A stretch of 64,000 nt of DNA from Tepidimonas sediminis. GTDB taxonomy: Bacteria > Pseudomonadota > Gammaproteobacteria > Burkholderiales > Burkholderiaceae_C. Location of the stretch: positions 62,001-126,000 of the forward strand of contig NZ_VJND01000006.1 in assembly GCF_007556605.1 (NCBI RefSeq). The letters run 5' to 3'. Both the position numbers and the translations under genes were made by a program. Numbering within the stretch: the stretch's first letter is position 1; each line of letters starts with the position of its first letter. A model generated the notes under the pieces. That model searched no databases. It was not told where the DNA came from and saw only the letters and a program-made list of their open reading frames with translations. Of the stretch, positions 1 to 64,000 are shown one piece after another.

Positions 1-39
1 GAGCACGAGCGGCTGACCGGCCGGCGGCTGTTCAGCTGA
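1..39 (+). CDS. C-terminal end of an unidentified protein (partial)
   Basis: The window opens inside a reading frame that ends at a TGA at 37-39 and gives only twelve residues (EHERLTGRRLFS). The next gene starts 7 bases later, so the two may share a transcript. Too little is present to name a family. Confidence 0.5.
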   Translation, partial: EHERLTGRRLFS

Positions 40-46
40 GGCCGCG

Positions 47-1258
47 ATGGGAACCATGCTCGGCATTCCACCGGCGGCGCTGCCGATCGTGCTGGTCGGC
101 GTGGCCAGCGCGATGCACGTCGGCAAGCTGCCGCCGGCGCTGCCGCTGCTGGCGCGCGAGCTGGGCGTGACGCTGGTGCAGGGGGGCTTTCTGCTCTCCA
201 TGATCCAGCTGGCGGGCATGACGCTGGGGGCGTTGGCCGGTCAGCTGGCCGACCGGCTGGGGCCGCGGCGCGTGATGCTGGGCGGACTGGTGTTGCTGGC
301 AGCCGGCAGCCTGGCCGGGGCGCTGGCGCCCGCTGCGGCCTGGCTGCTGGCCGCGCGCGCGTTGGAAGGGGTGGGCTTTCTGATGACGGTGCTGCCGGCG
401 CCGGGGCTGATCCGTCGCGGCGTGACCGAGCCGGGGCCGCAGGCGCGCGCGCTGGGCTGGTGGGGGGCCTACATGCCGATCGGCGCGGCGCTCGGGCTGG
501 CGCTGACGCCGCCGCTGTATGCGACGTTGGGCTGGCGCACGGCATGGGGGGCGCTGGCCCTGCTGGCGCTGGCGTGCGCGGGGCTGGTGGCGCGGCGGGT
601 GCCGGCCGACGGCGCGTCCCCGGCTGGCGGCACGGCGGCCCTGCGCGCCGCCCTGCAGGGTCTGCGCACCACGCTCGCTGCGGCCGGCCCGTGGCTGGTC
701 GCGCTGGCCTTCGGGGTCTATTCGGGCCAATGGCTGGCGGTGGTGGGTTTTCTGCCAACGATCTACACGGAGGCTGGCTGGCCCGGCGCCGTGGTCGGCT
801 GGGCCAGTGCGCTGGCCGCGGGGGTCAACCTGGCCGGCAACGTGCTGGCCGGGCGGCTGCTGGCGCGCGGCTGGCCGGTGCGGCGGCTGCTGTGGCTGGG
901 CTACGGGGCAATGGCCGCGGGCGCGCTGGGCACGTTCACCGCCCCGCCGCTGGCGGCCTACGGCGCGGTGCTGGCGTTCTCGGCGCTGGGGGGGCTGGTG
1001 CCGGGCACGCTGTTCGCGCTGGCGGTGCGGCTGGCGCCGTCGCCGGCCACGGTGTCCACCACCGTCGGCTGGGTGCAGCAGCTCTCCTCGCTCGGGCAAT
1101 TCGCCGCCCCGCCGCTGGTGGCGGCGCTGGCCGCGCGCGTGGGCGGCTGGCAGTGGACGTGGCTGTTCAACGTGGCCTGCTGCGCCGCCGGCGCGCTGCT
1201 GGCGGTGGCGCTGCAGGCGCGCTGGCGGCGCGCGGCCGCCGTGCCGGTGCGGGTGTAG
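47..1258 (+). CDS. MFS transporter, CynX/NimT-like
   Basis: A 403-residue integral membrane protein made of about twelve hydrophobic segments, the usual size of a major facilitator superfamily carrier. The loop after the second segment carries the MFS motif A form GQLADRLGPRR (about residues 65-75). The overall pattern resembles the CynX/NimT group of anion or drug carriers; the substrate cannot be told from sequence. It would act in the inner membrane. The ATG at 47 is used, but an in-frame ATG at 56 is equally possible because no clear ribosome binding site separates them. It sits 7 bases after the preceding gene and 13 bases before the RAYT-like gene. Confidence 0.8.
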   Translation: MGTMLGIPPAALPIVLVGVASAMHVGKLPPALPLLARELGVTLVQGGFLLSMIQLAGMTLGALAGQLADRLGPRRVMLGGLVLLAAGSLAGALAPAAAWLLAARALEGVGFLMTVLPAPGLIRRGVTEPGPQARALGWWGAYMPIGAALGLALTPPLYATLGWRTAWGALALLALACAGLVARRVPADGASPAGGTAALRAALQGLRTTLAAAGPWLVALAFGVYSGQWLAVVGFLPTIYTEAGWPGAVVGWASALAAGVNLAGNVLAGRLLARGWPVRRLLWLGYGAMAAGALGTFTAPPLAAYGAVLAFSALGGLVPGTLFALAVRLAPSPATVSTTVGWVQQLSSLGQFAAPPLVAALAARVGGWQWTWLFNVACCAAGALLAVALQARWRRAAAVPVRV

Positions 1259-1271
1259 GGCGGGACGCGCG

Positions 1272-1991
1272 ATGGCCCGACTGCCCCGCCTGCGCGTCGC
1301 CGGCTGTGCGCATCTGGTGGTCTGGCGCGGCCACGACGGTCGGCCGGTGTTCGCCGACGACCTCGACCGCGAGGCGCTGCGCGACGCGCTGGGGGAGGTG
1401 GCGGCGCGCGAGCAGGTGGCGGTGCACGGCTGGGCGTGGCTGCCGGCGCAGGTATGGCTGCTGGTGACACCGGCGGAGGCCGAGGGTCTGCCGCGCCTCA
1501 TGCAGGGATTGGGCCGGCGCTACGTGCGCCACTTCCACGCGCGCCACGGCGGCAGCGGCACGCTGTGGGAGGGGCGCTACCGTGCCACCGTGCTGGGGCC
1601 GGACTGGGTGCTGCCGGCGCTGGTGTTCCTCGAGACGCTGCCGGTGTACGAGGGGCTGGCCGCCAGCGCCGAGGCGTGGCCGTGGAGCAGCCACCGTCAT
1701 CACGCCGGGCTGCAGCCGCAACGCGGCCTGCAGCCGCCGGCGGCGTGGTGGGCGCTGGGCGACACGCCGTTTGCGCGCGAGGCCGCCTGGCGCCGCCGCG
1801 TCGCCGAGGGGCTGGGCGCGGCCGAACGCCAGCGGTTGCACGAGGCGGCGCTGAAAGGCTGGCCGCTGGGCGACGACGCCTTCCTGCACGCGCTGCAGCA
1901 GGCCAGCGGCCGCCCGGTTCGGCCGCGCCGGCCCGGGCGGCCGCGTCGATCTACTCTGTCCCCAAAAAACGTGGAGAATGGTGAAGGTTAG
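1272..1991 (+). CDS. RAYT-like (Y1/IS200-type) transposase homologue with lost catalytic residues
   Basis: A 239-residue protein with the layout of REP-associated tyrosine transposases: an N-terminal MARLPRL start, a central GRRYVRHF...GTLWEGRYR block (about residues 81-104) and a C-terminal helical region. In active members the metal-binding HUH motif lies in a NHVHLL-type segment. Here that segment reads LPAQVWLLVTP (about 57-67), so both histidines are replaced by Q60 and W62. The nucleophilic tyrosine of the YIxxNPVRAG-type segment is also replaced, by F119 in VFLETLPVYEG. The fold is otherwise kept over the full length with no stop or frameshift, so the protein is probably made but cannot cut DNA by the family mechanism. 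The alignment was done by eye from memory of the family. Confidence 0.75.
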   Translation: MARLPRLRVAGCAHLVVWRGHDGRPVFADDLDREALRDALGEVAAREQVAVHGWAWLPAQVWLLVTPAEAEGLPRLMQGLGRRYVRHFHARHGGSGTLWEGRYRATVLGPDWVLPALVFLETLPVYEGLAASAEAWPWSSHRHHAGLQPQRGLQPPAAWWALGDTPFAREAAWRRRVAEGLGAAERQRLHEAALKGWPLGDDAFLHALQQASGRPVRPRRPGRPRRSTLSPKNVENGEG

Positions 1992-2011
1992 ATAAATAGT
2001 ACTCCGACCCC
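1952..2011. repeat. Two 12-bp direct repeats flanking the RAYT-like stop codon
   Basis: TACTCTGTCCCC at 1952-1963 and TACTCCGACCCC at 2000-2011 match at 10 of 12 positions and lie in the same orientation on either side of the stop codon. Their reverse complements begin GGGGACAGAGT and GGGGTCGGAGT, close to the GGGGTCAGAGT-type ends that I recall next to one group of RAYT genes. The segment between them is notably A+T-richer than its surroundings. The assignment as RAYT-linked repeats is inference. Confidence 0.45.
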
Positions 2012-2022
2012 GAATGTTTGGG

Positions 2023-2051
2023 TTGCGGCCGCGTCGTGGTTCCGCTATGCT
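2023..2051 (+). promoter_or_regulatory. Sigma-70-like promoter for gltBD
   Basis: TTGCGG at 2023-2028 and TATGCT at 2046-2051 are separated by exactly 17 bases and lie 39 bases before the GTG start of gltB. This is the best -35/-10 pair in the interval. Confidence 0.55.
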
Positions 2052-2089
2052 GGTGGCTTTCCCCAGTTCGTCCTGTCAGGAGCTCGAGC

Positions 2090-6841
<4,752 letters not shown>

Positions 6842-6878
6842 AGGCGGGGCGCGGTCACGCACTGGAGGATTCGAGACC

Positions 6879-8345
<1,467 letters not shown>

Positions 8346-8351
8346 GGCGGT

Positions 8352-8373
8352 GGCGCCGGCGTTGGCCGGCGCC
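8352..8373 (+). terminator. Stem-loop after gltD
   Basis: GGCGCCGGC (8352-8360) and GCCGGCGCC (8365-8373) form a perfect 9-bp stem with a GTTG loop, 6 bases after the gltD stop. No T-run follows, so it may only protect the 3' end. Confidence 0.4.
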
Positions 8374-8399
8374 AATCCGGGTCTTCCCTTATGATTCGG

Positions 8400-8430
8400 C
8401 AGCCGGCCCGCCCGGCTGTCGTCATTTTTT
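8400..8430 (+). terminator. Terminator-like hairpin just upstream of mlaF
   Basis: CAGCCGG (8400-8406) and CCGGCTG (8412-8418) form a 7-bp stem with a 5-base loop, followed six bases later by a run of six T (8425-8430). It ends only 6 bases before the mlaF start codon, so it could terminate gltBD transcripts or attenuate entry into the mla operon. Confidence 0.5.
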
Positions 8431-8436
8431 GCGCTC

Positions 8437-9258
8437 ATGACCGCCTCCGCCCTCGTCGAACTGCGCGACGTCGTCTTCGGCTACGACGAGCGGCCCGTGC
8501 TCGACCGGGTCAGCCTGCACGTGCCGCGCGGCAAGGTGACGGTGCTGATCGGCACCTCCGGCGGCGGCAAGACCACGCTGCTGCGCCTGATCGGCGGGCA
8601 GCTGCGCGCGCGCAGCGGGCAGGTGCTGTTCGATGGCGAGGACGTCGGCGCGCTGGACCGCGACGGGCTGTACCGGGTCCGGCGGCGCATGGGGCTGCTG
8701 TTCCAGTTCGGCGCGCTGTTCACCGACCTGTCGGTGTACGACAACGTGGCCTTTCCGCTGCGCGAGCACACGCGTCTGCCCGAGGCGCTGATCCGCGACA
8801 TCGTGCTGATGAAGCTGCACGCGGTGGGCCTGCGCGGCGCGCGCGACCTGATGCCCGCCGAACTCTCGGGCGGCATGGCGCGGCGCGTGGCGCTGGCCCG
8901 CGCCATCGCGCTCGACCCAGAGCTGATCATGTACGACGAGCCGTTCTCGGGGCTGGACCCGATCTCGCTGGGCACCGCCGCGCGGCTGATCCGCCAGCTC
9001 AACGACACGCTGGGCCTGACCAGCATCATGGTGTCGCACGAGCTGGAGTCCACCTTCGCGGTGGCCGACCACATCGTCGTGCTGGCCAACGGCCGCGTCG
9101 CGATGGAGGGCACGCCCGACGAGGTGCGCCACAGCGACGACCCGCTGATCCGGCAGTACGTCACGGCCTCGCCGGACGGGCCGGTGCGCTTCCATTACCC
9201 CGCGCGGCCGGTGGAGGAGGACTACGGGCCGGCCGTGGCGGTCGGGGGAGGGCGCTGA
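8437..9258 (+). CDS. mlaF: Phospholipid ABC transporter ATP-binding protein MlaF
   Basis: MlaF is the ATPase of the inner-membrane MlaFEDB complex, which moves phospholipids between the inner membrane and the periplasmic carrier MlaC to keep the outer membrane asymmetric. The 273-residue product has Walker [10 protein letters not shown] (39-47), the signature LSGGMARR (143-150) and Walker B ELIMYDEP (162-169). The stop codon overlaps the mlaE start (TGATG), indicating translational coupling. The operon order here is mlaF-E-D-A-C-B, with the outer-membrane lipoprotein gene mlaA inside the operon. Confidence 0.95.
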
Positions 9259-10040
9259 TGCGCTACTGGCATCCGGCCGACGTGGGCCTGGCGGTGCGCG
9301 CCAAGCTGGCCGACCTGGGGCTGGGCGCGCGGCTGTTCGCGCGGCTGCTGCTCGGCACGTGGGCGAGCTTCCGGCGCTTCGGGCTGATCCGCGACCAGAT
9401 CCACTTCCTCGGCAACTACTCGCTGTCGATCATCGCGGTCTCGGGGCTGTTCGTCGGCTTCGTGTTCGGGCTGCAGGGCTACTACACGCTGCAGCGCTAC
9501 GGCTCGTCGGAGGCGCTGGGCCTGCTGGTGACGCTGAGCCTGGTGCGCGAGCTGGGGCCGGTGGTGACGGCGCTGCTGTTCGCCGGCCGCGCCGGCACGT
9601 CGCTGACGGCCGAGATCGGTCTGATGAAGGCCGGCGAGCAGCTGAGCGCGATGGAGATGATGGCGGTCGATCCGATCGACCGGGTGCTGGCGCCGCGTTT
9701 CTGGGGCGGGGTGATCGTGATGCCGCTGCTGGCGGCCGTGTTCAGCGCGATGGGCATCATCGGCGGCTGGGTGGTGGGCGTGCTGATGATCGGGGTGGAC
9801 GGCGGCGCGTTCTGGAGCCAGATCCAGGGTGGCGTGGACGTCTGGTCCGACGTCGGCAACGGCATCGTCAAGAGCGTGGTGTTCGGCATCGCGGTGACCT
9901 TCATCGCGCTGCTGCAGGGCTTTGAGTCGCACCCGACGCCGGAGGGCGTCTCGCGCGCGACGACGCGCACCGTGGTGATGGCGTCGCTGACGGTGCTGGG
10001 TCTGGACTTCATCCTGACCGCGCTGATGTTCACGATCTGA
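9258..10040 (+). CDS. mlaE: Phospholipid ABC transporter permease MlaE
   Basis: A 260-residue membrane permease of the MlaE family. It contains the conserved central segment with LVRELGPVVTALLFAGRAG and the EMMAVDPIDRVLAPRFWG block that touches the ATPase. It starts at the ATG overlapping the mlaF stop by one base. About five to six hydrophobic segments follow an amphipathic N terminus. Role: inner-membrane channel of the Mla phospholipid transporter. Confidence 0.95.
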   Translation: MRYWHPADVGLAVRAKLADLGLGARLFARLLLGTWASFRRFGLIRDQIHFLGNYSLSIIAVSGLFVGFVFGLQGYYTLQRYGSSEALGLLVTLSLVRELGPVVTALLFAGRAGTSLTAEIGLMKAGEQLSAMEMMAVDPIDRVLAPRFWGGVIVMPLLAAVFSAMGIIGGWVVGVLMIGVDGGAFWSQIQGGVDVWSDVGNGIVKSVVFGIAVTFIALLQGFESHPTPEGVSRATTRTVVMASLTVLGLDFILTALMFTI

Positions 10041-10060
10041 GCAGGGGAGGGATCCAAGGC

Positions 10061-10534
10061 ATGCAACGATCCAAGATCGACGTCTGGGTGGGCCTGTTCG
10101 TGCTGATCGGCGCGGCAGCCATCCTGTTTCTGGCGCTGCAGGCGGCCAACCTGCTCAACCTGAGTCTTGCGCCGACCTACCGCGTCACCGCCACGTTCGA
10201 CAACGTGGGCTCGCTCAAGCCCAAGGCGGCGGTGCGCAGCGCCGGCGTGCTGGTCGGGCGCGTGGAGTCGATCGCCTTCGACGACAAGACGTTCCAGGCG
10301 CGCGTGGTGCTGGCGCTGGAGTCGCGCTACGCCTTCCCGAAGGACAGTTCGTTCAAGATCCTGACCAGCGGGCTGCTGGGCGAGCAGTACATCGGCGTGG
10401 AGCCGGGCGGGGCCGACGAAAACCTCGCCGACGGCGACGTCGTCACGCGCACGCAGTCGGCCGTGGTGCTGGAAAATCTGATCGGCCAATTCCTCTTCAA
10501 CAAGGCCGCCGAGATGGGAGGAGAGTCCCAATGA
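10061..10534 (+). CDS. mlaD: Phospholipid transport substrate-binding protein MlaD (MCE domain)
   Basis: A 157-residue protein with one N-terminal membrane anchor (about residues 9-29) followed by a single MCE domain (TYRVTATFDNVGSLKPKAAV onward). This is the periplasmic hexamer-forming subunit that links MlaE to MlaC. It ends in an ATGA overlap with mlaA, so the two are translationally coupled. Length is within the family range. Confidence 0.93.
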   Translation: MQRSKIDVWVGLFVLIGAAAILFLALQAANLLNLSLAPTYRVTATFDNVGSLKPKAAVRSAGVLVGRVESIAFDDKTFQARVVLALESRYAFPKDSSFKILTSGLLGEQYIGVEPGGADENLADGDVVTRTQSAVVLENLIGQFLFNKAAEMGGESQ

Positions 10535-11265
10535 GCCGTGAGCGAAGGCCGGTGCGCCGATGCCGCCGCCGGGTGACGGGCGCCGTCGCGCTGGCCGGTG
10601 CGCTGCTGCTGGGTGGCTGCGCCAGCGCGCCGGATGCCCACCCGGCCGATCCGCTGGAGCCGTTCAACCGCGGTGTCCACCGCTTCAACGAGGCGGTGGA
10701 CGAGGCGGTGCTCAAGCCCGTGGCGCAGGGCTACGTGCAGGTGGTGCCGCGCCCGGTGCGCACGGGCGTGAGCAACTTCTTCGCCAACTGGCGCGACCTG
10801 TGGTCGGCGGTCAACGCCGCGCTGCAGGCGCGGCCGCAGCCGGCGGCCGAAAACGTCATGCGCTTCGCGGTCAACACCGTCTTCGGCCTGTTCGGGCTGC
10901 TGGACGTGGCCGGCGAGATGGGCATCCCGCGCACGACGCTGGACTTCGGCCACACCTTGGGGCGCTGGGGCGTGCCGGCGGGGCCGTATCTGGTGCTGCC
11001 GCTGCTGGGCCCCTCCAGCGTGCGCGAGACGGTGGCGCTGCCGCTGGACCGCCGCGGCGACGCGGTGGCGCAGGGCATCGACGACGTGGCCACGCGCAAC
11101 GCCGCGCAGGGTCTGCGGGTGGTGGACACGCGCGCCGGGCTGCTGCGCGCCGGCGAGCTGCTGGAGCAGGCGGCGCTGGACAAGTACAGCTTCACGCGTG
11201 ACGCCTACCTCGCGCGCCGCCAGCGCCAGGTGGAGGAGGCGCGCGGCGGCGCCGACGGCGAATGA
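10531..11265 (+). CDS. mlaA: Outer-membrane lipoprotein MlaA (VacJ)
   Basis: A 244-residue lipoprotein. A basic N terminus and hydrophobic stretch lead to the lipobox LLLGGCAS, with C30 as the lipidated residue. The mature part has the VacJ signature DPLEPFNRGVHRFNE, FFANWRD and a proline-rich GPYLVLPLLGPSS. MlaA sits in the outer membrane and removes phospholipids from its outer leaflet, handing them to MlaC. It overlaps mlaD by 4 bases and its stop overlaps an in-frame ATG of the mlaC reading frame. Confidence 0.93.
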   Translation: MSRERRPVRRCRRRVTGAVALAGALLLGGCASAPDAHPADPLEPFNRGVHRFNEAVDEAVLKPVAQGYVQVVPRPVRTGVSNFFANWRDLWSAVNAALQARPQPAAENVMRFAVNTVFGLFGLLDVAGEMGIPRTTLDFGHTLGRWGVPAGPYLVLPLLGPSSVRETVALPLDRRGDAVAQGIDDVATRNAAQGLRVVDTRAGLLRAGELLEQAALDKYSFTRDAYLARRQRQVEEARGGADGE

Positions 11266-11348
11266 GGTCGACCGTAACGATGTGCAACGATGGCAACCGG
11301 CGCGTGCGCGGCGGGAACCGCGACGCATCCGCCGGGCTCGCAGAGATC

Positions 11349-12032
11349 ATGAACGAACGCAACCGCTTTGCCGTCACGATCCGCGTCGCGCCGCCGCAGC
11401 AGGCGCGGCGCCGCCTGCTGCTTGCCCTGCTCGGGCTGGGGGCGCTGCTGGGCGCGGCGCCGCGCGTGCGCGCCGCCGAGCCCGTCGAGGCGCCCGATGC
11501 GCTGATCCAGCGCGTGGCCAACGAGGTGTTCGACGCCGTCAAGCGCGACGCCGCCATCCGCAACGGCGACATCGGCCGCATCACCGCGCTGGTCGACGGC
11601 AAGCTGATGCCGTACGTCGACTTCGAGCGCATGACGGCCTCGGCGGTGGGGCGCTTCTGGCGCCAGGCCACGCCCGAGCAGCGCCAGCGCCTGATGGCCG
11701 AGTTCAAGACGCTGCTGGTGCGCACCTACTCCGGCGCGCTGACCCAGATTACCGACCAGACGCTGGTGATCCGCCCGCTGCGCGCGGCGCCCGACGCCAA
11801 CGAGGTCGTCGTGCGCTCCGAGATCCGCGGCAAGGGTGACCCGATCCAGCTCGACTACCGGCTGGCGCGCACGCCGCAGGGCTGGAAGGTCTACGACCTC
11901 AACGTACTGGGGGTGTGGCTGGTCGACACCTACCGCACCCAGTTCGCGCAGGAGATCAACGCCCGCGGCATCGACGGGCTGATCGCGGCGCTTGCCGAGC
12001 GCAACCGTGCCAATGCCCAGTCACGCTCCTGA
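11349..12032 (+). CDS. mlaC: Periplasmic phospholipid carrier MlaC
   Basis: MlaC shuttles phospholipid between the outer-membrane MlaA complex and MlaFEDB. From the ATG at 11349 the product has 227 residues: a basic region, a hydrophobic signal ([18 protein letters not shown]) and an ARAAE-type cleavage site, then the conserved FDAVKRD...LMPYVDFERMTASAVGRFW domain. The frame is open back to an ATG at 11262 that overlaps the mlaA stop, but that start would put about 75 residues before the signal cleavage site. The later ATG is therefore preferred, with moderate certainty. Confidence 0.88.
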   Translation: MNERNRFAVTIRVAPPQQARRRLLLALLGLGALLGAAPRVRAAEPVEAPDALIQRVANEVFDAVKRDAAIRNGDIGRITALVDGKLMPYVDFERMTASAVGRFWRQATPEQRQRLMAEFKTLLVRTYSGALTQITDQTLVIRPLRAAPDANEVVVRSEIRGKGDPIQLDYRLARTPQGWKVYDLNVLGVWLVDTYRTQFAQEINARGIDGLIAALAERNRANAQSRS

Positions 12033-12312
12033 GGCGGTGGCCTTGCCGCCGCTGCCGGCGCAGCTGACGCACGCGCAGGCGCCGGCGTGGCTGACGGCGG
12101 CCGAGCGGGCGGTGGCGCAGGCGCCCGCCGGCGCCACGCTGACGCTGGATGCCGCGGCCTTGCGCACGTTCGACTCCTCGGCGCTGGCGGCGCTGCTGGC
12201 GGTGCGCCGCGCGGTGGTGGCGCGCGGGCTGGCGTGGCGCATCGAGGGGTTGCCGCCGCGGCTGCGCACGCTTGCGGCCGTGTACGGGGTGCAGGCGCTG
12301 CTGCCCGGGTAG
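12013..12312 (+). CDS. mlaB: STAS-domain protein MlaB
   Basis: A small 99-residue STAS domain protein, overlapping the end of mlaC by 20 bases in another frame. The STAS signature is RTFDSSALAALLAVRR, with the conserved serine at S56. MlaB binds MlaF and supports assembly and activity of the phospholipid transporter. Its position at the end of the mla genes fits. Confidence 0.87.
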   Translation: MPSHAPEAVALPPLPAQLTHAQAPAWLTAAERAVAQAPAGATLTLDAAALRTFDSSALAALLAVRRAVVARGLAWRIEGLPPRLRTLAAVYGVQALLPG

Positions 12313-12325
12313 AATGCCCGGTTCG

Positions 12326-13252
12326 ATGTCCGTTGCCGCCGTCTCGTTCGATCAGGTCAGCAAGCGCTACGCCAACCCGCGCGGGGTGCTGCAGGCGCTC
12401 GACCGCGTCACGTTCGACGTCGAGCCGGGCGAGTTCTTCGGGCTGCTCGGCCCCAACGGCGCCGGCAAGACGACGCTGATCAGCATCCTGGCCGGCCTGA
12501 CGCGGCCCAGCGAGGGGCGTGCGCGCGTCTTCGGCGTCGACGTGCAGGCCGAGCCGTTGCAGGCGCGCCGGCTGCTCGGCATCGTGCCGCAGGAGCTGGT
12601 CTTCGACCCCTTCTTCACCGTGCGCGAGGCGCTGCGCTTCCAGTCGGGCTACTTCGGCCTGACGCGCAACGAGGTCTGGATCGACGAGCTGCTGGAGGGA
12701 CTGGGGCTGGCGGACAAGGCCGGCACCAACATGCGCCAGCTCTCCGGCGGCATGAAGCGCCGCGTGATGGTGGCGCAGGCGCTGGTGCACCGGCCGCGCG
12801 TGATCGTGCTCGATGAGCCCACCGCCGGCGTCGATGTGGAGCTGCGCCAGACGCTGTGGGCGTTCATCGCGCGCCTGAACCGCGAGGGCTGCACGGTGCT
12901 GCTGACCACGCACTACCTGGAGGAGGCCGAGGCCCTGTGCGGCCGCATCGCGATGCTGCGCGGCGGCCGGGTGGTGGCGCTGGAGCGCACCGCCGCGCTG
13001 CTGCAGCGCTTCTCGGCGCACGTGCTGCGCTTCAAGACCGACCAGGCGCTGCCGCCGGCGCTGGCGCAGCGCGCGCGCGAGACCGGCCGCATCAAGCAGG
13101 TCAAGGTGCACGACGCGCTGGAGGTCGAGCGGGTGCTGGCCACGCTGCGCGAGGCGGGCGTGGCGGTGGAGGACGTCGAGGTGCACAAGGCCGACCTCGA
13201 GGACGTGTTCCTCGAGCTGATGGCGCAGCAGCGCGCGGAGGCGGCGGCATGA
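12326..13252 (+). CDS. yadG: ABC-2 type transporter ATP-binding protein, YadG-like
   Basis: A 308-residue ATPase with Walker A GLLGPNGAGKTT, signature QLSGGMKRRVMVAQAL and Walker B VIVLDEPTAGVD, plus a C-terminal extension. Length and partner match E. coli YadG. The ATG at 12326 is chosen; another in-frame ATG lies at 12314, directly after the mlaB stop. It ends in an ATGA overlap with the permease gene. The transported substrate is not known. Its place directly after mlaB suggests cotranscription with the lipid transport operon. Confidence 0.9.
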   Translation: MSVAAVSFDQVSKRYANPRGVLQALDRVTFDVEPGEFFGLLGPNGAGKTTLISILAGLTRPSEGRARVFGVDVQAEPLQARRLLGIVPQELVFDPFFTVREALRFQSGYFGLTRNEVWIDELLEGLGLADKAGTNMRQLSGGMKRRVMVAQALVHRPRVIVLDEPTAGVDVELRQTLWAFIARLNREGCTVLLTTHYLEEAEALCGRIAMLRGGRVVALERTAALLQRFSAHVLRFKTDQALPPALAQRARETGRIKQVKVHDALEVERVLATLREAGVAVEDVEVHKADLEDVFLELMAQQRAEAAA

Positions 13253-14004
13253 GCGGCTGGCGCGCGCTGTTGGTCAAGGAGGTGCTGCGCTTCTGGAAGG
13301 TGGCGTTCCAGACGATTGCCGCGCCGATCGTCACCGCGATCCTGTACCTGCTGATCTTCGGCCACGTGCTGGAGGCCCACGTGCAGGTCTACGACGGGGT
13401 GGGCTACACGGCGTTCCTGCTGCCGGGGCTGGCGATGATGAGCCTGCTGCAGAACGCCTTTGCCAACAGCTCCTCCAGCCTGATCCAGAGCAAGATCATG
13501 GGCAACCTGGTCTTCCTGCTGGTGACGCCGCTGTCGCACTGGGCGTGGTTCGCCGCCTACGTCGGCTCCTCGGTGCTGCGCGGGCTGGTGGTGGGGGCGG
13601 GCGTGCTGCTGGCCACCGTCTGGGCGGCCCCGCTGCCGCTGCAGCACCCGCTGTGGGTGGTGGTGTTCGCGCTGCTGGGCGCGGCGCTGCTGGGGGCGCT
13701 GGGCGTCATCGCCGGCCTGTGGGCGGAAAAGTTCGATCAGATGGCGGCGTTCCAGAATTTCATCATCATGCCGATGACGTTCCTCTCCGGCGTGTTCTAC
13801 TCGATCCACTCGCTGCCGCCGTTCTGGCAGACGGTCAGCCACCTCAACCCGTTCTTCTACATGATCGACGGCGCGCGCTACGGCTTCTTCGGCATCAGCG
13901 ACGTCTCGCCCTGGCTGAGTCTGGCCGTGGTGGCCGGCGCGCTGCTCGCCGTCGGCGCGCTGACGGTGCACCTGCTGCGCATCGGCTACAAGATCCGCCA
14001 CTGA
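13249..14004 (+). CDS. yadH: ABC-2 type transporter permease, YadH-like
   Basis: A 251-residue permease with six hydrophobic segments and the ABC-2 signature region around FIIMPMTFLSGVFYSIHSLPPFWQ, followed by LNPFFYMIDGARYGFFG. It pairs with the ATPase that it overlaps by 4 bases. The family includes YadH and exporters of drugs or polysaccharides; the substrate here is unknown. Confidence 0.9.
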   Translation: MSGWRALLVKEVLRFWKVAFQTIAAPIVTAILYLLIFGHVLEAHVQVYDGVGYTAFLLPGLAMMSLLQNAFANSSSSLIQSKIMGNLVFLLVTPLSHWAWFAAYVGSSVLRGLVVGAGVLLATVWAAPLPLQHPLWVVVFALLGAALLGALGVIAGLWAEKFDQMAAFQNFIIMPMTFLSGVFYSIHSLPPFWQTVSHLNPFFYMIDGARYGFFGISDVSPWLSLAVVAGALLAVGALTVHLLRIGYKIRH

Positions 14005-14050
14005 CCCTCGCGAAGCGGCCTCCTTTCCTTCGAACGCCCAGTCATCCGCC

Positions 14051-14299
14051 ATGATCACCGCCGACGAGATTCGCTCGCTGATCGCCGCTGGCCTGCCGTG
14101 CGACCACCTGGAGGTCGGCGGCGATGGCCGTCACTGGAACGCCGTCGTCGTCTCGCCGGCGTTCGAGGGCAAGCGCCTGATCCAGCGCCACCAGATGGTC
14201 TATGCGACGCTGGGGCGGCGCATTCACGACGACACCGTGCACGCGCTGTCGATGAAGACGCTGACGCCGGCCGAATGGCTGGCTGCGCGGGGGCGCTGA
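14051..14299 (+). CDS. ibaG: BolA family protein, IbaG-like
   Basis: An 82-residue BolA-type protein with the family core [37 protein letters not shown] and a C-terminal [13 protein letters not shown]. IbaG-type BolA proteins work with monothiol glutaredoxins in iron-sulfur metabolism. In E. coli ibaG also lies between mlaB and murA, which supports this subfamily. murA starts 6 bases later. Confidence 0.9.
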
Positions 14300-14305
14300 G
14301 TCCCG

Positions 14306-15580
14306 ATGGACAAGCTGCTGATCCGCGGGGGGCGACCGCTGCACGGCGAGGTTGCCATCTCCGGCGCCAAGAACGCGGCGCTGCCCGCGCTGTGCGCCGC
14401 GCTGCTGACCCCCCAGGCCGTGACGCTGCGCAACGTGCCGCGCCTGCGCGACGTGGCGACGATGCGCGCGCTGCTGCAGCGCATCGGCGTGCAGGTGCAG
14501 ACGCACGGCGAGCGCGGCGGCCTGACGCTGCAGGCCGCCGATCCTCTCGACCCGGTGGCGCCGTACGAGCTGGTCAAGACGATGCGTGCCTCGATCCTGG
14601 TGCTGGGGCCGCTGCTGGCGCGCTGCGGGCGCGCGCGCGTCTCGCTGCCCGGTGGCTGCGCGATCGGCGCGCGGCCGGTGGACCAGCACATCCGCGGCCT
14701 GCAGGCGATGGGGGCCGAGATCGCCGTCGAGCACGGCTACATCGAGGCGCGTCTGCCGCCCGGCCGCAGCCGGCTGCGCGGCGCGCGCATCACCACCGAC
14801 ATGGTCACCGTCACCGGCACCGAGAACCTGCTGATGGCCGCCACGCTGGCCGAAGGCGAGACCGTGCTGGAAAACGCCGCGCAGGAGCCCGAGGTCGTCG
14901 ACCTGGCCGAGCTGCTGATCGCGATGGGGGCGCGCATCGAGGGCCACGGCACCCGCCGCATCCACGTGCAGGGGGTGGCGGCGCTGCACGGCGCCGAGCA
15001 CCACGTGGTGGCCGACCGCATCGAGGCCGGCACGTTCCTGTGCGCGGTGGCCGCCGCCGGCGGGCGCGCGCGGCTGCGCCATGGCCGCGCCGACCATCTG
15101 GACGCGGTGATCGACAAGCTGCTGGCCGCCGGGGTGGAGGTCGAGGCGGGCGCCGACGGCCTCACCGTGACCTCGCCGGGCGGCGCGGCGCTGCGGGCGC
15201 AGAGCTTTCGGACCACCGAGTACCCGGGCTTCCCGACCGACATGCAGGCGCAGTTCATGGCGCTCAACTGCGTGGCGCAGGGGCCCAGCGCCGTCACCGA
15301 GACGATCTTCGAAAACCGCTTCATGCACGTGCAGGAGCTGGCGCGGCTGGGCGCGCGCATCCGCATCGACGGCAGAACCGCCTTCGTCGAGGGCGGCCAG
15401 CGCTTGAGCGGCGCGGCGGTGATGGCCACGGATCTGCGCGCTTCCGCCAGCCTGGTCATCGCCGGGCTGGTGGCCGACGGCGAGACGGTGGTCGACCGCA
15501 TCTACCACTTGGATCGCGGTTACGACCAGATGGAGGTCAAGCTGCGCGCGCTCGGCGCCGACATCGAAAGGTTGGCATGA
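14306..15580 (+). CDS. murA: UDP-N-acetylglucosamine 1-carboxyvinyltransferase
   Basis: MurA carries out the first committed step of peptidoglycan synthesis, transferring enolpyruvate to UDP-GlcNAc in the cytoplasm. The 424-residue product has the start [23 protein letters not shown] with the catalytic K22/N23 pair, and the loop [14 protein letters not shown] with the active-site cysteine C118. A cysteine rather than aspartate predicts fosfomycin sensitivity. The stop overlaps the hisG start by 4 bases, joining murA to the histidine operon. Confidence 0.97.
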
Positions 15581-16257
15581 ATCCGGATGAGACGCTGACG
15601 CTGGCCCTCTCCAAGGGCCGCATCTTCGACGAGACGCTGCCGCTGCTGCGCGCCGCCGGCATCGAGGTGCTGGAGGATCCGCAGACCTCGCGCCGGCTGA
15701 TCCTGCCGACCAACCGGCCCGGGGTGCGCGTGGTGCTGGTGCGCGCCACCGACGTGCCGACCTACGTCGAGCACGGCGGGGCCGACCTGGGCGTGTGCGG
15801 CAAGGACACGCTGATCGAGCACGCCGCCGCCTGGGGCGGGGCGCACGTCGGGTTGCTGGAGCCGCTGGACCTGGGCATCGCGCGCTGCCGCATGAGCGTG
15901 GCGGTGCCGGCCGACTTCGACTACGCGCGCGCGGTGCGGCAGGGGGCGCGCCTGCGCGTGGCCACCAAGTACGTGGCCATCGCTCGCGAATTCTTCGCCA
16001 GCAAGGGCGTGCACGTCGACCTGATCAAGCTTTACGGCAGCATGGAGCTGGCGCCGCTGACGGGGCTGGCCGACGCCATCGTGGACCTGGTCTCCACCGG
16101 CAACACGCTCAAGGCCAACCGGCTGGTGGAGGTCGAGCGCATCATGGACATTTCCTCGCGCCTGGTGGTGCGGCCCACCGCGCTGAAGGTCAAGGGGGGG
16201 CTGATCCGGCCGCTGCTGCAGGCGTTTGCCGCGGCGGTGCGCGCCGACGCCGATTGA
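15577..16257 (+). CDS. hisG: ATP phosphoribosyltransferase, short form
   Basis: First enzyme of histidine synthesis: ATP plus PRPP gives phosphoribosyl-ATP. The 226-residue protein has the short-form layout ([18 protein letters not shown] at the N terminus and [21 protein letters not shown] near the end) and lacks the C-terminal regulatory ACT-like domain of long HisG. Short HisG needs the regulatory partner HisZ, which is not in this window. Confidence 0.96.
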
Positions 16258-16312
16258 ACCCCTGCATCGCCGCCATCGGCCGGCGGCGCTGGTGCGCCTG
16301 GGCCCTGCCTGC

Positions 16313-16318
16313 GACAAT
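16313..16318 (+). promoter_or_regulatory. Candidate -10 element of hisD
   Basis: GACAAT lies in the 68-base hisG-hisD gap, 7 bases before the hisD ATG. No good -35 or ribosome binding site is present. If used, transcription would begin at or next to the start codon. Confidence 0.4.
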
Positions 16319-16325
16319 CCGACCC

Positions 16326-17657
16326 ATGAACGAGACTCTCCGCGCCCGCCCGCTGCGCCTGGACACCGCGCAGCCCGACTTCGAGCAGCGCTTCGCGCAG
16401 CGCCTGCACTGGAGCGCCGACACCGACGCCGCCATCGAGGCGCGCGTGGCCGAGATCTTGGCCGACGTGCGCGCGCGCGGCGATGCGGCGGTGCTGGACT
16501 GCACGCGCCGCTTCGACCAGCTGGAGGTGACCAGCGTGGCCGAACTCGAGCTCGGGCCGGAGGTGCTGCGCGCCGCCTTCGAGGCGCTGCCGGCCGCGCC
16601 GCGCGAGGCGCTGCAGCAGGCCGCCGCGCGCATCCGCCGCTACCACGAGGCCCAGCTCGAAGCCTGCGGGCGCGGCTGGGAGATCGTCGACGAGGACGGC
16701 ACGCGCCTGGGCCAGAAGGTCACGCCGCTGGACCGCGTCGGCATCTACGTGCCGGGCGGCAAGGCCGCCTACCCGAGCAGCGTGCTGATGAACGCCATCC
16801 CCGCGCACGTGGCCGGTGTGCCGGAGATCGTGATGGTGGTGCCGACGCCGCGCGGCGAGCGCAACCCCCTGGTGCTGGCCGCGGCGCACGTGGCCGGGGT
16901 CAGCCGCGCGTTTGCGATCGGCGGGGCGCAGGCGGTGGCGGCACTGGCCTACGGCACCGCCACCATTCCGCGCGTGGACAAGATCACCGGCCCCGGCAAC
17001 GCCTACGTGGCGGCGGCCAAGCGGCGCGTCTTCGGCACCGTCGGCATCGACATGATCGCCGGCCCGAGCGAGATCCTGGTGCTGGCCGACGGCAGCACGC
17101 CGCCGCAGTGGGTGGCGATGGATCTGTTCAGCCAGGCCGAGCACGACGAGCTGGCGCAATCCATCCTGCTGTGCCCGGATGCGGCCTATCTGGATGCGGT
17201 GCAGGCCGCGATCGACCGCCTGCTGCCGACGCTGCCGCGCGCCTCCATCATCGCCGCCAGCCTCAACGGCCGCGGCCTGCTGGTGCGCACGCGCGACATG
17301 GAAGAGGCCTGCGCGCTGAGCAACCGCATCGCGCCGGAGCACCTGGAGATCGCCAGCCGCGAGCCGCGCCGCTGGGAGCCGCTGCTGCGCCATGCCGGGG
17401 CGATCTTCCTCGGCGCCTACACCAGCGAGAGCCTGGGCGACTACTGCGCCGGGCCCAACCACGTGCTGCCCACCAGCGGCACGGCGCGCTTCTCCAGCCC
17501 GCTCGGGGTCATGGATTTCCAGAAGCGCTCCAGCCTGATCGAGGTCAGCGCCGCGGGGGCGCAGCGGCTGGGCCGCGTCGCCTCGGTGCTGGCGCACGGC
17601 GAAGGGCTGCAGGCGCACGCGCGCGCCGCCGAGCTGCGGCTGGAGGCCGGCGCATGA
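16326..17657 (+). CDS. hisD: Histidinol dehydrogenase
   Basis: HisD oxidises L-histidinol to L-histidine in two NAD-dependent steps using zinc. The 443-residue product contains the family segments [67 protein letters not shown] and the terminal [15 protein letters not shown]. The start at 16326 is the only ATG that keeps the full N terminus. The 3' end overlaps hisC by 4 bases. Confidence 0.97.
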
Positions 17658-18751
17658 ACCCGCGGCTGCAGGCGGCGCTGGGCCGCATCCGCCGGGACGT
17701 GCAGGGCATGCACGCCTACGCCATCCAGGACGCGCGCGGGCTCATCAAGCTCGACGCGATGGAAAACCCCTACGGCCTGCCGCCGGCGCTGCAGCAGGAA
17801 CTGGGCCGGCGGCTCGGCGCGGTGGCGCTGAACCGCTACCCGGGCCCGCGCATCGAGGAGCTCAAGGCCGCACTGGCGCGCTTCGTCGGCCTGCCCGAGG
17901 GCGCGGCGCTGATGCTGGGCAACGGCTCGGACGAGCTGATCAGCCTGCTGGCCATGGCGTGCGACGTGCCGGGCGCGGCGATCGTGGCGCCGGTGCCCGG
18001 CTTCGTGATGTACGAGATGTCGGCACGGCTGCAGGGGCTGCGCTTCGTCGGCGTGCCGCTCGACCCCGACTTCGCGCTGGACGAGCTGGCGCTGCTGGCG
18101 GCGCTGCGGCGCGAGCGGCCGGCGATCACCTACCTGGCCTACCCGAACAACCCCACCGCCAACCTGTGGGACGAGGGCGCCGTGCGCCGCGTCATCGAGA
18201 CGGCGGCGTCGTTCGGCGGGCTGGTCGTCCTCGACGAAGCGTACCAGCCGTTTGCCAGCCGCACGTGGCTGGACGTCTGGCGCGCCGAGCCGGATGCGCA
18301 TGGCCACGTGCTGATCATGCGCACGCTGTCCAAGTTCGGCCTGGCCGGCGTGCGGCTGGGCTACCTGATCGGCGCGCAGCCGCTCGTGCACGAGCTCGAC
18401 AAGGTGCGCCCGCCGTACAACGTCTCCAGTCTCAACGCCGAGGCGGCGCTGTTCGCGCTGGAGCACGCGGACGAATACGCGCGTCAGGCCGCGGCGATCC
18501 GCGCCGAGCGCGCGCGGCTGCTGCAGGCGCTGGCGGCCATTCCCGGCGTGCAGCCGTTTCCGAGCGAGGCCAACATGATCCTCGTGCGTGTGCCCGACGC
18601 CACAAAGGCGTTCGCCGGGCTGCGCGCGCGCGGCGTGCTGGTGAAGAATGTTTCTACAATGCATCCGTTGCTGGCCGGCTGCCTGCGCCTGACCGTGGGC
18701 ACGCCGGCCGAGAACGACGCGCTGCTGGCAGCGCTGCCGCCATCCCTATGA
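17654..18751 (+). CDS. hisC: Histidinol-phosphate aminotransferase
   Basis: PLP-dependent class I/II aminotransferase that makes histidinol phosphate from imidazole acetol phosphate. The product has 365 residues, LGNGSDELI and [10 protein letters not shown] substrate/PLP segments, VLDEAYQPF, and the Schiff-base lysine K227 in [14 protein letters not shown]. It overlaps hisD upstream and hisB downstream by 4 bases each. Confidence 0.96.
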
Positions 18752-19365
18752 CCCAACTGCCCGCCACCGGCGCCGCCACCCGCACCGCGGACGTGCGGCG
18801 CACCACGGCCGAGACCCGCATCCGCGTGCGCGTCGACCTCGACGGCAGCGGCCGCAGCCAGCTGCGCACCGGCATCGGGTTCTTCGACCACATGCTCGAC
18901 CAGATCGCTCGCCACGGGCTGATCGATCTCGAGGTCGAGTGCGACGGCGACCTGCACGTGGACGGCCACCACACGGTGGAGGACGTCGGCATCACGCTCG
19001 GCCAGGCGGTGGCGCGCGCGGTCGGCGACCGGCGCGGCATCCGCCGCTACGGCCACGCCTACGTGCCGCTGGACGAGGCGCTGTCGCGCGTGGTGATCGA
19101 CTTCTCCGGCCGGCCCGGGCTGCACCTGGACGTGCGCTTCACCGCGGCGACGATCGGCCAGTTCGACACCCAGCTGGTGCACGAGTTCTTCCAGGGCTTC
19201 GTCAACCACGCCGGCGTGACGCTGCACATCGACAACCTGAAGGGCCACAACGCCCACCACCAGTGCGAGACGATCTTCAAGGCGTTTGCGCGCGCGCTGC
19301 GCGCCGCCGTGGAGCGCGACCCGCGGCTGGGCGATGCGGTCCCCTCCACCAAGGGCAGCCTGTGA
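18748..19365 (+). CDS. hisB: Imidazoleglycerol-phosphate dehydratase (monofunctional)
   Basis: A 205-residue enzyme that dehydrates imidazole glycerol phosphate. The metal-binding histidine motifs are visible: [33 protein letters not shown] and GHNAHHQCE. The N-terminal histidinol-phosphatase domain of the bifunctional enterobacterial HisB is absent, so this organism needs another gene for that step. Confidence 0.97.
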
Positions 19366-19381
19366 GCCACGGCGGTTGAGC

Positions 19382-20074
19382 ATGGCAATGGCAGGCGGAC
19401 GCGAGACGGTGGCCGTGGTCGACTACGGCATGGGCAACCTGCGCTCGGTGGCGCAGGCGGTGCTGCACGCCGCGCGGGTCAGCGACCGCGTCGACGTGGT
19501 GGTGACCGCCAGCCCGCAGGCGGTGCGCGACGCGCACCGCGTCGTGCTGCCCGGGCAGGGAGCGATGCCGGACTGCATGGCCGAACTGGAGCGCAGCGGC
19601 CTGCGCGAAGCGGTGCTGCACGCGGCGGCCACCAAGCCGCTGTTCGGCGTGTGCGTCGGCATGCAGATGCTGCTGGAACACTCCGAGGAGGGCGACACGC
19701 CCGGCCTGGGTCTGATCCCCGGGCGCGTCGTGCGCTTCCGCCTGGATGGACAGCGTCAGCCCGACGGCAGCCGCTACAAGGTGCCCCAGATGGGCTGGAA
19801 CCGCGTCTGGCACGGCTTCGAGCACGGTGCCGCCGAGCGGCCGGCGGCGCATCCGCTGTGGGCCGGCATCCCGGACGGCAGCTACTTCTACTTCGTGCAC
19901 AGCTTCCACGCGCACCCGGCCGACCCCGGCCACACCGTCGGCGTCACCGACTACGGCGTGCGCTTCGCCAGCGCGATCGCGCGCGACAACCTGTTCGCCA
20001 CCCAGTTCCACCCGGAAAAGAGCGCCGCCCAGGGGCTGGCGCTGTACCGCAATTTCCTGCACTGGAACCCCTGA
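19382..20074 (+). CDS. hisH: Imidazole glycerol phosphate synthase glutaminase subunit
   Basis: HisH supplies ammonia from glutamine to HisF. The 230-residue class I glutaminase has its nucleophile C91 in GVCVGMQML and the catalytic His/Glu in [12 protein letters not shown] near the C terminus. Two ATG codons lie six bases apart (19382 and 19388); the first is used. An insertion around [21 protein letters not shown] appears to be a normal group feature. Confidence 0.95.
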
Positions 20075-20095
20075 CCCCGCCCCCGACGACGTGCC

Positions 20096-20836
20096 ATGCT
20101 GCTGATCCCTGCCATCGACCTGAAAGACGGCCAGTGCGTGCGCCTCAAGCAAGGCGACATGGAGCAGTCCACCGTGTTCAGCGACGACCCGGCCGCGATG
20201 GCGCGCCACTGGGTCGAGCAGGGGGCGCGGCGGCTGCATCTGGTGGACTTGAACGGCGCCTTCGCCGGCAAGCCGCGCAACGAGGCCGCCATCCGCAGCA
20301 TCCTGCGCGAGGTCGGCGATGAGGTCGACGTGCAGCTGGGCGGCGGCATCCGCGACCTCGACACCATCGAGCGCTACCTCGACGCCGGCCTGCGCTACGT
20401 CATCATCGGCACCGCGGCGGTCAAGAACCCGGGCTTCCTGCAGGATGCCTGCACGGCGTTCGGCGGCCACATCATCGTCGGGCTGGATGCCAAGGACGGC
20501 AAGGTGGCCACCGATGGCTGGAGCAAGCTGACCGGCCACGAGGTGGTGGACCTGGCGCGCAAGTTCGAGGACTACGGGGTGGAGGCCGTGATCTACACCG
20601 ACATCGGCCGCGACGGCATGCTGACCGGCCTCAACGTCGAGGCCACCGTGCGACTGGCGCAGGCGCTGTCGATCCCGGTCATCGCCTCCGGCGGGCTGTC
20701 GGGGCTGGACGACATCCGCCGCCTGTGCGAGGTCGAAGCCGAGGGGGTCGAGGGCGTCATCTGCGGCCGTGCGATCTACAGCGGCGCGCTCGACTTCGCC
20801 GCCGCGATGCGCCTGGTCGAGGAACTCGGCGCCTGA
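20096..20836 (+). CDS. hisA: ProFAR isomerase
   Basis: HisA is a beta/alpha-barrel isomerase that converts ProFAR to PRFAR. The 246-residue product shows the half-barrel repeats with catalytic aspartates D8 (PAIDLKDG) and D169 (YTDIGRDGM), and phosphate-binding loops LGGGIRD and ASGGLSG. It starts 21 bases after hisH. Confidence 0.96.
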
Positions 20837-20851
20837 GGCGCGAGCGCAGCG

Positions 20852-21652
20852 ATGCTGGCCAAGCGCATCATCCCCTGTCTGGACGTCACCGGCGGCCGCG
20901 TCGTCAAGGGGGTCAACTTCGTCGGCCTGCGCGACGCGGGCGACCCGGTGGAGATCGCCGCGCGCTACAACGAGCAGGGTGCCGACGAGCTGACGTTCCT
21001 CGACATCACGGCCACCAGCGACGGGCGTGACCTGATCCTGCCGATCATCGAGGCGGTGGCGAGCCAGGTGTTCATTCCGCTGACGGTGGGCGGCGGCGTG
21101 CGCACCGTGGAGGACGTGCGGCGGCTGCTCAACGCCGGGGCGGACAAGGTCAGCTTCAACTCCGCGGCGATCGCCAACCCGCAGGTGGTGCGCGACGCCG
21201 CGGCCAAGTACGGCTCGCAGTGCATCGTCGTGGCCATCGACGCCAAGCGCCGCAGCGCCGAGGAGGAGCGCCGCCCCGGGCCGGATGGCCAGCCGCTCGG
21301 CCCCGGCTGGGACGTCTATTCGCACGGCGGACGCAGGAACGTCGGTCTGGACGCGGTGGCGTGGGCGCGGCGCGTGGCCGAGCTCGGCGCCGGCGAGATC
21401 CTGCTGACCAGCATGGACCGCGACGGCACGCAGGCCGGCTTCGACCTCGAGCTTACCCGCGCCGTCAGCGACGCCGTGGACGTGCCGGTGATCGCCTCGG
21501 GCGGGGTGGGCACCCTGGATCATCTGGTGGACGGCATCCGGGTGGGCGGTGCGGACGCGGTGCTGGCGGCCAGCATCTTCCACTACGGCACCTACACCAT
21601 CGCGCAGGCCAAGCGGCGTCTGGCCGAGGCCGGCATCCCGGTGCGGCTGTGA
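20852..21652 (+). CDS. hisF: Imidazole glycerol phosphate synthase cyclase subunit
   Basis: HisF closes the imidazole ring, forming IGP and AICAR, with ammonia from HisH. The 266-residue beta/alpha barrel keeps the two catalytic aspartates at the canonical positions D11 ([13 protein letters not shown]) and D130 (VAIDAKRR). The insertion [20 protein letters not shown] after D130 is longer than in many species but lies in a loop. Confidence 0.97.
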
Positions 21653-21675
21653 GGGCAGCCGTCACCGCCCCGTGG

Positions 21676-21681
21676 TACGCT
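21676..21681 (+). promoter_or_regulatory. Candidate -10 element of hisI
   Basis: TACGCT lies 8 bases before the hisI ATG, in the 37-base hisF-hisI gap. It is a weaker match than the other elements of this layout, and no -35 is evident. Confidence 0.25.
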
Positions 21682-21689
21682 CTCGTTCC

Positions 21690-22085
21690 ATGGACTGGCT
21701 CGACGAGGTGCGCTGGGATGCGCAGGGGCTCGTGCCCGTGGTGGCGCAGGAGCGTGACAGCGGTGACGTGCTGATGGTGGCCTGGATGAACCGCGAGGCG
21801 CTGGCGCGCACCGCCGAGCTCGGGCGCGCGGTCTACTGGAGCCGCTCGCGCGGCCGTCTGTGGTTCAAGGGCGAGGAGTCCGGCCACGTGCAGCAGGTGC
21901 ACGAGATCCGGCTCGACTGCGACGGCGACGTGGTGCTGCTGAAGGTCACGCAGCTCGGCCACGAACCCGGCATCGCCTGCCACACCGGGCGGCACTCGTG
22001 CTTCTTTCAGCGGCTCGACGTTGCCGCCGGCCGCTGGGAGGCGGTGGAGCCCGTGCTGAAGGATCCCGAGACCATCTACCGTTGA
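21690..22085 (+). CDS. hisI: Phosphoribosyl-AMP cyclohydrolase
   Basis: A 131-residue metal enzyme opening the purine ring of phosphoribosyl-AMP. The metal ligands are visible in [11 protein letters not shown] (D76, C77, D78, D80) and [11 protein letters not shown] (C97, C104). The family core [26 protein letters not shown] is intact. It is separate from HisE, as usual in betaproteobacteria. Confidence 0.96.
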
Positions 22086-22096
22086 GCGAGCCGCCG

Positions 22097-22510
22097 ATGA
22101 CCCGCCCCGACCGCCCGGAGGACGTGCTCGAGCGCCTGGCCGCCGTCATCGACAGCCGCAAGCCGGCGGCCGGCGGCGACCCCGAGCGCAGCTACGTCGC
22201 GCGCCTGCTGCACAGGGGGCCCGACGCCTTCCTGAAGAAGATCGCCGAGGAGGCCGGCGAGGCCGTCATGGCCGCCAAGGACCTGCAGCACGGTGCCGGC
22301 AGCGCGCAGGCGCTGGTCGGCGAGGTGGCCGACCTCTGGTTCCACAGCCTGATCGCGCTGGCGCATTTCGGCCTCGGTCCCGCCGACGTGGTCGCCGAGC
22401 TCGCGCGCCGCGAGGGTCTGTCGGGGCTGGAGGAAAAGGCGCTGCGCAAGGCGCGCGCGCGCGAGCAGGCCGAGGGCGCCGTCGGCCAGGGTGGGCAGGG
22501 CACGCCATGA
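22097..22510 (+). CDS. hisE: Phosphoribosyl-ATP pyrophosphatase
   Basis: A 137-residue MazG-like alpha-helical pyrophosphohydrolase. The core [30 protein letters not shown] and [16 protein letters not shown] segments carry the acidic metal-binding residues. The C-terminal tail after residue 110 is rich in Ala, Arg and Glu and ends in a Gly/Gln-rich stretch that looks unstructured. It overlaps the following membrane-protein gene by 4 bases. Confidence 0.95.
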
Positions 22511-22893
22511 GGCCGCAGGACGACGCCCCGATCGAGGTCACGCCGGTGCGCGTGGAGCCGGCCGTGGACGCCGAGCGCCTGGCCGGCCTGCGCCAGCTCA
22601 CGCTCGTGGTCTACGCGCTGTACGCGCTGTCGTGGTTCGTCGGCATCACCGCGCTGATCGCCATCATCGTCAACTACGTCAAGCGTGCCGACGTCGCCGG
22701 CACGCTCTACGAGAGCCATTTCACCTGGCAGATCCGCACCTTCTGGTGGGGCCTGCTGTGGGCGGTGCTGGGCGGGCTGACGCTGGTGATCGGCGTCGGC
22801 TTCCTGATCCTGGCCGCCGCCTTCGTCTGGACGCTGTACCGCCTGGTCAAGGGTTTTCTCTACTGGAACGACCGCAAGCCGCTGCCGGTCTGA
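22507..22893 (+). CDS. DUF4870-type small membrane protein
   Basis: A 128-residue protein with an acidic N-terminal tail of about 30 residues, then three hydrophobic segments (about 31-55, 78-102 and 103-118) and a basic [10 protein letters not shown] end. This matches DUF4870/Tic20-like membrane proteins, often found at the end of betaproteobacterial histidine operons. The function is unknown. The ATGA overlap with hisE implies cotranslation. Confidence 0.75.
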
Positions 22894-22923
22894 GCGCCGG
22901 TGCGGCGGCGGTCCCGCATTGCC

Positions 22924-23283
22924 ATGTCACCCGATCCCGACTGCATCTTCTGCAAGATCGTCGCCGGTCAGATCCCGTCCCGCAAGGTGTACGAGGACGA
23001 CGAGCTGCTGGCCTTCCACGACATCAACCCCTGGGCGCCGGTGCACTTCCTCATCGTGCCCAAGGTCCACATCCCGTCGATGGCGCAGCTCACCCCCGAG
23101 CACGAGCGCCTGATGGGCCGCCTGATGGTGCTGGCGCCCAAGCTGGCGTTGGAGCAGGGCTGCCTGCCGTACCCGCAGGGGGGTTTTCGCATCGTCTGCA
23201 ACACCGGTGAACACGGCGGGCAGGAGGTGCACCACCTGCACGTGCACGTCATCGGCGGCCCGCGCCCCTGGCGCAAGGGCTGA
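22924..23283 (+). CDS. HIT family nucleotide hydrolase (HinT-like)
   Basis: A 119-residue histidine-triad protein. [13 protein letters not shown] and the [22 protein letters not shown] core are followed by the triad HHLHVH (residues 103-108), whose middle histidine attacks the phosphoramidate. HinT-like members cleave AMP-lysine and related phosphoramidates. The ATG at 22924 is used because residues encoded upstream are not family-like. Confidence 0.92.
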
Positions 23284-23325
23284 CGCGGCGCGCCGGCGCG
23301 CTTTGCGGCACAATCCGAGTCCCGG

Positions 23326-23390
23326 CCGCGGCGGGCGAACCGCCGCGGCATCCTGGCATCCAAGGTTGCAACCGGGGCGATGCCGCCCCG
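23326..23390 (+). promoter_or_regulatory. Two hairpins in the tatA leader
   Basis: CCGCGGCGG (23326-23334) pairs perfectly with CCGCCGCGG (23340-23348) around a GCGAA loop. CGGGGC (23373-23378) pairs with GCCCCG (23385-23390). The second stem ends 5 bases before the GGAG ribosome site of tatA (23396-23399). A CACAAT -10-like element lies upstream at 23309-23314. The first hairpin could instead end the HIT transcript, although no T-run follows. Confidence 0.45.
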
Positions 23391-23405
23391 ACGATGGAGT
23401 CGAGC

Positions 23406-23651
23406 ATGGGTAGTTTTTCCATCTGGCACTGGCTCGTGGTGCTGCTGATCGTGGTGCTGGTCTTCGGCACCAAGAAGCTCAAGAACCTCGGCTCGGACCT
23501 CGGCGCCGCGGTCAAGGGCTTCAAGGAGGGCATGGCGCACGGCACCGGCTCGGGCGATGCGCCCGCCGGCGGCACCACGCCCCAGGTCACGGCCGACAAG
23601 GCCGCTGCCGACAAGACGACGATCGACGTCGACGCCAAGACCAAGTCGTGA
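23406..23651 (+). CDS. tatA: Sec-independent protein translocase TatA
   Basis: An 81-residue protein with one N-terminal membrane helix ([18 protein letters not shown]), the FGTKKL hinge and the amphipathic helix [18 protein letters not shown], then a polar tail. TatA forms the pore of the twin-arginine pathway. The ATG at 23406 follows a GGAG site with 6-base spacing. The Rieske protein PetA in this window has a Tat signal and is a probable substrate. Confidence 0.95.
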
Positions 23652-23700
23652 GATCCCGCCAGTCCGGCCGCGTGCCCGCGGCGGCCATCTCGGTTCGCGC

Positions 23701-24201
23701 ATGATCGATCTCGGCATCTCCAAGCTCGCCCTCATCGGGGTGGTGGCGCTGGTCGTCATCGGCCCGGAGAAGCTGCCGCGCGTGGCGCGCACCGTCGGCG
23801 CGCTGCTCGGCAAGGCGCAGCGCTACGTCGCCGAGGTCAAGGCCGAGGTCAACCGCACCATCGAGCTGGAGGAGCTCAAGCGCATGAAGGAGTCGGTGGA
23901 GAAGACCGCGCGCGAGGTGGAGACCCAGGTCAGCGCCACCGCCGCCGACTTCGAGCGCGAATGGTCGCAGGTCACCGCGGGGCTGGAGGGTTCCGCCGCG
24001 TCGCCCGCCCCGGACTACAGCGCCGACCTGGCCGCGATCGGCTCGCCGGTCTACCCCGAATACAAGCGACCGAAGAAGAACTTCCGCCTCAAGCGCCAGG
24101 CCGTGCCGCAGTGGTACAAGGCGCGCGCCGGCGTGCGCCGGCACGCGTTGTCGGGGGCGGCGCGGGTGGCGCGCTACCGCCCCAGGACCCTCTCGCGCTG
24201 A
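23701..24201 (+). CDS. tatB: Sec-independent protein translocase TatB
   Basis: A 166-residue TatB: N-terminal helix [21 protein letters not shown], then [19 protein letters not shown] and a long charged helix to about residue 100. The C-terminal 60 residues are basic and end in RPRTLSR. TatB with TatC recognises twin-arginine signals. It lies 49 bases after tatA and 3 bases before tatC. Confidence 0.95.
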
Positions 24202-24204
24202 CCC

Positions 24205-24999
24205 ATGGCCGACCCCCGCGATCCGAGCCAAGACGAGCTGGCCGGCACCGAGCAGCCGTTCGTCGCGCACCTGATGGAGCTGCGCGACCGCATCCTGTAC
24301 GCCCTCTACGGCATCGGCGCCGCCATGGCGCTGCTGGCGCTGTGGCCAGGTCCGAGCGGCCTGATCGACTTCATCGCCACACCGATCCGCGCCCACATGC
24401 CCCCCGACGCGCGGCTGATCGCGGTGGGCGTCTTCACGCCGTTCTTCGTGCCGCTGAAGGTGCTGATGATGGCCGGCCTTCTGCTGGCGCTGCCGTGGGT
24501 GATCTACCAGATCTGGGCCTTCGTCGCCCCGGGCCTGTACAGCCACGAGAAGCGCTTCGCGCTGCCGCTGATCGTCATCGGCAGCGCGCTGGCCTACCTC
24601 GGCATCGCGTTCGTGCAGTTCTTCGTGCTGGACAAGATGTTCGCCTTCATCCAGGGCGTCACCCCGGCCAGCGTCAACGCCACGCCGGACATCGCCTCCT
24701 ACGTCGAGGCGATCCTGTCGCTGTACCTGGCCTTCGGGCTGGCGTTCCAGGTGCCGGTGGTGGTGATGCTGATGGTGCGCTTCGACATGGTCACCGTGGA
24801 CAAGCTCAAGAGCTTCCGCGGCTACTTCATCGTCATCGCCTTCGTGATCGCCGCCGTGGTCACGCCGCCCGACGTCATCTCGCAGGTGGCGCTGGCGGTG
24901 CCGATGTGCCTGCTGTACGAGCTGGGCATCTGGGGTTCGCGCTGGTTCGCACGCGTCAGCCGCGCCCCGGACGAGTCACCCGCCACGCCGGCGGATTGA
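24205..24999 (+). CDS. tatC: Sec-independent protein translocase TatC
   Basis: A 264-residue protein with six membrane segments and the family landmarks FVAHLMELRDRILYALYG at the N terminus, FTPFFVPLKV, and FVIAAVVTPPDVISQ. TatC is the signal-peptide receptor of the Tat translocon. It closes the tatABC operon. The next gene starts 19 bases later but is unrelated. Confidence 0.96.
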   Translation: MADPRDPSQDELAGTEQPFVAHLMELRDRILYALYGIGAAMALLALWPGPSGLIDFIATPIRAHMPPDARLIAVGVFTPFFVPLKVLMMAGLLLALPWVIYQIWAFVAPGLYSHEKRFALPLIVIGSALAYLGIAFVQFFVLDKMFAFIQGVTPASVNATPDIASYVEAILSLYLAFGLAFQVPVVVMLMVRFDMVTVDKLKSFRGYFIVIAFVIAAVVTPPDVISQVALAVPMCLLYELGIWGSRWFARVSRAPDESPATPAD

Positions 25000-25018
25000 G
25001 TGGGCGCGGGCGTCGTCG

Positions 25019-26647
25019 ATGTTCACCCATCGCCGCAAGCTGCCCATCGGCATCCAGACCCTGCGCGACATCCGCGAGGGCGGCTACTACTACGTCGACA
25101 AGACACCGCTGATCGCGCGCCTGGTCGACAGCGGCAAGCACTACTTCCTCTCGCGCCCGCGCCGCTTCGGCAAGAGCCTATTGCTGGACACGATCGCCTG
25201 CGCCTTCGAGGGCCGCCGTGAGCTCTTCGACGCGCACGACGGCGCCGACGGCAGCGCCCCACGCGAGCGGCTGTTCCTGGCCGACCACTGGGACTGGGCC
25301 AGGCCGCACCCGGTGATTCGCCTGAGCTTCGCGGCCGGGCGGCTGGAAAAGCGCGAACAGCTCGAGCGCCACATCCACGCCCAGCTGGAGGCCAACGCCC
25401 GCCATCTGGGGATCGAACTGCCGCCGGCGCAGACCGACATCCCGCTGCGCTTCGATGCGCTCATCGAGCGCGCCGCCGCAGTCCACGGCCGCCAGGCCGT
25501 GGTGCTGGTCGACGAATACGACAAGCCCATCCTCGACAACCTCGAAGCGCCTGAGGTCGCCCGCGCCATGCGCGAGGGCCTGCGCAACCTCTACAGCGTC
25601 ATCAAGGGCAGAGACGCCGACCTGCGCTTCGTGCTGCTCACCGGCGTGTCCAAGTTCAGCAAGGTCTCGATCTTCTCGGGCCTCAACAACCTGCGCGACA
25701 TCACGCTGTCGCCCGAATACGGCACGATCTGCGGCTACACGGATGAGGACATCGACACGGTGTTTGCGGCGGAGCTCGAGGCCGCCGCAGCCGAGGGCCA
25801 GCCGCTGGACCGCGAGGAGATCCGCCGCTGGTACAACGGCTACCGCTGGGGCCCGGTGAGCGTCTACAACCCGTTCGACGTCCTGCTGCTGCTGGCCGAG
25901 CGGCAGTTCCGCGCGCACTGGTTCGAGACCGGCACGCCGACGTTTCTGGTGCACTGGCTGCGCGGCAAGGGGTTCTTCACGCCGCGGCTGGAGCGCATGC
26001 TCGCGGAAGAGGATTTGCTGTCGGCCTTCGATGTGGACGACATCGCCGTGGAGGCGATGCTGTGGCAGACCGGCTACCTGACGATCCGGCGCGTGGAGGA
26101 CTGCGGCGGGCTGCTGAGCTATGAGCTGGGCGTGCCGAACCGCGAGGTGCGCGGCGCGCTCAACCGCGCGCTGCTCTACTTCGGCTGGTACCCGGCCGAG
26201 CAGCGCCAGTTGCTGCAGCCGCGCACGCTCTACCATGCGTTGCTGCAGGCCGACACCGACGCGCTGCGCGCGCACTTCGAGCGTCTCTACGCCAGCATCC
26301 CGCACGACTGGGTGCGCGCCAACCCCATCGCCCGGTACGAGGGCTACTGCGCCAGCGTGTTCTACAGCCATCTGGCCAGCCTCGGCCTGGACATCGTGCC
26401 GGAGGAAGTCTCCAACCCGGGGCAGTGCGACCTCGTCATCCGCCATGCGGGCCGCGCCTGGGTGATCGAGTTCAAGGTGGTCGACGGCGAGGAGCCCACC
26501 GGCGAGGCCATGCGGCAACTGAAGGCCCGCGACTACGCGGCCAAGCACCGCGGCGCGCCGGGCATCACGGAAGTGATCGAGCTGGGCGTGGAGTTCAGCC
26601 GCGCCAAGCGCCAGATCGTGGGGTGGGAGGTGGCGCGCGGCCGTTGA
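25019..26647 (+). CDS. AAA-ATPase-like protein with C-terminal PD-(D/E)XK nuclease domain (DUF1703 type)
   Basis: A 542-residue two-domain protein. The N-terminal part (about 1-300) is an AAA-ATPase-like domain with an unusual P-loop RPRRFGKS (46-53) and a Walker B-like VVLVDEYDKP (161-170), then LTGVSKFSKVSIFSGLNNL and WYNGYRWG. The C-terminal part (about 440-542) is a PD-(D/E)XK nuclease-like fold with D471 and E484-F-K486. Such proteins match the AAA-ATPase-like plus DUF1703 architecture, common as scattered accessory genes; their function has not been established to my knowledge. The gene lies between tatC and a convergent degS-like gene. All key residues are present. A weak ribosome site makes the start slightly uncertain. 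Confidence 0.85.
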   Translation: MFTHRRKLPIGIQTLRDIREGGYYYVDKTPLIARLVDSGKHYFLSRPRRFGKSLLLDTIACAFEGRRELFDAHDGADGSAPRERLFLADHWDWARPHPVIRLSFAAGRLEKREQLERHIHAQLEANARHLGIELPPAQTDIPLRFDALIERAAAVHGRQAVVLVDEYDKPILDNLEAPEVARAMREGLRNLYSVIKGRDADLRFVLLTGVSKFSKVSIFSGLNNLRDITLSPEYGTICGYTDEDIDTVFAAELEAAAAEGQPLDREEIRRWYNGYRWGPVSVYNPFDVLLLLAERQFRAHWFETGTPTFLVHWLRGKGFFTPRLERMLAEEDLLSAFDVDDIAVEAMLWQTGYLTIRRVEDCGGLLSYELGVPNREVRGALNRALLYFGWYPAEQRQLLQPRTLYHALLQADTDALRAHFERLYASIPHDWVRANPIARYEGYCASVFYSHLASLGLDIVPEEVSNPGQCDLVIRHAGRAWVIEFKVVDGEEPTGEAMRQLKARDYAAKHRGAPGITEVIELGVEFSRAKRQIVGWEVARGR

Positions 26648-26675
26648 GGTGACCCCGCTGGGCGCGCCGCGTCGC

Positions 26676-27830
26676 TCAGCGCGCCAGCTCCGCAGGCGGC
26701 GGCCGCCGGCCCGGCACCACCCGCACCGTCAGCTCGCGTCCGTTGCGCCACAGGCGCAGGCTGGCCGGCTCGCCGGGCCGCAGCGCCGCCACCGCGCCGA
26801 GCAGCCCGGGCACGTCGTTGACGGGTGTCTCGCCCACGTGCGTGATGACATCGCCCGGTTCCACGCCGGCGCGGGCCGCCGGCCCGTCCTGCAGCACCCC
26901 CGCCACCACCACACCGCGCGCCTGCCGCGGCAGGCGGAGGTGCTCGGCCCACGCCGGCTCCAGCGGGCGCGGTTCCACCCCGATCCAGCCCCGTGTGACG
27001 TGGCCGTCGCGCACGATGGCCTCCATGACGTCGCGCGCGGTGGCGATCGGGATCGCGAAGCCGATGCCCATCGAGCCGCCGGAGCGTGAATAGATCGCGG
27101 TGTTGATGCCGACCAGCCGGCCTTCGGCGTCGACCAGCGCACCGCCCGAATTGCCCGGGTTGATCGCCGCGTCGGTCTGGATGAAGTTCTCGAAGGTGTT
27201 GAGGCCGAGCTCGCTGCGTCCCAGCGCGCTGACGATGCCGGCGGTCACCGTCTGCCCGACCCCGAACGGATTGCCGATGGCCAGCACCCGGTCGCCGACC
27301 TGCAGCGCTTCCGAATGCCCGAGCACGATCGCCGGCAGATCGGGCAGCTGCACGCGCAGCACCGCCAGGTCGGTGTCCGGGTCGGTGCCGATCACCTGCG
27401 CGGTGGCCTGCCGTCCGTCGCTGAGCTGCACGACGATCTCGTCGGCGCCCTCGATCACGTGGTTGTTGGTCAGGATGTAGCCGGCCGGGCTGACGATGAC
27501 GCCCGAGCCCAGACCGCTTTGCGGCTCGCTGTCGGGCCGCTCGCCGAAGAAGTGCCGGAACCACGGCTCCTGCGCGTGCGGGTTGTCCGTCTGCGAGGTG
27601 GTGGAGATGCTGACCACGGCCGGGGCGGCGGCGCGGGCCGCCGCCGCCAGGCTGGTGGCCTCCACGACCGGACTGCGCTCGGCCTGCGCTGCCTGCAACA
27701 CCGGCACCGCCTGGGTCCACGCCCGCGACCCCGTCAGCCAGTGCGGCTTGAGCGTGGCCACCACGAACCAGACCGCCAGCAACACCGTGACGGTCTGCGC
27801 GAACAGCAGCCACAGGCGCCGTGCGTTCAC
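26676..27830 (-). CDS. degS: DegS-like trypsin-type periplasmic serine protease with one PDZ domain
   Basis: A 384-residue protease anchored by one N-terminal membrane helix (about residues 7-26). The catalytic triad is H124 (TNNHVIEG), D154 (DTDLAVLRV) and S228 (NPGNSGGAL). A single PDZ domain follows (about 275-370). One membrane anchor and one PDZ match DegS, which in E. coli cuts the anti-sigma factor RseA when outer-membrane proteins misfold. The RpoE-RseA-RseB operon is in this window (54.5-56.8 kb). DegQ-like roles cannot be excluded. It converges on the AAA-nuclease gene with 28 bases between. Confidence 0.88.
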   Translation of the reverse strand: MNARRLWLLFAQTVTVLLAVWFVVATLKPHWLTGSRAWTQAVPVLQAAQAERSPVVEATSLAAAARAAAPAVVSISTTSQTDNPHAQEPWFRHFFGERPDSEPQSGLGSGVIVSPAGYILTNNHVIEGADEIVVQLSDGRQATAQVIGTDPDTDLAVLRVQLPDLPAIVLGHSEALQVGDRVLAIGNPFGVGQTVTAGIVSALGRSELGLNTFENFIQTDAAINPGNSGGALVDAEGRLVGINTAIYSRSGGSMGIGFAIPIATARDVMEAIVRDGHVTRGWIGVEPRPLEPAWAEHLRLPRQARGVVVAGVLQDGPAARAGVEPGDVITHVGETPVNDVPGLLGAVAALRPGEPASLRLWRNGRELTVRVVPGRRPPPAELAR

Positions 27831-27877
27831 CGCCGCCCTCCGCGCCGGCTGCGCCCGTCACCCTGCGGGCGGGCCCC

Positions 27878-27891
27878 TTGACCCACGTCAA
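27878..27891. promoter_or_regulatory. FNR/Anr/Dnr-type operator
   Basis: TTGAC-CCAC-GTCAA is a perfect inverted repeat with 4-base spacing, extended by CC/GG to 18 bases (27876-27893). This matches the CRP/FNR-family box TTGAY-N4-RTCAA used in low-oxygen and NO responses. Its centre lies 75 bases before the DUF3149 ATG and about 54 bases before the divergent degS-like start. A centre at -41.5 would place the DUF3149 transcript start near 27926. Confidence 0.6.
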
Positions 27892-27959
27892 GGCGGGCGC
27901 CACCGCACCGTCGTCCAATTCCGCCGAGGGGCGGCATCGACCCGCTCGAGGAGTGCGTC

Positions 27960-28106
27960 ATGAAAGCCATCGTCGATCTCTTCTCCACCGATTATGGCCT
28001 GATGAGCGTGGGCGTCATCGCCTTCGTGATCGGGATGGGGGTCTACTTCGTGCGCCTGTTCACCCGCAAGATGGACGAATCGGCGCGCCAGGCCTCCGGC
28101 CGCTGA
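27960..28106 (+). CDS. DUF3149 family small membrane protein
   Basis: A 48-residue protein with the sequence pattern of DUF3149: a short polar start ([13 protein letters not shown]), one membrane helix (about residues 14-34) and a basic tail ([13 protein letters not shown]). The ribosome site GAGGAG (27948-27953) is strong with 6-base spacing. It is one of the smallest genes here and has its own regulatory region with an FNR-type box. Its function is unknown. The size and topology recall small accessory subunits of membrane complexes, but that is only analogy. Confidence 0.8.
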
Positions 28107-28131
28107 GCGGCGGCCCGCCTGCGGGCGGTGC

Positions 28132-28137
28132 GACAAT
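28132..28137 (+). promoter_or_regulatory. Candidate -10 element of the NIF3 gene
   Basis: GACAAT ends 6 bases before the ATG at 28144, leaving no room for a ribosome binding site. This predicts a leaderless transcript if it is used. Confidence 0.4.
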
Positions 28138-28143
28138 CCGCCC

Positions 28144-28938
28144 ATGAGCGCAGGATGTTGCGAAGACGGTGCGGCCGCGGGCTGCACGCTGGCGGAGCTG
28201 GTCGGCTGCGCCGAGGCGTTGTTGGAGCCGGCGCGCTTCCAGGACTACGGTCCCAACGGACTGCAGGTGGAGGGGCGGGCACGCGTGCGGCGGCTCGTCT
28301 CCGGCGTCACGGCGAGTCTGGCGCTGATCGAGGCTGCCATCGCCGAAGGGGCCGATGCCATCATCGTGCACCACGGTCTGTTCTGGCGTGGCCAGCGTGG
28401 CACCGTCACCGGCTGGCTTAAGGTGCGGCTGCAGCGGCTGCTGGCGCACGACGTCAGCCTGCTGGCCTACCACCTGCCGCTGGACGCCCATCCGCAGCTC
28501 GGCAACAACGCCCAGCTCGCGCAGCGCCTGGGCTTCACGCCGGAAGGCGACGCCTGGGAGCGGTTCGGCGAGCAGCAGCTCGGCTTCATCGGGCGCTGCC
28601 CGCTGCCCGAGGCGGCGGCGCTGGCGGCGCATCTGCAGGCGGTGCTGGGGCGCGCGCCGGTGTGGGTGCCGGGAGATGGCCGGCCGATCCGGCGAATCGC
28701 CTGGTGCAGCGGGGGCGCGCAGGGCTGGTTCGAGGCCGCCATCGCCGCCGGTGCCGATGCCTTCCTGACCGGCGAGATCTCCGAGCCGCAGGCGCACCTG
28801 GCGCGCGAGACCGGCGTGGCGTTCTTCGCCTGCGGCCACCATGCCACGGAGCGCTACGGCGCCGCGGCGCTTGGCGAATGGCTGGCGCGGCGCTGCGGCG
28901 TGCAGCACCGCTTCATCGACATCGACAACCCGGCCTGA
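28144..28938 (+). CDS. NIF3-like dinuclear metal centre protein (YbgI family)
   Basis: A 264-residue NIF3/YbgI protein. Metal-binding histidines are visible in [23 protein letters not shown] and near the C terminus in [12 protein letters not shown]. Family members form hexameric rings with two metals per subunit; some are annotated as GTP cyclohydrolase type 2 homologues, but the physiological role is unsettled. In betaproteobacteria a NIF3 gene commonly lies near the petABC operon, as here. The N terminus carries CCEDG, unusual but harmless. Confidence 0.9.
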
Positions 28939-28951
28939 TCGAGGACAGCCC

Positions 28952-29989
28952 ATGGCCGACTTGCCGCCGATCGCCATCACGATGGGCGATGCCGCCGGCA
29001 TCGGGCCGGAGCTGATCGCGCGCGTGTTCCAGCGCCACCCCGAGTGGTCGGCGCGCTGCGTGGTGATCGGCGATCTGGCGGCGTTGCGCCGCGGCGCCGC
29101 CGTCGTGGGCGGCGTGCCGATCGCCGAACTGGGCGGGCCGGCGGAGGCCGCCGCCGTGCCGCCGGGCGCGCTGCCGCTGTGGCCGGCGGTGTCGCTGGCG
29201 GCGCTGCCGCCGTGGGGGCGAGTGAGCGCCGCGGCCGGCCGCGCCGCGGCCGAGGCGGTGGAGCTGGCGGCCGAAGCGGCGCTGCGCGGCGAGGTCGCCG
29301 CGGTCGTGACGGCGCCGCTGGCCAAGGCCGCGCTGGCGGCGGCCGGCATCGCGTTTCCTGGCCACACCGAACTGCTGCAGGCGGTGGCGGCGCGCCACCT
29401 CGGCGTGGGCGTGGAGCGGCTGCCGGTGCGCATGATGCTGTCCAACCGCGAGCTGCGCACCGTGCTGGTCAGCATCCACGTGCCGCTGCGCCGGGCGCTG
29501 GAGCTGGTCACGCCGGCCAACCTCGACGAGACGCTGCGCATCACGCACGCGCACTTCACGCGCGTGCTGGGCTGGCCGGCGTGCCGCATCGCCGTGGCGG
29601 GTCTCAACCCGCACGCTGGCGAGGATGGGTTGTTCGGGCGCGAGGAGCTCGACGTGATCGCACCGGCGGTGGCGCGTGCGCGCGCCGCCGGCATCGACGC
29701 CCACGGCCCGCTGCCGCCGGACACGGTGTTCATGCGCGCGCGCCAGGGGGAGTTCGATGTCGTCATCGCCCAGTATCACGACCAGGGCCTGATTCCAGTC
29801 AAGTACCTGGGGCTGGCCGAGGGCGTCAACACGACGCTGGGCCTGCCTTTCGTGCGCACCAGCCCGGACCACGGCACCGCGTTCGACCTCGCCGGCAGCG
29901 GCCGCGCCGACCCGTCGAGTCTGGAGGCCGCCATCCAGGCCGCGCTGCAGGCGGTGTCGGCGCGCGCGGCCGCGCCGCCGTCCGGCTAG
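28952..29989 (+). CDS. pdxA: 4-hydroxythreonine-4-phosphate dehydrogenase family protein (PdxA-like)
   Basis: A 345-residue PdxA-family enzyme. The N-terminal loop reads ITMGDAAGIGPEL, and metal-binding histidines are seen in FPGHTELLQ, SIHVPLRR and QYHDQGLIPVKYLG. PdxA oxidises 4-phosphohydroxy-L-threonine in vitamin B6 synthesis. The ITMGD start also resembles PdxA2-like enzymes acting on other four-carbon acid phosphates, and the gene is not beside surA and rsmA as classical pdxA is, so the substrate is not certain. It starts 13 bases after the NIF3 gene, after GAGGA. Confidence 0.8.
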   Translation: MADLPPIAITMGDAAGIGPELIARVFQRHPEWSARCVVIGDLAALRRGAAVVGGVPIAELGGPAEAAAVPPGALPLWPAVSLAALPPWGRVSAAAGRAAAEAVELAAEAALRGEVAAVVTAPLAKAALAAAGIAFPGHTELLQAVAARHLGVGVERLPVRMMLSNRELRTVLVSIHVPLRRALELVTPANLDETLRITHAHFTRVLGWPACRIAVAGLNPHAGEDGLFGREELDVIAPAVARARAAGIDAHGPLPPDTVFMRARQGEFDVVIAQYHDQGLIPVKYLGLAEGVNTTLGLPFVRTSPDHGTAFDLAGSGRADPSSLEAAIQAALQAVSARAAAPPSG

Positions 29990-30012
29990 GGAAAACCCCT
30001 TGGCCGTTCCTT

Positions 30013-30018
30013 TACAAT
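30013..30018 (+). promoter_or_regulatory. -10 element upstream of petABC
   Basis: TACAAT within TTTACAATGC, 80 bases before the petA ATG. The -35 region is weak (GGAAAA at 29990-29995 with 17-base spacing). Confidence 0.45.
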
Positions 30019-30098
30019 GCCATGTGGTCTGCGTGCGTAACCGGGCCGTACCCGGCCGCCGCATCCCCCTGCCATCCCCACCCGGAGAGACTTCCCCC

Positions 30099-30698
30099 AT
30101 GAGCGAAGCCACCGTCGATCCCCAACGTCGAACTTGGCTCATCACCTCGGCCGCCGTGGGTGGCGCCGGGGCGGTGGCCGCGGCCGTGCCCTTCGTCCGT
30201 TCGTTCGCGCCATCGGAACGCGCCAAGGCCGCCGGCGCCTCGGTCGAGGTCGATGTCTCCAAGCTGCAGCCGGGCGAAAAGCTCGTCGTCGAATGGCGTG
30301 GCAAACCGGTCTGGGTGATGCGCCGCACGCCGGAGCAGCTGGCGTCGCTGGAGCAGGTGGAAGACCAGCTGGCCGACCCGAACTCCGAGCGCAAGGCGTA
30401 TCCCACGCCGCCGTACGCGAAGAACCGCCATCGCTCGATCAAGCCCGAGTACCTCGTCGCGGTGGGCATCTGCACGCACCTGGGCTGCTCGCCGGTGGAC
30501 AAGCTGCAGCCGGGGCCGCAGCCGTCGCTGCCGGACGACTGGAAGGGCGGCTTCCTGTGTCCGTGCCACGGCTCCACGTTCGACATGGCCGGCCGGGTGT
30601 TCAAGAACAAGCCGGCGCCCGACAACCTGGAGATCCCGCCGCACCACTACGTCTCCGACACCGTGGTGCTGATCGGCGAGGATCCGCCCAAGGCCTGA
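30099..30698 (+). CDS. petA: Ubiquinol-cytochrome c reductase iron-sulfur (Rieske) subunit
   Basis: A 199-residue Rieske protein of the bc1 complex. The N terminus carries a twin-arginine signal/anchor (R10-R11-T-W-L followed by a hydrophobic helix), so it should be inserted by the TatABC system encoded 5 kb upstream. The 2Fe-2S ligands are in CTHLGC (125-130) and CPCHGS (154-159). The 37-residue insertion between the cluster loops and the head is normal for bc1-type proteins. It opens the petABC operon. Confidence 0.97.
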   Translation: MSEATVDPQRRTWLITSAAVGGAGAVAAAVPFVRSFAPSERAKAAGASVEVDVSKLQPGEKLVVEWRGKPVWVMRRTPEQLASLEQVEDQLADPNSERKAYPTPPYAKNRHRSIKPEYLVAVGICTHLGCSPVDKLQPGPQPSLPDDWKGGFLCPCHGSTFDMAGRVFKNKPAPDNLEIPPHHYVSDTVVLIGEDPPKA

Positions 30699-30739
30699 TG
30701 CGCCGCCGCCACGCCCGTTCCCGCTCGAGGTAATCCACC

Positions 30740-32161
30740 ATGGCCGAATTCAAGGAAGCCCCCGCCAACGCCTCTGCCGGCGAAAAGCTCCTGACCTGGA
30801 TCGACAACCGCTTCCCGCTGTCGAAGATGTACCGGGAGCACATGTCGGAGTACTACGCGCCGAAGAATTTCAACACCTGGTATTTCTTCGGCTCCCTGGC
30901 GATGCTGGTGCTGGTGATCCAGATCGTCACCGGCATTTTCCTCGTCATGCACTACAAGCCCGACGCCTCGCTCAACGCCGCGGGCGTGCCGGTGGCGTTC
31001 GCCTCGGTCGAGTACATCATGCGCGACGTGCCGTGGGGTTGGCTGATCCGCTACATGCACTCCACCGGGGCCTCGGCCTTCTTCATCGTCGTGTATCTGC
31101 ACATGTGGCGCGGGCTGATCTACGGTTCGTACCGCAAGCCGCGCGAGCTGGTGTGGATCTTCGGCGTGGCGATCTTCCTGTGCCTGATGGCCGAGGCGTT
31201 CTTCGGCTACCTGCTGCCGTGGGGCCAGATGTCGTACTGGGGTGCGCAGGTGATCGTCAACCTGTTCTCGGCCATCCCGTTCATCGGCCCGGATCTGGCG
31301 ATCTGGATCCGCGGTGACTACGTGGTGTCGGATGCGACGCTGAACCGCTTCTTCAGCTTCCACGTCATCGCCATCCCGCTGGTGCTGCTGGGGCTGGTGG
31401 TGGCGCACATCATCGCGCTGCACGAGGTCGGCTCCAACAACCCCGACGGCATCGAGATCAAGGCCACCAAGGGGCCCGACGGCAAGCCGCTGGACGGCAT
31501 CCCGTTCCACCCGTACTACACCATCCACGACATCCTGGGCGTGGCGGTGTTCCTGCTGGTGTTCTCGGCCATCGTGTTCTTCGCGCCGGAGGCCGGCGGC
31601 TACTTCCTCGAGTTCAACAACTTCATCCCGGCCGACCCGATGGTGACGCCGCCGCACATCGCGCCGGTGTGGTACTTCACGCCGTTCTACTCGATGCTGC
31701 GCGCCACGACGAGCGAGATGATGGTGGTGCTGGTGGCGGTGGTGCTCATCGCCGCCGTGCTCGCGGCGCTGAAGTCCGGCGCCGGGGCGCTGGGCAAGCT
31801 GGCCATCCTCGGTGGCGCCGTGGTGCTGGCGGCGCTGATGCTGACCATCGACGCCAAGTTCTGGGGTGTGGTGGTGATGGGCGGCGCGGTCATCATCCTG
31901 TTCTTCCTGCCGTGGCTGGACAGGAGTCCGGTGAAGTCGATCCGTTACCGGCCGGGCTGGAACAAGTGGCTCTACGGCCTGTTCATCGTCAACTTCCTGG
32001 TGCTGGGCTACCTCGGCGTGCTGCCGCCGTCGCCGATCGGCGAGCGGGTCTCGCAGGTCGGCACGCTGTTCTACTTCGGCTTCTTCCTGCTGATGCCGTG
32101 GTGGAGCCGCCTGGGCGAGTTCAAGCCGGTGCCGGCGCGCGTGACGTTCCAGCCCCACTGA
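30740..32161 (+). CDS. petB: Cytochrome b of the bc1 complex
   Basis: A 473-residue membrane protein that binds two b hemes and forms both quinone sites. Heme-ligand helices are visible around MHSTGASAFFIVVYLHMW and FHVIAIPLVLLGLVVAHIIALHE. The Qo-site motif is P309-V-W-Y312 in place of PEWY, a variant known in beta- and gammaproteobacteria. The C terminus has extra membrane helices. A GAGG ribosome site precedes the ATG. Confidence 0.97.
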   Translation: MAEFKEAPANASAGEKLLTWIDNRFPLSKMYREHMSEYYAPKNFNTWYFFGSLAMLVLVIQIVTGIFLVMHYKPDASLNAAGVPVAFASVEYIMRDVPWGWLIRYMHSTGASAFFIVVYLHMWRGLIYGSYRKPRELVWIFGVAIFLCLMAEAFFGYLLPWGQMSYWGAQVIVNLFSAIPFIGPDLAIWIRGDYVVSDATLNRFFSFHVIAIPLVLLGLVVAHIIALHEVGSNNPDGIEIKATKGPDGKPLDGIPFHPYYTIHDILGVAVFLLVFSAIVFFAPEAGGYFLEFNNFIPADPMVTPPHIAPVWYFTPFYSMLRATTSEMMVVLVAVVLIAAVLAALKSGAGALGKLAILGGAVVLAALMLTIDAKFWGVVVMGGAVIILFFLPWLDRSPVKSIRYRPGWNKWLYGLFIVNFLVLGYLGVLPPSPIGERVSQVGTLFYFGFFLLMPWWSRLGEFKPVPARVTFQPH

Positions 32162-32195
32162 CCGGGTGCTTGCAAGGAAGAGGAGAGGGATTCCG

Positions 32196-32963
32196 ATGAA
32201 GCGATGGATCGCAACCGGCCTGGCGGCGCTCGGGATGCTGCTGGGGGCAAGCCTCGGCGCGCATGCCGCCGGCACCAACTTCCCGATGGACAAGGCGCCG
32301 CGCCTGGGCACCGACCAGGCCGCACTGCAGCACGGCGCCAAGATCTTCGTCAACTACTGCCTGAGCTGCCACTCGGCGTCGTTCGTGCGCTACAACCGGC
32401 TCACGGAGCTCGGCCTGACCGAAAAGCAGATCAAGGAGAACCTGATGTTCACCACCGACAAGGTGGGGGACCAGATGGTGGCGGCGATCTCGCCGCAGCA
32501 GGCCAAGGCCTGGTTCGGCGCCCAGCCGCCGGATCTGTCGCTGGTGGCGCGCTCGCGTGCCGGCGCCGGCTACAGTGGCGCGGACTACCTCTACACGCTG
32601 CTGCGCGGCTACTACCGTGACCCCAACCGCCCCACCGGGTGGAACAACGTGGTCTTCCACAACATCGGCATGCCGCATCCGCTGTGGGAACTGCAGGGCG
32701 AACGCAAGCCGGTGTTCGAGAAGGTCACGAGCCACGGCCATGAAACCGAGGTGTTCCGCGGCTGGGAGGTCGTCAAGCCGGGCAAGCTGTCCGAGGCCGA
32801 GTACGACCGCCTCGTGGCTGACCTGGTCGCCTACCTCGAGTGGATGGGCGAGCCGGGCAAGAACGACCGCATCCGTCTCGGTGTGTGGGTGATGATCTTC
32901 CTTGGTCTCTTCGCCATCGTGGCCTGGCGCCTCAACGCCGCCTATTGGAAAGACGTCAAGTGA
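32196..32963 (+). CDS. petC: Cytochrome c1
   Basis: A 255-residue protein with a Sec signal (residues 1-24, cleaved after AHA), the heme c site C55-L-S-C-H59, and a C-terminal membrane anchor (VWVMIFLGLFAIVAWRL). It receives electrons from the Rieske cluster and passes them to soluble cytochrome c in the periplasm. The ribosome site AGGAAGAGGAGAGG is very strong. A clear terminator follows. Confidence 0.96.
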   Translation: MKRWIATGLAALGMLLGASLGAHAAGTNFPMDKAPRLGTDQAALQHGAKIFVNYCLSCHSASFVRYNRLTELGLTEKQIKENLMFTTDKVGDQMVAAISPQQAKAWFGAQPPDLSLVARSRAGAGYSGADYLYTLLRGYYRDPNRPTGWNNVVFHNIGMPHPLWELQGERKPVFEKVTSHGHETEVFRGWEVVKPGKLSEAEYDRLVADLVAYLEWMGEPGKNDRIRLGVWVMIFLGLFAIVAWRLNAAYWKDVK

Positions 32964-32999
32964 TCCCCACCTGACCGGCGCGCCGCGCGCCCGGTCGCC

Positions 33000-33042
33000 A
33001 CAGTGGGCGGGCCAGCCGGCGGGCGGCCTCCCACTGTTTTTT
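33000..33042 (+). terminator. Rho-independent terminator of petABC
   Basis: ACAGTGGG (33000-33007) pairs with CCCACTGT (33030-33037), enclosing a GC-rich inner stem, and leads straight into a run of T (33037-33042). This is the clearest intrinsic terminator in the window. Confidence 0.8.
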
Positions 33043-33070
33043 CGTTGACGACATCAGGAGCGAACACGCC

Positions 33071-33682
33071 ATGATGGTCCTGTATTCGGGCACGACCTGC
33101 CCGTATTCGCACCGCTGCCGTTTCGTGCTGTTCGAGAAGGGCATGGATTTCGAGATCCGCGACGTGGATCTCTACAACAAGCCCGAGGACATCTCGGTGA
33201 TGAACCCGTACGGTCAGGTGCCGATCCTGGTCGAGCGCGACCTGATCCTGTACGAGTCCAACATCATCAACGAGTACATCGACGAGCGCTTTCCCCACCC
33301 GCAGCTGATGCCGGGTGACCCGGTCGATCGCGCGCGCGTGCGGCTGTTCCTGCTCAACTTCGAGAAGGAGCTGTTTTCGCATGTCTCGGTGCTGGAGCAG
33401 CGCACGCCCAAGCCGACCGACAAGCAGCTGGAGAAGGCGCGCGCCCACATCCGCGAGCGGCTCACGCAGCTGGCCCCGGTGTTCCTGAAGAACAAGTACA
33501 TGCTCGGCGACAATTTCTCGATGCTGGACGTGGCGATCGCGCCGCTGCTGTGGCGCCTCGACCACTACGGCATCGAGCTCAACCGCAACGCCGCGCCGCT
33601 GCTGAAGTACGCCGAGCGCATCTTCTCGCGCCCGGCCTACATCGAGGCGCTGACGCCGTCCGAGAAGGTCATGCGCAAGTGA
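33071..33682 (+). CDS. sspA: Stringent starvation protein A
   Basis: A 203-residue glutathione-S-transferase fold protein: thioredoxin-like domain (MVLYSGTTCPYSHRCRFVL... NPYGQVPILVERDL) and C-terminal helical domain. SspA binds RNA polymerase and affects stress and stationary-phase transcription. The N-terminal CPYS motif is kept although SspA proteins usually lack GST activity. Two adjacent ATG codons begin the frame. sspA and sspB overlap in TGATG. Confidence 0.94.
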   Translation: MMVLYSGTTCPYSHRCRFVLFEKGMDFEIRDVDLYNKPEDISVMNPYGQVPILVERDLILYESNIINEYIDERFPHPQLMPGDPVDRARVRLFLLNFEKELFSHVSVLEQRTPKPTDKQLEKARAHIRERLTQLAPVFLKNKYMLGDNFSMLDVAIAPLLWRLDHYGIELNRNAAPLLKYAERIFSRPAYIEALTPSEKVMRK

Positions 33683-34164
33683 TGGACGCCGACCTGCCCT
33701 CGCTGCGGCCGTACCTGGTGCGCGCGGTGCACGAGTGGTGCACCGATCACGGCTTCACCCCCTACCTCGTGGTGGCGGTGGACGAGCGCGTGCAGGTGCC
33801 GCGCGAATACGTGCGCGACGGCCAGATCGTGCTCAACATCAGCTACGACGCCACGGCCAACCTGCGCATCGACAACGAGGAGGTCACCTTCAAGGCGCGC
33901 TTCGGCGGCGTGGCGCGCGACGTCGTCATCCCGATCGGGCACGTGATCGGCATCTACGCCCGCGAGAACGGCCAGGGGATGGCGTTTCCGCACCCGGACC
34001 CCATCGACGAGGACGGTGCGAGTTCGGCGCATGGCGCCTCGCGTCCCTCCCTGCAGGTCGTCAGCGACCGCGACGAGGCCAGGGAGGAGGCGCCGGACGA
34101 CGAGGAGCCGCCGCCGGCCCCGCGCCGCGGCGGCCGGCCGCCGGCGCTCAAGCGCATCAAGTGA
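33682..34164 (+). CDS. sspB: ClpXP adaptor protein SspB
   Basis: A 160-residue adaptor that delivers ssrA-tagged proteins to ClpXP. The folded domain covers about residues 1-110 (LRPYLVRAVHEWCTDHGFTPYL ... FKARFGGVARDVVIPIGHVIGIYARENGQGM). An acidic, flexible linker follows, and the end GRPPALKRIK resembles the short C-terminal ClpX-binding motif. The ATG overlaps the sspA stop by one base. Confidence 0.94.
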   Translation: MDADLPSLRPYLVRAVHEWCTDHGFTPYLVVAVDERVQVPREYVRDGQIVLNISYDATANLRIDNEEVTFKARFGGVARDVVIPIGHVIGIYARENGQGMAFPHPDPIDEDGASSAHGASRPSLQVVSDRDEAREEAPDDEEPPPAPRRGGRPPALKRIK

Positions 34165-34177
34165 CCTCTGCGGCGGC

Positions 34178-34183
34178 TACAAT
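34178..34183 (+). promoter_or_regulatory. -10 element of tRNA-Thr
   Basis: TACAAT, 12 bases before the 5' end of the tRNA. The -35 region is poor. Confidence 0.5.
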
Positions 34184-34195
34184 GCCGCCTCGCAC

Positions 34196-34271
34196 GCCGC
34201 TTTAGCTCAGCTGGTAGAGCACCCGCCTTGTAAGCGGTAGGTCGTCTGTTCGAGTCAGACAAGCGGCACCA
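34196..34271 (+). tRNA. tRNA-Thr (anticodon TGT)
   Basis: The 76-base cloverleaf starts GCCGCTT and ends AAGCGGC-A-CCA, giving a perfect 7-bp acceptor stem and an encoded CCA end. The D-loop has AGCTGGTAGA, and the T arm GTCTG-TTCGAGT-CAGAC is intact. The anticodon TGT is at 34229-34231 in loop CTTGTAA. The 27-43 pair is C-T and so not formed; the rest of the anticodon stem pairs. Confidence 0.95.
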
Positions 34272-34355
34272 GCCCATCCCGCCGTCACCCGGGCTGCATC
34301 CGGGTCTGCGTGCATGGTGGACGGCGCGGTGCGGCTGTGCAGCGGACGGCGCGCG

Positions 34356-34388
34356 TCGACAGGCGCGCGGTTCACCCGCGCTTGTCGA
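34356..34388. terminator. Long hairpin between convergent tRNA genes
   Basis: Bases 34356-34367 pair with 34377-34388 over 12 bp (one G-T pair), closing a 9-base loop. It lies between tRNA-Thr (+) and tRNA-Ser (-), so it may stop transcription from either side, but there is no T-run on the plus strand. A weaker stem ACCCGG/CCGGGT sits at 34287-34305. I see no gene in 34272-34452. Confidence 0.4.
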
Positions 34389-34452
34389 GCTGCGGCAAAA
34401 GGGGGGAAAGTTTCCTCATCCGGACGCTGCGTTCAGCCGGACGGGCAATCGG

Positions 34453-34544
34453 TGGCGGAGAGAGAGGGATTCGAACCCTCGATACGGGAAAACCCGTATA
34501 CCGGATTTCGAGTCCGGCGCATTCGACCACTCTGCCATCTCTCC
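34453..34544 (-). tRNA. tRNA-Ser (anticodon CGA)
   Basis: Read on the minus strand from 34544, the 92-base gene starts GGAGAGA and ends TCTCTCC-G-CCA. The anticodon loop CTCGAAA gives CGA (plus-strand 34508-34510). The long variable arm TACGGG-TTTT-CCCGTA is typical of serine class II tRNAs. Confidence 0.95.
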
Positions 34545-34563
34545 GCAGGCGTCGAAGCCCGGC

Positions 34564-34569
34564 ATTGTA
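34564..34569 (-). promoter_or_regulatory. -10 element of tRNA-Ser
   Basis: TACAAT on the minus strand, 19 bases before the tRNA 5' end. The -35 is weak (GCGGAA). Confidence 0.45.
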
Positions 34570-34627
34570 GCAGAGGCCGGGCCAGATTCCGCCGGGTGGG
34601 TGGCGGCGGAGCGGAGCTGGCGGTGCC

Positions 34628-35932
34628 TCAGTTCGCCGCGGCGCGCAGCGCGGCCAGCGCCGCTTCCACCGCGGCGGCGTCGGCTGGCGTCTGCACCATG
34701 GCGTGCAGGTCGGCGCAGGCCGCCCAGCCTTGTGCCTTCAGGCGCGCCACGGCCTGACCGGCCTCGCGCGGCGAGTCGAACCCCAGGCTCTGCAGCAGCA
34801 CGTGGCCGCGCGCGTCGGTGAGCTTGAAGTAGAAGCGGCCGTCGGCCTCGCGATACTGCTTGAAGGCCGGCAGGACGACCTTGGCTGGGGCGGGGGCAGG
34901 GGCGGCGGCGGCCAGCTCGCGCAACGGCCGCAGGCCCACCGCGCGGCGCAGCCGCTGCGCAAACGGCGTGGCGATCGCGCGCGCCTTGGCCGCGCCGGCC
35001 TGCAGGATGGCCTCGACGCGGCCAGGGTCGCGCATCAGGTCGTCGTAGGTGGCGCGCATCGGGGCGAGTTCGCGGTCGATGCGCTCGAACAGGCGTTCCT
35101 TGGCGTCGCTCCAGGCGATGCCGGCGGCGAAGTCGCGCGCCAGCGCGGCGCTTTCCTCGGGGGTGGCGAACGCCTGGTAGAGCTGGAAGATCGCGCTGCC
35201 GTCGGTGGGCTTGGGCTCACCGGGCGCGCGCGAGTCGGTGACGATGCCCATGATGAGCCGGCGCAGCTGCTCGCGCGGCGCAAACAGCGGGATGACGTTG
35301 TCGTAGCTCTTGCTCATCTTGCGCCCGTCCAGGCCCGGCAGCGTGGCCACCTGTTCGTCGATCTCGGCCTGCGGCAGCGTAAAGTGCTCGCCGTAGCGAT
35401 GGTTGAAGCTGCTGGCCAGGTCGCGCGCCATCTCGACGTGCTGGATCTGATCCCGCCCGACCGGCACGCGGTGGGCGTTGAACATGAGGATGTCGGCGGC
35501 CATCAGCACCGGATACAGGTACAGCCCCATCGTGACGCCGTCGTCGGGGTCGCGGCCGGCGGCGATGTTGTGGTCCACCGCCGCCTTGTAGGCGTGAGCG
35601 CGGTTGAGCAGGCCCTTGCCGCAGACGCAGGCCAGCAGCCAGGTCAGCTCGGGGATTTCCGGGATGTCGGACTGGCGGTAGAAGGTGACGCGTTCGGGAT
35701 CGAGCCCGCAGGCGATCCAGGTGGCCGCGATCTCCAGCGTCGAGCGCTGCACGCGCGCGGGATCGTGCGTGGAGATGAGCGCGTGGTAGTCGGCCAGGAA
35801 CAGGAAACTGTCGATGCCGGGCTGGCGGCTGGCGCGCACGGTGGGCCGGATGGCGCCGACGTAGTTGCCGAGGTGCGGGGTGCCGGAGGGCTTGATGCCG
35901 GTGAGGACGCGGATCTGGGCAGCAGCGGTCAT
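34628..35932 (-). CDS. trpS: Tryptophanyl-tRNA synthetase with C-terminal DUF1508-like domain
   Basis: A 434-residue class I synthetase that charges tRNA-Trp. The catalytic part has PHLGNY (19-24, HIGH-like) and KMSKS (205-209). Classical bacterial TrpRS is about 330 residues; here a 100-residue tail follows an Ala/Pro linker, with FYFKLTDARGHVLLQSLGF and a PREAGQAVARLK segment that resembles the DUF1508/YegP repeat. Similar tails occur in other Burkholderiales TrpRS. The role of the tail is unknown. Confidence 0.94.
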   Translation of the reverse strand: MTAAAQIRVLTGIKPSGTPHLGNYVGAIRPTVRASRQPGIDSFLFLADYHALISTHDPARVQRSTLEIAATWIACGLDPERVTFYRQSDIPEIPELTWLLACVCGKGLLNRAHAYKAAVDHNIAAGRDPDDGVTMGLYLYPVLMAADILMFNAHRVPVGRDQIQHVEMARDLASSFNHRYGEHFTLPQAEIDEQVATLPGLDGRKMSKSYDNVIPLFAPREQLRRLIMGIVTDSRAPGEPKPTDGSAIFQLYQAFATPEESAALARDFAAGIAWSDAKERLFERIDRELAPMRATYDDLMRDPGRVEAILQAGAAKARAIATPFAQRLRRAVGLRPLRELAAAAPAPAPAKVVLPAFKQYREADGRFYFKLTDARGHVLLQSLGFDSPREAGQAVARLKAQGWAACADLHAMVQTPADAAAVEAALAALRAAAN

Positions 35933-35969
35933 GGATAGGGGCAGCGCAGGAAACGATCGGGGATGGGCC

Positions 35970-36638
35970 TCAGAACAGCAGCCAGCGCAGTGGCGCCAGC
36001 ACGAGCTGGATGAACGCCAGCGTCAGCTGCATCAGCGGTCGCAGCCACAGCGTGCTGACGACGCCGGTGATGACCAGTGCCATGACGATGAAGAAACCGT
36101 AGGGCTCCACGCGCGCGACGGCCAGCGCCGGCCGCAGCGGCAGCAGCCCGACCAGGATGCGGCCGCCGTCCAGCGGCGGCAGCGGAAACAGGTTGAAGGC
36201 GAACATGACGACGTTGACCAGCACGCCGGCGCGCGCCATCGCATGGAAGAACGGCTCCTCGATGGCCAGCGCCGACAGCAGGTAGCCGAGCGCCGCCCAC
36301 GCCAGCCCCTGGGCCAGGTTGGCACCCGGGCCGGCCAGCGCCACCCATACCATGTCGCGCTTGGGGTGGCGCAGGCGGCTCATGTCCACCGGCACGGGCT
36401 TGGCGTAGCCGAACAGGAAGTTGCCGGCGGTGGCGAAGTACAGCAGCAGGGGCATGGCCACCGTGCCGATCGGGTCGATGTGCGGCAGCGGGTTGAGGGT
36501 GATGCGGCCGAGCCGCTCGGCGGTGGGGTCGCCGAAGTGGCGCGCGGCGTAGCCGTGCGCCGCCTCGTGCAGCGTGATGGCGAACAGCACCGGCAGCGCG
36601 TACACCGCGACGGTCTGGATCAGGTGGGCGACGTCCAT
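35970..36638 (-). CDS. Site-2 protease family (M50) membrane metalloprotease
   Basis: A 222-residue membrane protein with the zinc motif HEAAH in ITLHEAAHGYAARHFGDP and the distal NLFPLPPLDGGR with the third ligand aspartate. It has about six membrane helices and no PDZ domain, so it is not RseP. Its substrate is unknown. The ATG at 36638 is chosen because GACAAT, a good -10, ends 6 bases before it; the frame is also open to an ATG at 36665 overlapping the yciO stop. Confidence 0.88.
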   Translation of the reverse strand: MDVAHLIQTVAVYALPVLFAITLHEAAHGYAARHFGDPTAERLGRITLNPLPHIDPIGTVAMPLLLYFATAGNFLFGYAKPVPVDMSRLRHPKRDMVWVALAGPGANLAQGLAWAALGYLLSALAIEEPFFHAMARAGVLVNVVMFAFNLFPLPPLDGGRILVGLLPLRPALAVARVEPYGFFIVMALVITGVVSTLWLRPLMQLTLAFIQLVLAPLRWLLF

Positions 36639-36644
36639 CGGCGT

Positions 36645-36650
36645 ATTGTC
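36645..36650 (-). promoter_or_regulatory. Candidate -10 element of the M50 protease gene
   Basis: GACAAT on the minus strand, 6 bases before the ATG at 36638. It predicts a leaderless transcript from within the end of yciO. Confidence 0.35.
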
Positions 36651-36664
36651 GCAGCGCGGCCGCA

Positions 36665-37303
36665 TCAGCCCAGGCCGAGCCGCTGCAGCGCGCCGCGCCC
36701 CTGGCGCACCACCACCGGTTCGTCACCGCGGCCCATCGGCGTCAGGTCCACCACGGTGGTCGGCTCGGCCGGGCAGGCGCCGGCGTCCAGCACGGCGGCC
36801 AGCTCGTGCTGCAGGCGCGCGCGGATATCTTCGGGATCGTTGAGCGGCTCGGTCTGTCCGGGCAGGATCAGCGTCGTGGCCAGCAGCGGCGCGTCGTGCG
36901 CGGCCAGCAGCGCCAGCGGCACCGGGTGCTCGGGCACGCGCAGGCCGATGGTCTTGCGCGCCGGGTGGCTGACACGCCGCGGTACCTCCTTGGTCGCCTC
37001 CAGGATGAAGGTGTAGGGGCCGGGCGTGGCGGCCTTGAGCAGGCGGTATTGGCGGTTGTCGACGCGGGCGTAGACGGCCAGCTCCGACAGGTCGCGGCAC
37101 AGCAGCGTCAGATGATGCCGCTCGTCGACGCCGCGGATGCGGCGCAGCCGCTCGGCGGCGGCCTTGTCGTCCAGGTGGCACGCCAGCGCGTAGCTGGAGT
37201 CGGTGGGCACGGCCAGCACGCCGCCGGCCTGCAGCATCTGCACCGCCTGGCGCAGCAGGCGTGGCTGTGGATGCGTGGGGTGGAGCTCGAAGCGCTGCGC
37301 CAT
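36665..37303 (-). CDS. yciO: Sua5/YciO/YrdC-family protein, YciO-like
   Basis: A 212-residue YrdC-fold protein. GGVLAVPTDSSYALACHLDDKAAAERLRRIRG is the family's nucleotide/RNA-binding core, and PGPYTFILEATKEVPRR and KTIGLRVPEHPV follow. YrdC/TsaC makes threonylcarbamoyl-AMP for tRNA t6A; YciO proteins are related but their activity is less clear. It is followed closely by the M50 protease gene, a common arrangement. Confidence 0.88.
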   Translation of the reverse strand: MAQRFELHPTHPQPRLLRQAVQMLQAGGVLAVPTDSSYALACHLDDKAAAERLRRIRGVDERHHLTLLCRDLSELAVYARVDNRQYRLLKAATPGPYTFILEATKEVPRRVSHPARKTIGLRVPEHPVPLALLAAHDAPLLATTLILPGQTEPLNDPEDIRARLQHELAAVLDAGACPAEPTTVVDLTPMGRGDEPVVVRQGRGALQRLGLG

Positions 37304-37336
37304 GGGTCTGGGCTGGGCCGCGCGCGCGGCACCTCG

Positions 37337-38197
37337 TCAGTGCACGATGCGGTGGGCCAGCAGTTCCCACACCGGGGTCAGGCGCCCGTCCAGCCACGGC
37401 AGTGCGCCGAGGTCGCAGTGCGACTCCCCGGGGCTGTGAAAGTCACTGCCGCGCGAGGCCGCCAGGCCGTACTCGCGCGCCATCTCGGCGTAGCGCTGCG
37501 CCTCGGCGGCGCTGTGGCTGCCGGTGACCACCTCCACCGCCTGGCCGCCATGGCCCTTGAATTCCTCGAACAGCGCGGCCTCGTGCGTCGGGCTGGGGTG
37601 GGCATAGCGCGCCGGGTGCGCCAGCACGGCCACGCCGCCGGCCTCGCGGATCCAGCGCACCGCATCGCCCAGTGACGCCCAGCGGTGTTCGACGAAGCCG
37701 GGCTTGCCCTCGGTGAGGAAGCGGCGGAACACCTCGTGCGTGTCCTGGCATACGCCGGTCTCGACGAGGTAGCGCGCGAAGTGCGTGCGCGAGATCAGCT
37801 CCGGGTTGCCGACGTACTTGAGCGCGCCTTCGAAGGCGCCCGGGATGCCGACCGCCGCGAGCTGCTCGGCCATCTCGCGCGCGCGCCGCTCGCGGCCGCC
37901 GCGCGTGTGCGCCAGCCCCTGCCGGAGCTGGGCATCGTCGGGGTCGATGCCCAGGCCGACGACGTGCACCGTCAGGCCGGCGAACGTCACCGAGATCTCC
38001 ACACCGTACAGGTACGGCAGCCCGAGCGCCTGCGCGGCCGCCCGCGCGCGGTGCTGGCCGCCGACCTCGTCGTGGTCGGTCAGCGCCCACAGCTCCACGC
38101 CGTTGGCCTTGGCGCGCGCGGCCAGCTGCTCGGGCTCCAGCGTGCCGTCCGAGACGGTGGAGTGGCAGTGCAGGTCGGCGTTCAGGATGGCCATCAT
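37337..38197 (-). CDS. PHP-domain phosphoesterase (RNase AM / YciV-like)
   Basis: A 286-residue PHP-fold metalloenzyme. The metal motifs are DLHCHSTVSDG, LTDHDEVGG, GVEISV, AVLAHPARY and SRGSDFHSPGE. Length and pattern match E. coli YciV (RNase AM), a 5'-3' exonuclease and 3',5'-nucleotide phosphatase. Three in-frame ATG codons lie at 38206, 38197 and 38194; 38197 is chosen because a TACAAT -10 ends 7 bases before it. Confidence 0.88.
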   Translation of the reverse strand: MMAILNADLHCHSTVSDGTLEPEQLAARAKANGVELWALTDHDEVGGQHRARAAAQALGLPYLYGVEISVTFAGLTVHVVGLGIDPDDAQLRQGLAHTRGGRERRAREMAEQLAAVGIPGAFEGALKYVGNPELISRTHFARYLVETGVCQDTHEVFRRFLTEGKPGFVEHRWASLGDAVRWIREAGGVAVLAHPARYAHPSPTHEAALFEEFKGHGGQAVEVVTGSHSAAEAQRYAEMAREYGLAASRGSDFHSPGESHCDLGALPWLDGRLTPVWELLAHRIVH

Positions 38198-38204
38198 CGT
38201 GGGC

Positions 38205-38226
38205 ATTGTAGGCGCGCGGCTACACT
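38205..38226. promoter_or_regulatory. Divergent -10 elements for the PHP gene and murJ
   Basis: TACAAT on the minus strand (38210 to 38205) ends 7 bases before the PHP ATG. TACACT on the plus strand (38221-38226) ends 7 bases before the murJ ATG at 38234. Both starts lack a ribosome binding site. Confidence 0.45.
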
Positions 38227-38233
38227 GGCGCCG

Positions 38234-39796
38234 ATGTCGCTGTTCAAGTCCGCCTCGCTGGTGTCGCTGTGGACGCTGGCTTCGCGCGTCACCGGGCTGG
38301 TGCGCGAGCTGCTGATCGCCGCCGCCTTCGGTGCCAGCGCGCTGACCGATGCCTTCAACGTGGCGTTCCGCATCCCCAACCTGCTGCGGCGGCTGTTCGC
38401 GGAAGGGGCGTTTTCGCAGGCCTTCGTGCCGGTGCTGGCGGCCACGCGCGCCGCCGAGGGCGAGGCGGCCACGCGCGAGCTGATCGACCGCGTGGCCACG
38501 GTGCTGGCCTGGGCGCTGCTGGTGACGTCGCTGCTGGGGGTGCTGGCCGCGCCGCTGCTGGTGTGGGCGATGGCCGCCGGGCTGCGCCAGACGCCGCAGG
38601 CGTTCGACGTCGCGGTGACGCTGACGCGCTGGATGTTTCCCTACATCGGCTTCATGTCGCTGGTGGCGCTCAGCGCCGGCATCCTCAACACGTGGAAGCG
38701 CTTCGCGGTGCCGGCGGCCACGCCGGTGCTGCTCAACGTGGCGATGATCGCCGCGGCCGCCTGGGGGGCGCCGTGGCTGGCGCGGCACGGGCTGGAGCCG
38801 ATCCTGGCGCTGGCCGGCGGGGTGATGCTGGGCGGGGCGCTGCAGCTGGGCCTGCAGGTGCCGGCGCTGGCGCGCCTGGGGCTGCTGCCGCGCATCGGCT
38901 TGGCGCCGGCGGCGCTCGCGCGCGGCTGGCGCCATCCGGGCACGCGCCGCATCCTGGCGCTGATGGCCCCGGCCCTGCTCGGGGTGGGGGTGGCGCAGCT
39001 GTCGCTGCTGATCAACACGCAGATCGCCTCGCACCTGGCGCCGGGCAGCGTGTCGTGGCTGACCTACGCCGACCGGCTGATGGAGTTTCCGACCGCGCTG
39101 CTGGGGGTGGCGCTGGGCGTGGTGCTGCTGCCGCAGCTGGCCGCGGCGCAGGCCACCGGCGAGGTCGCGCGCTACAGCGAGCTGCTCGACTGGGGGCTGC
39201 GCACGGTGGTGCTGCTGGCCGTGCCCAGCGCCGTCGGCCTGCTGACGCTGGCCGAGCCGCTGGTGGCGGTGCTGTACCACTACGGCGCCTTCACCGCGCA
39301 GGACGTACGCCAGACGGCCCTGGCGCTGATGGGCTATGGCGTCGGGCTGCTGGGCCTGATCGGCGTCAAGGTGCTGGCCCCGGGCTACTACGCGCGCCAG
39401 GACATCCGCACGCCGGTGCGCATCGCCCTGGTCGTGCTGGCCGTCACGCAGGGCTTGAACGCCTTGCTGGTGCCGTGGCTGGCGCACGCCGGGCTGGCGC
39501 TGGCCATCGGGCTGGGCGCGTTGCTCAACGCCGGCTGGCTGCTCACCGGTCTGCGCCGCCGCGGCGCCTACGTGCCGCAGCCGGGCTGGGGACGCTTCGC
39601 GCTGCAGGTGGCGCTGGCCGCGGCGGTGCTGGCCGCCGCGCTGCTGTGGGCGCAGCAGGCGCTGCCGTGGCTCGAGCCGCCGGCACGCTGGGTGCGCGTC
39701 GGCTGGCTGGCGGCGGTGCTGGCTGGCGCGGCGCTGGTCTACTTCGGCACGCTGGTCGCGCTCGGTTTGCCGCTGCGGCGATTTGTGCGAAAGTAG
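38234..39796 (+). CDS. murJ: Lipid II flippase MurJ (MviN)
   Basis: A 520-residue membrane protein with about fourteen helices, flipping lipid II across the inner membrane for peptidoglycan synthesis. Family landmarks are SLVSLWTLASRVTGLVRELLIAAAFG, DAFNVAFRIPNLLRRLFAEGAFSQAFVPV, and the internal GVALGVVLLPQLA and KVLAPGYYARQDIRTPVRI. The ATG at 38234 matches the family N terminus. Confidence 0.95.
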   Translation: MSLFKSASLVSLWTLASRVTGLVRELLIAAAFGASALTDAFNVAFRIPNLLRRLFAEGAFSQAFVPVLAATRAAEGEAATRELIDRVATVLAWALLVTSLLGVLAAPLLVWAMAAGLRQTPQAFDVAVTLTRWMFPYIGFMSLVALSAGILNTWKRFAVPAATPVLLNVAMIAAAAWGAPWLARHGLEPILALAGGVMLGGALQLGLQVPALARLGLLPRIGLAPAALARGWRHPGTRRILALMAPALLGVGVAQLSLLINTQIASHLAPGSVSWLTYADRLMEFPTALLGVALGVVLLPQLAAAQATGEVARYSELLDWGLRTVVLLAVPSAVGLLTLAEPLVAVLYHYGAFTAQDVRQTALALMGYGVGLLGLIGVKVLAPGYYARQDIRTPVRIALVVLAVTQGLNALLVPWLAHAGLALAIGLGALLNAGWLLTGLRRRGAYVPQPGWGRFALQVALAAAVLAAALLWAQQALPWLEPPARWVRVGWLAAVLAGAALVYFGTLVALGLPLRRFVRK

Positions 39797-39800
39797 CGCC

Positions 39801-40652
39801 ATGACGTGGATCGCAGGGGCGCCTTCGGCGTTGGATTACTTCGCCGCGCTGGTGGCGCAGGACGAGGGCCTGCCGCTGCTGGAGGCGGTGGCGGCGGTCG
39901 CCTTGGACGAATACCCCGAGCTGGATCTGCAGGCGGTGCTGGACGACGTCGAGCGGCTGCTGCAGCGGCTGCGCCGCCGCCTGCCGGCCGACGCCGGCAG
40001 CCTGCAGCGCCTGCGCCTGCTCAACCACTACTTCTTCCGCGAGCTGGGCTTTGGCGGCAACGTCAACGACTACTACGACCCGGACAACAGCTACCTGCAC
40101 CTGGTGCTGCAGCGCCGCCGCGGGCTGCCGATCACGCTGGGCGTGCTGTGGCTGGAGCTGGCGCGCGGCGTCGGCCTGCGCGCCAGCGGCATCAACTTTC
40201 CCGGCCATTTTCTCGTCAAGGCGCAGCTGGCGCAGGGACAGGTGATCGTCGATCCGTTCACCGGCCAGTCGCTCAGCCGCGAGGAGCTGGCCGAGCGGCT
40301 GGAGCCCTACAAGCGCCGCCAGGGGCTGGTGGGCGACTTCGACGTGCCGGTGGAGCTGTTCCTGCAGCCGGCCGGCGCGCGCGACATCGTGGCGCGCGTG
40401 CTGCGCAACCTCAAGGAGATCCACCGCACGGGGCAGGACTGGCCGCGGCTGCTGGCGGTGTGCGAGCGGCTGGTGCGCGTGCTGCCGGATGATTGGGAGG
40501 AGCGGCGCGACCGCGGGCTGACGTGGGCCGAGCTGGGGCAGCCGCAGCGCGCGCTGGTCGATCTCGAGACCTACCTGCGGCAGCGCCCGGATGCGGCCGA
40601 CGCCGAGGCGGTGGCGCTGCGCGTGCAGGCGCTGCGCATGGCGGCGGGCTGA
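39801..40652 (+). CDS. SirB1 family protein (transglutaminase-like, TPR-like C terminus)
   Basis: A 283-residue member of the SirB1/UPF0162 family. The conserved core is QRRRGLPITLGVLWLELARGVGLRASGINFPGHFLVK, followed by DPFTGQ and a C-terminal helical repeat region (WEERRDRGLTWAELGQPQRALVDLETYL). The catalytic cysteine of true transglutaminases is not seen. In many bacteria the gene is near prmC and prfA; here it follows murJ by 4 bases. Function is unknown. Confidence 0.85.
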   Translation: MTWIAGAPSALDYFAALVAQDEGLPLLEAVAAVALDEYPELDLQAVLDDVERLLQRLRRRLPADAGSLQRLRLLNHYFFRELGFGGNVNDYYDPDNSYLHLVLQRRRGLPITLGVLWLELARGVGLRASGINFPGHFLVKAQLAQGQVIVDPFTGQSLSREELAERLEPYKRRQGLVGDFDVPVELFLQPAGARDIVARVLRNLKEIHRTGQDWPRLLAVCERLVRVLPDDWEERRDRGLTWAELGQPQRALVDLETYLRQRPDAADAEAVALRVQALRMAAG

Positions 40653-40672
40653 GCGTCCGGGCCGACCGTCGC

Positions 40673-41704
40673 TCAGCGCACCTGCACCGCGGGGGCGTCG
40701 CCGCGCGGCGCGATGGTGCCGATCACGTGCACCGTCTCCCCCTGTGCGCGCAGCGTCGCGGCGGTGGCGTCCGCGTGCTCGGGGGCGACGACCACCACCA
40801 TGCCGATGCCGCAGTTGAAGGTGCGGTGCATCTCGTGGTCGTCGATGCCGGCGGTGCGCTGCAGCCAGCCGAACAGTTCGCTCTGCGGCCAGCTGCCCTT
40901 GACCAGGTGCGCGGCCAACCCCTCGGGCAGCACGCGCGGGATGTTTTCCAGCAGGCCACCGCCGGTGATGTGCGCCAGCGCCTTGATCGGGTGCTGCTGC
41001 AGGGCGGCCAGCACCGGCTTGACGTACAGCCGGGTCGGGGCCATGACGGCCTCGCGCAGCGGCCGGCCGTCCAGCGTCGTCGGCAGGTTGGCGCCGGCGC
41101 GCTCCAGACACTTGCGCACCAGGCTGAAGCCGTTGGAGTGCACGCCGTTGGAGGCCAGCCCCAGCACCACGTCGCCGGCGCGCACGTCGGCGCCGCTGAG
41201 GATGCGCGACTTTTCCACCACGCCGACGCAGAAGCCCGCCAGATCGTACTCGCCGGGCGGGTACATGCCGGGCATCTCGGCGGTTTCGCCGCCGATCAGC
41301 GCGCAGCCGGACGCCTCGCAGCCGCGGGCGATGCCGGCCACCACGCGCGCGGCGGTGTCCACGTCGAGCTTGCCGCAGGCGAAGTAGTCGAGGAAGAACA
41401 GCGGCTCGGCCCCCTGCACCAGCACGTCGTTGACGCTCATCGCCACCAGGTCGATGCCGACGCCGTCGTGCATGTCCCACTCGAAGGCGAGCTTGAGCTT
41501 GGTGCCGACGCCGTCGGTGCCGCTGACCAGCACCGGCTCGCGGTAGCGCCTGGGGATCTCGAACAGCGCGCCGAAGCCGCCGATGCCGGCCAGCACCCCC
41601 TCGCGCAGCGTGCGGCGGGCCAGCGGCTTGATGCGCTCCACGAGCGCGTCGCCGGCGTCGATGTCGACGCCGGCGTCCTTGTACGAAAGGGGGGTCGTGT
41701 TCAT
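40673..41704 (-). CDS. purM: Phosphoribosylformylglycinamidine cyclo-ligase
   Basis: PurM closes the imidazole ring to form AIR in purine synthesis, using ATP. The 343-residue product has [73 protein letters not shown] and [15 protein letters not shown]. It is transcribed divergently from perM. Confidence 0.96.
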
Positions 41705-41708
41705 GGGG

Positions 41709-41737
41709 ACCGGTAAAATCGCGCCCATTGTACCGGT
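41709..41737. promoter_or_regulatory. Inverted repeat over the divergent purM/perM promoters
   Basis: ACCGGTA (41709-41715) and TACCGGT (41731-41737) are perfect inverted repeats 15 bases apart. Each arm runs into a -10 on its own strand: TAAAAT on plus (41714-41719, for perM) and TACAAT on minus (41732 to 41727, for purM). Confidence 0.5.
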
Positions 41738-41743
41738 GACCCG

Positions 41744-42829
41744 ATGCCGCTTGCCCCGATCGTCCGACAGGCCCTGCCGTGGCTGGCCGCCGCGCTGGCC
41801 GCGTGGTGGGCGGTGGCCATGCTGGCGCCGGTGCTGTTTCCGCTGCTGCTGGCGCTGGGGCTGGCTTACGTGCTGCAGCCGCTGGTGCAGCGGCTGGCGC
41901 GGCTGGGTGTGCCGCGCGCGCTCGGCGCCGGGCTGGCCATCGCGCTGGTCACGCTGCTGCTGCTGGCGCTGGTGCTGATCATCGTGCCGGTGATCGCGCG
42001 GCAGTGGCCGCTGCTGCGCGAGCAGATCCCGGTGCTGCTGGAGCGGCTCAACGCCTGGCTGGTGCCGCAGGCGCGGCGGCTGGGGCTGGACGTCGCGGTC
42101 GACGTCGAGGGGGTGCGGCAGCTGCTGCGCAACCTGCTCAGTGGTCACGAGGAGCAGCTGCTGGCCCACGTGCTGTCGTCGCTGCGCATCGGCGGCAGCC
42201 TGCTGATCACGGTGCTGGGCAACGCGGTGCTGATGCCGGTGGTGGCGTACTACCTGCTGCTGGACTGGGCGGCGCTGGGGCAGCGCATGCAGGCGCTGAT
42301 CCCGCCGGCGTGGCGGGCGGCGCTGCTGGGCTGGTGGCGCGACACCGACCAGGTGCTGGGGCAGTACCTGCGCGGCCAGCTGCTGGTCATGGCGCTGCTG
42401 GCGGTCTATTACGCGGCGGCGCTGTGGGCCGTGGGGCTGGATCTGGCGCTGCCGATCGGCGTCTTCACCGGGCTGGCGGTGTTCGTGCCGTACCTGGGCT
42501 TCGGCGTCGGGCTGGTGCTGGCGCTGCTGGCCGCGCTGCTGCAGTTCCAGGACTGGTGGGGCGTGCTGGCGGTGGCCGGGGTCTATGGTCTGGGCCAAGT
42601 GGTGGAGAGCTTCTGGCTGACGCCGCGCCTGGTGGGCGAGCGCATCGGGCTGCATCCGGTGGCGGTGATCTTCGCGCTGATGGCATTCGGGCATCTGTTC
42701 GGCTTCGTGGGCGTGCTGCTGGCGCTGCCGGCCTCGGCGGTGGCGCTGGTGGCGCTGCGCCGGCTGCAGGCGCTGTACCTGCGCAGCGCGCTGTTTGCGG
42801 CGTCGCCGTCGGCGCCGCCCCGGGAGTGA
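41744..42829 (+). CDS. perM: AI-2E family transporter / PerM-like permease
   Basis: A 361-residue membrane protein of the AI-2 exporter/PerM family, with paired N-terminal helices, a central soluble loop and four to five C-terminal helices, including [19 protein letters not shown] and the [33 protein letters not shown] signature. In many proteobacteria perM lies next to purM and hda, as here. The real substrate is uncertain. Confidence 0.9.
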
Positions 42830-42832
42830 GCC

Positions 42833-43510
42833 GTGCGGCAGCTCACGCTCGACCTCGGACTGGCCCCGCTGCCGACGCTGGAGGCATTCTGCGCCGACGG
42901 CAACGAGGCGGCGCTGGCGGCGCTGCGGCAGTGGCTGCAGGAGCGGCCGGCCGCGCCGCTGTACCTCTGGGGGCCGCCGGGCAGCGGCAAGACGCATCTG
43001 CTGCGCGCCGCGGCGCTGGCGCTGGCCGAGGCCGGCGAGCGCAGCGGCTGGCTGGACGCGCAGGCGGCGCCGCAGCCGTTCGACGACGGCTGGGCGGCGG
43101 TGCTGCTGGACGACGTGCACGCCTACGATGCGGCGCGGCAGGCCGCGGCGTTCAACTGGTTCGTCAACGCGCAGGCGCCGGCCTGCGGTGCACCGCGGCC
43201 GGTGCTGGCGGCCGCCGACCGTCCCCCGGCCGACCTGTCGTTGCGCGACGACCTGCGCAGCCGGCTGGCCTGGGGCCAGGTGCACGCGCTGCAGCCGCTG
43301 TCCGAGTCGGCCTGCCGCGCGGTGCTGCGGCGCGCCGCGCGCGCGCGCGGCTTCGAGCTGGCCGAGGAGGTGCTGGACTACGTGCTGGCGCGTTGCGCGC
43401 GCGACCTCGGCAGCCTGACCGCGCTGCTGCAGCGGCTTGACGACTACGCGCTGCGCACCCAGCGCCCGGTGACGGTGCCGCTGGTGCGCGCGATGCTGGC
43501 CGAGACCTGA
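42833..43510 (+). CDS. hda: Regulatory inactivator of DnaA (Hda)
   Basis: A 225-residue AAA+ protein related to DnaA domain III. The extreme N terminus has the beta-clamp-binding motif QLTLDL (residues 3-8), then Walker A GPPGSGKT (47-54) and Walker [10 protein letters not shown]. Hda with the DNA-loaded clamp triggers ATP hydrolysis by DnaA and so prevents re-initiation. It begins with GTG at 42833, 3 bases after the perM stop; the clamp motif directly after it supports this start. Confidence 0.93.
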
Positions 43511-43515
43511 CGCCG

Positions 43516-44250
43516 ATGACCATGCCCGCCGACCGCTCCCACCGGGCCACGCCGGCGCGCCGCCCCGACGGCCGCGTGCCGGTGGCGCTGTTCGACCTCG
43601 ACCACACGCTGCTGCCGCTCGATTCCGACTACGAGTGGGGCGTGTTCACCACGCGCATCGGCTGGACCGATGCCGGTGAGTTCGCGCGCCGCAACGACGC
43701 CTTCTTCGCCGACTACCAGGCCGGCCGGCTCGACATCCACGCCTACGTGGCGTTCGCCACCGAGGCGCTGCGCCGGCGCACGCCGGCGGAGGCGGCGCAG
43801 GCGCACGCGCGCTTCATGGCCGAGGTGATCGAGCCGGCGCTGCGGCCGCAGGCGCGGGCGCTGGTGGCGGCGCACCAGGCGCGCGGCGAGCGCGTGGCCA
43901 TCGTCACCGCCACCAACGCCTTCGTCACCGCGCCGATCGCGCGCCGCCTTGGCGTCGACGACCTCATCGCGGTGGAGCTGGAGCGTGACGCCAGCGGCTG
44001 GTTCACCGGCCGCATCGCCGGCGTGCCGTCGTTTCGCGACGGCAAGGTCGAGCGCGTCGGGCAATGGCTGGCCGCGCAGGGCCTGGACTGGGACGGCGCG
44101 CACGTGACCTTCTATTCCGATTCCACCAACGACCTGCCGCTGCTGGAGCGCGCCGACGTGCCGGTGGCCACCAACCCCGGTGCGGCGCTGCGCGCGCTGG
44201 CGCGCGCGCGCGGCTGGCGCATCCTGGACCTGTTCGAGTCCCCTCCATGA
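43516..44250 (+). CDS. HAD-superfamily IB phosphatase (SerB-like)
   Basis: A 244-residue HAD hydrolase. Motif I is FDLDHT with nucleophile D27 and acid/base D29, motif [11 protein letters not shown] and motif [17 protein letters not shown]. The IB-type cap lies between motifs I and II. Relatives dephosphorylate phosphoserine and other small phosphates; several annotated relatives beside hda and pcnB are called histidinol-phosphatases. The his operon here lacks that enzyme, so this protein is a candidate. It overlaps pcnB by 4 bases. Confidence 0.85.
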
Positions 44251-45842
44251 TCAAGACCCTGATCGACAAGCTGTTGGACAAGACCGTGCGCCCGACCCTG
44301 CGGCGCCACCGCTTCGGCAAGCGCGAGGACGTGCCCGCCGCGGTGCACGGCATCGACCCCTCGCTGGTGGACGGCCGCGCGCTGGACGTGGTGCACACGC
44401 TCAAGCGCGCCGGCTACGAGGCCTACATCGTCGGCGGCGCGGTGCGCGACCTGCTGCTGGGCCTGCGGCCGAAGGACTTCGATGTCGCCACCAACGCCAC
44501 GCCGGAGCAGGTCAAGGCGCTGTTCCGGCGCGCCTTCATCATCGGGCGGCGCTTCCGCATCGTGCACGTGGTGTTCGGCCGCGGGCGCGAGCACGAGGTG
44601 GTGGAGGTCTCCACCTTCCGCGCCTACGTCGATCCGAGCCAGGCCGAGCCGGTGGTCGGCGACGAGCGCTCCAGGCGCGCCCTGGCCGGCGTGGCGCTGG
44701 CGGTGGACGCCAGCGGCCGTGTGCTGCGCGACAACGTCTGGGGCCCGATCGAGCAGGACGCGGCGCGGCGCGACTTCACCATCAACGCGATGTACTACGA
44801 CCCGGAGACGCAGACGGTGGTGGACTTCCACCACGGCATCCGGGATGCGCGCAAGCGCGTCATCCGCATGATCGGCGATCCGGCCACGCGCTACCGCGAG
44901 GACCCGGTGCGCATCATCCGCGCGGTGCGCTTCGAGGCCAAGCTCAGCCGCCTGGGCTTCAAGCTCGACGCCAGGACGCGCGCGCCGATGGCCGCGCACC
45001 TGCACCTGCTGGCCGACGTGCCACCCAGCCGGCTGTTCGACGAGATGCTCAAGCTGCTGCAGACCGGTCACGCCCTCGCCAGCATCGAGGCGCTGCGCGC
45101 CAACGGGCTGGCGCGCGGCATCTACCCGCTGCTGGACGTGGTGGTGGAGCGTGCCGACGAGCCGTTCGTGCGCGCCGCGCTGCAGGATACCGACCGCCGC
45201 GTCGCCGAGGGCAAGCCGGTGGCCGCGAGTTTCCTGCTCGCCTGCGTGCTGTGGCAGGACGTGCGCACGGCGTGGCAGCGCCGCCTGGGGCAGGGCGAGG
45301 CGGCGTTTCCGGCGCTGGCCGCAGCGGTGGACGAGGTGTTCGACGCGCGCATCGGCGACGTCTCCGGTCGCGGCAAGCTGGGCGCGGACATGCGCGAGAT
45401 CTGGATGATGCAGCCGCGCTTCGACAAGCGCACCGGCAACGGCCCGTTCACGCTGGTGGAGCAGCCGCGCTACCGTGCGGGGTTCGACTTCCTGCGCCTG
45501 CGTGCCCAGGTCGGCGAAGTGGAGGAGGAGCTGGCGCACTGGTGGGAGACCTTCGCCCAGGCCGGCGAGGCGGTGCGGCGCGACATGATCGAGGCCGTGC
45601 GCCTCGAGCAGCAGCGCGCCAGGAGCGGCGGCAAGGCGCGGCGCGGCGCGCGCCACACCGAGGCCGCCGAGGGTGACGCGTCCGTGGCGGCGGCGCCCGC
45701 CGCGCCGGATGCGCCGGCCGCCGGAGCGGGGCCGGATGGTGCCGCGCCGGCGCGCAAGCGTCGCCGCCGGCGCCGCAAGCCCAAGGCCGACGGCGGCGAG
45801 GGCGCGTCCCCTGCGGCGGGCGACGGAGCGCCCGATGCCTGA
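44247..45842 (+). CDS. pcnB: Poly(A) polymerase I
   Basis: A 531-residue class II nucleotidyltransferase. YIVGGAVRDLLLGLRPKDFDVATNA carries the GG and DxD catalytic motifs; RRFRIVHVVFG and RRDFTINAMYYD follow, then the RNA-binding domain with YREDPVRIIRAVRFEAKL. The C-terminal 80 residues are low-complexity Ala/Pro and a basic run (KRRRRRRKPK) likely to bind RNA. PcnB adds 3' A-tails that promote RNA decay. It overlaps the HAD gene by 4 bases and folK by 8. Confidence 0.94.
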   Translation: MIKTLIDKLLDKTVRPTLRRHRFGKREDVPAAVHGIDPSLVDGRALDVVHTLKRAGYEAYIVGGAVRDLLLGLRPKDFDVATNATPEQVKALFRRAFIIGRRFRIVHVVFGRGREHEVVEVSTFRAYVDPSQAEPVVGDERSRRALAGVALAVDASGRVLRDNVWGPIEQDAARRDFTINAMYYDPETQTVVDFHHGIRDARKRVIRMIGDPATRYREDPVRIIRAVRFEAKLSRLGFKLDARTRAPMAAHLHLLADVPPSRLFDEMLKLLQTGHALASIEALRANGLARGIYPLLDVVVERADEPFVRAALQDTDRRVAEGKPVAASFLLACVLWQDVRTAWQRRLGQGEAAFPALAAAVDEVFDARIGDVSGRGKLGADMREIWMMQPRFDKRTGNGPFTLVEQPRYRAGFDFLRLRAQVGEVEEELAHWWETFAQAGEAVRRDMIEAVRLEQQRARSGGKARRGARHTEAAEGDASVAAAPAAPDAPAAGAGPDGAAPARKRRRRRRKPKADGGEGASPAAGDGAPDA

Positions 45843-46323
45843 GGGCGGGGGCGTGCCGCGTCCCGAGGTCGAGGTCTTCGTCGGGCTCGGGGCCAACCTG
45901 GGCGACGCCGCGGGGCAGGTGCGCCAGGCGCTGGCGTGGCTGGACGAGCTGCCCGGCACGCGCGTGTGCGCCGCCTCGCGCCTGTGGCGCAGCGCGCCGG
46001 TCGAAGCCGACGGACCGGACTACTGCAACGCGGTGGCGCGGCTGGCCACGACGCTGACCGCGCCGGCGCTGCTGGCGGCGCTGCAGGCGCTGGAGGCGCG
46101 CGCCGGCCGTCAGCGCCCGTACCGCAACGCGCCGCGCACGCTGGACCTCGACCTGCTGCTCTACGGCGCCGGGCGCATCGATTCGCCTTGGTTGACGGTG
46201 CCGCATCCGCGTCTGGCGCAGCGCGCCTTCGTGCTGGTGCCGCTGGCCGAGGTGGCGCCGCAGCGCGTGCCACCTGCCGCGCTGCGCGCGGTGGCCGACC
46301 AGCAGCTGCGGCCGTGGGATTGA
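45835..46323 (+). CDS. folK: Dihydropterin pyrophosphokinase
   Basis: A 162-residue HPPK that pyrophosphorylates 6-hydroxymethyl-dihydropterin in folate synthesis. Family segments are VFVGLGANLGDAAGQV, YCNAVARLATTL, APRTLDLDLLLYG (metal-binding DLD) and VPHPRLAQRAFVLVPLAEV. It starts inside the end of pcnB, which is its usual neighbour. Confidence 0.95.
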   Translation: MPEGGGVPRPEVEVFVGLGANLGDAAGQVRQALAWLDELPGTRVCAASRLWRSAPVEADGPDYCNAVARLATTLTAPALLAALQALEARAGRQRPYRNAPRTLDLDLLLYGAGRIDSPWLTVPHPRLAQRAFVLVPLAEVAPQRVPPAALRAVADQQLRPWD

Positions 46324-46372
46324 CCGGCGCGGCACTGCCGACCGGTGTTCAGGGTGTGAACCGCCGGCCGCG

Positions 46373-46391
46373 CAGCCCCGGACCGGGGCTG
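46373..46391. terminator. Bidirectional hairpin between folK and the yefM/yoeB locus
   Basis: CAGCCCCGG (46373-46381) and CCGGGGCTG (46383-46391) are perfect inverted arms around one base, so about 7 bp can pair around a small loop. It sits one base from the toxin remnant's stop and faces folK from the other side. No T-run. Confidence 0.5.
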
Positions 46392-46392
46392 G

Positions 46393-46646
46393 TCAGTAGT
46401 GGTAGCGCAGTTGCGCGATCCACAGCGCGTCGCCCTCGACCCGGTAGACGATGCGGTGTTCGTCGCTCAGGCGGCGAGACCACCAGCCCGCCAGCGCGTG
46501 CTTGAGCGGCCCAGGCTTGCCGATGCCGGTGAAAGGGTCGCGTTGGATCTCCCGCATCAGGCGGTTGAGCGTTCCAGCATGCGCCGGTCATGCTGCTGCC
46601 AGTGCAGGTAGTCCTCCCATGCCGCCTCGGCGAAGACGAGCTTCAT
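46393..46646 (-). pseudogene. yoeB: YoeB/Txe toxin gene, inactivated
   Basis: Reading down from the ATG at 46646, 26 residues match YoeB (MKLVFAEAAWEDYLHWQQHD...). One base is then missing near 46569-46571, so the frame stops at 46557. Continuing in the other frame restores 58 YoeB-like residues (LNRLMREIQRDPFTGIGKPG ... IAQLRYHY) to the TGA at 46395-46393. The two parts sum to 84 residues, the length of E. coli YoeB. In addition, the position of catalytic E46 (KPEPLKH in E. coli) is glycine here (KPGPLKH), while R65, H83 and Y84 are kept. Two independent defects point to a real pseudogene. The start overlaps the yefM stop by 4 bases. Confidence 0.85.
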
Positions 46647-46894
46647 TCGGCCAGCGCGCGCTCGCGTCCGCCCCCCGCCTCCAGCTGTGCGATGGCCCCC
46701 AGCAGCCGCCGGGCATTGGCCGGGCTGCGCAGCAGGTGCGCGGTCTCTTCCAGGGCGTGGTAGTCCTCCAGCGACAGCATGACCACGGAGGGCTCTCCCC
46801 ACCGGGTGATGATGACCGGCGCATGGTCGTTGCAGACCCGCTCCATCGTACGGGCCAGCTGGGCGCGGGCGGTCGAACAGGGAATGGCGTCCAT
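46643..46894 (-). CDS. yefM: YefM-like antitoxin (Phd/YefM family)
   Basis: An 83-residue antitoxin, intact. The N-terminal part (STARAQLARTMERVCNDHAPVIITRWGEPSVVMLSLEDYHALEET) is the DNA-binding Phd/YefM fold; the rest would wrap the toxin. YefM neutralises YoeB and represses the operon. A possible promoter on the minus strand is TGGACC (46949 to 46944) with 17-base spacing to TACGAT (46926 to 46921), which overlaps a CGTACG palindrome. The partner toxin is broken, so the antitoxin now stands alone. Confidence 0.88.
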   Translation of the reverse strand: MDAIPCSTARAQLARTMERVCNDHAPVIITRWGEPSVVMLSLEDYHALEETAHLLRSPANARRLLGAIAQLEAGGGRERALAE

Positions 46895-46987
46895 CGTGGA
46901 GTGTCGTGGAAGACCGCAGGATCGTACGTTTGAGGCTGGCCACGGTCCAGCAGGAAGTGGGACGGGGCAGTGCGCGACGCCCCCCGT

Positions 46988-47620
46988 TCAGGGAGCCAGC
47001 CGCTCACGGATCCAGCGGCCGTCCTCCAGGCGGTAGCGCAGCCGGTCGTGCAGGCGGCTCTTGCGGCCCTGCCAGAACTCCCAGCGGTCGGGCCTGAGGC
47101 GATAGCCGCCCCAGTGCGGCGGCCGCGGCGGATCCATCAGGAACTGCGCCGCGTAGCGCGCCGCGTTGGCCACCAGCACCGCGCGGCTGTCGATCACCTG
47201 GCTCTGCGGGCTGGCCCAGGCGCCGATGCGGTGGTCCAGCGGCCGGCTGGCGAAATAGGCGTCGCTTTCCTCCGCGCTGACCTTCTCGACCACGCCCTCG
47301 ATGCGCACCACGCGCTCCAGCTCCACCCAGTGGAACTGCAGCGCCGCGTAGGGATTGCCGGCCAGCTCGCGGCCCTTGCGGCTGTCGTAGTTGGTGTACC
47401 AGACGAGGCCGCGCTCGTCGTAGCCCTTGATCAGCACCACGCGGGTGCTGGGGCGCAGGTCGCTGCCGACGGTGGCCAGCGTCATCGCGTTGGGCTCGGG
47501 CAGCTCGGCGCGGATGGCCTCGTGCAGCCACTGGTCGAACTGGCGCAGCGGGTCGGCGTGCGAGGCTTCCTCGCTCAGCTCGGCCCGCTCGTAACTCTTG
47601 CGCAGCGCGGCGATGTCCAT
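46988..47620 (-). CDS. pdxH: Pyridoxamine 5'-phosphate oxidase
   Basis: A 210-residue FMN enzyme making pyridoxal 5'-phosphate. The family core [39 protein letters not shown] is followed by [33 protein letters not shown] and the C-terminal [24 protein letters not shown] -10-like element lies 9 bases before the ATG on the minus strand, so the leader would be very short. With the PdxA-like protein it covers two B6 steps. Confidence 0.96.
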
Positions 47621-47660
47621 GGCCCGCCAAGTATCGCATGCGTGGCGTGCCCGGGCGCGG

Positions 47661-47666
47661 GATAAT
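47661..47666 (+). promoter_or_regulatory. Candidate -10 element of yceD
   Basis: GATAAT ends 6 bases before the yceD ATG, with no ribosome binding site and no clear -35. It predicts a leaderless transcript. Confidence 0.4.
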
Positions 47667-47672
47667 CGGACG

Positions 47673-48287
47673 ATGGAGACGGAAGGCGACTTTCACGACT
47701 GGGTCGACCTCGAGGCGCTGGCGCGTGCCGGCGAGCCGCTGGCCGGCGTGCAGCCGATCGAGCGGCTGGCGCGCGTGCGTGCCGAGGCGCCGCAGCTGGA
47801 TGCGCGCCACCATGCCGGCGTGGCCTGGCAGGCGCGCGCCGAGTGGCGCGAGGCGCCGCCTGCGGTGGCGGCTGCGCTGCGCCTGCTGGGTGGGGCAGCG
47901 GCTGCGCGGCAGCTGTGGCTGCACCTGCGGGTGCGCGGCGAGGTGCCGCTGGTGTGTCAACGCTGCCTGGAGCCGTACTGGCAGCCGCTGGAGGTGGACC
48001 GCTGGTTCCGCTTCGTCGCCGATGAGGCTACCGCCGCTGCCGAGGATGAGCGCTGCGAGGAGGATCTGCTGGTGGCCAGCGGGCCGCGCTTCGATCTGCG
48101 CGGGTTGATCGAGGACGAGCTGCTGCTGGCCGCGCCGCTGGTGCCGATGCACGAGCACTGTCCGGTGCCGCTGCCGCTGGCCGCCGGCGACAGGCTCGGC
48201 GCGGTCGACGCCGCCCCCGCCGAGGAGCCGGCCGCGCGCACGCCGCTTGCGGTGCTGGCTGCGCTCAAGCGTGGCGGTGGGCTATAA
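47673..48287 (+). CDS. yceD: DUF177 / YceD family protein
   Basis: A 204-residue YceD protein with the conserved [24 protein letters not shown] cysteine segment, the acidic ...[35 protein letters not shown] stretch, and a C-terminal [10 protein letters not shown]. YceD homologues sit upstream of rpmF in most bacteria and have been linked to 23S rRNA accumulation. Gene order yceD-rpmF-plsX is canonical. Confidence 0.9.
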
Positions 48288-48288
48288 T
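48283..48288 (+). promoter_or_regulatory. Consensus -10 for rpmF
   Basis: A perfect TATAAT overlaps the last codons of yceD, 46 bases before the rpmF ATG. The -35 side is GC-rich and weak. Confidence 0.55.
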
Positions 48289-48334
48289 CAAGAGTTTCGT
48301 CGAATTCCGATATCCGACTACCCAGGAGCCTTCC

Positions 48335-48517
48335 ATGGCCGTCCAGCAGAACAAGAAGTCGCCGTCCAAGCGCGGCATGCACCGTTCGCACCAGGCGCTT
48401 GCCGCGCCCGGCATCGCCGTGGAGCCGACCACCGGCGAAGTCCACCTGCGCCACCACATCAGCCCCAACGGCTTCTACCGCGGCCGCCAGGTCCTCAAGC
48501 CCAAGTCGGCCAGCTGA
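48335..48517 (+). CDS. rpmF: Ribosomal protein bL32
   Basis: A 60-residue protein with the L32 pattern [20 protein letters not shown], the central [21 protein letters not shown] and a basic end. The zinc-binding cysteines of some L32 proteins are absent, as in many proteobacteria. AGGAG precedes the ATG. Confidence 0.97.
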
Positions 48518-48567
48518 TCGCGCCGCGGGCGTGGGCGACGGCGCACGCCCGGACCCCGATCCCGATC

Positions 48568-49617
48568 GTGATCCGCATCGCCGTCGACTGCATGGGGGGC
48601 GACCACGGCCCGGCGGTCACGCTGCCGGCCTGCGCCGCCTTCCTGGCCCGCCACCCTGACGCGCAGCTGGCGCTGGTCGGCCGGCCGGAGGCCCTGCAGC
48701 CTCTGCCGGCGGGTTTGGTCGGCGAGCGCTGCTCGGTCGTGCCTGCCACCGAGGTGGTGGCGATGGATGATCCCGTCGAGGTGGCGCTGCGGCGCAAGCG
48801 CGACTCCTCGATGCGCGTGGCCATCGAGCAGGTGCGTGACGGGCTGGCCGATGCGGCCGTGTCGGCCGGCAACACCGGGGCGCTGATGGCGATCGCGCGC
48901 TACGTGCTCAAGACGCTGGAGGGCATCGACCGTCCGGCCATCGCCACCCAGATCCCCAACGTCACCGGCGGCGCCACCACGATGCTGGACCTCGGCGCCA
49001 ACGTCGACTGCAGCGCCGAGCACCTGCTGCAGTTCGCCCTGATGGGTTCGGCGCTGGTGGCGGCCACCAGCGGTCGTGCGCGCCCCAGCGTCGGCCTGCT
49101 CAACATTGGCGAGGAGGTCATCAAGGGCAACGACGTCATCAAGCGCGCCGGCCAGCTGCTGCGCGAGGCCGCCGCCCGCGGTGACCTCAACTTCCACGGC
49201 AACGTGGAGGGCAACGACATCTTCAAGGGTACCACCGACATCGTCGTCTGCGACGGTTTCGTCGGCAACGTGGCGCTGAAGACCAGCGAGGGCCTGGCGG
49301 CGATGGTGGGCACGCTGCTGCGGCAGGAGTTCGAGCGCAGCCTGTACTCGCGCGCCGTGGCGCTGCTGGCCCTGCCGGTGCTGCAGCGCTTCAAGCGGCG
49401 CGTCGACCATCGCCGCTACAACGGTGCGGCGCTGCTGGGTCTGCGCGGGCTGGTGTTCAAGAGCCACGGCGCAGCCGATGCCTTCGCGTTCGAGCAGGCG
49501 CTGGCGCGTGCGTATGATGCGGCCCGCGTCCGGCTGCTGGAGCGGGTGCGCGCCGGCATCGCGCACGCCGCGCCGCTGCTGCGCGCCTCGCCGGCGGGCG
49601 AGCCCGCCGCCTCCTGA
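48568..49617 (+). CDS. plsX: Phosphate acyltransferase PlsX
   Basis: PlsX makes acyl-phosphate from acyl-ACP for phospholipid synthesis. The 349-residue product starts [14 protein letters not shown], with [34 protein letters not shown] and [12 protein letters not shown]. No ATG precedes the conserved start; GTG at 48568 is used. Confidence 0.94.
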
Positions 49618-49636
49618 CCCTCCTCATGGCCCGCTC

Positions 49637-50668
49637 ATGAGCGCATCGATGACCCTGTACAGCCGCATCACCGGCACCGGCGGCCACCTGCCGGCGCGCC
49701 GTCTGACCAACGACGACATCGCCGCCCTGCTGGCCGCGCGCGGCCAGCAGACCAGCGACGCCTGGATCGTCGAGCGCACGGGCATTCGAGCGCGCCACTT
49801 CGCCGCCGAGGGCGAGATGGCCAGCGACCTGGCGCTGCAGGCCAGCCTGAAGGCGCTGGCCGCCGCCGGCCGCCAGCCGCACGAGGTGGACCTGATCGTC
49901 GTGGCGACCTCCACGCCGGACATGGTCTTTCCGTCCACCGCCACGATCCTGCAGCGCAAGCTGCACGAGGCGGCGCAGGCCGCCGGCGCTCACGGGCCGA
50001 TCGGCGCCGCCGCGTTCGACGTGCAGGCGGTGTGCACCGGCTTCATCTACGCGCTGACGGTGGCCGATGCGCTGATTCGCACCGGCAGCGCGCGCCGCGC
50101 GCTGGTGGTGGGCGCGGAGGTGTTCTCGCGCATCCTCGACTTCGACGACCGCACCACCTGCGTGCTGTTCGGCGACGGCGCCGGCGCCGTGGTGCTGGAG
50201 GCCGTGGAGCACGACGGCCAGGGTCCCGGGGTGCTGGCCACCGACCTGCACGCCGACGGGCGCCACACCGGCATCCTGTGCGTGCCGGGCACGGTGGCCG
50301 GCGGCCAGGTGCTGGGCGAGCCGCTGCTGCGCATGGACGGGCAGGCGGTGTTCAAGCTGGCGGTGGGCGTGCTGGAGGAGACCGCGCGCGCCACGCTGGC
50401 CAAGGCCGGCAAGACCGAGGCCGATGTCGACTGGCTGATCCCGCACCAGGCCAACATCCGCATCATGCAAAGCACGGCTCGCAAGCTCAAACTGCCGCTG
50501 GAGCGGGTCGTCGTGACCGTCGATCAGCACGGCAACACCTCGGCGGCGTCGATTCCGCTGGCGCTGGACCACGCGGTGCGCGCCGGGCAGGTGCGCCCGG
50601 GCCAGTTGCTGCTGCTGGAGGGGGTGGGCGGCGGCTTCACGTGGGGTTCGGCGCTGGTGCGCTACTGA
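49637..50668 (+). CDS. fabH: 3-oxoacyl-ACP synthase III (FabH)
   Basis: A 343-residue beta-ketoacyl-ACP synthase III that starts fatty-acid synthesis from acetyl-CoA and malonyl-ACP. The triad is C133 (DVQAVCTGF), His in [10 protein letters not shown] and Asn in QHGNTSAAS. The cysteine lies about 20 residues later than in E. coli, due partly to an Ala/Gly/His-rich insertion [16 protein letters not shown] just before it. Another ATG lies at 49649. Confidence 0.95.
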
Positions 50669-50707
50669 TACTGGTTCTCCGCACGACACACAGGCAAGGA
50701 GACGGCC

Positions 50708-51661
50708 TTGAAGACTTTCGCGTTCGTCTTTCCCGGACAAGGTTCGCAGTCGGTTGGCATGCTCGATGCCTGGGGCGACCACCCGGTGGTGCGCGCCACG
50801 CTGCAGGAGGCCTCCGATGCGCTCGGCGAGGACCTGGGGCGCCTGATCCACGAGGGGCCGAAGGAGGCGCTGGCGCTGACCACCAACACGCAGCCGGTGA
50901 TGCTGGTGGCGGGCGTGGCGGCCTGGCGCGTCTGGAAGGCCGAGGGTGGAGCGGATCCGGTCGCCGTGGCCGGCCACTCGCTGGGCGAGTATTCGGCGCT
51001 GGTGGCCGCAGGGGCCCTGACGCTGGCGCAGGCCGCGCCGCTGGTGCGGCTGCGCGCGCAGGCCATGCAGCAGGCGGTGCCGGTGGGCGCCGGCGCGATG
51101 GCCGCCATCCTCGGGTTGGACGCCGAGGCGGTACGCGCCGGCTGCGCCGAGGCGCAGGCCGCCTTCGCGCCGGACAGCGGCGAGGTCGTCGAGGCGGTCA
51201 ACTTCAACGACCCGGCGCAGACCGTGATCGCCGGCTCCAAGGCGGCGGTGGACAAGGCCTGCGAAGTGCTCAAGGCGCGCGGCGCCAAGCGCGCGCTGCC
51301 GCTGCCGGTGTCGGCGCCGTTCCACTCCAGCCTGATGCGGCCGGCGGCCGAGGCGCTGCGCGCGGCGCTGGCCGAGGTGGAGATCAAGGTGCCGGCGATT
51401 CCGGTCGTCAACAACATCGACGTGGCGGTGGAGACCGACCCGGCGCGCATCCGCGACGCGCTGGTGCGTCAGGCCGCCGGTCCGGTGCGCTGGGTGGAGT
51501 GCGTGCAGGCGTTGCGCGCGCGCGGCGCGCAGGCCATCGTCGAGTGCGGCCCGGGCAAGGTGCTGCTCGGGCTGACGCGGCGCATCGCGCCGGAGCTGGC
51601 GGCGGCGGCGCTGTACGACCCGGCCACGTTGAGCGAGGTCCAGGCGCTGCTGGCGGACTGA
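50708..51661 (+). CDS. fabD: Malonyl-CoA:ACP transacylase
   Basis: A 317-residue acyltransferase with FVFPGQGSQSVGM at the N terminus, the nucleophile S91 in GHSLGEYSAL and a histidine in SAPFHSSLM. It starts at TTG (50708), directly after the strong ribosome site AAGGAGA. No ATG is near, and the family N terminus fits the TTG. Confidence 0.94.
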   Translation: MKTFAFVFPGQGSQSVGMLDAWGDHPVVRATLQEASDALGEDLGRLIHEGPKEALALTTNTQPVMLVAGVAAWRVWKAEGGADPVAVAGHSLGEYSALVAAGALTLAQAAPLVRLRAQAMQQAVPVGAGAMAAILGLDAEAVRAGCAEAQAAFAPDSGEVVEAVNFNDPAQTVIAGSKAAVDKACEVLKARGAKRALPLPVSAPFHSSLMRPAAEALRAALAEVEIKVPAIPVVNNIDVAVETDPARIRDALVRQAAGPVRWVECVQALRARGAQAIVECGPGKVLLGLTRRIAPELAAAALYDPATLSEVQALLAD

Positions 51662-51710
51662 GCCGGGCGCCACCCCACTTCCCATTCTCTTCACCGCAGG
51701 ATCGATCCCC

Positions 51711-52782
<1,072 letters not shown>

Positions 52783-52789
52783 TGCGCCG

Positions 52790-54034
52790 ATGAGCCGCCG
52801 CCGCGTCGTCGTGACCGGCCTGGGCTGTGTCAGCCCCGTGGGCAACACGGTGGCCGAGGCCTGGGCCAACCTGCTCGCCGGCCGCTCGGGCATCGACCGC
52901 ATCACCAAGTTCGATGCCAGCGGCTTTGCCTGCCAGATCGCGGGCGAGGTGCGCAACTTCGACATCGGTGCGTACCTGCCGCCGAAGGAGGCGCGCACCA
53001 TGGACACCTTCATCCACTACGGGCTGGCTGCCGCCGCGCAGGCCGTGGCCGACGCCGGCCTGCCCACGGGGGAGGCGCTGTCGGAGGAGGAAGCCTGCCG
53101 CATCGGCTGCGTGATCGGCTCGGGCATCGGCGGTCTGCCGCTGATCGAGGCCACGCACAGCGAACTCGTCACGCGCGGCCCGCGGCGCATCTCGCCGTTC
53201 TTCGTGCCGGCCTCGATCATCAACATGGTCGCCGGTCACGTCTCGATGCGCTTCGGCTTCAAGGGGCCCAACCTCGCGGTGGTGACGGCCTGCACCACCG
53301 GCCTGCACTGCATCGGCGAAGGTGCGCGCCTGATCCAGTACGGCGACGCCGACGTGGTCATCGCCGGCGGGGCGGAGGCCACCGTCTCGCCGCTGGGCAT
53401 CGGCGGCTTTGCCGCGATGCGCGCGCTGTCCACCCGCAACGATGCGCCGCAGGCGGCCTCGCGCCCGTTCGACAAGGACCGCGACGGCTTCGTGCTCGGC
53501 GAGGGTGCCGGGGTGCTGGTGCTGGAGGAATACGAGCGCGCCCGTGCGCGCGGAGCGCGCATCTACGCCGAGCTGGCCGGCTACGGCATGAGCGCCGACG
53601 CCGGCCACATGACCGCGCCCAACATGGATGGTCCGCGCCGCGCGATGCTCAACGCGCTGCGCGACGCCGGTGTCAACCCCGACGAGGTCGACTACCTCAA
53701 CGCCCACGGGACCTCCACCCCGCTGGGCGACGTCAACGAGACCAACGCGATCAAGGCGGCGCTGGGTGAGCAGGCGCGCCGCGTCGTGGTCAGCTCCACC
53801 AAGTCGATGACCGGGCACCTGCTCGGCGGCGCCGGCGGGCTGGAGAGTGTCTTCACCGTGCTGGCGGTGCACCACCAGAAGATCCCGCCCACCATCAACC
53901 TCGACCAGCCCGACCCGGCGTGCGACCTCGACTACTGCGCCCACACCGCGCGGGACGCCACCGTCCGGGTCGCGCTGAAGAACAACTTCGGCTTCGGCGG
54001 CACCAACGGCACGCTGGTGTTCCGCCGCATCTGA
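52790..54034 (+). CDS. fabF: 3-oxoacyl-ACP synthase II (FabF)
   Basis: A 414-residue elongating condensing enzyme. Triad: C168 in [11 protein letters not shown], His in [11 protein letters not shown] and His in [11 protein letters not shown]. The ACP and acyl gating segments are normal. Confidence 0.97.
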
Positions 54035-54046
54035 GGAAGGGCGGCG

Positions 54047-54532
54047 ATGCGGCCCGCGGCGGCCGTGCGGCACCCGGCCCGGACGTGGCGACCGCCGCTG
54101 GCGCTGGTTCTGGCGACGGCGACCGTGGCCGCCGCGGTGTGGGGGCGCTGGGCGTGGCTGCGGCCCGATCTGCCGCCGGCGTGGTGGGCGGGGGCCGTGC
54201 TCGGGCTGGTCTGGCTCGGCGTGGCGCTGGCGCAGGCGCGGCGGCAGGGTGAACCGGGCGAATTGGTCTGGGATCCCGCTTCGCCGGACGGCGGCCAGGG
54301 CTGGCTCTGGCAGCCGGTCGGCCGCGCCCGCCCGCAGGCGCTGCAGGCGCCGCAGGTGGCATGGCGCGGCGCCGCGGGGGTGCTGGTGTGCGCGCGTCGC
54401 GCCGCCGATGGCGCGCCGCTGCGCTGCTGGTGCCCGGCGCAGCAGGGTGACGGGCCTGCGCTGCGGCGCGCGCTGGCCGCCACTGGCGCGCCGCCGCCAT
54501 CCGCTATAGTCGGCGCGCGGCGCACGTCATGA
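54047..54532 (+). CDS. Uncharacterised two-helix membrane protein between fabF and rpoE
   Basis: A 161-residue protein I do not recognise. It has two hydrophobic segments (about 17-36 and 44-61), then a soluble part with many tryptophans (VWDPASPDGGQGWLWQPVG, CWCPAQQ) and an Ala-rich tail. It overlaps rpoE by 4 bases, so the two are translationally coupled; this suggests a link to envelope stress, which is inference. A TATAGT (54505-54510) inside its end may be an rpoE promoter -10. Confidence 0.65.
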   Translation: MRPAAAVRHPARTWRPPLALVLATATVAAAVWGRWAWLRPDLPPAWWAGAVLGLVWLGVALAQARRQGEPGELVWDPASPDGGQGWLWQPVGRARPQALQAPQVAWRGAAGVLVCARRAADGAPLRCWCPAQQGDGPALRRALAATGAPPPSAIVGARRTS

Positions 54533-55167
54533 ACGATCCCGTCTCCCGCCCCCCCTCCGATGCCGACGCCCTGCTGGTGCAGCGGGCGCTGGCCGGCGAC
54601 GCGCGCGCCTTCGAGCTGCTGGTGATCAAGTACCAGCGGCGCGTCGAGCGGCTGATCGGTCGCCTGGTGCGCGACGCCGACCTGGTCCAGGACCTGGCGC
54701 AGGAGACCTTCGTGCGCGCCTGGCGCGCGCTGCCCCAGTTCCGCGGCGACGCCCAGTTCTACACGTGGCTGTACCGCATCGCGGTCAACACCGCCAAGAA
54801 GGCGCTGCAGGAGCTCAAGCGCGATCCCATCGTGACGATGAGCGCGCTGCAGGCGGCCGACGACGGCGACGAAACTTCCCACCCGGAGCTGGAACTAACG
54901 GCGCAGATGGCCGACGCCGAAACCCCCGACGCGGTGCTGGCCAGCAAGGAGATCGCGCAGGCCGTGCAGGCCGCGGTGGAGGCGTTGCCGCCGGAGCTGG
55001 CGCAGGCCATCACGTTGCGCGAGATCGACGGATTGAGCTACGAGGAGATCGCGCAGGCGCTGGGCTGCCCGATCGGCACGGTGCGCTCGCGCATCTTCCG
55101 CGCGCGCGAGGCGATTTCGGCGCGCATCAAGCCGCTGCTGGAGCGCCAGTCCGGCAAGCGGTGGTGA
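54529..55167 (+). CDS. rpoE: ECF sigma factor RpoE (AlgU)
   Basis: A 212-residue group IV sigma factor. Region 2 is AFELLVIKYQRRVERLIGRLVRD...VQDLAQETFVRAWRALPQFRG and region 4 LPPELAQAITLREIDGLSYEEIAQALGCPIGTVRSRIFRARE. It controls envelope-stress genes and is held by RseA. It heads rpoE-rseA-rseB-mucD. Confidence 0.95.
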   Translation: MNDPVSRPPSDADALLVQRALAGDARAFELLVIKYQRRVERLIGRLVRDADLVQDLAQETFVRAWRALPQFRGDAQFYTWLYRIAVNTAKKALQELKRDPIVTMSALQAADDGDETSHPELELTAQMADAETPDAVLASKEIAQAVQAAVEALPPELAQAITLREIDGLSYEEIAQALGCPIGTVRSRIFRAREAISARIKPLLERQSGKRW

Positions 55168-55202
55168 CGGCGGGGTGGCGGCGCAGCGGGGTGACCGACG
55201 AG

Positions 55203-55811
55203 ATGAAGACCATGGACACCATGACCAGAACCGAGGCGGCCCGGCCGGCCGCCAGTGCAGCCGCGCGCGGTGCCGGCTGGTCGGCGCTGTTCGACGGCGA
55301 GTGCACGGGCGAGGAGCTGGAGGCGCTGCTGGCCGAGGACGATGTGGCGCGGCGCGAGGCGGTGTGGGACGCCTACCGCTGCATCGGCGAGGCGCTGAGG
55401 GCTCGGGAGGCGGCACAGCCCGCCGCGGCCGATCCGGCCTTCGTGCGTGCGGTGATGGCGCGCGTGCAGGCCGAGCCGCACGCCCCGGCGGCGCCGCGCG
55501 TGCAGCGCCGCACCGACCTGCCGCCGGCGGCCAACGCCGCGCTGTGGCGCTGGCGCGCGGTGGCGGGCGTGGCCGCGCTGGCGGCGGTGGTGGCACTGCT
55601 GTGGCCGCAGCTGGCGCCGCAGGGCGGCGCGGCGCAGCTGGCCGCCGCGCCCGTCCCTGCGGCCGCCGGGTCCGCCGGCGCGCCGGCGCCCGCCCGCGAC
55701 GCCCGGCTGGAGGAACTGATGGCGGCCCACCGCTCCTGGGGCAGTGCCTCGGCGCTCAACGCGCCGGGCGGCTTCCTGCGCACCGTGGCCTACGAGGTAC
55801 CTGGGCGGTGA
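55203..55811 (+). CDS. rseA: Anti-sigma-E factor RseA (MucA)
   Basis: A 202-residue single-pass membrane protein. The N-terminal cytoplasmic domain (GWSALFDGECTGEELEALLAEDDVARREAVWDAYRCIGEALR) is the RseA sigma-binding domain, the membrane helix is about residues 120-138, and the periplasmic tail is Ala/Pro-rich. ATG at 55203 is used; others at 55212 and 55221 and a GTG at 55191 are possible. DegS and RseP-type proteases would cut it. Confidence 0.87.
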   Translation: MKTMDTMTRTEAARPAASAAARGAGWSALFDGECTGEELEALLAEDDVARREAVWDAYRCIGEALRAREAAQPAAADPAFVRAVMARVQAEPHAPAAPRVQRRTDLPPAANAALWRWRAVAGVAALAAVVALLWPQLAPQGGAAQLAAAPVPAAAGSAGAPAPARDARLEELMAAHRSWGSASALNAPGGFLRTVAYEVPGR

Positions 55812-55825
55812 CGGCGGGCATCCCC

Positions 55826-56827
55826 ATGGGACAGGCAGGCGCCCGCCGCGGCCGCGCGCGGCGCCTGCTGCTGGGCGCGCTGCTGGCGCTGGGGCTGGGC
55901 GCGCCGCTGGCGCGCGCGGCCGAACCGGCGCCGCCGGCGCTGTCGGTGCAGGGCTGGATCGAGCGCCTGCACGAGGCCACGCGCCAGCGCGCCTACAGCG
56001 GCACGTTCGTCGTCACCCGTGGCGACGACGTCGTCGCGGCGCGCGTGGTGCACGTCTGCGACGGTCAGCGCCAGATCGAGCGCATCGAGAGCCTGAGCGG
56101 CCCGGCGCGCGTGACCTGGCGGCTGGACGACGAGGTGTTGACGCTGTGGCCGCAGCAGCAGACGGTGCTGCGCGAGCGGCGCGAGACGCTGCGCCTCTTT
56201 CCCGGCCCGCTGAAGGTGCCCGGCGTGCGCGTCGACGAGCATTACCGCGCCGAGGTGCGCGGCCGCGATCGCATCGCCGGTTACGACGCCTGGGTGGTGG
56301 AGTTCGTGCCGCGCGACGCCTGGCGCTACGGTTACCGTCTGTGGTCCGAGCTGCGCACCGGGCTGGCGCTGAAGCTGCAGACGCTGGGCGCCGGCCAGCA
56401 GGTGCTGGAGCAGATGGCCTACACCGAGCTGCAGCTGGATGCCCCGCTGCGGCAGGAAGCGCTGCTGCGCCAGATGGAGGACACGCGCGGCTGGCGCACC
56501 AGTCGGCCGCAGCTGAGCCGCACCACACCGCAGGCGCAGGGGTGGCGCATCACGCCGGCGGTGCCGGGCTTCCAGTTGATGGGCTGCTGGCAGCGCGAGG
56601 GCGACGGCGGCCGCAGCCGCCCGCCGCTGCAGTGCGTGCTGTCCGACGGGCTGGCGTCGGTGTCGCTGTTCCTCGGCGGTGGCGAGCCGCCGCCGGCGGG
56701 GCTGGCGGCCGCAGGGGCGATGCAGGTGCGCACCCAGCGCAGCGGCGAGCACACGCTGGTGGCGGTCGGCGAGGCGCCGGCGGCCACCCTGGAGCGGCTG
56801 CTCGCCGGCGTCGAGCGCCTGCCTTGA
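55826..56827 (+). CDS. rseB: Sigma-E regulatory protein RseB (MucB)
   Basis: A 333-residue periplasmic protein with a signal sequence (RRLLLGALLALGLGAPLARA) and the MucB/RseB lipoprotein-sensor-like domain (WIERLHEATRQRAYSGTFVVTRGDDVVAARVVHVCDG). RseB binds RseA and slows its cleavage. A GTG at 55808 overlapping the rseA stop is the alternative start. Confidence 0.9.
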   Translation: MGQAGARRGRARRLLLGALLALGLGAPLARAAEPAPPALSVQGWIERLHEATRQRAYSGTFVVTRGDDVVAARVVHVCDGQRQIERIESLSGPARVTWRLDDEVLTLWPQQQTVLRERRETLRLFPGPLKVPGVRVDEHYRAEVRGRDRIAGYDAWVVEFVPRDAWRYGYRLWSELRTGLALKLQTLGAGQQVLEQMAYTELQLDAPLRQEALLRQMEDTRGWRTSRPQLSRTTPQAQGWRITPAVPGFQLMGCWQREGDGGRSRPPLQCVLSDGLASVSLFLGGGEPPPAGLAAAGAMQVRTQRSGEHTLVAVGEAPAATLERLLAGVERLP

Positions 56828-56893
56828 TTCCGTGCCGGGCGGCCCCCATCCTGGGTCGGGCCGTCCGTGTTCCCGAGCAGGGGGATTGCGACC

Positions 56894-58417
56894 ATGTCCG
56901 ACATCCACGTTGTCAACCGCCCGGCGCGCCGCTGGGCGCTGATCGTCACTTCGCTGGCAGCCGGCGCCGTGCTGGCGTGGGCCGCCGTGCAGACGCGCGC
57001 CGACGCGCAGCCCGCCGCAGCGGTCGCCATGGCCGGCGCGCCGGTCCCCGCCGCGGCCCCGGCCGCGCGCCTGACCGGCCTGCCCGACTTCACCGTGCTG
57101 GTGGAGGAGGTCGGCCCCTCCGTGGTCAACATCCGCACCGTCGAGCGCGTCGCCGTCGGCCGCGCGCAGCCCGGCACGCCCGATGAGCAGATGCTGGAGT
57201 TCTTCCGCCGTTTCGGCATCCCGCTGCCTCCCGGCGCGGTGCCGCGCGGCCCGGGCCCGCGCGACGACGACGAACGCGGCCCGCAGCGGCGCCAGCGCGG
57301 CGTCGGCTCCGGCTTCGTCTACGGCGCCGACGGCTACATCCTGACCAATGCGCACGTGGTGGAGGGGGCCGACGAGGTCATCGTCACGCTGGCCGACAAG
57401 CGCGAGTTCAAGGCGCGCGTGGTCGGCGCCGACAAGCGCACCGACGTGGCGCTGGTCAAGATCGACGCCACGGGCCTGAAGCCCGTGCGCATCGGGGACG
57501 TCGAGCGGCTCAAGGTCGGCGAGTGGGTGATGGCGATCGGCTCGCCGTTCGGGCTGGACAACACCGTCACCGCCGGCATCGTCAGCGCCAAGCAGCGCGA
57601 GACCGGCGACTTCCTGCCGTTCATCCAGACCGACGTGGCGATCAACCCCGGCAACTCCGGCGGGCCGCTGATCAACATGCGCGGCGAGGTGGTCGGCATC
57701 AACAGCCAGATCTACTCGCGCTCCGGGGGCTTCATGGGCATCAGCTTCGCCATCCCGATCGACGAGGCGGTGCGCGTGGCCGAGCAGCTCAAGGCGCACG
57801 GCAAGGTCACGCGCGGGCGCATCGGCGTGGCCATCGAGCCGGTGGACAAGGAGCTGGCGGAGTCGCTCGGCCTGCCGCAGGCCGGCGGGGCGCTGGTGCG
57901 CGGGGTCGAGGAGGGTTCGCCGGCGGCCAAGGCCGGCCTGGAGCCGGGCGACATCATCCTGCGCTTCGACGGCAAGGCGATCGACAAGTCGGTCGATCTG
58001 CCGCGCATCGTCGGCAACACCCGCCCCGGCACGCAGGCCAAGGTGGAGGTCTGGCGCCGCGGCGCCACGCGCACGCTGACGGTGACGGTGGGCACCTTCG
58101 AGGAGGAGCAGACCGCCGCCGCCTCCAGCCGGCCGGAGCCGGCCAAGGCCGGCCCGCTGGGGCTGACGGTGCGCGAACTGACCGCCGCCGAGCGGCGCGA
58201 GCTCAAGGTCAGCGGCGGCGTGCGCGTGGTGGAGGCCAGCGGCCCGGCGGCCGCCGCCGGTCTGCGGCCCGACGACGTCATCGTCGGGCTGGGCAACCAG
58301 CCGGTCGGCAGCGTGGCCGACTTCGAGCGCATCGCCGGCGGCTGGCCCAAGGGCCGCGCCGTCACCGTGCTGATCCGCCGCGGCGAGTGGGCGCAGTGGG
58401 TGCTGGTGCGGCCTTGA
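56894..58417 (+). CDS. mucD: Periplasmic protease/chaperone MucD (DegP/HtrA family)
   Basis: A 507-residue HtrA protease with an N-terminal signal or anchor, triad H154, D184 and S255 (TNAHVVEG, RTDVALVKI, NPGNSGGPL), and two PDZ domains (about 285-375 and 410-505). Two PDZ domains distinguish it from the DegS-like protein at 26.7-27.8 kb. Its place after rseB matches mucD in algU operons. Confidence 0.94.
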   Translation: MSDIHVVNRPARRWALIVTSLAAGAVLAWAAVQTRADAQPAAAVAMAGAPVPAAAPAARLTGLPDFTVLVEEVGPSVVNIRTVERVAVGRAQPGTPDEQMLEFFRRFGIPLPPGAVPRGPGPRDDDERGPQRRQRGVGSGFVYGADGYILTNAHVVEGADEVIVTLADKREFKARVVGADKRTDVALVKIDATGLKPVRIGDVERLKVGEWVMAIGSPFGLDNTVTAGIVSAKQRETGDFLPFIQTDVAINPGNSGGPLINMRGEVVGINSQIYSRSGGFMGISFAIPIDEAVRVAEQLKAHGKVTRGRIGVAIEPVDKELAESLGLPQAGGALVRGVEEGSPAAKAGLEPGDIILRFDGKAIDKSVDLPRIVGNTRPGTQAKVEVWRRGATRTLTVTVGTFEEEQTAAASSRPEPAKAGPLGLTVRELTAAERRELKVSGGVRVVEASGPAAAAGLRPDDVIVGLGNQPVGSVADFERIAGGWPKGRAVTVLIRRGEWAQWVLVRP

Positions 58418-58448
58418 CCGCCGCCCGGTGTCCTGCGGCCGCTGGCCC

Positions 58449-58454
58449 TACAAT
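58449..58454 (+). promoter_or_regulatory. -10 element of lepA
   Basis: TACAAT, 73 bases before the lepA ATG. The -35 is weak. Confidence 0.45.
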
Positions 58455-58476
58455 GGCGGGTTGACCGTTGCCGCAG

Positions 58477-58514
58477 GGCGCGCTGCGGGGCCTGCATGCC
58501 TGCGCCAGCGCGCC
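58477..58514 (+). promoter_or_regulatory. Hairpin in the lepA leader
   Basis: GGCGCGCTG (58477-58485) and CAGCGCGCC (58506-58514) are perfect 9-base arms around 20 bases that contain a smaller GGC/GCC stem. It ends 13 bases before the ATG, and no ribosome site is evident after it. Confidence 0.4.
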
Positions 58515-58527
58515 TTCGTCTTTTGCC

Positions 58528-60342
58528 ATGAAGCACATCCGCAACTTCTCCATCATCGCGCACATCGACCACGGCAAGAGCACGCTGGCCGACCGCCTGA
58601 TCGCGCGCTGCGGGGGCCTGAGCGAGCGCGAGATGACCGAGCAGGTGCTCGACTCCATGGAGCTGGAGAAGGAGCGCGGCATCACCATCAAGGCGCAGAC
58701 CGCGGCGCTGCAGTACACCGCGCGCGACGGGCAGACCTACAACCTCAACCTGATCGACACGCCCGGCCACGTGGACTTCTCCTACGAGGTCAGCCGGTCG
58801 CTGTCGGCCTGCGAGGGCGCGCTGCTGGTGGTCGACGCCAGCCAGGGCGTGGAGGCGCAGACGGTGGCCAACTGCTACACCGCGCTGGACCTGGGGGTGG
58901 AGGTGCTGCCCGTCCTCAACAAGATGGATCTGCCGCAGGCCGACCCCGAGCGCGCCAGGCAGGAGATCGAGGACGTCATCGGGCTGGACGCCTCGGAGGC
59001 GATCCCGTGCTCGGCCAAGACCGGCATGGGCATCGACGAGATCCTGGAGGCGATCGTGGCCAAGGTGCCGCCGCCGCGCGGCAACCCCGACGGCCCGCTG
59101 CGCGCGATGATCATCGACTCCTGGTTCGACAACTACGTCGGCGTCGTGATGCTGGTGCGGGTGGTCGACGGCAAGCTCGACCGCGGTGACCGCATCCGCC
59201 TGATGGCCACCGGGGCCACCTACCAGGTCGAGAAGCTCGGCGTCTTCACGCCGGCCAACCAGCCGCGCGAGACGCTGCACGCCGGCGAGGTCGGCTACGT
59301 GATCGCCGGCATCAAGGAACTGAAGGCCGCGCGCGTCGGCGACACCGTCACCTCGTTCAAGACCTCCAGCGGTGCCAACCTGCCGGCGGCCACCGAGCCG
59401 CTGCCCGGCTTCAAGGAGGTGCAGCCGATGGTGTTCGCCGGGCTGTACCCCACCGAGGCGAGCGAATACGACGCGCTGCGCGACGCGCTGGAAAAGCTCA
59501 AGCTCAACGACGCCTCGCTGCACTTCGAGCCGGAAGTGTCGCAGGCGCTGGGCTTCGGCTTTCGCTGCGGGTTCCTGGGCCTGCTGCACATGGAGATCGT
59601 GCAGGAGCGGCTGGAGCGCGAGTTCGACCAGGACCTCATCACCACCGCGCCCAGCGTCGTCTACCAGGTCGTCAAGGGCGACGGCGAGGTCATCGAGGTC
59701 GAAAACCCCTCCAAGATGCCCGATCCGGGCCGCATCCAGGAGATCCGCGAGCCCATCGTCACCGTGCACATCTACGTGCCGCAGGACTACGTCGGGCCGG
59801 TGATGACGCTATGCAACCAGAAGCGCGGCGTGCAGCTCAACATGGCCTACCACGGCAAGCAGGTGCTGCTGACCTACGACCTGCCGCTGGCGGAGATCGT
59901 GCTGGACTTCTTCGACAAGCTCAAGTCGGTCAGCCGCGGCTACGCGTCGATGGACTACGAGTTCAAGGAGTACCGGCCGTCCGACGTCGTCAAGGTCGAC
60001 ATCCTGCTCAACGGCGACAAGGTCGATGCGCTGTCGATCATCGTGCACCGCAGCCAGGCGCAGCAGCGCGCGCGCGCCGTGGTGCAGAAGATGCGCGAGA
60101 TCATCAGCCGCCAGCAGTTCGACGTGGCCATCCAGGCGGCGATCGGCGCGCAGATCATCGCGCGCGAGACCGTCAAGGCGCTGCGCAAGAACGTGCTGGC
60201 CAAGTGCTACGGCGGTGACGTCACGCGCAAGCGCAAGCTGCTGGAAAAGCAGAAGGCCGGCAAGAAGCGCATGAAGCAGATCGGCACCGTCGAGGTGCCG
60301 CAGGAGGCGTTCCTCGCCATCCTGCAGGTGGAGGAATCATGA
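58528..60342 (+). CDS. lepA: Elongation factor 4 (LepA)
   Basis: A 604-residue translational GTPase. G1 is AHIDHGKST (11-19), G3 DTPGHVDF, G4 NKMD, and the C-terminal LepA-specific domain ends with [19 protein letters not shown]. It acts on ribosomes and is normally followed by lepB, as here, with a 4-base overlap. Confidence 0.97.
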
Positions 60343-61319
60343 ACGACCGCACCATGGCCACGCTGACCGGCGTGGTGCTGGCCGCCTTCGGCGCCTACGG
60401 CGCGGCCTGGGCGTCGGGCGTGGTGGAGGGCAACTTCGCGGTGCTGCTGCTGGCCGCGGTGGTCACCACCGGCGTCTATTGGGTGGCCGAGAAGCTGGTC
60501 TTCCTGCCGCGGCGCCGCGCCGCCGCCGAGGCGGCGGTGCAGCAGCTGCGCGCGCGCGTGGCCGAGGCGCAGCGCGCCGGCCTGGCGCACGAGGCCGCCG
60601 ACGAGGCCGCGCTGCGTCAGCGCCTGCTGCACCAGCCGTGGTGGCTGGACTGGACCGCCGGGCTGTTTCCGGTGATCCTGGCGGTGTTCGTGCTGCGCTC
60701 CTTCCTCTTCGAGCCGTTCAAGATTCCGTCCGGCTCGATGATCCCGACGCTGCAGGTCGGCGACCTGATCCTGGTCAACAAGTACCACTACGGCGTGCGC
60801 CTGCCGGTCGTGCACACCAAGGTGGTCGACAACCACGCACCGCAGCGCGGCGACGTCATCGTCTTTCGCTTTCCACCCAAGCCGAGCCTGGACTACATCA
60901 AGCGCGTCGTCGGCGTGCCGGGCGACGAGGTCGCCTACCTCGACAAGCGGCTCGTCATCAATGGCCAGCCGGTGCCCCGGGAGGCCGCGCCCGACTACTA
61001 CGACCCCGAGGCGATGCGCTACCGCAAGCAGTTCGTCGAGCGCATCGGCGACAGGCGCGTGCACACGCTGGTGGACGACGACCATCCGGCCTTCATCCCG
61101 GCGGTGGCCGACTTTCCGTTCCGCGACCACTGCCGCTACTCGGTGGAGGGGGTGACCTGCCGCGTGCCGCCCGGCCACTACTTCGTCATGGGCGACAACC
61201 GCGACAACTCGCTCGACTCGCGCTTCTGGGGCTTCGTGCCCGAGGATCACATCGTCGGCAAGGCGTTCTTCGTGTGGATGAACTTCGGCGACCTCGGCCG
61301 TATCGGGCGCTTCGAATGA
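60339..61319 (+). CDS. lepB: Signal peptidase I
   Basis: A 326-residue membrane protease with N-terminal helices (about 8-24, 33-52 and 106-124). The catalytic Ser is S133 in [10 protein letters not shown] and the Lys K188 in LDYIKRVVG. The late box is [19 protein letters not shown]. It removes Sec and Tat signals. Confidence 0.96.
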
Positions 61320-61401
61320 GCGCGCGAGGCGCGATTGGCGCTATCATGGCCGCGGGCGCCGCCATGGCGGCGGCGCGTGGCGTCTGTGCACGGGGGTGAG
61401 C

Positions 61402-61746
61402 ATGAAGCGTGGTCAGCGCGGGGTGAGCGTCATCGGCATGGTCTTCGTCGGCATCGTCGTGGCGCTGCTGGTGGTGCTGGCGGCCAAGGTCGTGCCCACC
61501 GTCACCGAGTACATGGCGATCCAGAAGGCGGTCAACCGCGCCGCGCAGAGCGGCAACACCGTCACCGAGATCCGCAACGCCTTCGAGCGCGCCAAGACCG
61601 CCGACTACTTCGAGGCCGTCAGCGGCAAGGACCTGGAGATCAGCAAGGACGGCGACCGCATCGTCGTCGAGTTCGCCTACGACAAGGAGATCCATCTGTT
61701 CGGCCCGGCCTACCTGCTGCTGAAATACCGCGGCCGCAACCAGTGA
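61402..61746 (+). CDS. DUF4845 protein with prepilin-like N terminus
   Basis: A 114-residue protein with a basic start and GVSVIGMVFVGIVVALLVVLAA, like a class III or type IV prepilin N-terminal helix, then a small soluble domain. DUF4845 genes lie between lepB and rnc in many proteobacteria; their function is unknown. A GTG at 61396 is an alternative start. Confidence 0.82.
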   Translation: MKRGQRGVSVIGMVFVGIVVALLVVLAAKVVPTVTEYMAIQKAVNRAAQSGNTVTEIRNAFERAKTADYFEAVSGKDLEISKDGDRIVVEFAYDKEIHLFGPAYLLLKYRGRNQ

Positions 61747-61749
61747 GCG

Positions 61750-62463
61750 ATGCCTGAGTCCGACGACGAGCCGACGCTGGGAGCGCTGCAGCGCCGCCTG
61801 GGTCACGCCTTCCGTGACGAGACGCTGCTGCGGCGTGCGCTGACGCACCGCAGCTTCGGCGCCGACCATTACGAGCGGCTGGAATTTCTCGGCGACGCGG
61901 TGCTGGGGCTGGTGGTGGCCACGCTGCTGGTGCAGCGCCTGCCGCAGGGGCAGGAAGGCGATCTGTCGCGCGCGCGCGCGGCGCTGGTGCGGCAGGACGC
62001 GCTGCACCGCATCGCGCTGCGGCTGGGGCTGCCGGCGCTGGTGCGGCTGGGCGAGGGCGAGCGGCGCAGCGGCGGCCACGAGCGGCCGTCGATCCTGGCG
62101 GACGTCGTCGAGGCGCTGCTGGGCGCCATCTACCTGGACGCCGGCTTCGAGGCGGCGCAGGCGGTGGCGCGGCGCTGGTACGACGACGTCACGCTGGCCG
62201 CCGGCGTCGGCAAGGATGCCAAGACCGCGTTGCAGGAGTGGCTGCAGGCGCGTCGCCGCCCGCTGCCGCGCTACGAGGTGGTGGCGGTGCGCGGCGAGGC
62301 GCACGCGCAGACCTTCGAGGTGGCCTGCCACGTCGAGGGGCAGGATGCCCCGACGCACGGCAGCGGTGCCTCGCGCCGTGCCGCCGAGCAGGTTGCCGCC
62401 GCCGCGATGCTGGCGCGCCTGCAGACCACGCCCCAGCCCGCGCCGCGCCGCGACACCGTCTGA
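61750..62463 (+). CDS. rnc: Ribonuclease III
   Basis: A 237-residue double-strand RNase. The signature ERLEFLGDAVL (42-52) holds catalytic E45 and D49; a second acidic pair is in ADVVEALLGAIYLD. A C-terminal dsRNA-binding domain covers about 160-230. It processes rRNA and is coupled to era. Confidence 0.96.
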   Translation: MPESDDEPTLGALQRRLGHAFRDETLLRRALTHRSFGADHYERLEFLGDAVLGLVVATLLVQRLPQGQEGDLSRARAALVRQDALHRIALRLGLPALVRLGEGERRSGGHERPSILADVVEALLGAIYLDAGFEAAQAVARRWYDDVTLAAGVGKDAKTALQEWLQARRRPLPRYEVVAVRGEAHAQTFEVACHVEGQDAPTHGSGASRRAAEQVAAAAMLARLQTTPQPAPRRDTV

Positions 62464-62469
62464 GCCGCC

Positions 62470-63390
62470 ATGGACACCCCTTCCTCTCCCGCCCCGGCCC
62501 CCGTTCCTGCCGCCACCCGCTGCGGCTACATCGCCATCGTCGGCAAGCCCAACGTCGGCAAGTCCACGCTGCTCAACGCGCTGGTCGGCGCCAAGGTCAG
62601 CATCACCTCGCGCAAGGCGCAGACGACGCGCCACCGCATCCACGGCATCCGCACCGAAGGCGCCACGCAGTTCATCTTCGTCGACACGCCCGGCTTTCAG
62701 ACGCGCCACGACAACGCGCTCAACCGCGCGCTCAACCGCACGGTGGTGGCGACGCTGGCGGACGTCGACCTGGTGCTGTTCGTCGTCGAGGCCGGGCGCT
62801 TCGACCTCGCCGACGCCAAGGTGCTGGCGCTGCTGCCGCCAAAGGTGCCCGCGATCCTGGTGGCCAACAAGCTCGACCGCGTGCACCGCCGCGCGGAGCT
62901 GGCGCCGTGGCTGCGCGGCATGCAGGACCGCCATCCGTTCGCGGAGTTCTTTCCGATGTCGGCGCGCCACGCGCGCGACGTGCAGCGGCTGCTGGCGCTG
63001 TGCGAGCGCTACCTGCCCGAGCAGCCGTGGCTGTACGAGGCCGACGACCTCACCGACCGCAGCGAGCGCTTCCTGGCCGGCGAGCTGGTGCGCGAAAAGC
63101 TCTTCCGCCTCACCGGCGACGAGCTGCCCTACGGCGCCACGGTGGTCGTCGACCGCTTCGAACAGGAGGGGGGCCTGCGCCGCATCGCCGCCACCATCAT
63201 CGTCGAGCGCGACAGCCACAAGGGCATGGTGATCGGCGAGGGCGGCGAGCGCCTGAAGCGCATCGGCACCGAGGCGCGCCAGGAGATGGAGCGGCTCTGG
63301 GGCGGACGGGTGTTCCTGGAGCTGTGGGTCAAGGTGCGCTCGGGCTGGGCCGACGACGAGGCCCGGCTGCGCGCCTACGGCTACGAGTGA
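62470..63390 (+). CDS. era: GTPase Era
   Basis: A 306-residue GTPase: G1 GKPNVGKS (25-32), G3 DTPG (72-75), G4 NKLD, and a C-terminal KH domain with [13 protein letters not shown]. It aids 16S rRNA maturation. It begins 6 bases after rnc. Confidence 0.97.
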
Positions 63391-63397
63391 CGTCGCG

Positions 63398-64000
63398 GTG
63401 GCACGGCGCGGCAGCCGCGTGCACGACGAGCCGGCCTTCGTCGTGCACCAGCACGACTGGAGCGAGTCCAGCCTGATCCTGGACGTGTTCACGCGCCACC
63501 ACGGCCGCGTGGTGCTGGTGGCCAAGGGGGCCAAGCGCCCGACCTCGCAATTTCGCGCCGTGCTGCTGGCGCTGCAGCCGCTGCGGCTGGACTGGGGCGG
63601 TGCGCCGCAGCAGGAGGTGCGCACGCTCAAGGCCGCGCGCTGGGCCGGCGGGCACGTGCTGCCGGCCGGCGAGGCGCTGCTGGCCGGGTTTCACCTCAAC
63701 GAGCTGCTGCTGCGCCTGCTGCCGCGCGACGATCCGCAGCCGGCGCTGTTCGACGCCTATGCCGAGGCGGTGCGCGCGCTGGCGCAGGGCCTGCCGCCGG
63801 CGCCGCGGCTGCGCGCCTTCGAGCTGCTGCTGCTGCGCGCGCAGGGTTGGCTGCCCGACCTGGGCCGGGAGGCCGGCACGCTGCGGCCGCTGACGCCGGC
63901 GCGGCGCTACCGCCTGGTGGCCGAGCACGGGCTGCTGGCGCACGAGGGTGCCGGCCTCAGCGGCGCGCAGTGGGGCGCGCTGGCGCAGGCGCTGGCCGCC
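63398..64000 (+). CDS. recO: DNA repair protein RecO (partial, 3' end outside the window)
   Basis: The first 201 codons of RecO. GTG at 63398 gives [20 protein letters not shown], then [22 protein letters not shown] (OB fold) and [24 protein letters not shown]. RecO loads RecA with RecR at gaps. It follows era by 7 bases and runs off the end. Confidence 0.93.

What the first reader, a model, noticed from the sequence alone, without database searches (positions are those of the whole stretch)
25019..26647. AAA-ATPase/PD-(D/E)XK fusion inserted between tatC and degS
The flanking order tatABC - degS - NIF3 - petABC is a typical conserved block, and this 542-residue gene interrupts it. It has an unusual RRFGKS P-loop, a VDEYDKP Walker B and an intact D471/E484/K486 nuclease site. 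The family is widespread and uncharacterised to my knowledge; an ATP-dependent nuclease in an accessory position is a plausible defence or mobile-element protein.
Basis: partly seen in the sequence, partly recalled or inferred. Interest (0 to 1): 0.6.

Follow-up and report, generated by a model that had tools for sequence, protein, structure and literature searches.

The report
Shuffled multi-copy ATPase-nuclease gene family
The odd gene is one of eight scattered copies of a predicted DNA-cutting ATPase in this bacterium; the copies share a nearly fixed engine but carry different, swappable segments, as expected of a small reshuffling immune or conflict repertoire whose real task is still untested.

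Summary
ORF 25019-26647 (542 aa) is a PF09820 ATPase fused to a PF08011 (DUF1703) nuclease, intact, between convergent tatC and degS. The site is filled in 2 of 11 genus genomes and empty in 9. The genus is Tepidimonas. The larger finding: the genome holds 8 dispersed copies without internal stops, the others 81-92% identical to this one. Sequence shared between sites is confined to the coding region; no terminal repeats or target duplications were found. The copies are mosaics: a core (94% identical within genomes) is interrupted by variable modules (33-73%) with a few discrete alleles, most shared between species, that assort as four independent units. Identical tracts up to 371 bp indicate gene conversion. 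Modules B and E are also the variable parts in other genera; in one Methylobacter pair only B differs strongly. The model resembles STAND (NLR-like) and other AAA+ ATPases plus a CidB-like nuclease. Best reading: a conflict repertoire against mobile elements whose recognition segments reshuffle. Diversification is shown; defence is inferred. Closest analogue: Rpn nucleases. The family, its expansions and its recombination were already described.

The parts
25019..26647 (+). AAA-ATPase_like (PF09820) + PDDEXK_9/DUF1703 (PF08011) gene, 542 aa; one of 8 copies in this genome
25031..26638 (+). Approximate limits of the DNA shared between dispersed copies: begins near codon 5 (RRKLPIGIQ) and ends near ..GGGTGGGAGGTGGCG; flanks are unrelated between different sites
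   Evidence: 10-column mean identity 0.34 to 0.90 at the 5' edge; 1.0, 0.59, 0.32 at the 3' edge
25061..25141 (+). Module A (residues 15-23 and 36-41), two allele classes in the window genome and G002
25154..25177 (+). Walker A RPRRFGKS (residues 46-53)
25331..25489 (+). Module B (residues 105-157), helical segment between strand 99-103 and the Walker B strand; three allele classes in the window genome and G002
25511..25522 (+). Walker B DEYD (residues 165-168)
25694..25720 (+). Module C (residues 226-234), three allele classes; fully linked to module D
25895..25900 (+). Module D (residues 293-294)
26087..26269 (+). Module E (residues 357-417), beta hairpin plus helices between the ATPase part and the nuclease; four allele classes in the window genome and G002
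26336..26626 (+). PD-(D/E)XK nuclease domain (residues 440-536), catalytic D471 (26429-26431), E484 (26468-26470), K486 (26474-26476)
   Evidence: CidB-like fold
24205..24999 (+). tatC, upstream co-directional neighbour (19-base spacer)
26676..27830 (-). degS-like trypsin-PDZ protease, convergent downstream neighbour

Best explanation
The gene is one member of a dispersed, intact, recombining family (8 copies here) of switch-type AAA+/STAND-like ATPases that carry a C-terminal PD-(D/E)XK nuclease. SHOWN from sequence: the multi-copy state; gain of copies at different intergenic sites in different species; a shared unit confined to the coding region; a core under strong purifying selection and homogenised within each genome by gene conversion; variable modules (A, B, C with D, E) with discrete alleles, most shared between species, assorting as four independent units; modules B and E variable in other genera too. 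INFERRED: modules B, C/D and E are recognition or partner-specificity segments; an incoming phage or plasmid feature triggers the ATPase switch; the nuclease then cuts DNA; and several copies with different module combinations, reshuffled by recombination, give the cell a small changing repertoire against mobile elements. New copies probably arise by nuclease- or repair-assisted illegitimate recombination rather than by classical transposition.
For: 8 of 8 copies in the window genome have no internal stop; the other seven are 81-92% identical to P0001. ppc/rpiR and rhtB/SpoU are filled only in the window genome and empty in 4 and 5 listed genus genomes; four sites are filled only in G008, one in G001 (G005 unresolved), one in G007 inside rpsJ-rplC. 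Flank homology stops at the coding region between sites and in two Halomonas-group pairs. Core identity within genomes 0.943 against A 0.65, B 0.63, C 0.73, D 0.33, E 0.53. Gene conversion: of six pairs shuffled, three exceed the 99.9th percentile (371 vs 114, 254 vs 130, 153 vs 142 bp) and three do not (121 vs 130 within a genome; 80 vs 90 and 80 vs 136 between genomes). Core pN/pS 0.14-0.19 within genomes; same-class modules between two species pN 0.01-0.09, pS 0.22-0.43. Methylobacter L137/L150: DNA 0.90-1.00 through the upstream flank and nearly all of the gene except module B (about 0.5). Methylotuvimicrobium-genus tandem pair: nuclease 0.99, B 0.53, E 0.42. ATPase part: SSO1545 (2fna_A) Z 16.2, NLR-type proteins, Avs3 and Avs5 at Z 10-13; nuclease part: CidB Z 10.9 over 149 residues. 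Catalytic residues kept in 24 of 24 copies. A review table lists PF09820 in RADAR RdrA, PARIS1 and Old-tin defence proteins (PMC10952713, passage). Rpn nucleases, similar in genomic behaviour, defend against phage (PMC10327210, abstract and passages).
Against: No functional test exists. No PADLOC model matches significantly. Checked neighbours of the Tepidimonas copies are mostly housekeeping genes, not defence islands, unlike Rpn. In 74 named loci, immediate neighbours hit more PADLOC families (127 from 136 proteins) than fourth neighbours (24 from 100), but the tool counts families, not proteins, and models overlap, so this is weak. That every copy in a genome has a different combination is not significant by itself (probability under random assortment 0.73, 0.84, 0.97). 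The fold also matches ORC, clamp-loader and TnsC ATPases at Z about 9-10. No repeat-type sensor is seen. Modules A and B are less constrained than the core even within one allele class (pN/pS about 0.33 against 0.14). MAG assembly chimerism cannot be excluded for the Methylobacter pair. Modules were mapped on secondary structure only; no coordinates were available.
Confidence: 0.42

Rival explanations
1. Selfish mobile gene: the nuclease promotes copying of its own coding region into new spacers (homing-like or primer-template-switch recombination) and into other copies, and the variable modules set DNA target preference; the host gains nothing.
For: Single-gene gains at many sites, unit confined to the coding region, no cargo for most copies, patchy spread; ectopic conversion; matches on 60 plasmid records and on 31 unannotated faecal records labelled 'Bacteriophage sp.'; TnsC transposition ATPases are among the fold matches at Z 9.4-10.3; Rpn nucleases promote RecA-independent recombination and autonomous movement of their own gene was raised as one possibility (PMC5350276, passages).
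Against: No terminal repeats; no target duplication: left-right flank similarity equals that of mismatched flanks (14.0 vs 13.7 for 40 bases, 26.6 vs 24.8 for 100 bases, 24 copies). For Rpn, Zhong et al. found no evidence of autonomous transposition (PMC10327210, passages). Several sites stay filled in two to four species.
Confidence: 0.2
2. Self-regulated nuclease toxin (toxin-antitoxin-like or Rpn-like): the variable modules are self-inhibition or oligomer-pairing surfaces, varied so that paralogues do not cross-inhibit or co-assemble.
For: Modules C and D are linked in 24 of 24 copies although about 60 residues apart; Rpn precedent; a nucleotidyltransferase plus HepT-like gene pair overlaps the end of one copy each in the window genome and G002, and the nucleotidyltransferase also follows the G010 copy.
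Against: No convincing conserved internal start: M184 is an ATG in 24 of 24 but has an SD-like stretch in 7. The nucleotidyltransferase was seen beside only 3 of the 24 copies compared. C-D linkage may be plain DNA proximity.
Confidence: 0.18
3. Neutral paralogue family: diverged duplicates convert each other wherever sequences are still alike, and the divergent stretches are weakly constrained loops that resist conversion; function is ordinary DNA metabolism.
For: Conversion needs similarity, so islands of difference could persist passively; the modules are the least conserved parts family-wide (mean pairwise identity B 0.33, E 0.37, core 0.66); module pN/pS over all within-genome pairs is 0.67-1.42.
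Against: Within an allele class pN is low; among 47 non-independent pairs with core >=0.85, module B identity is below 0.6 in 35 and at or above 0.8 in 10, while two control stretches are at or above 0.8 in 45 and 46 (E is less cleanly split); block differences in nearly identical backgrounds.
Confidence: 0.14
4. Secreted effector acting on other cells, as suggested for Cardinium DUF1703.
For: Ten of 25 Cardinium paralogues have a predicted signal peptide cleavage site (PMC6387759, section 14).
Against: The Tepidimonas copies begin with a short stretch before RRKLPIGIQ and show no signal-like hydrophobic run by eye (no predictor was run); Tepidimonas is a free-living genus (recalled).
Confidence: 0.04

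Closest known systems
DUF1703 family (PF09820 + PF08011), incl. the Cardinium cCpun expansion
   Same: Same two-domain architecture, same Walker and nuclease motifs, multi-copy expansions, intragenic recombination among paralogues (PMC1913061 passages; PMC6387759 section 14).
   Different: In Cardinium cCpun the paralogues average 39% identity and no homogenisation was seen; here the core is 94% identical within genomes and the variation sits in discrete exchangeable modules, with site-by-site gains that can be placed on species.
Rpn (YhgA-like, recombination-promoting nuclease) family
   Same: PD-(D/E)XK nuclease, several paralogues per genome, single-gene gains without terminal repeats or target duplications, tandem arrays, a hypervariable part (passages).
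   Different: Different Pfam family (only PF09820 and PF08011 pass cut-off); an ATPase is fused; variation is internal and in several modules, not in the C-terminal tail; no intragenic antitoxin found; checked Tepidimonas neighbours are not defence genes.
STAND/NLR-type immune ATPases (Avs3, Avs5, Apaf-1, CED-4, plant resistosomes)
   Same: Predicted fold of residues 6-382; an NTPase joined to an effector domain (recalled for the named proteins).
   Different: Effector is at the C-terminus and no repeat sensor is seen; family-specific P-loop RPRRFGKS; other AAA+ classes match about as well below the top hit.
CidB/CifB cytoplasmic-incompatibility nucleases
   Same: Nuclease fold (7fiv_B Z 10.9, 149 residues, rmsd 2.7).
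   Different: CifB has two PD-(D/E)XK domains and a CifA partner (PMC12445526 passages); here one nuclease domain is found and the neighbours are tatC and degS.

Membership tests
DUF1703 / AAA-ATPase_like-PDDEXK_9 | Both Pfam models above curated cut-off, ATPase N-terminal, nuclease C-terminal | tested here: met
   199.8 bits (cut-off 26.1) and 55.3 bits (25.5)
DUF1703 / AAA-ATPase_like-PDDEXK_9 | Walker A RPRRFGKS, Walker B DEYD, D-E-K nuclease residues | tested here: met
   24 of 24 genus copies; reference motif from PMC1913061 (passages)
STAND/NLR-type ATPase | STAND-class fold rather than another AAA+ class | tested here: inconclusive
   2fna_A (SSO1545) Z 16.2, rmsd 4.0, 288 aligned; NLR-type chains Z 10-13; but ORC (up to 12.8), TnsC and clamp loaders (9-10) match as well
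STAND/NLR-type ATPase | C-terminal repeat sensor array | tested here: not met
   Secondary structure of the model runs from the ATPase through about 60 variable residues to the nuclease
STAND/NLR-type ATPase | Ligand-triggered oligomerisation | not testable with these tools
   -
Known anti-phage systems in PADLOC-DB 2.0.0 | Match to a system protein model | tested here: not met
   Only Cas4_II at E 0.011 among matches at E<=1
Insertion sequence / transposon | Terminal inverted repeats at fixed ends | tested here: not met
   No inverted-repeat pair joins the two ends of the window copy; ends vary by several bases between copies
Insertion sequence / transposon | Target-site duplication | tested here: not met
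   Own versus mismatched flanks alike, 24 copies; old duplications could have eroded
Rpn (PF04754) | Pfam match | tested here: not met
   Not among the 3 families at E<=1
Rpn (PF04754) | Separately translated variable C-terminal antitoxin | tested here: inconclusive
   No convincing internal start; M184 conserved in 24 of 24, SD-like in 7
CifB | Two PD-(D/E)XK domains and adjacent cifA | tested here: not met
   One nuclease domain; neighbours tatC and degS

The most novel reading that the evidence does not exclude
A bacterial counterpart of an NLR gene family: many switch-ATPase-nuclease paralogues with a homogenised engine and a small set of exchangeable recognition cassettes, recombined by gene conversion into ever new combinations, maintained as a genome-wide, horizontally refreshed immune repertoire in many bacterial lineages.
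Probability: 0.28. Interest if true: 0.88.

Novelty: new variant of a known kind. Interest (0 to 1): 0.62.

Why it matters
DUF1703 genes are widespread, sometimes in many copies, and their role is stated to be unclear; a homologue is reported as part of the Medea selfish element of flour beetles (PMC6387759, section 14). The module map turns the question into one experiment: swap one module between two copies and ask whether the trigger changes. If it does, bacteria would have a cassette-shuffled receptor repertoire resembling NLR families. If not, the same data define a single-gene family that spreads its coding region without transposon ends.

Tried and rejected
Transposon: looked for terminal repeats and target duplications; none found. 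A shared hexamer beside the ppc copy was judged chance. Vertical housekeeping gene: rejected by empty sites. Distinct combinations as proof of selection: rejected by permutation. First module coordinates (note, script) were alignment columns; corrected. Defence-neighbour enrichment: suggestive only, because families and not proteins are counted; two neighbour proteins of L183 were dropped from 138 to meet the residue limit. Pfam on the same 136 neighbours showed no dominant partner family (most frequent in 4 members). Rpn-like internal antitoxin: not found. Foldseek against PDB gave no match at E<=0.001; against viral models one, a 'Nuclear protein' of a murid betaherpesvirus, with UL24-named proteins just above that limit, read as the general nuclease fold. 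M. buryatense copies (six full-length, 44-55% to P0001) were not used for the main mosaic test. Rows left out of the 24-copy set: matches in G005, G006 and G009 (mostly pieces at contig ends), contig-end pieces of G008, and the G018 and G022 copies. Of 79 loci, five were left out of A3 (L135 stop; L144, L147, L160, L180 cut or joined matches), and 2 of 6 viral-collection loci were used. Papers: PMC6387759 section 14 and passages; PMC1913061, PMC10952713, PMC10327210, PMC12445526, PMC5350276 passages only; all others search listings only. The statement that module exchange is not in print rests on searches of this open-access library; subscription papers are mostly missing.

Full report
WHAT IS THERE. 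The window gene 25019-26647 codes for a 542-residue protein with PF09820 at residues 9-219 and PF08011 at 440-536, both above cut-off. It starts 19 bases after the stop of tatC (24205-24999, same strand) and ends 28 bases before the end of the convergent degS-like gene (26676-27830; trypsin and PDZ domains). The window genome has 2.53 Mb in 35 contigs. In its genus, G002 has the contig lengths of Tepidimonas alkaliphilus YIM 72238 and G001 that of a Tepidimonas sp. SKYG89 contig, so the window is a Tepidimonas.

ACCESSORY POSITION. tatC is found in 11 of 11 genus genomes. In the window genome and G002 the ATPase-nuclease gene follows it; in the other 9 the degS homologue follows directly. The tatC-degS distance between query pieces is about 2.3 kb in 2 and 0.58-0.73 kb in 9.

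EIGHT COPIES. A search of the window genome with the protein gives eight full-length places on eight contigs, the other seven 81-92% identical, none with an internal stop. Of 40 genomes (window genome included) 11 have the gene: the window genome, 8 of the 10 other genus members, G018 and G022. In G005, G006, G008 and G009 many matches are pieces at contig ends, so their numbers are uncertain. Class-wide, 15 of 274 genomes have PF09820, 11 of these with two or more matches, and 0 of 14 control genomes have it.

SITES. I joined about 100-residue pieces of the proteins flanking the copies and searched them in the 11 genus genomes, reading the distance between the two flanks by hand; the tool truncates its table, so the number of genomes readable differs by site. 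ppc/rpiR is filled only in the window genome (1 of 5; empty G001, G002, G008, G009). rhtB/SpoU is filled only in the window genome (1 of 6; empty G001, G002, G004, G008, G009). zapD/yacG is filled in 2 of 4 (window, G002; empty G008, G009). Aldehyde dehydrogenase/rdgC is filled in 2 of 9 (window, G002; empty G004-G009; G010 has 2.3 kb of unexamined DNA). The kefB-like/kdsD-like site is filled in 3 of 9 (window, G002, G008; empty G003-G007, G010), and in G009 contigs break inside a copy there. The site beside the MFS gene is filled in the window genome, G002 and G008, with a porin gene upstream, farther away and turned round in G002. Four sites of G008, one of G001 and one of G007 are filled in that genome alone; G005 is unresolved at the G001 site, and G005, G007, G009 or G010 have other extra DNA at some of them. 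The G007 copy lies between rpsJ and rplC; the other 9 genomes readable there are empty. Pfam confirmed 18 flanking proteins; rhtB, rlmI, kdsD and other names are recalled from sequence. Gains in single lineages are the simplest reading.

THE UNIT. The 24 complete genus copies share DNA across sites only from the RRKLPIGIQ codons to the last codons; one to nine codons before that motif and everything outside differ. In 13 of 24 copies further unshared codons (2-10) precede the stop. At ppc/rpiR the copy lies in a spacer of some 30 bases and the ribosome site of rpiR is kept. Left and right flanks of a copy are no more alike than flanks of different copies (14.0 vs 13.7 for 40 bases, 26.6 vs 24.8 for 100 bases). 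No inverted repeat joins the two ends of the window copy. In 14 of 24 copies a TA...T box starts 10-14 bases before the chosen start codon (shuffles 3.2 on average, at most 9; 1 of 24 downstream control windows), which suggests leaderless transcripts; of the ten without it, six closely follow a co-directional gene (tatC twice, ppc, zapD twice, rpsJ).

MOSAIC. The DNA identity table of the copies is not tree-like: pairs within a genome reach 92.5%, while copies at the same site in the window genome and G002 are 82-87%. Long identical tracts (371, 311, 254 bp) occur within the window genome. Six pairs were tested by shuffling mismatches: three exceed the 99.9th percentile (371 vs 114, 254 vs 130, 153 vs 142), one within-genome pair (121 vs 130) and two between-genome pairs (80 vs 90, 80 vs 136) do not. 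Differences are concentrated in A (15-23, 36-41), B (105-157), C (226-234), D (293-294), E (357-417), with smaller variable spots elsewhere (for example 312-347). Mean within-genome identity is 0.65, 0.63, 0.73, 0.33, 0.53, against 0.943 for the rest. Alleles fall into classes, most of them shared by species (for example E3 in three window-genome and two G002 copies); several G008 classes are private. In the window genome and G002, A, B, C and E occur in many combinations (six of six A x B, nine of twelve B x E), while C and D are linked in 24 of 24 copies. The eight window-genome, seven G002 and six G008 copies all have different combinations, but random assortment would often give this too (0.73, 0.84, 0.97). 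At five sites shared by the window genome and G002, E is the same class in four, while A, B or C differ in all five.

SELECTION. Core pN/pS within genomes is 0.19, 0.14, 0.14; for the modules, over all within-genome pairs, 0.67-1.42. Between the two species within one allele class pN is 0.01-0.09 with pS 0.22-0.43, ratios 0.03 (C/D), 0.16 (E), about 0.33 (A, B). The alleles are constrained versions, A and B less so than the core. Neighbouring called ORFs give mean pS 0.26 between the two genomes (39 ORFs, some possibly not genes); the core gives 0.33.

FAMILY-WIDE. The broader set is 74 loci, mostly Pseudomonadota with MAGs assigned to other phyla, plus two viral-collection loci. Family mean identity is B 0.33, E 0.37, A 0.44, C/D 0.46, core 0.66. 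Two copies in gamma proteobacterium HdN1 have core 0.88, nuclease 0.95, B 0.25, E 0.45, C/D 1.00; of the other within-genome pairs not all differ in every module. Two Methylobacter MAGs have DNA 0.90-1.00 identical over 840 upstream bases and the gene, except the B block at about 0.5, and unrelated DNA after the gene; assembly chimerism cannot be excluded. Two Halomonas-group pairs share only the coding region. A tandem pair in G372, a single-contig genome of the genus of M. buryatense, has nuclease 0.99, B 0.53, E 0.42, with the variable stretch running from about 301 to 420 and most of the rest 0.92-1.00; a tandem pair in G319 has B 0.47, D 0 of 2, E 0.89 (36 residues compared), core 0.92. 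Among 47 non-independent pairs with core >=0.85, B identity is below 0.6 in 35 and at or above 0.8 in 10; control stretches 160-212 and 440-500 are at or above 0.8 in 45 and 46; E is less cleanly split.

STRUCTURE. AlphaFold2 on the 77-row alignment gives mean pLDDT 91.1, pTM 0.89. Residues 6-382 match SSO1545 (2fna_A, Z 16.2), then NLR-type chains and ORC (up to about 13), and at Z 9-10 also Avs3/Avs5, BrxC, TnsC and clamp loaders; two CidB entries match the C-terminal part (ranges 323-542 and 377-542, Z 10.9 and 9.2). Module B is the helical pair before the Walker B strand; E is a hairpin with helices between the two halves.

HOW IT PROBABLY WORKS. A switch ATPase joined to a nuclease, kept as several intact copies with a constrained engine and exchanged, discrete variable segments, fits a recognition repertoire in a genetic conflict, most likely against phages or plasmids. 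Only the diversification is shown; recognition, triggering and target are inferred. The main rivals are a self-copying nuclease gene and a self-inhibiting toxin.

KNOWN OR NEW. The family and its motifs were described in 2007 (PMC1913061, passages) and its expansions and recombination in Cardinium in 2019 (PMC6387759, section 14). Rpn nucleases show a similar genomic behaviour and defend against phage (PMC10327210, passages). In the open-access searches made here I found no report of discrete module exchange, coding-region-bounded gains, or a homogenised core in this family. I rate it a new variant of a known kind.

Noticed in passing
window 24205-33700 against G002 (L036): Synonymous divergence between the window genome and G002 is about 0.47-0.68 for the called genes from tatC through the petABC region but mostly 0.07-0.24 (a few 0.42-0.47) near three other copies, as if this region had been exchanged with another lineage.
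   Followed up: partly
L069 (G008), spacer between tatC and degS: The empty tatC-degS site of G008 holds a fragment resembling a nucleotidyltransferase substrate-binding (HEPN-like) protein (E 8e-5, below the curated cut-off), so the same spacer may have received another insertion.
   Followed up: partly
L033 6443-7019 and L035 6172-7019, also L041: One copy each in the window genome and G002 overlaps a downstream nucleotidyltransferase (MNT) gene followed by a HepT/HEPN-like gene, a toxin-antitoxin type pair; the G010 copy is followed by the same nucleotidyltransferase.
   Followed up: partly
upstream of 14 of 24 copies, e.g. L043, L047, L048: A TA...T box (often CGCTACCAT) starting 10-14 bases before the start codon suggests leaderless transcripts.
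   Followed up: partly
L207 (G010 C6 53000-58200): The aldehyde dehydrogenase/rdgC site of G010 carries about 2.3 kb of other DNA; its content was not examined.
   Followed up: no
L137 and L150, downstream flank: Two nearly identical Methylobacter loci diverge directly after the gene's end, as if the gene end were a recombination boundary.
   Followed up: no
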